Shown here: positions 1 to 34,961 of the stretch, one piece after another | Numbering within the stretch: position 1 is the stretch's first letter | Layout: every line of letters begins with the position of its first letter | Source: Bifidobacterium breve | Lineage (GTDB): Bacteria; Actinomycetota; Actinomycetes; Nanopelagicales; Nanopelagicaceae | Assembly (NCBI GenBank): GCA_945889195.1 | Contig: CAMDBB010000009.1 | Location: 1 to 34,961 of the forward strand | Length of the DNA stretch: 34,961 bases | Direction: 5' to 3' | Made by a program: the position numbers and the translations under genes | Notes under the pieces: generated by a model | The model's database searches: none | Told to the model about the DNA's origin: nothing | What the model saw: only the letters and a program-made list of their open reading frames with translations

Positions 1-53
1 TTAGAGGATTAGCTCAAAGGATTAATCAGCTGAGGAATATTTTCAAGCAATAA
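1..53 (+). CDS. C-terminal end of an unknown protein (partial)
   Basis: Reading from base 3, one plus-strand frame stays open from the window edge to a TAA at 51-53 and gives a basic tail ending in LRNIFKQ. The other two plus frames hit stops almost at once. A strong terminator begins directly after the stop, which supports a real gene ending here. Sixteen residues are too few to name a family. Confidence 0.35.
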   Translation, partial: RGLAQRINQLRNIFKQ

Positions 54-85
54 AAAACCCCGCCAGTTGCCTGGCGGGGTTTTTT
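52..85. terminator. Bidirectional intrinsic terminator
   Basis: A perfect 9-bp GC-rich stem (CCCCGCCAG at 58-66 with CTGGCGGGG at 71-79) encloses a TTGC loop. It is preceded by six A (52-57) and followed by six T (80-85), so it can stop transcripts from both sides. It lies between the plus-strand gene ending at 53 and the minus-strand gene ending at 98. It is the only canonical terminator of this strength seen in the window. Confidence 0.93.
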
Positions 86-97
86 ATAAGTAATGAA

Positions 98-400
98 TTA
101 CTTAGCTGCTGCCTTCTTGCGACGGAGGCGCTTTGGAGCAGCTGCTGGAGCTGCTGCCTTCTTCTTGCGGCGCTTTGGAGCAGCCTTCTTAGCTGCTGCC
201 TTCTTACGACGCTTTGGAGCTGCCTTCTTTGCAGCTGCCTTCTTACGACGCTTTGGAGCAGCCTTCTTAGCAGCTGCCTTCTTGCGACGCTTCTTTGGAG
301 CAGCTGCTGGTGCAGCAGCCTTCTTGCGACGCTTCTTAGGTGCTGCTGGTGCAGCAGCCTTCTTGCGCTTCTTTGGAGCAGATTTCTTAGCTGCAGCCAT
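98..400 (-). CDS. Lys/Ala/Arg-rich repeat protein, histone H1 tail-like
   Basis: A 100-residue, extremely basic protein made almost only of K, A, R and P. It starts with MAAAKKSAPKKRKK, continues with PAAAPKKRRKK-type units, and then has three tandem copies of a KKAAAKKAAPKRR-type unit. There is no globular domain. Such composition is typical of histone H1-like C-terminal tails and of the tails of actinobacterial HU proteins, so DNA or RNA binding in the nucleoid is the likely role (inference). The ATG at 400 is chosen over an in-frame ATG 14 codons upstream because AGGAGA sits about 8 bases before it. A free-standing tail without an HU or H1 core is unusual. Confidence 0.8.
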   Translation of the reverse strand: MAAAKKSAPKKRKKAAAPAAPKKRRKKAAAPAAAPKKRRKKAAAKKAAPKRRKKAAAKKAAPKRRKKAAAKKAAPKRRKKKAAAPAAAPKRLRRKKAAAK

Positions 401-603
401 GTGTTTATCTCCTAATCGGAAGGGTTCGGATCCGTCACCCAAACCTGTTTCGTGGATAAGTGTGACTGAATATGTAAAAAAATGCCACTACATTGTGAGA
501 AAAATTGCAGTGCGTGTCGCTAATTATTTTTGCAAATTTTCTATGCTGTTAAGGGAATTTTCGATGTAAAAATTACTTCTGCACCCGCATTTTGGCGAAA
601 AAA
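401..603. other. AT-rich intergenic region upstream of the H1-like gene
   Basis: About 200 bases between the MFS gene end and the H1-like start, both on the minus strand. Apart from the Shine-Dalgarno site near 410 and poly-A/T runs (for example 477-484) it holds no convincing ORF or RNA gene. It presumably carries the H1-like promoter with a long 5' leader, but I cannot fix a -10/-35 pair with confidence. Confidence 0.5.
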
Positions 604-642
604 TCACGAGAGCTCCCGATTTTTTCGAATTTCCCGCTCTCG
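598..642 (-). terminator. Possible intrinsic terminator overlapping the end of the MFS gene
   Basis: On the minus strand a perfect 7-bp inverted repeat CGAGAGC/GCTCTCG (642-636 with 613-607) ends at the stop codon (606-604) and is followed by six T (603-598). The loop is long (22 bases), which weakens the call. Confidence 0.4.
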
Positions 643-1872
643 AACGGCAAATTCGTTGGTTTGGACGTCGTATTTCCACATTTTCGGGAGAAAAAGCGCC
701 AGAAATGCGACGACAACGACGCACATCAGCCCTCCAGAAGTTACCGAAAAGGACAAAGTGGTAGCAGAGGCCACAGATGCGGCGCGAAGTTGTCCAAGTA
801 AGGGCCCGACCGAATATGAAAGTAGTTCGATGCCAGCAAGGCGGCCCCGAAGTTCATCGGGGATGGTCTGATTCCAAATTGCTCCGCGAAAGAGGGCGCT
901 GACCATGTCCGATGCCCCAGCAACTGTCAGACAGAACAAGACGATGATCAGCGAGTTACTCAGACCGGATGCTGCGATCGCTAGCCCCCATCCCATCGCC
1001 GCCAAAATTACGGCGCGGCCATGAAAGCGGTAGGTGCGAATCCATCCGGAGGTCAGAGTGACGACAACAGATCCGACAGTGATGGCGGCATAGAACATTC
1101 CAAGCGCCCAAGGGGCCTGCAGTTCATCTGCCCAGAATGGATAGAGCGCCATCGGCATCGCGAGTGTCATTGCAGCGAGATCAATGATGTACGTACCTAA
1201 TAAATCTTTGCGACGGAAGGCGTATTTCACACCATCGAATAACGCTGCCAGAGATGGCTTTTCGGCCTCCTTTATAGGAGGTATTGCACGCACTCTTGCT
1301 AAGAATGCAAGTGATACTAAATATGTTGCGATATCTAAACCGAAACCAACAGTGATTGAAAATGTTGCGAAGATGATTCCGCCAATAGTGGGTCCGACGA
1401 TGACACCTAACTGCCAACGCAGACTTAAGAGGGCGCTAGCTGCCGGAAGATCTTCATGGCTGACCAGCCGCGGCAACATCGCATCCATGCTGGGGCGTTG
1501 CAGACCGTTGACCACGGCAAAGAGGGCGGCCACGATGTAGATAACTGCGATGGATGGGTTTGGAAGAAGTGAGTTTCCAAGAAGTATCGCCACCAGGATG
1601 AGGGCGCCGGCTTCGGTTGCCCAGACCATCTTCTTGCGATCAACGGAATCGGCAAGTACTCCGCCATAGAGTCCAAAGGCGATCAACGGAATCACTTCGA
1701 CGGCGCCCAACAACCCAACTGCCAAGTACGAACCGGTCAACTCTTTGAGTTGAAAGGGGAGTGCGACGAAGGTAATCATCGAACCGAAGTAGGAAATCAG
1801 CCCTGCGGTCCATAAATTTCGGAAATCGGGGTACTTTTTAAGCGGAGTGAGGTCAATCGCAAATTTCGCCAC
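604..1872 (-). CDS. MFS efflux transporter (EntS / MFS_3-like)
   Basis: A 422-residue membrane protein with about 12 hydrophobic segments. It carries the loop 2-3 major-facilitator signature GGVLADSVDRKKMV near residues 69-82, typical of drug/siderophore-type exporters related to EntS. The substrate cannot be read from sequence. The start is a GTG at 1872. It fits a leaderless transcript: TAGTTT at 1884-1879 (minus), six bases, then GTG, with no Shine-Dalgarno. The TAG of that -10 box is also the stop codon of panB, nine bases upstream, so the gene may be read both with panB and from its own promoter. A cytoplasmic, charged tail follows the last membrane segment. Confidence 0.85.
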   Translation of the reverse strand: MAKFAIDLTPLKKYPDFRNLWTAGLISYFGSMITFVALPFQLKELTGSYLAVGLLGAVEVIPLIAFGLYGGVLADSVDRKKMVWATEAGALILVAILLGNSLLPNPSIAVIYIVAALFAVVNGLQRPSMDAMLPRLVSHEDLPAASALLSLRWQLGVIVGPTIGGIIFATFSITVGFGLDIATYLVSLAFLARVRAIPPIKEAEKPSLAALFDGVKYAFRRKDLLGTYIIDLAAMTLAMPMALYPFWADELQAPWALGMFYAAITVGSVVVTLTSGWIRTYRFHGRAVILAAMGWGLAIAASGLSNSLIIVLFCLTVAGASDMVSALFRGAIWNQTIPDELRGRLAGIELLSYSVGPLLGQLRAASVASATTLSFSVTSGGLMCVVVVAFLALFLPKMWKYDVQTNEFAVREREIRKNRELS

Positions 1873-1878
1873 GGCTTA

Positions 1879-1884
1879 AAACTA
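1879..1884 (-). promoter_or_regulatory. Predicted -10 box of the MFS gene (leaderless, GTG start)
   Basis: TAGTTT, then 6 bases (TAAGCC), then GTG. The first three bases are the panB stop codon. Confidence 0.5.
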
Positions 1885-2703
1885 GTGGAAGGTCTGACTC
1901 TCCGTGGGGAACTTTCCGGAGCGAACTTCTTCTGCAAATTCTTGGGCAGCGCCCATGAGTTCTTTTCGAAGATTGCGATAGGCCTTGGCCAACTTGGGTG
2001 GATTGGCAGTAAGGCCTGCCATATCTGTCCAGACAAGTACCTGCGCATCGCAGTCGGTTCCGGCGCCAATGCCAATGGTTGGAACAGTCAAAACTTTCGA
2101 AATTCGTGAAGCTAGATCGGCGGGAACCAGTTCAAGAACAATGGCAAAGGCCCCCGCTTTTTCAAGGGCAATCGCTGCTTCCACAATCGCATCGCCATCG
2201 GTACGACCCTGCACTCGATAGCCGCCCAATTGATGAAGTGATTGTGGGGTAAGGCCGAGATGGCCCATCACCGGAATTCCGGCGGCGGTTAGTTTCTCTA
2301 CCGTTGCCAAATGTGCGCCCTCGAGTTTGACCGCCATGGCACCGGCCTCTTTAAAGAAGCGAGAAGATGTAGCAAGTGCTTGTTCGGGGGAGGATTCATA
2401 AGAACCAAAGGGAAGGTCGGCCACAACAAGTGCGCGCTTGGAACCGCGCACAACTGCGCGAGTCAGCGGAATCAATTCATCGACGGTGACGGGGATGGTG
2501 TTCTCTTCGCCCAAGAAATTATTGCCGGCGCTATCGCCGACTAGAAGTACGGGGATGCCGGCTTCATCGAAGATCGCCGCAGTCATCTGTTCGTAGCTAG
2601 TGAGCATCGCCCATTTCTCGCCGCGCTCTTTAGCAGCGCGCAGATCGAGGATGGTGACGCGACGGTGCACAGCCCCGCCATAAAGGGTGGTTGAAGTACT
2701 CAT
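1882..2703 (-). CDS. panB: 3-methyl-2-oxobutanoate hydroxymethyltransferase (ketopantoate hydroxymethyltransferase)
   Basis: A 273-residue cytoplasmic enzyme that transfers a hydroxymethyl group from 5,10-methylene-tetrahydrofolate to 2-oxoisovalerate, the first step of pantothenate/CoA synthesis. Family motifs are in place: GDSAGNNFLGEENTIPVT (56-73, metal-binding Asp57), ADLPFGSYE (95-103), KLEGA (126-130), GHLGLTPQS, and the catalytic-Glu region VLELVP. Length is normal. The ATG at 2703 has AGGAG about 7 bases upstream, so this gene uses a ribosome-binding site. A possible -10 (TAGCAT, 2752-2747 minus) lies back to back with the nadE promoter. panC and panD are not in the window. Confidence 0.96.
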   Translation of the reverse strand: MSTSTTLYGGAVHRRVTILDLRAAKERGEKWAMLTSYEQMTAAIFDEAGIPVLLVGDSAGNNFLGEENTIPVTVDELIPLTRAVVRGSKRALVVADLPFGSYESSPEQALATSSRFFKEAGAMAVKLEGAHLATVEKLTAAGIPVMGHLGLTPQSLHQLGGYRVQGRTDGDAIVEAAIALEKAGAFAIVLELVPADLASRISKVLTVPTIGIGAGTDCDAQVLVWTDMAGLTANPPKLAKAYRNLRKELMGAAQEFAEEVRSGKFPTESQTFH

Positions 2704-2759
2704 ATTTCTCCTGCCTCGAAGCCATGCGGTCCCCGGGTCGACACCAATGCTACTCCCGA

Positions 2760-2765
2760 TACTCT
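2760..2765 (+). promoter_or_regulatory. Predicted -10 box of nadE (leaderless)
   Basis: TACTCT, then 6 bases (TGAACT), then the nadE ATG. No Shine-Dalgarno is present. Confidence 0.65.
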
Positions 2766-2771
2766 TGAACT

Positions 2772-4454
2772 ATGAAGTTGCGAGTAGCACTTGCTCAGGT
2801 CAATCCCACTGTGGGCGACCTGGTTGGTAACGCTGCCTTAATTAAGGACGGCGTTGCTGCCGCCGCGGCGCAAGGTGCGCAGATTGCAATCTTTCCTGAG
2901 ATGGTGCTGACCGGTTATCCCGTTGAAGATTTAGCGCTACGCCCATCATTCCAACAGGCTAGCCGTGCGGCGCTGGCACAGCTTGCTACCGAGATAGATC
3001 CCAGCATCGTTGCCATCGTCGGATACCTCGATCAAGTTGTGACAACTGATGGCGCCGGAAAGCCACAGAACAAGGTTGCTGTTATCTATGGTGGCGCGGT
3101 CAAAGCAAGCTATGCCAAGTGCCACCTGCCTAACTACGGAGTCTTTGACGAATACCGAAATTTTGCACCAGGAAGCGAAACCTTGGTCGTGCGCATCCAT
3201 GGCGTCGATGTCGGAATCGCCATCTGTGAAGATCTCTGGATAGATGGTGGAATCACAGCGCAGTTAGCCGCCCGCAAGCCTGGGCTAGTCATTGTGCCTA
3301 ATGGATCTCCCTATGAACGCAATAAAGATGACATCAGACTTTCACTTGTTACCGGGCGCGCTCGCCAGGCAGCAGCGCCACTTGTCTACGTCAATATGAC
3401 GGGTGGCCAAGATGACTTGGTCTTTGATGGCGACAGCATCGTCGTGAATGCCGCAGGCGATGTCATTGCACGTGCTCCGCAATTTGAAGATGGAATTATG
3501 TTGGTGGATATTGATGTGACAACTCGCACCTCAACGCCAGATGTGGTCATCTCTGAGGATGAAGTTTCTCTCGAGCGAAGCTTGGTGCCCGGAATTGCAC
3601 ATCGCCTCGGTGATGAAGAAGAAATCTGGAACGCCATCGTTGTGGGCTTGCGCGATTACGTTGCCAAGAATGGATTTACCTCTGTACTAGTTGGCCTCTC
3701 TGGCGGTATTGATTCAGCGCTAGTTGCAGCTCTTGCAGTCGATGCGCTCGGCCCAGATCGAGTCCACGGGGTTGGAATGCCAAGTAAGTATTCATCTGAG
3801 CATTCACTTGCCGATGCTCGCCAGATGGCAGCCAACACTGGCCTGGGATTTAGGGTCGTTGAGATTCATAAGATGGTCGATGCCTACATCAAGGAACTTT
3901 CACTGACTGGTTTAGCAGAAGAGAATGTGCAGGCACGCGTTCGCGGCACAACCTTGATGGGCCTTTCTAATCAAGAGGGCCACCTGGTCTTGGCAACAGG
4001 TAATAAATCAGAGCTCGCCTGCGGCTATTCAACTTTGTATGGCGATGCTGTCGGTGGCTATGCGCCCATTAAAGATATTTACAAGACCGATGTCTGGGCG
4101 CTCTCTCGTTGGCGCAACCAAGTCGCACGTGACGCGGGTGAGACTCCACCTATTCCAGAGAATTCAATTACCAAAGAACCATCTGCTGAGCTGCGCCCAG
4201 ATCAAAAAGATTCAGATTCACTTCCAGAATATGAAATTCTTGATCAAGTCCTTAAGGCCTATGTCGATGACGATTTGGGGCGCGATGCCTTGATTGCAGC
4301 TGGCTTTGATAAAGAGTTGGTCATGCGCGTTATTGGCCTAGTCGACCGCGCCGAATACAAGCGCCGGCAGTACCCGCCTGGCACCAAGGTTTCTCAGCGG
4401 GCTTTTGGCAAGGATCGCAGGCTTCCGATGACTAGTAAGTGGCGCGAACTCTAA
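2772..4454 (+). CDS. nadE: Glutamine-dependent NAD+ synthetase
   Basis: A 560-residue two-domain enzyme that amidates nicotinic acid adenine dinucleotide to NAD+ with ATP and ammonia released from glutamine. Residues 1 to about 270 are a nitrilase/CN-hydrolase glutaminase with the complete triad Glu43 (FPEMVLTGYP), Lys116 (AKCHLPNYGVFDE) and Cys152 (AICEDLW). Residues from about 290 form the ATP-pyrophosphatase synthetase domain with P-loop SGGIDS at 310-315. Length matches the short two-domain type common in proteobacteria; the mycobacterial enzyme is about 120 residues longer. The gene heads a plus-strand run with glnA 34 bases behind it. Confidence 0.96.
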   Translation: MKLRVALAQVNPTVGDLVGNAALIKDGVAAAAAQGAQIAIFPEMVLTGYPVEDLALRPSFQQASRAALAQLATEIDPSIVAIVGYLDQVVTTDGAGKPQNKVAVIYGGAVKASYAKCHLPNYGVFDEYRNFAPGSETLVVRIHGVDVGIAICEDLWIDGGITAQLAARKPGLVIVPNGSPYERNKDDIRLSLVTGRARQAAAPLVYVNMTGGQDDLVFDGDSIVVNAAGDVIARAPQFEDGIMLVDIDVTTRTSTPDVVISEDEVSLERSLVPGIAHRLGDEEEIWNAIVVGLRDYVAKNGFTSVLVGLSGGIDSALVAALAVDALGPDRVHGVGMPSKYSSEHSLADARQMAANTGLGFRVVEIHKMVDAYIKELSLTGLAEENVQARVRGTTLMGLSNQEGHLVLATGNKSELACGYSTLYGDAVGGYAPIKDIYKTDVWALSRWRNQVARDAGETPPIPENSITKEPSAELRPDQKDSDSLPEYEILDQVLKAYVDDDLGRDALIAAGFDKELVMRVIGLVDRAEYKRRQYPPGTKVSQRAFGKDRRLPMTSKWREL

Positions 4455-4458
4455 TTCT

Positions 4459-4474
4459 GTAACACTACCGTAAC
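4459..4474 (+). promoter_or_regulatory. Candidate GlnR-type half operator upstream of glnA
   Basis: GTAAC at 4459-4463, six bases, then GTAAC at 4470-4474. Each copy fits the GTnAC / GnAAC half-sites of the actinobacterial nitrogen regulator GlnR with its usual 6-base gap. Only one pair is visible (full boxes have two), and no GlnR gene is in the window. Confidence 0.35.
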
Positions 4475-4488
4475 TTCACTTTGGCACG

Positions 4489-5811
4489 ATGGGGCACATG
4501 TCCCCACAGAACGAGCAGATCAGCAAGCAAGAAGAGTTTGTCCTTCGCACCATTGAAGAACGCGATATCCGCTTTATCCGACTTTGGTTTACCGACATTC
4601 TCGGCACTCTAAAATCTGTAGCTATTGCACCGGCAGAGCTTGATAACGCTTTTGCTGAAGGCATTGGTTTTGATGGATCTGCCATTGAAGGTTTCGCCCG
4701 CGAACTTGAATCAGATATGTTGGCAAAGCCAGATCCTGCAACCTTCACAATCTTGCCGTGGCGCGCAGAAGCGCAAGGCGCAGCTCGTATGTTCTGCGAC
4801 ATCACTTTGCCTAACGGTGAACCTTCACCTGCTGACCCGCGCAATGTTCTGCGGCGCACCTTAGATAAGGCCGCCAAGATGGGTTACACCTGTTACACCC
4901 ATCCAGAGATTGAATTCTTCCTCTTTAAATCACAACCCGAAAAAGGTGTAGCGCCAGTACCTGTTGATCAAGGCGGCTACTTTGATCACACTCCTGCAGT
5001 TGTAGGACATGACTTCCGCCGCCAAGCAATTACCTTGCTGGAAGCGATGGGCGTATCCGTTGAATTTAGCCATCACGAAGGCGCACCTGGCCAACAAGAG
5101 ATTGATCTGCGCTATGCAGATGCTTTGAGCACTGCAGATAACATCATGACCTTTAGACATGTCATTAAAGAGGTTGCGCTTAACCAAGGGTTCTTCGCAT
5201 CCTTTATGCCTAAGCCATTTACCGAACATCCTGGCTCAGGAATGCACACACACGTATCGCTCTTTGCTGGTGAAAAGAATGCCTTCTATGACGATAAGGC
5301 CGAACTCAATCTCTCTGTTATCGGTCGCCAATTTATTGCCGGCATCTTGAAGCACGCTGCTGAAATCACCGCCGTCACAAATCAATGGGTGAATTCATAT
5401 AAGCGCTTGCAGGGCGGGGGAGAAGCCCCATCCATTATCAACTGGGGACATAACGATCGCGGAGCGCTAGTGCGTATTCCTATGTACAAGCCGCAGAAAG
5501 AGAACTCGACCCGTATCGAACTCCGTTCTCCAGATTCTGCCTGCAACCCATATCTTTCATTTGCAGTGATGTTAGCCGCTGGCCTTAAGGGCATCGAAGA
5601 GAAGTACGTTCTTGAACCATCGACCGATAAGCAGCTGCTGCCATCTAATTTAGAAGAGGCGATCACCGTTATGGAGAAGAGCGAACTTGTGCGCCAGACC
5701 TTAGGCGAGCATGTCTTTGAATACTTCTTGCGCAATAAGCGCTCTGAGTGGCAGGACTACCGCCGCCAGGTCAGCGCTTATGAATTAGATCGGTACTTGC
5801 CGGTCCTCTAA
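4489..5811 (+). CDS. glnA: Glutamine synthetase, class I-alpha (GlnA2-type)
   Basis: A 440-residue enzyme that makes glutamine from glutamate, ammonia and ATP as a dodecamer in the cytoplasm. Visible signatures: GFDGSAIEGF in the N-terminal beta-grasp domain, HPEIEFFLF with metal-binding glutamates, HPGSGMHTHVSLF (the glutamate/ATP-site loop) and NPYLSFAVMLAAGLKGIEE. The C-terminal region lacks the NLYDLPPEE-type adenylylation loop of GlnA1, so adenylyl control is not expected. Length fits GlnA2 of actinobacteria. The ATG at 4489 and an in-frame ATG at 4498 are both possible; neither has a clear Shine-Dalgarno site. The heliorhodopsin gene follows 36 bases downstream on the same strand. Confidence 0.95.
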   Translation: MGHMSPQNEQISKQEEFVLRTIEERDIRFIRLWFTDILGTLKSVAIAPAELDNAFAEGIGFDGSAIEGFARELESDMLAKPDPATFTILPWRAEAQGAARMFCDITLPNGEPSPADPRNVLRRTLDKAAKMGYTCYTHPEIEFFLFKSQPEKGVAPVPVDQGGYFDHTPAVVGHDFRRQAITLLEAMGVSVEFSHHEGAPGQQEIDLRYADALSTADNIMTFRHVIKEVALNQGFFASFMPKPFTEHPGSGMHTHVSLFAGEKNAFYDDKAELNLSVIGRQFIAGILKHAAEITAVTNQWVNSYKRLQGGGEAPSIINWGHNDRGALVRIPMYKPQKENSTRIELRSPDSACNPYLSFAVMLAAGLKGIEEKYVLEPSTDKQLLPSNLEEAITVMEKSELVRQTLGEHVFEYFLRNKRSEWQDYRRQVSAYELDRYLPVL

Positions 5812-5835
5812 CCGATGTTTCTCGAGTATCACTTG

Positions 5836-5841
5836 TAGCCT
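5836..5841 (+). promoter_or_regulatory. Predicted -10 box of the heliorhodopsin gene (leaderless)
   Basis: TAGCCT, then 6 bases (TTATCC), then ATG at 5848. This suggests the rhodopsin has its own promoter besides any read-through from glnA. Confidence 0.65.
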
Positions 5842-5847
5842 TTATCC

Positions 5848-6615
5848 ATGGCAAAAGAGATTAACACTAAGAAGATTCGTAATTACAACCTCATCGCTGG
5901 CTTCTTCCACCTTGTTCAAATGGTGGTGGTACTTATCCTCTCCAGCGACTTCACATTGCCCATCGTTGCCCGTTACGCGGCAGGACCTCCGGGAAGTGAT
6001 TTTGCGGAACCTGTCACTCTGCTTGATGCGCCCATCGGAATCACTGTTGCCATATTCCTGGGCCTCTCTGCCTTCTTCCACTTCTTAGTTGCTAGCCCAC
6101 AGTTCTTTGGTCGCTATAGCGCAGGCCTTGCTGCGCAACGCAACTACTTCCGCTGGGTTGAATACTCAATTAGCTCATCAGTGATGATTGTTCTGATTGC
6201 GCTCATCACTGGAGTTTCTGATGTCGTCGCCATCATCTCTCTCTTTGGCGTTAACGCTTCGATGATTCTCTTCGGTTGGTTGCAAGAGAAGTATGAGCAA
6301 CCAGGTAATGGTGGCTGGCTACCATTTATCTTCGGATGTATTGCAGGCGCGGTTCCTTGGATTGCGCTCGTCTTCTATGTTCTTGCAATCGGTGGCCCAG
6401 GAGATACCAAAGCTCCTGCATTTGTTTACGGCATCGTCTTCTCAATATTTCTTCTCTTCAATACCTTCGCCGTTGTTCAATACCTTCAATATAAGAAGGT
6501 TGGAAAATGGTCAGATTATTTGCGCGGCGAGAAGACTTATATAACGCTCTCACTCGTTGCTAAATCCGCTCTTGCTTGGCAGATCTTCTCGGGGACCTTG
6601 ATTCCACCTCAATAA
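5848..6615 (+). CDS. Heliorhodopsin (retinal-binding seven-helix membrane protein)
   Basis: A 255-residue seven-helix protein that aligns almost without gaps to heliorhodopsin 48C12 from freshwater actinobacteria. Compared with 48C12 it is offset by two: Lys239 in LSLVAKSALAWQ is the retinal Schiff-base lysine (241), Glu105 in RWVEYSISSS is the counterion (107), Ser235 matches Ser237, and His21 and His78 match the cavity histidines 23 and 80. Heliorhodopsins face the membrane inverted (N-terminus inside), have long photocycles and do not pump ions in tests. A regulatory or sensory role is likely. There is no adjacent carotenoid or retinal synthesis gene. It lies between glnA2 and leuA; a published study reports that heliorhodopsin binds and modulates glutamine synthetase. 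Confidence 0.97.
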   Translation: MAKEINTKKIRNYNLIAGFFHLVQMVVVLILSSDFTLPIVARYAAGPPGSDFAEPVTLLDAPIGITVAIFLGLSAFFHFLVASPQFFGRYSAGLAAQRNYFRWVEYSISSSVMIVLIALITGVSDVVAIISLFGVNASMILFGWLQEKYEQPGNGGWLPFIFGCIAGAVPWIALVFYVLAIGGPGDTKAPAFVYGIVFSIFLLFNTFAVVQYLQYKKVGKWSDYLRGEKTYITLSLVAKSALAWQIFSGTLIPPQ

Positions 6616-6621
6616 GCCACC

Positions 6622-6651
6622 TTGATTAGGTAAGCAGAGTCGGGCTATCCT
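6622..6651 (+). promoter_or_regulatory. Predicted promoter of the leuA leader transcript
   Basis: -35 TTGATT at 6622-6627, an 18-base spacer, and -10 TATCCT at 6646-6651. Transcription would begin a few bases before the leader-peptide ATG at 6661, so the leader itself is nearly leaderless. Confidence 0.5.
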
Positions 6652-6660
6652 GTAGCCACT

Positions 6661-6689
6661 ATGAAGCTCCGCGGACTCCTCCTTATCCG

Positions 6690-6705
<16 letters not shown>
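6661..6705 (+). CDS. leuA leader peptide (14 residues, leucine-rich)
   Basis: A tiny ORF, MKLRGLLLIRRSEA, with four Leu codons. Three are consecutive at 6676-6684 (CTC CTC CTT). It ends 77 bases before the leuA start and its end overlaps a hairpin arm. Leucine-codon leader peptides before leuA are known in actinobacteria, where ribosome stalling at Leu codons reports leucine shortage. The position, codon content and flanking RNA structures make this a confident call despite its size. Confidence 0.88.
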
Positions 6706-8498
<1,793 letters not shown>

Positions 8499-8499
8499 C

Positions 8500-8505
8500 T
8501 ATCGT
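8500..8505 (+). promoter_or_regulatory. Predicted -10 box of recO (leaderless)
   Basis: TATCGT, then 7 bases (ACGCAGT), then ATG. It begins two bases after the leuA stop codon. Confidence 0.6.
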
Positions 8506-8512
8506 ACGCAGT

Positions 8513-9259
8513 ATGTCTGCGCCTCGTTCATCGCTCTATCGCGATGAGGCCATCATCCTGCGCACACAAAAGCTAGGCGAAGCCGATCGCATCATCACTC
8601 TGCTTACCAAAGATCATGGGCGTATCCGTGGTGTGGCAAAAGGAGTTCGTCGCACCATGTCTAAATTTGGTGCGCGCCTTGAACCAGGTAGCCACGTCGA
8701 TATTCAGATGCATGTTGGCAAGACTTTCGACACCATCACACAGGTTGAAGCCATTATGAATTATGGCGAAGCACTTACTGATGATTACCAACGTTGGACG
8801 ATTGCCCACGCAATTCTGGAAACAGCAGAGCGCTTTACGCAGCAAGAGGAAGAGCCAGCGCCGCAAGAGTTTCAATTAGTTGTTGGTGGTATGCGCGCAC
8901 TTGCCGAAAACCGTTACGACTCAAGTTTAATTCTGGATGCATTCTTGCTCCGCTCACTTTCCATTGGTGGCTATGAACCATCAATGACTGCATGTTCACG
9001 ATGTGAAAAGCCGGGGCCGCATCGCTACTTCTCATTGGTTGGCGGAGGATCTGTCTGTATGGATTGCCGGCCATCTGCTTCGGCAACTGCAACACCTGAA
9101 GCCCTGGCCTTGATGCAGGCGCTGCTATCTGGTGATTGGGATTTTGCGCAAAATAGCGAATTACGTCATCGCCGAGAGGCTAGTGGTTTGGTTACCGCTT
9201 ACCTACAATGGCACCTTGAGCGCGGACTGCGAAGTTTGCCGATGGTCGAGAGGGCTTAG
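8513..9259 (+). CDS. recO: DNA repair protein RecO
   Basis: A 248-residue RecFOR-pathway mediator that helps load RecA onto SSB-coated DNA and anneals complementary strands. The N-terminal OB fold is seen in YRDEAIILRTQKLGEADRIITLLT, followed by an all-helical part with the zinc-binding cysteines 161/164 (CSRC) and 182/185 (CMDC). Length is normal. uppS follows after 10 bases, the common recO-uppS arrangement of actinobacteria. Confidence 0.95.
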   Translation: MSAPRSSLYRDEAIILRTQKLGEADRIITLLTKDHGRIRGVAKGVRRTMSKFGARLEPGSHVDIQMHVGKTFDTITQVEAIMNYGEALTDDYQRWTIAHAILETAERFTQQEEEPAPQEFQLVVGGMRALAENRYDSSLILDAFLLRSLSIGGYEPSMTACSRCEKPGPHRYFSLVGGGSVCMDCRPSASATATPEALALMQALLSGDWDFAQNSELRHRREASGLVTAYLQWHLERGLRSLPMVERA

Positions 9260-9269
9260 TTAGATACCG

Positions 9270-9980
9270 ATGGCTAAGAAGATTGAGATTCCCCAACACA
9301 TCGCGATAGTGATGGATGGGAATGGACGTTGGGCGAAAGAGCGTGGACTTCCTCGCACCGCAGGGCATGAAGCAGGCGAGAAGGTCCTCTTCGATATCGT
9401 TGAAGCAGCTATCGAATTCGGTGTGAAAGAGATAAGTGCTTACGCATTCTCAACTGAAAATTGGAAGCGTAGCCCCGAAGAAGTCCGATTCTTGATGGGT
9501 TACAGCCGTGAAATGTTACGTACGCGTCGTGATCGCCTCAATGAGATGGGCGTAAAGATCAATTGGTTAGGCCGCCCACAACGTCTCTGGAGGTCTGTGA
9601 TTGCTGAGTTAGAAGAGGCAGAAGAGCTAACTAAGAAAAATAAGAAGCTCACCTTAAATATGTGCGTGAACTATGGCGGTCGTGCAGAGATTGTTGATGC
9701 AGCGACAGAGCTAGCTCGCGATGTGAAGCGCGGTAAAGTCAAAGCAGATTCCATCAATGAGAAGACTCTAGAAAAGTACCTCTACTCACCAAAGATGCGC
9801 GATGTCGATATGTTCCTGCGTTCATCTGGTGAACAGCGCACCAGCAACTTCTTGCCATGGCAATCTTCTTATGCAGAGTTTGTCTTTATGGATGTCTTGT
9901 GGCCAGATATGACGCCCAAGATGTTGTGGAAGGCGATTGAGATTTATTCAGCGAGAGAGCGACGTTTCGGAAGCGCTTAA
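9270..9980 (+). CDS. uppS: Isoprenyl transferase (undecaprenyl diphosphate synthase family)
   Basis: A 236-residue cis-prenyltransferase that makes the long-chain lipid carrier for cell-wall synthesis from isopentenyl diphosphate. It has the family motifs [19 protein letters not shown] (15-33; Mg-binding Asp16), [13 protein letters not shown] and a C-terminal [16 protein letters not shown] (usual form RTSGEQRLSNFLLWQ). It is slightly shorter than typical homologues. No Shine-Dalgarno is visible and the gene probably depends on the recO transcript. Its TAA stop overlaps by 4 bases the stop of the convergent tspO. Chain length of the product cannot be read from sequence. Confidence 0.93.
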
Positions 9981-10444
9981 TTGTTGCTGGCGTAGTTCGC
10001 ATTGAGAGCAGCGGCTGTAAAGATCCAGATTTGGTAGGGGATAAGTGCGATTCCAACCTTGATGGATTGTGAGAATGTAATTGCCAGAAATGGAATCGTC
10101 AGAATGGCTGTTGTGAAGAGCGAGATAGTTGCGCCCCTTAAATCATGGACTTCATAAAAAAGGTATGACCAGCGCAGCGCAACGATGACGCTAATAGCAA
10201 AGAGACCAACTGCGGCTGCAACGAGCGCAGGAGATGCCTTGCTAGCGATAACCCAGAGCGCGATTCCAATAACGATGAAGTTGTAGGGCCAGATCAGACC
10301 AAAGACAAAGCCAGGCGGTTGCCACGAAGGTTGGTTAAGTGATTGGTACCAACCATCTTGCTTATTCCAGTAGTTAGCACCGCCTGCATAAAGAAGAACG
10401 AAGGCGATTCCGATTACGGCGCTGACCGTTCTCCAGATTGTCAT
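9977..10444 (-). CDS. tspO: TspO/MBR family tryptophan-rich membrane protein
   Basis: A 155-residue integral membrane protein with five hydrophobic helices and the family motifs [24 protein letters not shown] and ALRWSYLFY. TspO proteins bind porphyrins and related tetrapyrroles and act in light, oxygen or stress responses; the exact role here is unknown. It is the third gene of a minus-strand run behind a ZIP transporter and zur, with an 18-base gap to zur. It may therefore be zinc-controlled (inference). The end overlaps the uppS stop codon. Confidence 0.9.
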
Positions 10445-10462
10445 GTGGCTAGTGTGCCAGTG

Positions 10463-10828
10463 TTAACACTTGCTGCAGAGGCCAAAGACTTCCGCGGTGT
10501 GGCCCACTTCGCGAAAACCATGTTCCTCAGCCATGGATTTAGCCCATTTTTCAATTGCTCCACCTTCAATCTCGACAGTATCGCCGCAACCTTTACAGAC
10601 TAAGTGATGATGATGTGCTTCTCCGCAGAGACGATAGATAGCTTCCCCATCATCGCGGCGCAGTACATCAACAATCTTGTCGTTCACCAGACTCTGTAGA
10701 GCGCGATACACGGTTGTAAGGCCGATGCTTTCGCCTTCGCGTTGCATCAGGCGATACACCTCTTGCGCGCTAGCAAATCCGCCAGCGCGTTCTAGAGTGC
10801 TTAAGACACGAGGATTAGAGCGGGACAT
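10463..10828 (-). CDS. zur: Fur-family regulator, most likely the zinc regulator Zur
   Basis: A 121-residue metalloregulator. The winged-helix domain (about 8-60, with GLTTVYRALQSL as recognition helix) is followed by the metal/dimer domain with HHHH (72-75) and the structural zinc cysteines 78/81 and 118/121 (CKGC, CSKC). The N-terminus is somewhat shorter than usual. Zur rather than Fur is inferred from context: its ATG shares one base with the stop of a ZIP metal transporter (TAATG), and a perfect Zur-type palindrome covers the operon promoter. Repression of the operon when zinc is sufficient is expected. Confidence 0.87.
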   Translation of the reverse strand: MSRSNPRVLSTLERAGGFASAQEVYRLMQREGESIGLTTVYRALQSLVNDKIVDVLRRDDGEAIYRLCGEAHHHHLVCKGCGDTVEIEGGAIEKWAKSMAEEHGFREVGHTAEVFGLCSKC

Positions 10829-11697
10829 TATTCAGTATGAACTTCCTCATCGTGGTGTTCACCTTCGTGTGCGTGATCTTCTTCATCAGCATGAACTTCT
10901 TCGTCATGGTGCTCTTCGTGAATCTCTGTGCTTGAGCCATGGCTATGGGCATCTCCGCTATGGAGATAACTAACCAATCCCCACATAACGAGTACACCCA
11001 GAATTGTTGCCAAGATAGTCAGGCGTGATGAGTGGCGTGAATGTGCCTCAGGAAGAATATGTGAAGTCGCAAGATAGATAACAATTCCAGAGAAGACCGC
11101 CAAGTAGATTGCTATCAAGTTATCTCCAAGAACAAGAGTTGTTCCAAGGGCTGCACCGCTTACGCGAGCGATGGCATCGACTCCCAGCAGCCAAATACCT
11201 TTCTTGCCCCACTTACCGCTCTTGATAAGAAATGAAACGGTATTAAGGCCATCGCTAAATGCGTGCACGAGAAGTGCGATGAAGACTGCGATCCCTAAAT
11301 CTGAACTGACTTTAAATGCCACACCAAGAGCTAGACCATCAAGGAATACATGCCCACCCATCGCAAGTGCGCCGAGTGAACCGGCAACGCTTGATGAGTG
11401 TTTGTGCTCGTGTCCGTAATCTGACTCTGCTGGTTCGTGCGAACCAAAGAGTTGCTCATAGAAGTGCAAGAGTAAGAATCCAGCAATGAGAGCTACTGAG
11501 ACAGCAGGTGCATGGAAGATTTCTTGAGTACCGAGTTCAAAGACTTCAGGGAGAAGGTCGAATGCAACCAACCCAAGAAGTAGACCTGCAGAGAGGCCAA
11601 GTACTAAGTGGAGGCGATCCTTTGATTTAATTGCAAGGAATCCGCCTGCAGTTGTAGCAAGGGCGGTGATGGCGGCGAGGACGATGGCTATATTCAT
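10828..11697 (-). CDS. ZIP-family metal (zinc) transporter with His/acidic tail
   Basis: A 289-residue membrane protein of the ZIP family with about eight hydrophobic segments. Helix 4/5 metal sites appear as GGHVFLDGLALG and LVHAFSDGLN, so the usual HNxxEG glutamate is replaced by Asp. A His-rich loop (SHEPAESDYGHEHKH, 86-100) separates helices 3 and 4. The C-terminal tail, residues 247-289, has 12 His and many Asp/Glu, with HHDEEVH repeated at 263-269 and 281-287. The ATG at 11697 is chosen because TACCTT lies exactly six bases upstream (leaderless) and translation upstream is not conserved. Zinc uptake under Zur control is the likely role; direction and metal are inferred. Confidence 0.88.
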   Translation of the reverse strand: MNIAIVLAAITALATTAGGFLAIKSKDRLHLVLGLSAGLLLGLVAFDLLPEVFELGTQEIFHAPAVSVALIAGFLLLHFYEQLFGSHEPAESDYGHEHKHSSSVAGSLGALAMGGHVFLDGLALGVAFKVSSDLGIAVFIALLVHAFSDGLNTVSFLIKSGKWGKKGIWLLGVDAIARVSGAALGTTLVLGDNLIAIYLAVFSGIVIYLATSHILPEAHSRHSSRLTILATILGVLVMWGLVSYLHSGDAHSHGSSTEIHEEHHDEEVHADEEDHAHEGEHHDEEVHTE

Positions 11698-11703
11698 GGG
11701 GAG

Positions 11704-11709
11704 AAGGTA
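11704..11709 (-). promoter_or_regulatory. Predicted -10 box of the ZIP-zur-tspO operon (leaderless)
   Basis: On the minus strand TACCTT, six bases (CTCCCC), then ATG at 11697. Confidence 0.65.
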
Positions 11710-11713
11710 GCAC

Positions 11714-11734
11714 AAATGAAAATGATTTTCATTT
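11714..11734. promoter_or_regulatory. Zur box (perfect 10-1-10 palindrome)
   Basis: AAATGAAAAT, a central G at 11724, then ATTTTCATTT. This is a perfect inverted repeat that matches the actinobacterial Zur consensus TGAAAATnATTTTCA. It covers about -17 to -37 of the ZIP promoter and so should block RNA polymerase. It also lies about 29-49 bases upstream of the divergent gene at 11763. Confidence 0.88.
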
Positions 11735-11750
11735 CCATGCCTTAGCCCCC

Positions 11751-11756
11751 TAGGCT
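11751..11756 (+). promoter_or_regulatory. Predicted -10 box of the 11763 gene (leaderless)
   Basis: TAGGCT, six bases (GGCGCC), then ATG. Confidence 0.6.
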
Positions 11757-11762
11757 GGCGCC

Positions 11763-12032
11763 ATGCTCGCAATCGCTCGTTTTCAGGTTCCGCTACAGGG
11801 CGCGGTGAATTTTCGCGCTGAACTTGAAGCGGTCAAGGCGGTTCTGGCAGAGGCGGCTGGATTTAAATCAGGCTCTGTCGGCCAGAATCTCGATGAACCA
11901 ACTCTCTGGGTGCTGACCACCGAGTGGGAGAACGTGGGTTCTTATCGCAGAGCTTTAAGTTCTACGCGGGCAAAGTTAGAAGCGATTCCAGTTCTTGCTC
12001 GCGCGATCGATGAGCCTGGGGCCTACGAGTAA
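11763..12032 (+). CDS. Small ABM/dimeric alpha-beta-barrel-like protein
   Basis: An 89-residue soluble protein. The pattern (beta strand MLAIARFQV, a helix with FRAELEAVKAVLAEAAG, then GSVGQNLDEPTLWVLTTEWENVGSYRRALSS) resembles the antibiotic-biosynthesis-monooxygenase / ferredoxin-like dimeric barrel family, which includes small monooxygenases and haem-degrading enzymes. No catalytic residues can be assigned. It is divergent from the zinc operon across a 65-base region holding the Zur box, so zinc control is possible. glyS follows 63 bases downstream. Confidence 0.75.
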   Translation: MLAIARFQVPLQGAVNFRAELEAVKAVLAEAAGFKSGSVGQNLDEPTLWVLTTEWENVGSYRRALSSTRAKLEAIPVLARAIDEPGAYE

Positions 12033-12035
12033 ACT

Positions 12036-12091
12036 TATCCTTCGTGAGCAACGCCCGTTGCTCTTCGCCGACAGCCAGCCGGATGGAGCAA
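12036..12091 (+). promoter_or_regulatory. glyS leader with alternative pairings around the ribosome-binding site
   Basis: GAGCAAC (12046-12052) and GTTGCTC (12057-12063) form a 7-bp stem with a GCCC loop. The same TTGCTC is also an exact complement of GAGCAA at 12086-12091, which overlaps the glyS Shine-Dalgarno GGAG (12085-12088). The two pairings exclude each other. A possible -10 (TATCCT, 12036-12041) would start transcription at or just inside the upstream copy. Confidence 0.35.
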
Positions 12092-12095
12092 AGTA

Positions 12096-13475
12096 ATGGC
12101 CGTAGACCGTCTAGAAAATATCGTTTCGCTATCAAAGCGTCGTGGATTTGTATTCCCTTCCTCTGAAATTTATGGAGGCCTGCGCGCTTCTTGGGATTAC
12201 GGTCCCCTCGGAGTTGAACTTAAGAACAATGTAAAGCGCCAGTGGTGGAAGTCCATGGTCATGGGTCGCGAAGATATTGTCGGTATTGATACATCGGTCA
12301 TCTTGGCGCGTGAAGTCTGGGAAGCATCCGGACACGTTGCAACATTTAGCGATCCGCTTACTGAATGTACTGCGTGTAATAAGCGTTACCGCGCAGATCA
12401 TTTAGAGGAAGCTTATCAAGCAAAGCATGGCAAGAAGTTGGCATCCCTTGCCGATATGAACTGCCCTGCCTGCGGCAACAAGGGTCAATTTACAACTCCT
12501 AAGCAATTCTCTGGCCTACTTAAGACATTCCTTGGACCAGTCGAAGATGAATCAGGGCTTGCCTATCTTCGCCCAGAAACTGCACAAGGAATCTTTATCA
12601 ACTTTGATCAGGTACTTACAACCTCACGTAAAAAACCACCATTTGGTATCGGCCAGATTGGTAAATCATTCCGTAATGAAATTACGCCAGGAAACTTTAT
12701 CTTCCGTACTCGTGAATTTGAGCAGATGGAGATGGAGTTCTTCGTAGTGCCTGGCACTGATGAAGAGTGGCATCAATACTGGATCGATACACGTCTTGCC
12801 TGGTATATCGATTTGGGTATCAATCCAGATCGTCTCCGTATTTATGATCATCCGAAAGAGAAGCTCTCGCACTATTCAAAGCGCACAGCAGATATCGAAT
12901 ACAAGTTTGAATTTGCCGGAACCGAATGGGGCGAGCTCGAAGGTATCGCTAACCGCACAGACTTTGACCTCAAGGCTCACTCGGCTGCTTCAGGTAAGGA
13001 CCTTTCTTACTTTGATCAAGAGAAGAACGAACGCTGGACGCCATTTGTTATCGAACCTGCAGCCGGCGTTGACCGTTGCACGCTGACATTTATGATGGAT
13101 GCATACACAGAAGATGAAGCGCCAAATGCCAAGGGCGAGATGGAAAAGCGCGCAGTGATGAAGCTTGATCACCGCCTGGCACCCGTCAAGGCTGCAGTTC
13201 TTCCACTTTCTCGTAACGCAGACCTTTCACCAAAGGCCCGTGATTTGGCAGCCCAGCTCCGAAAGAATTGGAATATTGATTTCGATGATTCAGGTGCAAT
13301 CGGACGTCGCTATCGTCGCCAAGATGAAATCGGTACTCCGTACTGCATCACCGTCGACTTTGAATCCCTCGAAGATCAAGCAGTCACTATTCGTGATCGC
13401 GACACAATGGCGCAAGAGCGAATTGCACTTGATCAAGTAGAAGCATGGTTAGCACCACGTCTACTCGGCTGCTAG
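12096..13475 (+). CDS. glyS: Glycyl-tRNA synthetase (alpha2 dimer type)
   Basis: A 459-residue class II enzyme that charges tRNA-Gly. It is the single-chain alpha2 type used by actinobacteria, archaea and eukaryotes, not the alpha2beta2 type. Signatures: [14 protein letters not shown] and [13 protein letters not shown] at the N-terminus, zinc-type cysteines 91/94 and 123/126 (CTAC, CPAC), [13 protein letters not shown], motif 2 [23 protein letters not shown], and a C-terminal anticodon-binding domain from about 360 ([11 protein letters not shown]). A Shine-Dalgarno GGAG lies 7 bases before ATG. The 3' end overlaps dusB by 31 bases. Confidence 0.97.
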
Positions 13476-14611
13476 ATCCACTTTCACTCCCGCTTAAAGA
13501 TGGAGTGCATTTAGTAGATCCGCCAGTTGTCCTCGCACCAATGGCTGGAATCACCAACTCTGCCTTTCGCATGCTCTGCCGCGAACAAGGAGCTGGACTC
13601 TTTGTCTCTGAAATGGTCACTGCGCGCGCTCTGCTAGAACGTATCCCTGAAACGTTGCGCATGATTGAACCAGGCGAAGGCGAATGGCCGCGCTCTGTGC
13701 AGTTATATAGCGTGGATCCGCATCACATGGGAGAAGCGGCCAAGATGATCGGCCGCGAAAATTTGGCAGACCATATCGATATGAACTTTGGTTGTCCTGT
13801 ACCAAAAGTAACTCGCAAGGGTGGAGGCGCCGCCCTTCCTTTTAAGCGCAACTTATTCCGCGAAATTGTTAAAGCGGCAGTTGATAACGCTAAGCCTTAC
13901 GGAATTCCTGTCACAGTAAAGATGCGCATTGGTATTGATACCGATCACCACACATATTTAGAAGCTGCTAAATCCGCTGCTGATTTAGGCGTTGCCTGGG
14001 TTGCGCTGCATGCGCGCACAGCGCAGCAGATGTATGAAGGCCAAGCTGATTGGTCTGCCATTAAGAACTTAGTGGAACATCTAAAGCCAACGGGCGTTCC
14101 TGTGTTGGGCAATGGCGATATCTGGTCAGGCGCAGATGGTGTGCGCATGGTCAAAGAGACAGGTTGCGCCGGCGTTGTTGTGGGTCGTGGTTGCCTTGGT
14201 AGACCTTGGTTATTTGCTGATTTAGTTGAATCTTTTAATGGGGGCCAGAAGAAAGTTCTGCCTTCTTTGCACCAAGTGAGTGAAGTGATGTATCGCCATG
14301 GCGAACTCATCGTTGACTACTTTGAATCTGAAGATCGCGGTTGCCGTGATTTACGAAAACATATGGCTTGGTATCTCAAAGGCTTCCGCGTGCATTCAGA
14401 GCTGCGCCGCCAATTTGGAATGGTGGGATCTCTCAACGAACTACGTTTGCTGCTCAACCAATTAGATGATCAGCCTTACCCAGTTGATGTCGCTGAAAAG
14501 CCTCGTGGCAGAACAAGTAGCGGCCGTCCGCCAACTCTGCCTGATGGTTGGCTCAATGATCCTGATGAGATGATTCATCTGGACGCTGAAGATATGTTCT
14601 CGGGCGGATAA
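13445..14611 (+). CDS. dusB: tRNA-dihydrouridine synthase (DusB-like)
   Basis: A 388-residue flavoenzyme that reduces specific uridines in tRNA D-loops. The FMN TIM barrel starts with [15 protein letters not shown] (30-44), the catalytic Cys117 sits in [18 protein letters not shown], and [11 protein letters not shown] is a phosphate-binding loop. A helical RNA-binding domain follows from about 280. The first ATG overlaps glyS by 31 bases with no Shine-Dalgarno; a slightly later non-ATG start cannot be excluded. The stop overlaps the next gene start as TAATG. Confidence 0.93.
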
Positions 14612-15270
14612 TGTTTAAACTCATTCGTCGCGTGATTTCGCTGATTTTAGCTATCGTCATTATCGTTCCAGGGTATGCCCTTTTTATTACCTGGAAGAGC
14701 GCGCATCATCCACCATTTCGAAACTCTGCTGATGTCATTGTTGTTCCAGGGGCAGCGCAACTCAATGGCACACCGGGTGAAGTTCTCTTGGCACGGTTAG
14801 AGGAAGCTAAGCAGTTACGCGATAAGGGCTATGCGCCTCTCATAATTACTGTTGGCGCCGGCGCGCCAGGAGATCGAACAACTGAAGCAGCCGCCGGAAA
14901 GTTTTGGCTATCACGTCACGGTGTTCCAAAGGCCAAGATTATTTCGCTACCCGTAGGGCGCGATACCTTTACGCAAACTAAGGCTTACATCGCCGAGATG
15001 AAGAAGCGCAATGTTTATAACGTCATCATCGCAACAGATGCGTATCACTGTGGTCGTTCGATGAGAATGGCCAATGATTTAGGCGCTATCGCAACGTGTT
15101 CGCCGGCAAAGACAGGCCCCAATACTCTTGAAAAATCTCGTACTCGCTACTTAATTCGTGAATCTGGCGCATACCTTGCCTACATCACCTTAGGTAGACG
15201 AGGCATTCATATCAGCGACCATCTGACTAATGGCGGGCTTGTAAGGTATGTGTATGACCGAGTTAGTTAA
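14611..15270 (+). CDS. DUF218 / YdcF-SanA family membrane-anchored protein
   Basis: A 219-residue protein with one N-terminal membrane segment (about 5-27) and a DUF218 domain: ADVIVVPGAAQLNGTPGEVLLARLEEAKQL near 40-69 and VIIATDAYHCGRSMRM later. Relatives (YdcF, SanA, ElyC) act in envelope functions, but the chemistry is poorly known. ATG is fused to the dusB stop (TAATG), indicating translational coupling. The 3' end overlaps the dgt start. Confidence 0.85.
   Translation: MFKLIRRVISLILAIVIIVPGYALFITWKSAHHPPFRNSADVIVVPGAAQLNGTPGEVLLARLEEAKQLRDKGYAPLIITVGAGAPGDRTTEAAAGKFWLSRHGVPKAKIISLPVGRDTFTQTKAYIAEMKKRNVYNVIIATDAYHCGRSMRMANDLGAIATCSPAKTGPNTLEKSRTRYLIRESGAYLAYITLGRRGIHISDHLTNGGLVRYVYDRVS
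15242..15247 (+). promoter_or_regulatory. Predicted -10 box of dgt (leaderless), inside the upstream gene
   Basis: TAAGGT, six bases (ATGTGT), then ATG at 15254. The same hexamer precedes dnaG. Confidence 0.5.
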
Positions 15271-16486
15271 GGGATATAGCGCGCAAGATCAAGAGCGCTT
15301 TCTTGACGAACCGGCAAAACGCCCCGGACGCACAGAGTTTGTGCGAGATCGCGCCCGCGTTATTCACTCTGCAGCTCTTCGTCGCTTGGCAGCAAAGACT
15401 CAAGTCGCAGTTCCTTGGGAGAATGATTTTCAACGTACACGTCTATCGCATTCACTGGAATGTGCGCAGATTGGTCGCGAGCTAGGTGAATCACTTGGCG
15501 CAGATCCTGATCTATTGGAAACCGCTTGCCTATCGCACGATATGGGCCACCCTCCTTTTGGGCATAATGGTGAAGAAGCACTCGCCATTGTTGCCGAACC
15601 GTGTGGCGGCTTTGAAGGCAATGCGCAATCTTTCCGTTTACTTACTCGCATTGAGGCAAAGACAGTTGATGCAGATGGGCGCAGCCTTGGCCTTAACTTA
15701 ACGCGCGCATCTCTTGATGCGGCAACAAAATATCCTTGGCCGCGCTCAGAAAATCCTCGCAAATTCGGCGTTTATGACGATGACGTTGAGATCTTCAACT
15801 GGGTTCGCGTTGGTGCACCTGCTGGACGTAAATGCATTGAGGCCCAGATTATGGATTGGTCTGATGACTGCGCTTACTCAGTTCATGATTTAGAAGATGC
15901 CATCTTTGCTGGCCAAATAACAGTCAAGAGCTTCGATACTGATTTCGATGTGCTCTATGCCGAAATGGTCAGTGGCTATGGCTCTGATGCCACTAAAGAT
16001 GAGGTTGCCGCAGCGTTAACGCGCTTGCAACAACTTTCATGTTGGCCTAGCAACTTTGATCGCACCCACCGTTCACTGGCTCGCCTCAAAGATTCCACTT
16101 CGCAGCTCATTGGCCGTTTTGTTTTGGCTGCAGAGATCGAAACTCGCAAGGTGCATGGCGATGGACCGCTTACTCGTTACAACGCAAATCTTGAGATTCC
16201 ACGCGAGCAGAAGATTGAAGTTGATTTCCTCAAGTCAGTTGCAGGGCATTACCTCATCAACGCCGCTGCATCACAAGAGCGTTATGCCAAGCAGCAGACC
16301 GTTATTCATGAACTAGTCGAGATGCTCTACAGCGCAGCCCCAGCAGAGCTTGATCCCATCTTTGAAGATGATTGGAAGCTTGCCACTACTGACTCTGAGA
16401 AGTTGCGCGTAGTGATTGACCAAATTGCCAGCCTGACAGACCCTGGTGCATATGCGCTCCATGCGCACCTTTCGAAGCGTCGCTAA
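15254..16486 (+). CDS. dgt: dNTP triphosphohydrolase (Dgt-like, HD domain)
   Basis: A 410-residue enzyme that cleaves dNTPs to deoxynucleoside and triphosphate and so tunes nucleotide pools. HD-domain metal ligands are visible: RTRLSHSLECAQIGRE (His66) and ETACLSHDMGHPPFGHNGEEAL (His95-Asp96), plus DWSDDCAYSVHDLEDA further on. An in-frame ATG two codons upstream (15248) would leave no space after the -10 box, so 15254 is preferred. The gene overlaps the DUF218 gene by 17 bases. The dgt-dnaG order is typical of actinobacteria. Confidence 0.93.
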   Translation: MTELVKGYSAQDQERFLDEPAKRPGRTEFVRDRARVIHSAALRRLAAKTQVAVPWENDFQRTRLSHSLECAQIGRELGESLGADPDLLETACLSHDMGHPPFGHNGEEALAIVAEPCGGFEGNAQSFRLLTRIEAKTVDADGRSLGLNLTRASLDAATKYPWPRSENPRKFGVYDDDVEIFNWVRVGAPAGRKCIEAQIMDWSDDCAYSVHDLEDAIFAGQITVKSFDTDFDVLYAEMVSGYGSDATKDEVAAALTRLQQLSCWPSNFDRTHRSLARLKDSTSQLIGRFVLAAEIETRKVHGDGPLTRYNANLEIPREQKIEVDFLKSVAGHYLINAAASQERYAKQQTVIHELVEMLYSAAPAELDPIFEDDWKLATTDSEKLRVVIDQIASLTDPGAYALHAHLSKRR

Positions 16487-16489
16487 GGT
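16484..16489 (+). promoter_or_regulatory. Predicted -10 box of dnaG (leaderless)
   Basis: TAAGGT, six bases (AGGAGC), then ATG at 16496. Its TAA is the dgt stop codon. AGGAG ends only one base before ATG, too close for a normal ribosome-binding site. Confidence 0.55.
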
Positions 16490-16495
16490 AGGAGC

Positions 16496-18331
16496 ATGAG
16501 CGGTCGCATTAAGGCAGATGACATTGTCTATGTCCGCGAGCATGCCCATATCGATGAAGTAGTTACTGCAGCAGGCGTTGCTCTAAAGAATGCAGGTGGG
16601 GGTCAGAAGAAGGGCCTATGTCCTTTCCACGATGAGAAATCTCCTTCATTTCATGTGACCCCATCAAAGAATTACTACCACTGCTTTGGTTGTGGCGTTG
16701 GCGGCGACGTCATCGACTTTATGATGAAGACTGATCACTTGAGTTTTACCGAAACTATTGAACGTTTAGCCTCACAGATTGGCTACACGTTACGTTATGA
16801 AGAAGGTGGCCCAACTCAGCCAACATCACAACGTTCTCGTTTATATGCAGCCCATGTAGAAGCTGCTAAGTTCTATCGCGAACTCCTCAATACATCTCCT
16901 GATGCAGCCCATGCGCGCGATTTACTGACTAAGCGCGGTTTCGATAAGGCAGCATGTGACACCTTTGCAGTTGGCTATGCACCTAATTCTTGGGATGGCC
17001 TGACAAAACATTTACGGGCCGCCGGATTTACTATTGAAGAGTTAGAAGAGGCAGGGCTTTCAAAGATGGGCGATCGTGGCCCCATCGATAAGTTCCGCAA
17101 TCGCATTATGTGGCCAATCAAAGATATCTCTGGAGATATCGTCGGCTTCGGCGCCAGAAAGCTTGCCAGCGATGAAGAAGATCAGGGCCCTAAGTATTTA
17201 AATACCTCTGAAACGCCTATCTATAAGAAGTCACAGGTGCTCTACGGCCTTGATATGGCGAAGAAAGACATTGCCAAGAATCGACAGGTTGTAGTTGTCG
17301 AGGGCTATACCGATGTAATGGCATGTCATTTAGCTGGCATTACAACTGCCGTTGCAACATGTGGAACCGCTTTTGGTGATGATCACATCCGCATTATTCG
17401 TAGATTGCTGATGGATGCCGATACCTTCCGCGGAGAAGTGATCTTCACCTTCGATGGCGATGCAGCCGGTCAAAAGGCTGCGATGAAGGCCTTCGGTGAT
17501 GACCAGAAGTTTGTTACACAGACATTTGTCGCCGTTGAACCTGATGGTCTTGATCCCTGCGACTTGCGTCAACATAAGGGCGATCTTGCGCTTCGCGATC
17601 TGATTGCAAAGCGCGTTCCACTCTTTGAATTTGCGATTCGCACAGAGCTTAAGAAACATAATTTAGATACCGCTGAAGGACGCGTGAATGCGCTCAATAC
17701 CGCAGCGCCACTTGTTGCAGCTATTCGAGATAAATCGCTACGCCCTGAATATATAAAGTCTCTTGCTGGTTGGCTGGGCACAGAGATGGAGGTTGTTACA
17801 GCAGCCGTTAATGTTGCGCTAAAGAAGGTAACAACACAACAACCTGCCGCGGTGCAATCAGGTAGTGATGATTCGTGGCGTCCAAACCCAACTGAGCCAA
17901 CCTTGATGCTTGAGCGAGAAGTCCTCAAGGCAAAGCTACAAATGCCAGGACTCATGACCGAGTGGAAGACCATTGAAGATGAGGCCTTTACTCATCCGGC
18001 ATATCGCGAACTACGTCGCATCATTGACTCCTTTGGAACAGGACCAATTCAACTTGAGAATGTGACCGATGAAAGAATGCGCCAACTCTTTACCGAACTT
18101 TCCGTAGAACCAGTGCGCACAGATGGCGCCGTCTCTGAGAAGTATGTTTCTAGTATCGTCGCACGTGTTCGTGAGGTTTTGGTAAGTCGCAAGATTGCAG
18201 ATTTGAAGTCGAGTCTGCAGCGGTTAAATCCCGTTGAAAACGAGGCTCAATACAATGAAGCGTTTGCGCAATTGGTAGCCCTTGAAACGCAGAAGCGCGG
18301 CCTTCATGAACTCTCGATCGGCTCGCTGTAA
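16496..18331 (+). CDS. dnaG: DNA primase
   Basis: A 611-residue replication enzyme that lays RNA primers. The N-terminal CHC2 zinc ribbon has Cys42, His45, Cys63 and Cys66 (LCPFHDEKSPSFHVTP ... YYHCFGCGVGGD). The catalytic core with TOPRIM acidic motifs follows (VVVVEGYTDVMACHLAG near 265 and FTFDGDAAGQKAA near 318). The C-terminal helicase-interaction region from about 470 is more diverged, as usual. Length is normal. Confidence 0.97.
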   Translation: MSGRIKADDIVYVREHAHIDEVVTAAGVALKNAGGGQKKGLCPFHDEKSPSFHVTPSKNYYHCFGCGVGGDVIDFMMKTDHLSFTETIERLASQIGYTLRYEEGGPTQPTSQRSRLYAAHVEAAKFYRELLNTSPDAAHARDLLTKRGFDKAACDTFAVGYAPNSWDGLTKHLRAAGFTIEELEEAGLSKMGDRGPIDKFRNRIMWPIKDISGDIVGFGARKLASDEEDQGPKYLNTSETPIYKKSQVLYGLDMAKKDIAKNRQVVVVEGYTDVMACHLAGITTAVATCGTAFGDDHIRIIRRLLMDADTFRGEVIFTFDGDAAGQKAAMKAFGDDQKFVTQTFVAVEPDGLDPCDLRQHKGDLALRDLIAKRVPLFEFAIRTELKKHNLDTAEGRVNALNTAAPLVAAIRDKSLRPEYIKSLAGWLGTEMEVVTAAVNVALKKVTTQQPAAVQSGSDDSWRPNPTEPTLMLEREVLKAKLQMPGLMTEWKTIEDEAFTHPAYRELRRIIDSFGTGPIQLENVTDERMRQLFTELSVEPVRTDGAVSEKYVSSIVARVREVLVSRKIADLKSSLQRLNPVENEAQYNEAFAQLVALETQKRGLHELSIGSL

Positions 18332-18352
18332 TCGGCAGTAAATTCCTTGATT

Positions 18353-18381
18353 TTGGCAGGCGTTAGCCCCTGCGGTAGAGT
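18353..18381 (+). promoter_or_regulatory. Promoter of tRNA-Asn
   Basis: -35 TTGGCA (18353-18358), an exact 17-base spacer and -10 TAGAGT (18376-18381). Predicted start is near 18388, a few bases before the tRNA. Confidence 0.75.
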
Positions 18382-18392
18382 TCGTCTCTCAT

Positions 18393-18467
18393 TCCCTGAT
18401 AGCTCAACGGCAGAGCAGTCGACTGTTAATCGACAGGTTCTTGGTTCGAATCCAAGTCAGGGAGCCA
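18393..18467 (+). tRNA. tRNA-Asn (anticodon GTT), CCA encoded
   Basis: A full cloverleaf can be drawn. Acceptor TCCCTGA (18393-18399) pairs with TCAGGGA (18457-18463). The anticodon stem GTCGA/TCGAC encloses CTGTTAA with GTT at 18425-18427. The T-arm is CTTGG-TTCGAAT-CCAAG. Discriminator G and an encoded CCA (18465-18467) follow. No integrase or att-like repeat lies next to it. Confidence 0.97.
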
Positions 18468-18550
18468 CCGAATAGGCTCAACTAAGAAGTTAAGACTCCT
18501 CTGAAGTATCCAACAGGAAATACTCAGGAAAGTTAGGCATTATCACCCTT

Positions 18551-19669
18551 ATGAAAATGACTTTTTCACTCCGTAGCAAGGTCGCCGCAGCATTCATCGC
18601 AGGAGCAGTTGCAGCAGGATCAATTGCAACCGCCGCCATTACACAACCGACAGGTGCGGTAAAGGCATGCGCGGATAACCGCACAGGAGCGCTCTTTCTC
18701 TCTAGCACCGGCACTTGCTCAAGTGGACGCACGCTGATTGAAATTGGCGGAAACGCCATGAATACAAAGGCGATTTCTTCTCTAGTTACACCTTCAGTTG
18801 TCTCTATCGCAGTGACAAACTCGAGCGGCGGCGGTACCGGCTCTGGTTCTGTCTATAGATCTAATTCTTCATCTAGTTTTATTATCACCAATAATCATGT
18901 GATTGAGTCTGCAGCTACATCCGGCACAATCATCGTTGAACTTACAAATGGTGATCAATTACCTGCAAAGATTGTTGGTCGCGATCCTGGCTACGACATC
19001 GCAGTTCTTCAGGTACAAAAAGGAAATCTTCCCGTTATCGCCCTCGGTGATTCATCTAAGGTCAGCGTTGGAGATCCAGTTCTGGCCATCGGTTCACCTC
19101 TTGGTTTAGCTAGTACCGTGACAAGTGGAATCATCTCAGCGCTCAACCGACCAGTCTCGACAGGCACAGATGTCGCACAATCGTATGTAAATGCAATTCA
19201 GACAGATGCTGCTATTAACCCTGGTAACTCAGGTGGTGCGCTGGTTGATGCACAAGGTCGCATCATTGGAGTTAACTCTGCAATTGCCACACTTTCATCA
19301 GGTGGCGTCGGTGGAAGTATCGGACTTGGATTCTCAATCCCTATCAATGAAGCAAAGCGCGTGATTGATGAAATCATTGCTACCGGTAAATCAACTCGTC
19401 CAGTTCTTGGCGTCTTCTTCGACAATACCTATACCGGAATCGGCGCCCGTATTACTCGTTTGAGTCCCAATGAGGGAGCCGACAACGCTGGTATTCCGGC
19501 AGGATCTGTCATTAAGAGCATTGATGGAGTCAAAGTCGTGAACGCCGATGCTGCCATCGTGAGAATTCGTTCTTATGTACCAGGTGCGAGCGTTTCGGTA
19601 GTTGTTGAACTTCCCACCGGAGGAAATCGCACATTCCGAGTAGTTCTAGGTTCAGCTCCTTCGCTCTAA
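18551..19669 (+). CDS. Secreted HtrA/DegP-like serine protease with PDZ domain
   Basis: A 372-residue exported protein. Residues 1-29 are a signal peptide (SLRSKVAAAFIAGAVAAGSI). A short extracellular module with Cys40 and Cys56 (VKACADNRTGALFLSSTGTCSSG) precedes the trypsin-like domain, whose triad is complete: His116 (NNHVIE), Asp149 (GYDIAVL) and Ser227 (NPGNSGGAL). A PDZ domain covers about 290-370 (GIPAGSVIKSIDGVKV). It probably acts in envelope protein quality control. Unlike many actinobacterial HtrA proteins it has a cleavable-looking signal rather than a long cytoplasmic tail. A start at the second Met (codon 3) is equally possible; no Shine-Dalgarno is well placed. Confidence 0.93.
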   Translation: MKMTFSLRSKVAAAFIAGAVAAGSIATAAITQPTGAVKACADNRTGALFLSSTGTCSSGRTLIEIGGNAMNTKAISSLVTPSVVSIAVTNSSGGGTGSGSVYRSNSSSSFIITNNHVIESAATSGTIIVELTNGDQLPAKIVGRDPGYDIAVLQVQKGNLPVIALGDSSKVSVGDPVLAIGSPLGLASTVTSGIISALNRPVSTGTDVAQSYVNAIQTDAAINPGNSGGALVDAQGRIIGVNSAIATLSSGGVGGSIGLGFSIPINEAKRVIDEIIATGKSTRPVLGVFFDNTYTGIGARITRLSPNEGADNAGIPAGSVIKSIDGVKVVNADAAIVRIRSYVPGASVSVVVELPTGGNRTFRVVLGSAPSL

Positions 19670-19688
19670 CGAGAGCGCAAGAAGCGGG

Positions 19689-19694
19689 TATCTT
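19689..19694 (+). promoter_or_regulatory. Predicted -10 box of the ACT-domain gene (leaderless)
   Basis: TATCTT, six bases (TCACCC), then ATG at 19701. Confidence 0.6.
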
Positions 19695-19700
19695 TCACCC

Positions 19701-19946
19701 ATGGCACTTTTCACAATGCAGGTATCCCTTCCTGACCGTCCCGGTTCACTCGGCATGCTCGCATCCGCAATTGGATCAGCAGGCGCAGATATTCGTGGAG
19801 TTGAAGTTCTAAAAACTGTTGATGGCGTGGGATATGACCAGATTATTGTGGCTGTGCCGGGCACAGATGCATCAGATTTAGTAGAGATTCTGAATTCAAT
19901 CGGGGGAGTAGAAGTTCTCTCGATTGAAGCACTTAACAACGGCTAG
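19701..19946 (+). CDS. Small ACT-domain protein
   Basis: An 81-residue protein that is a single ACT domain: MQVSLPDRPGSLGMLASAIGSAGADIRGVEV with the ligand-binding turn around residues 11-18, then a second beta-alpha unit. ACT domains bind amino acids or similar small ligands and regulate enzymes or transcription. The partner cannot be told from context. The 3' end overlaps the convergent galK by 14 bases and its stop sits in a perfect 12-base palindrome (19942-19953). Confidence 0.85.
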   Translation: MALFTMQVSLPDRPGSLGMLASAIGSAGADIRGVEVLKTVDGVGYDQIIVAVPGTDASDLVEILNSIGGVEVLSIEALNNG

Positions 19947-21066
19947 CGCTAGCTCCGGCACTTGGAAGCGATGTAAAAAATCTCGGCTTCTTAAAGCGTT
20001 TAGCTTCAAAGGCAGATGTCACTGCACTCTTCACCTTTTCAATATCCTCTTGCTTTACAAGCGCGATAGCGCTGCCACCGAAACCACCACCGACCATACG
20101 AGAACCAAGTGCTCCTGCAGCTAGCGATGCATCAACTGCAACGTCGAGCTCAGGGCAAGAGACTGCATAATCATCACGGAGTGAGTTATGAGATTCGTTG
20201 ATGAGCTTTCCAAGAGTGACGAAATCAGAGGTGCGGAGCGCCTTTACCGCATCCATCACGCGAGCGATTTCAGTAACTGCATGTCGAGCACGGATAAATT
20301 CTGTTTCGGAAATTTGGCTTCGCGCAGCTTCGAGGGCCTCCAGAGTTAAGTGGCGCATGGAAGGAATCTGAAGTTTGGCAACAACAGAGTCGCAATCAGC
20401 GCGACGTTCGGCATAACCACCATCAACCAAGGCGTGATGTGCTTGGGTATCGATGATCAGAAGTTCAAGGCCACTTGAGGCCACATCAAAGGGAATGGAT
20501 TCAGTTGTGAGATCGCGGCAATCAAGCAATAGCGCAGAACCTACTTGTCCCATCAACGAAACTGATTGATCCATGATGCCGCAGGGCATACCTACATAAT
20601 CATTTTCTGCCTTCTGTGTTGCGCGCGCTAAATCAGGTAGCGAGATATCGAGCCAGAAGAGTTCATTGAGTGCGACTGCGACGGAACATTCGAGCGCTGC
20701 AGAGGAAGAAAGACCTGCCCCGGCTGGAACTGTGCCATCGACCAAGATATCTACTCCTTGAGTAACGCCTAAGGACCAGATAACGCCAAGTACATACTTT
20801 TCCCAGTCGCCTTTGCTGCCAGGCTTTACATCGTTGATATCGATAGTAAAGATGCGCTCTCGTCTCTGGTGAGATGCAATGCGCACAAGTCCATCGGCTC
20901 GCGCCGCAATCGCCGCATAGGTTCTATCTGCAATGGCAAAGGGAAGTACAAAACCTTCGCTGTAATCAATATGTTCACCGATGAGATTTACTCGCCCAGG
21001 TGCTTCAGCAATTACCTCTGGTTTACGACCGTATAAATCCTCGAAATGACGTGCAATTGTTGCCAT
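19933..21066 (-). CDS. galK: Galactokinase
   Basis: A 377-residue GHMP kinase that phosphorylates galactose at C1 with ATP. The galactokinase signature is APGRVNLIGEHIDYSEG (22-38; Arg25, Glu31, His32, Asp34) with HID instead of the common HTD. The ATP loop is TVPAGAGLSSSAALE (about 110-124), and the C-terminal GHMP motif is RMVGGGFGGSAIAL. The start ATG lies 4 bases after the galT stop, so the two form an operon. galE is not in the window. Confidence 0.96.
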   Translation of the reverse strand: MATIARHFEDLYGRKPEVIAEAPGRVNLIGEHIDYSEGFVLPFAIADRTYAAIAARADGLVRIASHQRRERIFTIDINDVKPGSKGDWEKYVLGVIWSLGVTQGVDILVDGTVPAGAGLSSSAALECSVAVALNELFWLDISLPDLARATQKAENDYVGMPCGIMDQSVSLMGQVGSALLLDCRDLTTESIPFDVASSGLELLIIDTQAHHALVDGGYAERRADCDSVVAKLQIPSMRHLTLEALEAARSQISETEFIRARHAVTEIARVMDAVKALRTSDFVTLGKLINESHNSLRDDYAVSCPELDVAVDASLAAGALGSRMVGGGFGGSAIALVKQEDIEKVKSAVTSAFEAKRFKKPRFFTSLPSAGASASRC

Positions 21067-21070
21067 TAAC

Positions 21071-22183
21071 TTAAATCTTTACATCTTTTAACTGTTGAGC
21101 TGATTGCTCTGGCTTCATATCCATAATGAAGGCGCCCATCGCTGATTCGGAACCAGCCAAATACTTAAGCTTTCCCGGTGCGCGCCGCACTGAAGTGATC
21201 TGCCAATGAAGACGGAGCAAATCGCGGCCTTCGCGTACAGGTGCTTGATGCCATGCTGCGATGTAGGCCATATCAATTCCAAATACACCGTCGAGGCGCT
21301 GCATCACTTCGATAGCAATGGAAGGGAAGGAATCACAGGCAGCGGGTGCTAGTTCAGTTAAATCTGCAACTGGCACAAGTGGTGTTACGTGAATTTCAAA
21401 GGGATAGCGTGAGGCATACGGCGTATATGCAATCCAATGTTCATTACGCGCGATGATGCGTACCTGATCACGTAGCTCGCGAGCTACAACATCATCGAAG
21501 AGCACGCGGCCAGTCTTCTGGTGGTGCGCGCGAGCAACCTCAAGCATCTTGGCAACGCGTGGCGGCAGATATGAGTAGGCATAAATCTGTCCATGCGGAT
21601 GTGCCAGCGTTACGCCAATCTCTTCTCCACGATTTTCAAAGGGAGCAATATGTGCGATGTATGGCAAGGTCGAAAGTTCAGCGGTGCGATCGCGCCAGGC
21701 TTCTAAAAGTGTGCGAACTCGTTGAGGGGATAAGAGCTTAAAGGAGCCGCCATGGTCGGCGGTAAAGCAGATTACTTCGCACTTACCGGCAGCTGCGCCT
21801 TCATCGGTATCTGCGCCAACCAAATCAGGAAGTGCAAAGTCCCCTGCCGGTGGACGAAGCGATGGTGAACGGTTATCAAAGACAACAACTTCAAAGTCAC
21901 CTTCAGGAATTTCGGTAAGAAGTTCGCCTGTCGTTGGACAGAGCGGACAGAGTTCCTTCGGTGGAAGAAAGATGCGACCTTGGCGATGAGCTGCCATAGC
22001 AACCCATTCATTTACCAAAGGATCTAGGCGAAGTTCACCAATACCTGGCTGATCTTCTTCAGGACGTTGATCTTTCGCTGTGCGAGTCTGGCCAGCTGTA
22101 TCGTAATAACGGATGGTGCGACCGTCGTTCATGGTGCGGCTTGTGCGCACTACTCCTGCTGTAAGTTCGAGGATTTCATCCAT
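21071..22183 (-). CDS. galT: Galactose-1-phosphate uridylyltransferase
   Basis: A 370-residue Leloir enzyme that exchanges UMP between UDP-glucose and galactose-1-phosphate. The catalytic motif HPHGQ with nucleophilic His197 is intact (LAHPHGQIYAY, 194-203). Cys79 and Cys82 (CPLC) give the structural zinc site, and WQITSVRRAPGKLKYLAG closes the fold. A possible -10 TAGAGT (22198-22193 minus) lies 9 bases upstream of ATG, so the leader is very short or absent. A second ATG-like site nearby does not change the product much. Confidence 0.95.
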   Translation of the reverse strand: MDEILELTAGVVRTSRTMNDGRTIRYYDTAGQTRTAKDQRPEEDQPGIGELRLDPLVNEWVAMAAHRQGRIFLPPKELCPLCPTTGELLTEIPEGDFEVVVFDNRSPSLRPPAGDFALPDLVGADTDEGAAAGKCEVICFTADHGGSFKLLSPQRVRTLLEAWRDRTAELSTLPYIAHIAPFENRGEEIGVTLAHPHGQIYAYSYLPPRVAKMLEVARAHHQKTGRVLFDDVVARELRDQVRIIARNEHWIAYTPYASRYPFEIHVTPLVPVADLTELAPAACDSFPSIAIEVMQRLDGVFGIDMAYIAAWHQAPVREGRDLLRLHWQITSVRRAPGKLKYLAGSESAMGAFIMDMKPEQSAQQLKDVKI

Positions 22184-22192
22184 GATGTGCGT

Positions 22193-22198
22193 ACTCTA
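22193..22198 (-). promoter_or_regulatory. Predicted -10 box of galTK
   Basis: On the minus strand TAGAGT, then 9 bases, then the galT ATG. It follows an ATATATGTAGG stretch that resembles the xylA upstream region. Confidence 0.4.
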
Positions 22199-22220
22199 TC
22201 GTGCGCCTACATATATCTCG

Positions 22221-23717
22221 TTAGGCCCAGTTAAGGGTACGTTCGATCGCCTTCTTCCATCCTGCATATCCCGCTTGGCGTTCTGCTGCAGTTGATGTGG
22301 GGTTCCAGCGTCGCGATTGTTGCCACTGTTTCTTGAGCTCATCGGTATCTTTCCAGAAACCAATAGCGAGGCCTGCTGCATAGGCAGCCCCTAGCGCAGT
22401 TGTTTCGGTGATGAGTGGTCGAGTGATATCAATTCCCATAATGTCTGCCTGCATCTGCATGCAGAGCGAGTTGGCAGTAATCCCGCCATCAACGCGCATC
22501 TCTGTCATCGGCACACCGCTATCGGCAACCATTGCATCCATGACATCACGAGTTTGATAACAGATTGCTTCAAGGGCTGCTCGCGCTAAGTGCGCTTTCG
22601 TGGCGGCGCGAGTAAGTCCAACGATGACACCGCGCGCATCACTTCGCCAGTACGGTGCAAAGAGCCCTGAAAAGGCAGGCACAAAGTAAATTCCTGCAGT
22701 ATCTGCCACCGATGATGCCAGCGCTTCTGTCTCTGCTGCATGGTTAATGATTCCCAGTTGATCACGTAACCATTGAATCGCAGAGCCTGTGACAGCAACA
22801 GATCCTTCAAGTGCATACATCGCTGGCTGGTCGCCAAATTTGTAGCAGACCGTTGTGAGCAAGCCATTTTTGGATCTAACAATCTCGGTGCCGGTGTTCA
22901 ATAAGGCAAAGTTTCCAGTGCCATAGGTTGTCTTAGATTCACCACGAGCGAAGCAGACTTGGCCCACCATCGCTGCATGTTGATCTCCCAAGATGCCAGC
23001 AATCGGAACAGCGCTTCCAAGTGGTCCATGCGGATCTGTTGCGCCATAAATTTCAGAGGACGATTTGATTTCGGGAAGCACAGATCGCGGAATCTCAAAT
23101 TGTTCTAGTAACTGCTCATCCCACTGCAACGTCTCAAGGTTCATCAGAAGTGTTCGGCTGGCATTGGTGACATCAGTAAAGTGCACTCCAGAACGAACGC
23201 CACCAGATAAATTCCAGAGCAACCAAGTATCGATAGTGCCAAAGCGGGCAGTTCCTGCAGCAATTGCGCCTTGCACGGCAGGTGAATTCTTAATAAGCCA
23301 GCGCATCTTGCTGCCGGCAAAGTATGGAGCGATTGCGAGCCCAGTCTTATGGGTGATCTCATCGCGAAGTTGTTGAGAAAAGGTAGCTAAGTAATCAGCG
23401 GTACGTGTGTCTTGCCAGACGATTGCGTTATGGAGCGGTCTTCCGGTTGTGACATCCCACGCAACAGTGGTTTCACGTTGGTTGGTAATCCCAATTGCAG
23501 ATAGGTCAGAGCCCAAGATATTGGCCTGCTTGAGAGCGCCAGTAATTACTTCCTGCGTACGTTCCCAAATTTCAGCGGCATCATGTTCGACATAGCCTGC
23601 CTGCGGAAGTATCTGACGATGTTCCATCTGATGCTGTCCGACGACTTTTCCAGCAGCATCAAAGATCATGAAGCGCGTGCTGCTGGTTCCCTGGTCCAAA
23701 CTTCCGATGTATGCCAT
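22221..23717 (-). CDS. glpK: Glycerol kinase
   Basis: A 498-residue FGGY-family kinase that makes glycerol-3-phosphate. It opens with [16 protein letters not shown] (phosphate loop), has the signature [13 protein letters not shown] in the middle and the C-terminal [19 protein letters not shown] motif. A longer frame from a TTG at 23735 exists, but the ATG at 23717 gives the usual family length and is exactly 7 bases after TAGTCT. Divergent from glpD, with which it forms the glycerol-to-dihydroxyacetone-phosphate route. No glycerol facilitator gene is nearby. Confidence 0.96.
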
Positions 23718-23724
23718 ATAGTTA

Positions 23725-23730
23725 AGACTA
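23725..23730 (-). promoter_or_regulatory. Predicted -10 box of glpK (leaderless)
   Basis: On the minus strand TAGTCT, 7 bases (TAACTAT), then ATG at 23717. This decides the start. Confidence 0.6.
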
Positions 23731-23774
23731 CTCAAAACCGATAAATCTAGAAACTAAGCGCAATGAGGAATTGG

Positions 23775-23780
23775 TAGCTT
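23775..23780 (+). promoter_or_regulatory. Predicted -10 box of glpD (leaderless)
   Basis: TAGCTT, five bases (TCACA), then ATG at 23786. Divergent from the glpK promoter within a 68-base intergenic region. Confidence 0.5.
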
Positions 23781-23785
23781 TCACA

Positions 23786-25441
23786 ATGTTTACATCAGCA
23801 CTCAACCCAGAGCAACGCGCTGCTGCGCTCTCGGCCCTAGCCACCGAGGAGTTCGACATCCTCGTGATTGGCGGGGGAGTAAATGGTGTTGGCGTTGCAC
23901 TCGATGCGGTTACGCGCGGACTTAAAGTGGCTTTAGTTGAATCTCAAGATATTGCAGCAGGAACTTCTAGCCGTTCCAGCAAGCTCATTCATGGCGGCCT
24001 GCGCTATCTAGAACAATATGACTTTAAATTGGTACGCGAAGCGCTCCACGAACGTGAGCTGATGGTTTCAACTCAATGTCCTCATCTTGTAAAGCCGGTA
24101 AGTTTTCTCTACCCACTGACTGAGAAAGTTAAAGAACGCACCTATGTCGGTGCCGGCCTTGCTCTCTACGATGCGCTCCGTGGCTTTAAGCGCGCGCTTC
24201 CTTCACATAAGCACCTCACCGGAAAGACGATTGCCAATATTTCTCCATCGCTACGACAGGACATCATCACCGGCGCTATTCGCTACTTTGATGCACAAGT
24301 AGATGATGCGCGCCACACCATGATGATTGCTCGTACAGCAGCACGTCATGGAGCGGTAATGGCCACCAACGTTCGCGTTGATAATCTGACACGAAATGGC
24401 AAGAAAGTTACCGGCGTCGTTGCAACTGATCTCAAATCAGGCAAGACGCTCACCATTGCGGCAAAGGCGACAATCATGTGCGCAGGAGTCTGGAGCGATG
24501 AGCTGCACCAGCAGTTTGGTTTAACTCCCGGATATTCAGTTGCCATGTCTAAGGGCGTTCATATCGTCGTTCCACAGAGCGCTATTCATTCAAAAGATGG
24601 CATCATTTTAAAGACGGCAGTCTCAGTTCTCTTCTTGATTCCTTGGGGAGATAAGTGGATTGTTGGTACAACGGATACTCCATACGAGGGCGATCGCGCC
24701 AAGCCACTAGCGACTCAAGAAGATGTGCAGTACATCCTTGATCAAGCCAATCGTGTTTTAGAACCAAAACTGAAGACTGAAGACATCATTGGTGTCTTTG
24801 CTGGGCTTCGTCCATTGGTTGCCAACAATGCAGCATCAGCTACAACAAAGCTTTCACGTGAACATACCGTTGATCGCCCAGCGCCAGGCTTTGTCAGCTT
24901 AGCTGGCGGTAAATACACCACTTATCGCGTGATGGCTAAAGATGCCGTTGATCTCGCTGTCCTTGATCTGCGTCGTATCGTCAGCGATTCTGTCACTGAA
25001 AAACTTCCACTCATCGGTGCAGATGGTTACTTTGCCCTGCAACAACAAGTTCTCAAGATTGCAGACGATTACAACATCAGCGAAGCAACTGTCACACATC
25101 TTTTGGATCGCTACGGCTCGCTGATTTCAGAGATTCTTGAAATCATCACGGCAGATCCTTCAATGGCGCAGCGCCTTATCCCTGATCTTCCCTACCTCAA
25201 GGCTGAAGTACTTCACGCTGCCTCACATGAAGGTGCGCTCTCAGTCGAAGATGTCTTGTTACGACGCACACGTATCTCTTTTGAAGCTAGCGATAGCGGG
25301 CTATCGGCCGCCGATACTGTCGCTGAGATCATCGGCGAAACCCTGGGCTGGAAGTCAGCAGATCGCAAGAACTCTGTTCAATCATTTGCAAAGGTTATTA
25401 GCGAAGAGGAATCTGCTCTCAAAGCCCTCGTTAACTCTTAA
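23786..25441 (+). CDS. glpD: Glycerol-3-phosphate dehydrogenase (FAD, aerobic type)
   Basis: A 551-residue flavoprotein of the membrane face that oxidises glycerol-3-phosphate to dihydroxyacetone phosphate and feeds electrons to quinone. The N-terminal FAD fold is FDILVIGGGVNGVGVALDAVTRGLKVALVE, followed by GTSSRSSKLIHGGLRYLEQ, the WIVGTTDTPYEGD motif and the C-terminal GlpD helical domain. The frame is open 5 codons further, from a TTG, but the ATG at 23786 fits the leaderless promoter and family length. It ends 4 bases from the convergent GH25 gene. Confidence 0.96.
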   Translation: MFTSALNPEQRAAALSALATEEFDILVIGGGVNGVGVALDAVTRGLKVALVESQDIAAGTSSRSSKLIHGGLRYLEQYDFKLVREALHERELMVSTQCPHLVKPVSFLYPLTEKVKERTYVGAGLALYDALRGFKRALPSHKHLTGKTIANISPSLRQDIITGAIRYFDAQVDDARHTMMIARTAARHGAVMATNVRVDNLTRNGKKVTGVVATDLKSGKTLTIAAKATIMCAGVWSDELHQQFGLTPGYSVAMSKGVHIVVPQSAIHSKDGIILKTAVSVLFLIPWGDKWIVGTTDTPYEGDRAKPLATQEDVQYILDQANRVLEPKLKTEDIIGVFAGLRPLVANNAASATTKLSREHTVDRPAPGFVSLAGGKYTTYRVMAKDAVDLAVLDLRRIVSDSVTEKLPLIGADGYFALQQQVLKIADDYNISEATVTHLLDRYGSLISEILEIITADPSMAQRLIPDLPYLKAEVLHAASHEGALSVEDVLLRRTRISFEASDSGLSAADTVAEIIGETLGWKSADRKNSVQSFAKVISEEESALKALVNS

Positions 25442-25445
25442 TTAC

Positions 25446-26735
25446 TTAATTCTTAATCTGATTGCGACAGCTATCGGTTGATGGCTTCTTTGTTGGTTTC
25501 TTACTTGGCTTAGGCGCCGGAGTTGGTCCCTGCACAATATCTAAGCTGAGCGGTGTCTTAACCTCAGCATGTGTTCCGGTCTCATCGGTAAAGCCCACAT
25601 GACCAACCCAAGAGCCGGCAGGCATTCCCGAGATAGATAACTTCCAAATTCCGCTTGTCTCACGCTCTACATTTTGAATGACGGCAGGAATCGTCACATT
25701 TTCATCTGCAAAGTAATAGCGCACAGTTCCGGTAACTACCGGGGTGCTATCTGGACGTTTTACCTCAACATTAATGATGACGTTCTTATTGGTCGTCGAG
25801 GCGCTAAAGGAGGAGATAACAATTGTCGATGTCTCATTCTTAGGCATGACATCCATTGGATCTGGTTGCCACGTGCCGGTCAGGAGTGCGAGGAATTTCT
25901 CGCGTCCACCGCTAAAAACATTGAGGTCTAAGCGATTACCAGGGACTCCATATTTAGGTGCGATTCCACAAGAGGTGTACTGCCACATCGTCCAATTTGC
26001 TGAGCACTCTTTTGTGGTCCATGAGTGGACGAAACATCCGCCAGGTTTCACATTTGGTTTTGCATCAGGTTCTGCTGGGTCAATTGCATAGTGGGCAATC
26101 CAGAGAGGGTAAGAGTTAAGTTCCTTATCGCGATTTAGCGCAGTCTCAAGAAATGATGGTGAAGAGTAGAGAATTGGAGTACGCCCAGTTTTCTCTTTCA
26201 GCGTCTTTAAAAATGTCTTTGCCCATAACGTTGCAGCGCTGCGAGTGGCATTCTTCTTGCAAGCGCCAGAGCTGCTCCACTGAATACATCGCGTCTCAAG
26301 GTCTAGCGCATATGGCAGATCCTGATCGTTGTAACCACCAAGATCTGAGAGACGCCACAAGACTTTCTGCGCTTGAGCTCGCGCATCCTTTGCGATTGCT
26401 GCTGGCGTGCTGACATTCGGCAAGATTGCATAGTGATAAAAACCTGTGTAGATCCCGGCATCTTGCGCTGCGTTACGATCCATCTTCACATATTTCAAAG
26501 CTAAACGATCGGCGTCGTAGCGAGTATCAGATGCTTTGATCATGACAAAGCTCAGACCTGCATCATGCATCTTCTTAAAGTTAATTGGTTTGTCATTAGG
26601 GTGTTGCCAGCGACTGACATCTGCGCCATGAAGTCGATCCCCTGGACCAACAAGGCTTAAGTCATCGGCTGCAACTGGAACAATTGTGAAAGCTGTCAGA
26701 GCTAGCGAAAGACCGAGAGCGAGAACTTTTCTCAT
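25446..26735 (-). CDS. Secreted GH25-type lysozyme (muramidase)
   Basis: A 429-residue exported protein with a signal peptide (about 1-23, ending VAADD). The glycoside-hydrolase 25 barrel spans about 35-290, with HGADVSRWQ (catalytic-site Asp39), FVMIKASD, GFYHYA and YALDLET (Asp145, Glu147). Six or more Cys suggest disulfides. An Ig/Big-like domain (about 305-405) follows, then a KPSKKPTKKPS tail that may contact the wall. It should cut peptidoglycan between MurNAc and GlcNAc, for cell-wall remodelling or attack on other cells. ATG overlaps the stop of the upstream 89-residue gene (ATGA). Confidence 0.9.
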   Translation of the reverse strand: MRKVLALGLSLALTAFTIVPVAADDLSLVGPGDRLHGADVSRWQHPNDKPINFKKMHDAGLSFVMIKASDTRYDADRLALKYVKMDRNAAQDAGIYTGFYHYAILPNVSTPAAIAKDARAQAQKVLWRLSDLGGYNDQDLPYALDLETRCIQWSSSGACKKNATRSAATLWAKTFLKTLKEKTGRTPILYSSPSFLETALNRDKELNSYPLWIAHYAIDPAEPDAKPNVKPGGCFVHSWTTKECSANWTMWQYTSCGIAPKYGVPGNRLDLNVFSGGREKFLALLTGTWQPDPMDVMPKNETSTIVISSFSASTTNKNVIINVEVKRPDSTPVVTGTVRYYFADENVTIPAVIQNVERETSGIWKLSISGMPAGSWVGHVGFTDETGTHAEVKTPLSLDIVQGPTPAPKPSKKPTKKPSTDSCRNQIKN

Positions 26736-27001
26736 TTCTCAACCACCACGACGGTAACTCCAAAGACATCGTAGATTGCACCTTGTAGCGCTGCGCGATG
26801 GCGAATACGTGCATCTGCATAATTGTGGCCAGTAGCCAACTTGTTAGCATCGCTGAAATCGAGCGTGAGTCGCCCATTTTCAAAGGATTCAAGGCGGGCA
26901 TCGAAGTAGGCAATCCAGACGATGCGGTCGCGGCTCTCGACGAGGTCGAGGACTTCATTCCATCGCTTACGGATATCGCTGAGCGTTACTCCTGAAGGCA
27001 T
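26732..27001 (-). CDS. Small protein resembling the C-terminal domain of DnaX (gamma/tau)
   Basis: An 89-residue protein. The pattern of a helix IRKRWNEVLDLVESRDRIVWIAYFDARLESFENGRLTLDFSDANKLATG, then ARIRHRAALQGAIYDVFGV and a final strand, resembles the free-standing tail domain at the end of actinobacterial DNA polymerase III gamma/tau (RxxWPxVLxxV ... LxLxFxxxxxAxxF ... LxxALxxVLGV). There is no AAA+ ATPase part here, so it is not DnaX itself. Function unknown. TGA overlaps the lysozyme ATG. The start at 27001 is fixed by TAAAGT six bases upstream. Confidence 0.7.
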   Translation of the reverse strand: MPSGVTLSDIRKRWNEVLDLVESRDRIVWIAYFDARLESFENGRLTLDFSDANKLATGHNYADARIRHRAALQGAIYDVFGVTVVVVEK

Positions 27002-27007
27002 GCAGTG

Positions 27008-27013
27008 ACTTTA
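27008..27013 (-). promoter_or_regulatory. Predicted -10 box of the DnaX-tail-like gene and lysozyme (leaderless)
   Basis: On the minus strand TAAAGT, six bases (CACTGC), then ATG at 27001. Confidence 0.6.
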
Positions 27014-27025
27014 CCGCAAAGGCTC

Positions 27026-27712
27026 TTAATGACGAGGTGCGCCAAGCCACTTGAAGTATTCACCGGTCAATATCACACGTAGGTTTTTGCTGCGATCAGG
27101 AGATATCGATAGATGCTGCGCAATACGGGCCACGATTTGTTCCACTGATTTCTCTGAAACAAATCTCACTCGCGCGATTTCAGAGTTGCTTAGCCCCTGT
27201 GCCACTAATCGTAGCGTTTCGATTTGAATATCAGTGAACTCATTGAGAATTGTCAGGAAAGAATTTGCATGAATAGTTGAGTGAAGGCTTATCCACTTCA
27301 TGGCAGAGCCATCTTGGGCTGAGCCAAGACATTCAGCAAGAGCGAAGGTGATAATCGAAAGATCCGAGACTGACCGTTTCAGGATAATTCTGCTGCCTTT
27401 AGGGATGTTACGTTCTAGTAAACCAAAGAGGCGAAGGTCTGGACAGGAAGTGGTAATCACGATTCCTAGTTTTGGGTCCATCTTGCGAAAACGTTGTAGT
27501 AAGCCAACTGCTTCTTCGCCAGAGAACTGTAAATCAATCAGTACTACTTCAGGTTGCAGAGAGCGAAATAGGTTTTCAGCAATCAACATATTGTTTGCTT
27601 CTCCAACAATATTTGTGCTGTGCAATCTCAGGGAGGCAGACATCGTGGCAAGTTCAAAAGCATCATCATTGATGATGAGAACTCGCGCAGGATTTACCTG
27701 AGTTTTAACCAT
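27026..27712 (-). CDS. Orphan NarL/LuxR-type response regulator
   Basis: A 228-residue regulator. The receiver domain (about 10-125) has the acidic pair Asp16/Asp17, phospho-acceptor Asp60 (VVLIDLQFSGE), a Thr in ITTS, and Lys in ILKRS. The LuxR helix-turn-helix is at about 158-205 (FTDIQIETLRLVAQGLSNSEIARVRFVSEKSVEQIV). No histidine kinase is adjacent; the kinase at 28782 pairs with regX3. ATG at 27712 is preferred over a TTG two codons upstream because TACTCT lies five bases before it. Target genes unknown. Confidence 0.85.
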   Translation of the reverse strand: MVKTQVNPARVLIINDDAFELATMSASLRLHSTNIVGEANNMLIAENLFRSLQPEVVLIDLQFSGEEAVGLLQRFRKMDPKLGIVITTSCPDLRLFGLLERNIPKGSRIILKRSVSDLSIITFALAECLGSAQDGSAMKWISLHSTIHANSFLTILNEFTDIQIETLRLVAQGLSNSEIARVRFVSEKSVEQIVARIAQHLSISPDRSKNLRVILTGEYFKWLGAPRH

Positions 27713-27717
27713 GCACA

Positions 27718-27723
27718 AGAGTA
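27718..27723 (-). promoter_or_regulatory. Predicted -10 box of the LuxR-type regulator (leaderless)
   Basis: On the minus strand TACTCT, five bases (TGTGC), then ATG at 27712. Confidence 0.45.
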
Positions 27724-27767
27724 AGTCGGATAAACGAAAATGTTGATGAAGGGATATCCCTAGATGC

Positions 27768-28085
27768 TTACTTAAGAATTTTCTTTATTGCACTTGGTAT
27801 TTCATCAATCACTTTCGTTGCAGAGATAGGCGCTCCATCAGATGCAAGTAGCGCGGCTTGGTTATGAATATATGCACCAGTTGCTGCAACTTCAGCAAGA
27901 CGATTAGGGTTATTGAGAATTTCAATGTAGTTGGTAGCAACGAGTGCGCCAATGATTCCAGCCAGAACATCGCCGGTGATGACACCAAGCACTCCACGTG
28001 AATATTTATGGTCTAAATCGCTGGGAACGATGATGCAATTGCGAGCATCTCGGGAAGTAAAGGTTTTCTTCTTTTTCTCAGGCAT
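27768..28085 (-). pseudogene. Internally deleted remnant of ADP/ATP-dependent NAD(P)H-hydrate dehydratase (NnrD)
   Basis: A 105-residue ORF that joins two ends of the YjeF-C/NnrD carbohydrate-kinase domain. Residues 12-38 (RDARNCIIVPSDLDHKYSRG... GVITG) match the domain's N-terminus. Residues 38-105 (GDVLAGIIGALVAT ... AAYIHNQAALLASDG... IDEIPSAIKKIL pattern) match its end. The roughly 150 residues in between, including the substrate pocket and most of the fold, are missing without loss of reading frame. The NnrE epimerase domain is absent too. Normal length of the kinase domain is about 280. It is open, with a leaderless-type promoter, so it may still be translated. Activity as a dehydratase is unlikely. 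Confidence 0.75.
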
Positions 28086-28092
28086 AAGGCTG

Positions 28093-28098
28093 AGTCTA
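28093..28098 (-). promoter_or_regulatory. Possible -10 box of the NnrD remnant
   Basis: On the minus strand TAGACT, seven bases (CAGCCTT), then ATG at 28085. TAG is the regX3 stop codon. Confidence 0.4.
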
Positions 28099-28785
28099 CG
28101 CCTCGAATTTGTACCCTAATCCACGAATAGTTTGGATAAGTACTGGGTTAGCAGGATCTGCTTCAATCTTTGAGCGTAAGCGCTTAATGTGAACATCAAG
28201 AGTCTTTGTATCTCCGTAATAGTCACCGCCCCAGACGCGATCAATGAGTTGTCCACGAGTAAGTACACGTCCGGCATTACGAAGTAAGAATTCAAGTAGT
28301 TCAAACTCTTTGAGTGGTAGCGCTATGTTGGCTCCATTCACGCTTACCTGGTGGCGCTCAACATCCATTCTGATTCCAGCGATTTCATGAACGCCAGTTG
28401 ATTCTGGACTATTGGCTTCATCAAGTGAGCCGCGACGTAGAACTGCTTTGATGCGCGCCACTAGCTCGCGTGATGAATAGGGCTTTGTTACATAATCATC
28501 TGCCCCAAGTTCGAGTCCAACGACCTTATCTATCTCAGAATCTTTCGCAGTTAACATGATGATTGGTACCTGAGAAGTTGCGCGAATAGTGCGGCAGACA
28601 TCTATTCCAGAGACTTCAGGAATCATCAGATCCAGCAGAATGAGATCAAAGCTCTCTGATTTGAATGCATCAAGTCCAGCTTTACCTGTTTCAGCAATAT
28701 GTGTGGAGTAACCCTCTTTTTCGAGAAGGAAGCTAAGGGCCTCTGAGAAAGAGATTTCATCTTCGATGATTAAGATCTTGGTCAT
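28096..28785 (-). CDS. regX3: Phosphate-type response regulator RegX3/PhoB-like
   Basis: A 229-residue OmpR-family regulator. Receiver domain 1-120 has Asp9 acidic pocket, phospho-acceptor Asp52 (ILLDLMIPEVSG), TAK and KPY motifs. The winged helix from about 130 has the LPLKEFELLEFLLRNAGRVLTRGQLIDRVWG signature and TLDVHIKRLRSKIE recognition helix. The start overlaps the senX3 stop (ATGA), so the pair is co-translated. Phosphate control is inferred from senX3 and phoU next to it. Confidence 0.93.
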   Translation of the reverse strand: MTKILIIEDEISFSEALSFLLEKEGYSTHIAETGKAGLDAFKSESFDLILLDLMIPEVSGIDVCRTIRATSQVPIIMLTAKDSEIDKVVGLELGADDYVTKPYSSRELVARIKAVLRRGSLDEANSPESTGVHEIAGIRMDVERHQVSVNGANIALPLKEFELLEFLLRNAGRVLTRGQLIDRVWGGDYYGDTKTLDVHIKRLRSKIEADPANPVLIQTIRGLGYKFEA

Positions 28786-29843
28786 GAGTTTGTTTCCCCT
28801 GTGTTGGAATAGATGGGTAGTCGAAGTGCAAATGTTGAGCCAACTGCTGGAGCGCTCCAGACGCTGACATCCCCACCGTGCTTGGTTGCTACATGCTTCA
28901 CAATTGAAAGACCAAGACCTGTGCCACCAGTTTCGCGAGAACGGGCAGGATCGACGCGATAGAAGCGTTCAAAGATTCGCGCCTGGTCAGATTCGGGAAT
29001 GCCAATTCCTTGGTCTGTCACAGAGATCTGCACAATTCCATCTTCGATTTCGGTTGTGACTGAGACCTTTGTATTTTCAGGTGAATAGTTGATGGCATTT
29101 TCAATTAAGTTATGAACTGCCATTGTTATCTGCTCGCCATCGCCAAGAACGATGGCATCTGGTGCCCTGGTAAAGGCAACTTCAATCTTTCTTGCCTGAG
29201 CAATTGTCTGGCATTGATCTACCGCCACTTGAATAATGTCATCGATACTTACTTCGTCAGCAACCGATAGTGGATCAGAGTCCTGCAGTCTGCTCAAATT
29301 GATAATCTCTTGAACCAAATCTGTTAAACGTTTAGCTTCATGTTGCATTCGACTCGCAAATTTTGTGACAGATTCCGGGTCTTCTTTTGCGGAGAGTACA
29401 GCCTCGCTAAGTAGCGAGAGCGCACCAATCGGCGTCTTTAGCTCATGAGAAATGTTTGCAACGAAATCGCGTCGTACTTCATGCACACGCTGCGCCTCAG
29501 ATTCATCGCTGATGAGAATAAGAATGAGATCCTCATCTTCGAGAGCAACAACCTTCAGTGTGAGCTCTCTCGTTCCTTCGCCTATTGGGCCTCGTGCAAT
29601 TTCAAGTTTTCCATTATGGGGATTGCGTGTGCGACGCACTGCTCTGACAATCGCTGAAAGTTCTGGAGTTAATACTCGCCCGTCACGCAAAACATTGAGA
29701 CTTTCAATTCCGTTGGAGGAGAAGATTGGTTTATCTCCGGGTCCAATAAGTAGAACATCTTCATCTAGATGATTGACTAGATCGAAGATAAAATCTGGGA
29801 CAGGGCTATTGTGAGTTTCGGAAACCTCTTTGCGAAACCACAT
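28782..29843 (-). CDS. senX3: SenX3-like sensor histidine kinase lacking membrane segments
   Basis: A 353-residue kinase. Residues about 15-115 form a PAS-like sensor region. The dimerisation domain has FVANISHELKTPIGALSLLSE with phosphorylatable His133, and the catalytic domain has NLIENAINYSPE, DQGIGIPESD and GGTGLGLSIVKH. Typical SenX3 has two N-terminal membrane helices (about 400 residues); here none is visible. An in-frame TAA two codons upstream of ATG, plus TAGGCT six bases before it, rule out a longer protein. It probably senses phosphate through PhoU and the Pst transporter from the cytoplasm. Confidence 0.9.
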   Translation of the reverse strand: MWFRKEVSETHNSPVPDFIFDLVNHLDEDVLLIGPGDKPIFSSNGIESLNVLRDGRVLTPELSAIVRAVRRTRNPHNGKLEIARGPIGEGTRELTLKVVALEDEDLILILISDESEAQRVHEVRRDFVANISHELKTPIGALSLLSEAVLSAKEDPESVTKFASRMQHEAKRLTDLVQEIINLSRLQDSDPLSVADEVSIDDIIQVAVDQCQTIAQARKIEVAFTRAPDAIVLGDGEQITMAVHNLIENAINYSPENTKVSVTTEIEDGIVQISVTDQGIGIPESDQARIFERFYRVDPARSRETGGTGLGLSIVKHVATKHGGDVSVWSAPAVGSTFALRLPIYSNTGETNS

Positions 29844-29849
29844 GTGTTA

Positions 29850-29855
29850 AGCCTA
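29850..29855 (-). promoter_or_regulatory. Predicted -10 box of senX3-regX3 (leaderless)
   Basis: On the minus strand TAGGCT, six bases (TAACAC), then ATG at 29843. A perfect 6-2-6 inverted repeat (CTCGGG-TG-CCCGAG, 29859-29872) lies directly upstream. Confidence 0.6.
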
Positions 29856-29871
29856 ATGCTCGGGTGCCCGA

Positions 29872-29889
29872 GTTAACCGTCCGTTCATG
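29872..29889 (+). promoter_or_regulatory. Candidate Pho box between senX3 and phoU
   Basis: GTTAACC (29872-29878) and GTTCATG (29883-29889) are direct repeats with an 11-base period, as in actinobacterial Pho boxes (GTTCACC-type repeats bound by PhoP/RegX3). It lies 43-60 bases upstream of phoU and within the -30 to -46 region of senX3. Only two units are visible. Confidence 0.4.
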
Positions 29890-29920
29890 CGGATGATTTC
29901 CATTATTCACCAAAGGCGCG

Positions 29921-29926
29921 TACTTT
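29921..29926 (+). promoter_or_regulatory. Predicted -10 box of phoU (leaderless)
   Basis: TACTTT, six bases (TGCCCA), then ATG at 29933. Confidence 0.6.
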
Positions 29927-29932
29927 TGCCCA

Positions 29933-30589
29933 ATGGCTCTCATCCGTTCGGTATTCCAAGAAGAACTCGATGGCGTCTCACAGTCCCTTGTTGACCTCAC
30001 AAACATGGTGAGCGATTCCATCCACAAGGCCACCCAAGCCCTCATTAGCGCTGACCTCAAGCTTGCCGAAGAAGTCATCACTTTTGACGAAAGAGTTGAT
30101 TACTACCAGCATGATCTAGATAGCCGCATTATTGACATCATTGCCCGTCAACAACCTGTTGCAACTGATTTACGTGCGCTAGTAACTGCGCTACGTATGA
30201 GCGCTGATTTAGAACGTATGGGCGACCTGGCACACCACGTTGCCAAGGTTGCACGACTTCGTCATCCAAACTCTGCAGTTCCAAATGAACTCCATGCAAC
30301 ATTTACTCAGATGGGCTCTGTTGCTGAAAAAATCGCCCGCAAAGTTGGAACTGTGATTGAAACCCGTAACACTCTCTTGGCGCTAGAAGTTGAGAAAGAT
30401 GATGACGAGATGGATTCACTTCACCGCGAGGTTATCGGAGCCCTCACAAGCTCTTCATGGAATAAGGGAGTTGACTCTGCCATCGACTTGACTCTGCTGG
30501 GTCGTTATTACGAGCGTTATGCAGATCATGCAGTCTCAGTTGCTCGCCGCGTCTACTTCTTAGTTACCGGCGAATACTCACCCGCTTAA
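29933..30589 (+). CDS. phoU: PhoU phosphate-signalling protein
   Basis: A 218-residue all-helical protein with two PhoU repeats (about 5-95 and 110-205), each with the E/DxxxD metal-binding pattern (for example [19 protein letters not shown] and [17 protein letters not shown]; later [15 protein letters not shown]). PhoU links the Pst phosphate transporter to the histidine kinase and keeps the regulon off when phosphate is plentiful. It is divergent from senX3-regX3, the mycobacterial order. pst genes are not in the window. Confidence 0.94.
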
Positions 30590-30616
30590 TTCTTGTCACA
30601 CTCTCTTTTCTCAGCG

Positions 30617-30628
30617 CCTATATATAGG
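30617..30628. promoter_or_regulatory. 12-base palindrome at the xylA promoter, possible operator
   Basis: CCTATATATAGG is a perfect palindrome that ends exactly where the xylA -10 (TAGAGT) begins. It is well placed for a repressor. No xylose regulator (XylR) is in the window. Confidence 0.4.
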
Positions 30629-30634
30629 TAGAGT
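30629..30634 (+). promoter_or_regulatory. Predicted -10 box of xylA (leaderless)
   Basis: TAGAGT, seven bases (CGCGGGC), then ATG at 30642. Confidence 0.6.
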
Positions 30635-30641
30635 CGCGGGC

Positions 30642-31799
30642 ATGACATACAACCCAACTCCTGCAGATAAGTTCACCTTCGGTCTCTGGACTGTCGGCTG
30701 GCAAGCGCGCGATCCATTTGGTGATCCAACTCGCGATGCGCTCGATCCAGTGCGCACAGTCAATGAACTCGCAGCACGCGGTGCGTATGGCGTTACCTTC
30801 CATGATGATGATCTCTTCCCATTTGGGTCAAGTGATTCAGTACGTCAAGGACATATCGATCGCTTTAAGAAAGCACTCGCTGAAACCGGAATGAAAGTTC
30901 CGATGGCGACAACTAACCTCTTTAGCCATCCCGTCTTTAAAGATGGTGCGTTAACTAGCAATGATCGCGATATCCGTCGCTTTGCCCTACGTAAAGCGAT
31001 GCGCAATATTGATTTAGCCGCCGATCTTGGCGCAAAGATCTATGTCTGCTGGGGCGGTCGCGAAGGCGCAGAATCTGAGAGCTCAAAGGATGCTTACGTG
31101 GCGCTCGAGCGTTATGCAGAGGGCTTTAACGTTCTAGGTCAGTACGTCCTTGATAAGGGCTATGACATTAAGTTTGCAATCGAACCTAAGCCAAATGAGC
31201 CACGCGGCGATATCTTCTTACCAACTATCGGCCATGCGCTCGGATTTATTCAGATGCTGGATCATCCAGAGCTTGTGGGACTCAACCCTGAAGTTGGCCA
31301 TGAACAGATGGCAAACCTCAACTTCGTTCACGGTATTGCCCAAGCTCTCTGGCAGAAGAAGTTATTCCACATCGATCTCAACGGACAACGTGGACCTAAA
31401 TATGACCAAGACTTTGTCTTTGGCCATGGCGATGTGAAGAGCGCCTTCTTCCTTGTTGATCTCCTTGAGCGCTATCAATATTCAGGTCCGAAGCACTTCG
31501 ACTACAAGCCGGTACGCACAGATGACGATTCTGGTGTGTGGGCCTCAGCAACATCAAATATGCGTATGTATCTTGTTCTTAAAGAGCGTGCAGCAGCGTT
31601 CCGTAGCGACCCACGCGTTGTTGAAGCGATGAAGGCATCCAATATCCCTGGACTTTCAGAGCCAACTCTTGCAGCAGGTGAGACATGGAAGGATCTTGAG
31701 AAAGATTCATTTGATGCCGATGATGCAGGTAAGCGCGGTTACGGTTATGAAGTTCTCGACCAACTCGCGATGGAGCACCTCATGGGGGTTAAGGCTTAA
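30642..31799 (+). CDS. xylA: Xylose isomerase
   Basis: A 385-residue enzyme that interconverts xylose and xylulose (and glucose and fructose) with two divalent metals. It is the short class I form of actinobacteria. The numbering matches the well-studied enzymes: His54 and Asp57 ([11 protein letters not shown]), Glu181 and Lys183 ([11 protein letters not shown]), with HIDLNGQ and [10 protein letters not shown] later. No xylulokinase or xylose transporter is adjacent, so other steps must be elsewhere. Confidence 0.97.
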
Positions 31800-31805
31800 C
31801 CTCGT

Positions 31806-31811
31806 TAGAAT
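31806..31811 (+). promoter_or_regulatory. Predicted -10 box of ppx (leaderless)
   Basis: TAGAAT, six bases (GCTCAA), then ATG at 31818. Confidence 0.65.
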
Positions 31812-31817
31812 GCTCAA

Positions 31818-32732
31818 ATGCGATTGGGTGTTTTAGATGTTGGTTCAAACACCATTCATCTTCAGGTAGTTGATGCCCACCTCGGTGGACCACCAATTCC
31901 TAACTCATCTCACAAATCAATCATCAAGTTAACTGAGTTTCTTGATGAAGCAGGTGCCATCACTGATATCGGAATCGAAAAGATTACCGATGCCATTCAG
32001 AAGAATATGGCCAATGCACAACATCTCAATATTGATGAGCTGCTTGCTTTTGCCACCTCTGCAATTCGTGAAGCAGTCAACTCTGATGAAGTAATTGCGC
32101 ACGTGAACAAAACTTGTTCTATAGACCTTCAGGTACTTTCCGGAGAAGAAGAAGCGCGCTTTACCTTTCTGGCAGCGCGACGTTGGTTAGGTTGGTCTGC
32201 AGGAGATTTATTGGTACTAGATATCGGGGGAGGATCTCTTGAAATTGCGCGCGGCGCTGAAGAGAATCCAACTTTTAAAACATCCATGCAACTGGGTGCA
32301 GGACGATTAACCAGAAGTCATTTAAAGGGCGATCCATTCACTGCGAAATCGCTTAAGGGCCTTGAAGAGTACATTGAAGATCAGATTGAACCGCTGGCAC
32401 GATCGCTTGCAACATTTGAAAAGGATGTCGCAGCAGGCACGAGCAAGACCTTTAGAACGTTGGCAAAACTTGCACAAAATTTACATCCAAAGTTAGGCGC
32501 ACATCTGACTCTCGATGCCCTTGATCAACTTGTCCCAGAGATTCAAGGCTTAGATCTAGATAAGCGGATAGAACTACCTGGCGTATCGATGGAACGCGCA
32601 CACCAACTTGTTGCAGGATCTATGGTGGCAAGGCAGTTGATGCGCACACTTAATTTGAAAGAGATTCGTATCTGTCCCTGGGCGCTACGCGAAGGAATTG
32701 TTCTGCATAGGCTTGACTGGATTGAGCGTTAG
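31818..32732 (+). CDS. ppx: Ppx/GppA-family exopolyphosphatase
   Basis: A 304-residue ASKHA-fold phosphatase that removes phosphate from polyphosphate ends or from pppGpp. Phosphate loops are visible: GVLDVGSNTIHLQVVD (4-19) and VLDIGGGSLEIARG (about 136-149), along with ATSAIREA and GEEEARFTF. It is the short, two-domain form without the C-terminal HD part, as is usual in actinobacteria. The TAG stop overlaps the stop of the convergent mutT1-like gene by 3 bases. ppk lies just beyond, so both polyphosphate enzymes meet here. Confidence 0.93.
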   Translation: MRLGVLDVGSNTIHLQVVDAHLGGPPIPNSSHKSIIKLTEFLDEAGAITDIGIEKITDAIQKNMANAQHLNIDELLAFATSAIREAVNSDEVIAHVNKTCSIDLQVLSGEEEARFTFLAARRWLGWSAGDLLVLDIGGGSLEIARGAEENPTFKTSMQLGAGRLTRSHLKGDPFTAKSLKGLEEYIEDQIEPLARSLATFEKDVAAGTSKTFRTLAKLAQNLHPKLGAHLTLDALDQLVPEIQGLDLDKRIELPGVSMERAHQLVAGSMVARQLMRTLNLKEIRICPWALREGIVLHRLDWIER

Positions 32733-33604
32733 AAGCTAATTGATAGGTAGTCAAGGGCCACAATCTCACCTTTAACTCTATGTACTAACCAAGCATCGCC
32801 CGGCTCAAGTTTGATTAAATCCTTATTCTTTAACTTTGTATTAAGAATTCCGCGTAACATCGTTGGAATTACAGGGTTATGGCTGCAGATCAGAATATTT
32901 CGCTCATCTTGCTTGAGCGCATTGGCAAAAGTTATGGAACGTTCTGGGTCAGATTCGAATGTGGCTTCATTCAGGCTAGGTACTTTGCTGACAGCCAAAC
33001 CACGTGATTCACCCAGTGGAGTAACAGTCTGCACACAACGCGTGAAGTCAGAGGTGTAAATCTCATCGATTGCAAAGGGCGCTAGGTGGCTAATCAGTGA
33101 TTGTGCTTGAGCTAAACCATTTTCATTTAAGGTTCGTAGAGAATCATCGCCATCCCAGTCGCCTCGCTCGAGCGCTTTGGTGTGGCGCAGAATAATGAGC
33201 GTATCTGTGGGCTCTTCAATCTCAAGAAAGCGCTCCACCATCTCTTTATCTGACTCGTGGGTCGCGGTGGAGATTGCATCTTGGGGCCTAAACCACTGAA
33301 GCTGATCAACCTCTTCATTTGGTTGAAAATTAGATGCGCCCAGAGCCTGTGCGACCCAGTACTTAACTCGCTTTAAAGCGCCGTTATCTTCATATTCAAC
33401 AGAACCTAATTGACGGGTAAATCTTGCTTTGATGCCAGTTTCTTCAAAGACTTCTCGGTAAGCGCAGGCGAGTGGAGTCTCGTCTCCATCAATTTTTCCC
33501 TTTGGTAGCGACCAATCGTCATAACGAGGCCTATGCACCAGCGCCACTTCAATTTCACCTGCAGAGCTCTCTCTCCACAGCAAAGCCCCGGTTGCTCTAA
33601 TCAC
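32729..33604 (-). CDS. MutT1-like Nudix hydrolase fused to a histidine phosphatase domain
   Basis: A 291-residue two-domain enzyme. The Nudix domain (about 1-130) has the complete Nudix box GKIDGDETPLACAYREVFEETGI (36-58). From about 133 a phosphoglycerate-mutase-like domain begins with LIILRHTKALERGDW (RH motif) and has SHNPVIPTML at the second His. The fusion is that of mycobacterial MutT1, which hydrolyses 8-oxo-GTP/dGTP and diadenosine polyphosphates. It starts with GTG, overlapping the ppk stop (GTGA), so it is translated together with ppk. Confidence 0.93.
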   Translation of the reverse strand: MIRATGALLWRESSAGEIEVALVHRPRYDDWSLPKGKIDGDETPLACAYREVFEETGIKARFTRQLGSVEYEDNGALKRVKYWVAQALGASNFQPNEEVDQLQWFRPQDAISTATHESDKEMVERFLEIEEPTDTLIILRHTKALERGDWDGDDSLRTLNENGLAQAQSLISHLAPFAIDEIYTSDFTRCVQTVTPLGESRGLAVSKVPSLNEATFESDPERSITFANALKQDERNILICSHNPVIPTMLRGILNTKLKNKDLIKLEPGDAWLVHRVKGEIVALDYLSISF

Positions 33605-34961
33605 GCGCGGTTATGTTTTTCTACAAAGTGATCTTGGAAATTGACCAAGAGATTTCCTTCAAAGTCTCGCACCTTACGTTGCCATTGATTATCTTCAACC
33701 AGAGACCATGTCGAGTAGTTCTCAGAGACAGAGTCATCCAAGATGCGTCGAAGGCGATCCTTATGCTTTTCAGCATCAATTCGAACCAACGCTTCTACGC
33801 GACGATCTAAATTACGGTGCATCATGTCTGCGCTGCCTATGAAATACTCTTCGTCGCCATCATTCTTAAAGTAATAGATGCGTGAATGCTCTAGGAATCG
33901 GCCAAGTATCGAACGAACTTTGATGTTATCCAGTTGGGCCTGGGTTGAAAATTGCAGAGCGCAGATGCCTCGAACGATGATTTCAATTTTTACTCCCGCA
34001 TCAGCTGCTTCGTAGAGGGCCCCAATAATCTCCTCATCGAGGAGCGAATTGAGCTTCAGACGAATCCAAGCGGTCTTTCCATCGAGATGATTCTTAGTCT
34101 CACGATGAATTCGAGAGAGCAGACCTTTACGGAGACTGTGCGGTGCCACCAAGATTCTTGAGTAATCGTGCTTGGCAGAATGTCCAGAGAGTTCATTAAA
34201 CAACCTTGATAGATCTTCACCCAACTCTGGTTCGGAGCTAAGAATTCCTAGATCGTCATAGAAGCGAGCAGTCTTCGGGTTGTAATTACCTGTTCCAACG
34301 TGACAGTAGCGACGCAGGACATCGCCCTCTTCACGAACAACAAGAGATAACTTTGCGTGTGTCTTAAGGCCCATCAGGCCATAGACGACGTGCACACCAA
34401 CTTCTTCCAGCTTTCTCGCCCAACGCACATTTGCCATCTCATCGAAGCGAGCACGAATTTCAATTACTGCAAGAACTTGTTTGCCAGCTTCAGCAGCCTC
34501 AATCAACGCTTCTACGATTGGCGAGTCTCCTGATGTGCGATACAGAGTCTGTTTAATCGCGAGAACTTGTGGGTCTCGGGCAGCGTTCTCTAGAAATTTT
34601 ACGACCGATGAAGTAAATGATTGATATGGGTGGTGGAGCAGGATTTCACCTTTGCGTAGGGCTGCGAAGTAGGAATCTGGAGTTTCAGGGTCTACATCGC
34701 GAAGTTCTGGCGCTGTCTCGCTTCTAAATGGCTTGAACTTCAGCTGCGGGAAATCCAAGTCGGCAATCTGATTGAGAGAGACTAAATCAAGAGGTGAGTC
34801 ATATTTGATGACATCACTCGGTTCAATTTCGAGCTCATCCATAAGTTCATTGAGAACTTCATGCGCAATGACCTTATCTACCTCTAAGCGAACAGGTGGC
34901 CCAAACCTACGGCGTGTGAGTTCCTTCTCCATGGATTCAAGGAGATCTTCGCTCTCATCTT
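33601..34961 (-). CDS. ppk: Polyphosphate kinase 1 (partial, N-terminus outside the window)
   Basis: The last 452 residues of an enzyme of about 700 that makes polyphosphate from ATP. The frame stays open through an internal ATG (34932) to the window end, with DESEDLLES continuing upstream as in homologues, so the gene is cut by the edge rather than short. The catalytic domains C1/C2 are present: HHPYQSFTSSVVKFLENAA, LKTHAKLSLVV with the phosphorylated His, HVGTGNYNPKTARFYDDLG, and SADMMHRNLDRRVE near the end. Confidence 0.96.
   Translation of the reverse strand, partial: DESEDLLESMEKELTRRRFGPPVRLEVDKVIAHEVLNELMDELEIEPSDVIKYDSPLDLVSLNQIADLDFPQLKFKPFRSETAPELRDVDPETPDSYFAALRKGEILLHHPYQSFTSSVVKFLENAARDPQVLAIKQTLYRTSGDSPIVEALIEAAEAGKQVLAVIEIRARFDEMANVRWARKLEEVGVHVVYGLMGLKTHAKLSLVVREEGDVLRRYCHVGTGNYNPKTARFYDDLGILSSEPELGEDLSRLFNELSGHSAKHDYSRILVAPHSLRKGLLSRIHRETKNHLDGKTAWIRLKLNSLLDEEIIGALYEAADAGVKIEIIVRGICALQFSTQAQLDNIKVRSILGRFLEHSRIYYFKNDGDEEYFIGSADMMHRNLDRRVEALVRIDAEKHKDRLRRILDDSVSENYSTWSLVEDNQWQRKVRDFEGNLLVNFQDHFVEKHNRA

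Follow-up and report, generated by a model that had tools for sequence, protein, structure and literature searches.

The window (the whole stretch of 34,961 nucleotides that was analysed) carries a heliorhodopsin (HeR) open reading frame at 5848-6615 (+, 255 aa), which lies 36 bases 3' of a GlnA2-type open reading frame at 4489-5811 (+, 440 aa), and these coordinates confirm the close, same-strand adjacency reported in the initial annotation. Upstream is nadE, encoding glutamine-dependent NAD+ synthetase (2772..4454, +; NF010588, 672.6 bits); nadE, a glutamine synthetase (GS)-like gene, and HeR thus follow one another on one strand, as in the published "GS group" layout. The GlnA2-type gene, identified as a GS-like ligase from PF00120/PF03951, its residues, and its identities, is preceded by a predicted GlnR-type nitrogen-control box, GTAAC-n6-GTAAC (4459..4474, +; exact match), and by CACGAT (4485..4490, +), a possible -10 element read by eye and uncounted. 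TAGCCT (5836..5841, +), which follows the conserved TANNNT pattern, is the predicted -10 box of a leaderless HeR promoter. Downstream, a leuA leader peptide, MKLRGLLLIRRSEA (6661..6705, +), with three consecutive Leu codons, and the arms of an inverted repeat found by an inverted-repeat search (6690-6700/6716-6726) may form an attenuator ahead of leuA, the 2-isopropylmalate synthase gene (6783..8498, +; profile match). An Rfam search of the window returned one tRNA and nothing else, and a generic promoter/terminator scan of 4300-6850 gave a signal no higher than that of shuffled sequence. The sole terminator-like site of that scan falls within HeR.

The HeR is complete, matching PF18761 (E 1e-99) and, over residues 10-251, which is a full-length match, NF038020 (347.8 bits vs. 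a cut-off of 100). The retinal Lys239, the Glu counterion Glu105, and Ser235 are all present; together with His21 and His78, they occupy the positions first assigned to them and are found in 54/54 GlnA2-adjacent HeR loci. The protein also carries a Lys216, Lys217, and Lys220 patch and has Gln at 151. No retinal synthesis gene had been seen nearby, which holds for blh, whose sole match in a profile search of the genome (PF15461) lies on another contig, C4.

The neighboring enzyme had been taken for a GS, a reading that its GlnA2-type identities and the Pro and Ala at its ammonium site weaken. With 80 named loci, almost all from Streptomyces and relatives (S. coelicolor itself is absent from this set), it shares 69-75% identity, and with GlnA1 of its own genome only 35%; by these identities it is an ortholog of Streptomyces GlnA2. 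The ammonium-site Asn264 is replaced by Pro at residue 248 and Ser53 by Ala at residue 65, whereas the genome's own GlnA1 has Asn and Ser; Pro stands at the Asn264 position in 80/80 named loci and 44/44 HeR-adjacent loci. Against the NCBIfam model of true GS, TIGR00653, the enzyme scores 427.8 bits, barely below the cut-off of 429.15. Alignment with its own GlnA1 bears out the earlier description of a type without the adenylylation-loop segment. The loop is not universal among true GS, so its absence weighs little against a true GS. On these features, the partner of HeR looks like a GlnA2-type side-branch rather than the housekeeping GS and may not chiefly make glutamine; because it is GlnA2-type, "glutamine synthetase control" may name the wrong reaction.

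According to the available part of one report, GlnA2 of Streptomyces acts as a gamma-glutamylpolyamine synthetase; it shows no GS activity in vivo and uses ammonium only when assayed at unphysiological levels (PMC8998196). The S. coelicolor protein described there (GlnA2, SCO2241) falls in the same orthologue group, judged by the identity of its Streptomyces relatives and by Pro at Asn264; that part of the report presents it without a heliorhodopsin, unlike the window locus (PMC8998196), and in alignment Streptomyces GlnA2 has a longer loop than the window enzyme. HeR might accordingly switch a polyamine-type GlnA2 that ligates glutamate to amines and so couple light to organic nitrogen use. 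This idea draws on the identities, the Pro, and the Streptomyces function given above, and a PotA-type polyamine transporter operon is present in the genome. However, the genome's PotD-like protein scores far under its cut-off, and no PuuD-type hydrolase was found among the three PF07722 matches of the genome, which are GuaA, a PabA/TrpG-like amidotransferase, and CarA. PF07722 was dropped as a PuuD marker; as it matched in 14/14 control genomes and in these three other amidotransferases, no PuuD is claimed. The arguments against direct control by HeR, set out below, hold here likewise, and such a switch is regarded as improbable, as is its extended form, in which the HeR-adjacent enzyme would gamma-glutamylate amines rather than mainly make glutamine, answer to nitrogen-starvation control, and be tuned by light through HeR.

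Judged from their upstream regions, GlnA2 and HeR each seem to have a switch of their own. TAGCCT lies 6 nt ahead of the HeR ATG with no Shine-Dalgarno (SD)-like sequence, and TANNNT recurs 5-8 nt 5' of the HeR start in 53/53 GlnA2-adjacent loci (5.6 expected from shuffles), in keeping with the leaderless-type promoter proposed at the outset. The pattern is found in 50/54 other-genus loci and in just 18/31 same-genus HeRs not beside GlnA2; SD-like words 5' of HeR number 0 in the 53 adjacent and 2 in the 54 other-genus loci. In HeR-adjacent loci, nadE likewise has its own leaderless -10 pattern (26/26). TANNNT is absent before GlnA2 (0/46 regions), and a promoter for that gene therefore rests on the box and the by-eye -10. 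CACGAT sits 7 nt before an ATG at 4498, and a leaderless start of GlnA2 at this codon rather than at 4489 is possible.

The consensus of the nitrogen box, GTnAC-n6-GTnAC, was taken from PMC10704036. Exact GTAAC-n6-GTAAC occurs at three sites in the genome (one in the reversed control), the other two of which precede glnA1 and an ammonium transporter, and the copy before GlnA2 may bind GlnR. In HeR-adjacent loci, the box before GlnA2 is exact in 36/43 and within one mismatch in 42/43; before HeR, nadE, leuA, and recO, it always has at least two mismatches. Exact copies were found in 7/25 same-genus non-adjacent and 6/28 other-genus GlnA2 upstream regions, several of those shown carrying variants, and in 0/80 named loci, nearly all from Streptomyces and relatives. 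A gTnAc motif is reported for the SCO2241 promoter, and S. coelicolor GlnR binds the glnA2 promoter better when acetylated, as described in the available part of PMC8998196. The missing adenylylation loop had been thought to leave room for another control, and the predicted GlnR-type box in part supplies one.

GlnA2 lies upstream of HeR in 54/143 evaluable loci of the family among the matches listed, and this adjacency exceeds chance. The family set comprised 150 HeR loci, the best matches listed from 185 genomes (weaker and partial HeRs left out), of which seven with <1000 bases upstream were set aside; widening the search to the order brought in no genomes beyond the 296 found at family level. 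All 54 cases belong to one genus, probably Ca. Planktophila (54/87 evaluable HeR loci among the matches listed; genus labels were carried over by hand from the family-level search table). Adjacency was found in 0/56 evaluable loci of 11 sister genera among the matches listed and in 0/41 evaluable loci outside the family, where 48 genomes had HeR, three partial matches were left out, and four of the 45 remaining loci had <1000 bases upstream. Within the genus, it covers GlnA2s 81-100% identical to that of the window, and the gap measures 24-61 bases in 48/54 adjacent loci (stop codon excluded). The order is thus confined to one genus and HeR occupies many other places elsewhere, which is largely the outcome named at the start as refuting the proposed module.

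That HeR landed in a permissive gap by a pure neighborhood effect, with no functional tie to GlnA2, is a somewhat better prospect than the amine switch, though still a doubtful one. HeR stands away from GlnA2 in 33/87 same-genus and 56/56 other-genus evaluable loci among the matches listed, no neighbor family is common to more than 20 of 96 such loci, again among the matches listed, and HeR has a promoter signal of its own. Different HeR alleles also occur beside near-identical GlnA2 (L029 vs. L041: GlnA2 98.0%, HeR 81.7%). Against a pure neighborhood effect stand the published binding (PMC9529153) and co-transcription (available part of PMC8612252), as well as the long retention of HeR in the main GlnA2 clade, where adjacency is kept in 42/43 rows, the one exception being a contig whose end falls within GlnA2.

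The linkage is no stronger than local synteny, as nadE, panB, and leuA are retained about as well as HeR. All genes were long enough for rank correlation of pairwise identities in 19 adjacent loci, or 14 for a second set; the values were 0.45 for GlnA2-HeR, 0.74 for GlnA2-leuA, and 0.70 for GlnA2-nadE, with overlapping bootstrap ranges. The histories of nadE and leuA tend to match that of GlnA2 more closely than the history of HeR does. On the GlnA2 tree, adjacency falls in few lineages, with two changes within the genus; this tree omits adjacent locus L091 (GlnA2 too short), its 25 same-genus non-adjacent rows were hand-picked and so are not a random sample, and two sets of 30 genomes searched for GlnA2 gave no match in four and two genomes, respectively. 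This distribution agrees with one origin followed by loss and by exchange of HeR, and repeated arrival is possible. That the adjacent HeRs form one HeR clade was not supported, adjacency needing six changes on the HeR tree, at least three of them forced (two rows having stops, L010 and L086, left out).

The GlnA2-HeR arrangement is already in print for related freshwater bacteria. In Actinobacteria bacterium IMCC26103, the order panB, nadE, GS, HeR, leuA is that of the window, except that the window has no Gfo/Idh/MocA gene between HeR and leuA (PMC9529153). AbHeR of that strain, which has inverted topology and no ion pumping, shares Lys216/217/220, Glu105, Ser235, and the retinal Lys with the window HeR and has Glu in place of its Gln at 151; AbGS and the window enzyme both have Ala and Pro where true GS has Ser and Asn (PMC9529153). 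The discussion of that study refers to a conserved adenylation site, whereas the window enzyme, when aligned, lacks the adenylylation-loop segment of its genome's GlnA1; the study infers a single operon promoter, unlike the conserved separate signals at nadE and HeR and the box before GlnA2 in the loci studied here (PMC9529153). Co-transcripts of GS, NAD synthetase, and HeR, the window's three genes, were assigned to Ca. Planktophila or Ca. Nanopelagicus in the available part of another report, from a freshwater metatranscriptome rather than the window genome (PMC8612252).

These data bear on a dedicated light-to-nitrogen module, in which HeR would bind the adjacent GS through Lys216/217/220 and light would boost glutamine synthesis. 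Isothermal titration calorimetry (ITC) gave a Kd of 100 uM in detergent and 6.06 (+/- 5.44) uM in vesicles for AbHeR-AbGS, kcat/Km rose from 5.42 for AbGS alone to 8.01 with HeR in the dark and 12.19 in the light, the K216Q mutant lost binding, and an E. coli glnA mutant was weakly complemented (PMC9529153). All three lysines are present in the window HeR together with Gln151, and E151Q AbHeR bound about three times better (PMC9529153); the gene order is also kept in the main GlnA2 clade. However, the enzyme is GlnA2-type, with a Km for glutamate of 27 mM and a kcat of 0.15 per s in AbGS, and E. coli cells with both genes fell like the empty-vector strain, the light/dark difference alone being positive (PMC9529153). 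Lys216/217/220 are equally conserved in family HeRs beside and away from GlnA2; 32/54 adjacent HeRs have Glu151, the weaker-binding residue, and by rank correlation HeR is the least closely tied to the local genes. Of the module first proposed, adjacency and the published report stand, whereas the partner type, the lack of any excess over local synteny, and the lack of lysine specificity count against it. It is possible but not favored by the comparison, and its chances appear as slim as those of the amine switch.

The preferred reading, given a probability of roughly 50%, is that GlnA2 is under nitrogen control and that the light sensor downstream has a promoter of its own and can also be reached by read-through. 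An ancestor of part of one genus would have received HeR, with its own leaderless promoter, between glnA2 and leuA in a single old event, and HeR would have been retained there. In same-genus loci without HeR at the site, GlnA2 is followed by leuA in 23/23 cases where the contig permits, with gaps of 24-957 bases. GlnA2, a member of the GlnA2 family and not the housekeeping GS, would be a nitrogen-starvation gene through the GlnR-type box, and HeR, presumably a general light sensor, would be made from its own promoter and, in the window strain too, by read-through once nitrogen control turns GlnA2 on. With these two sources of transcript, the coupling would therefore lie foremost at the transcription level, and the binding and light activation reported in a close relative would be a mild secondary effect at most. 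Gene order and distribution, motifs, residues, and tree and history comparisons come from this analysis, and co-transcription (available part of PMC8612252) and binding with its light effect (PMC9529153) were published from other strains. Against the preferred reading, the published binding and light effects, with K216Q as control, point to a direct functional link (PMC9529153); the short gaps would suit an operon, HeR is kept throughout nearly all of the main GlnA2 clade, and its -10 pattern is found in little more than half of same-genus non-adjacent HeRs.

Heliorhodopsins occur widely and have no settled role, and a target has been claimed in only a few cases, among them the GS pairing. Added here are a GlnA2-type target, separate conserved control signals, and binding lysines that are not specific to GS neighbors; experimenters should therefore try other substrates and other partners. 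Adjacency of genes is by itself weak evidence for a light-enzyme switch. If a light-tuned amine GlnA2 were true, the weak published "GS" activity would be a side reaction and light would govern how dissolved organic amines are used as a nitrogen source.

The glutamine synthetase (GS)-like gene of the window (GlnA2; ORF at 4489-5811, + strand) is followed by the heliorhodopsin gene (HeR; 5848-6615, + strand), and the ORF coordinates confirm the 36-base, same-strand spacing read in the initial annotation. In a profile search, PF18761 and NF038020 cover nearly the full length of this HeR, and the key residues listed for it (His21, His78, Glu105, Ser235, and Lys239) are all present. nadE lies upstream of GlnA2 and leuA downstream of HeR; a divergent upstream gene is presumably panB-like, a name that follows the neighborhood description in PMC9529153. 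The window is contig C9 of a genome of 1.43 Mb, in which HeR was matched once. Elsewhere on it, 98-442 (- strand) encodes a protein rich in lysine and alanine, with KKRRKKAAA repeats and a histone-like make-up, and 9977-10444 (- strand) a tryptophan-rich sensory protein of the TspO type (62.4 bits with NF047825, below the cut-off of 180), whose family is associated with the sensing of light or porphyrins. The regions 28096-30589 and 33601-34932 hold a PhoR/PhoB-like two-component pair (matches below cut-offs) adjoining a gene that we take to be PhoU-like, and a gene at the contig end is presumably polyphosphate kinase-like (Ppk).

The published HeR-GS report to which the initial annotation refers is PMC9529153. 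Actinobacteria bacterium IMCC26103 has the order panB, NAD synthetase, GS, HeR, Gfo/Idh/MocA, and leuA; binding of its HeR and GS (AbHeR and AbGS) was measured by ITC and is abolished by K216Q, and the kcat/Km of AbGS is 5.42 alone, 8.01 with HeR in the dark, and 12.19 in the light (PMC9529153). Transcripts joining HeR, GS, and NAD synthetase are described for Planktophila/Nanopelagicus-type actinobacteria in PMC8612252, and a glutamine-synthetase group of HeRs is listed in PMC11109279. The window is therefore a further member of an arrangement already in print, and we infer Planktophila as its genus because the published GS group contains Ca. Planktophila species and IMCC strains (PMC9529153). 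In the literature searched, no paper joined heliorhodopsin with GlnR or with "leaderless"; four co-mention it with polyamine, and "gamma-glutamyl" accompanies it only in PMC9529153, whose main text contains neither polyamine nor GlnA2.

The genome has two GS-family genes. The window GlnA2 is 35% identical to the other one, a canonical GlnA1, but reaches 69-75% identity with 80 named loci that come almost entirely from Streptomyces and relatives. It scores 427.8 bits against the curated type I GS profile, just below the cut-off of 429.15. In its ammonium site, Ala replaces Ser53 and Pro replaces Asn264; this Pro is found in 44/44 adjacent loci (HeR with GlnA2 directly upstream on the same strand), 24/24 same-genus non-adjacent loci, 20/27 loci of other genera, 31/33 other class members, and 80/80 named loci. 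Of 197 genomes sampled from the class, 187 carry a relative at E 1e-90 or better, so GlnA2 is an old core gene. S. coelicolor GlnA2, like that of the window, has Pro for Asn; according to PMC8998196, it ligates glutamate to polyamines, has no GS role in vivo, and uses ammonium only under assay conditions that greatly exceed physiological levels. The AbGS kinetics (kcat of 0.15 per s and Km for glutamate of 27 mM; PMC9529153) fit a GlnA2-type polyamine-ligating enzyme. AbGS also let an E. coli glnA mutant grow weakly (PMC9529153), which speaks for some GS activity. The genome also has a polyamine-type transporter operon, in which PotA exceeds its subfamily cut-off and a PotD-like protein falls far below its own; no PuuD was seen among the profile matches checked.

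By profile search, HeR is present in 185 of 296 genomes and 14 of 17 genera of the family. From 149 of these 185 genomes, 150 HeR loci were examined in two batches (30 and 120), seven being left out for too little upstream sequence. Of the 143 evaluable loci, 54 have GlnA2 upstream of HeR in the same orientation, comprising 54/87 in the window's genus and 0/56 in 11 other genera; the alignment gap, counting the 3-base stop codon, measures 27-64 bases in 48 loci and 400-976 in the remaining six. HeR occurs in 77 of 394 genomes sampled across the class (family members among them), and GlnA2 is beside it in none of 41 evaluable loci outside the family (45 less four with <1000 bases upstream). No neighbor family is common to more than 20 of the 96 HeR loci scored not adjacent. 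Same-genus genomes that lack HeR or carry it elsewhere gave 27 GlnA2 loci (26 genomes). In 23 of them leuA comes next after GlnA2 and HeR is absent from the gap, which measures 24-185 bases in 17 loci and 501-957 in six; contig ends truncate the remaining four. nadE precedes GlnA2 in five of these 27, and cysK-like PLP-enzyme and cysE-like hexapeptide acetyltransferase genes take its place in L154, L165, L166, and L171 (four loci inspected, Pfam run on one), at the position that nadE occupies in HeR-bearing genomes; the two arrangements seem to alternate.

A linkage of HeR beyond local synteny was not seen. Where room allows, adjacent loci also keep nadE (31/31), panB (23/23), leuA (29/30), recO (23/25), and uppS (22/23), and the HeR linkage is therefore not special. 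For the 19 adjacent loci in which every gene was of sufficient length, the rank correlation of pairwise identities is 0.45 for GlnA2-HeR, 0.74 for GlnA2-leuA, and 0.70 for GlnA2-nadE; across 14 loci with more genes, it is 0.58 for HeR and 0.75-0.82 for the four others; the bootstrap ranges overlap. In the pairs L041/L029 and L085/L030, HeR is only ~82-83% identical though GlnA2 is ~98% (GlnA2 98.0% and HeR 81.7% in L029/L041), as if HeR alleles had been exchanged in place. On the HeR tree, adjacent rows require six changes, at least three of them forced. The GlnA2 tree was built from 53 adjacent rows, 25 chosen non-adjacent same-genus rows, and 12 of other genera. Adjacency requires two changes within the genus on it; the main clade keeps adjacency in 42/43 rows, the exception being a contig ending inside GlnA2, and the other large clade mixes 11 adjacent rows with 24 non-adjacent ones. 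These results fit an old insertion of HeR, its loss in one clade, and later HeR allele exchange; HeR may also have arrived beside GlnA2 repeatedly.

In the published GS-binding interface, K216 is present in 53, K217 in 53, and K220 in 52 of the 54 adjacent HeRs. For the 33 non-adjacent HeRs of the genus the respective counts are 32, 31, and 33, and for the 61 from other genera 57, 47, and 56; among 45 outside the family, they are 28 (43 with Arg counted), 9, and 20 (37 with Arg counted). The lysine patch is a feature of this family's HeRs and not of GS neighbors, and either HeR meets GlnA2 also in trans or the patch serves another use. Glu151, whose change to Gln improved HeR binding (PMC9529153), is found in 32/54 adjacent HeRs, and the window HeR has Gln.

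The initial annotation's leaderless-type promoter for HeR is supported by a TANNNT signal 5-8 nt before the start in 53/53 adjacent loci (5.6 expected by shuffling), with 50/54 in other genera (5.3 expected) and 18/31 in same-genus non-adjacent loci (2.5 expected); SD-like words number 0, 2, and 0, respectively. In adjacent loci, the same test gives 26/26 for nadE and 24/24 for recO, and 0/46 for GlnA2, 0/15 for uppS, and 0/48 for leuA. leuA has an SD-like word in 48/48, whereas nadE, HeR, and recO look leaderless. At 6661-6782, leuA is preceded by a leader peptide, MKLRGLLLIRRSEA, that contains three consecutive Leu codons and is followed by inverted repeats, resembling a leucine attenuator. 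In our own reading, GlnA2 may have a leaderless start at ATG 4498, preceded by CACGAT.

Before GlnA2, at 4459-4474, lies an exact GTAAC-n6-GTAAC box, which fits the GTnAC-n6-GTnAC consensus given for the S. venezuelae GlnR box in PMC10704036. The genome has three such sites (one in the reversed control), the other two being before glnA1 and an ammonium transporter gene (PF00909, TIGR00836). The box precedes GlnA2 exactly in 36/43 adjacent loci and with at most one mismatch in 42/43 (25/32 exact in a narrower test), and no box within <2 mismatches was found before HeR (54), nadE (25), leuA (48), or recO (24) in adjacent loci. The exact box is rarer elsewhere, in 7/25 same-genus non-adjacent loci, 6/28 of other genera, 2/34 other class members, and 0/80 named loci.

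HeR has its own conserved promoter signal, as GlnA2 has its own nitrogen box, and with a gap of 36 bases transcription likely reads through from GlnA2 into HeR. Together with the published co-transcripts, these signals favor a GlnA2 under nitrogen control that is followed by HeR as an autonomous light sensor; direct light control of GlnA2 by HeR is the weaker possibility. The substrate of GlnA2 is the question whose answer would have the largest effect on this reading.
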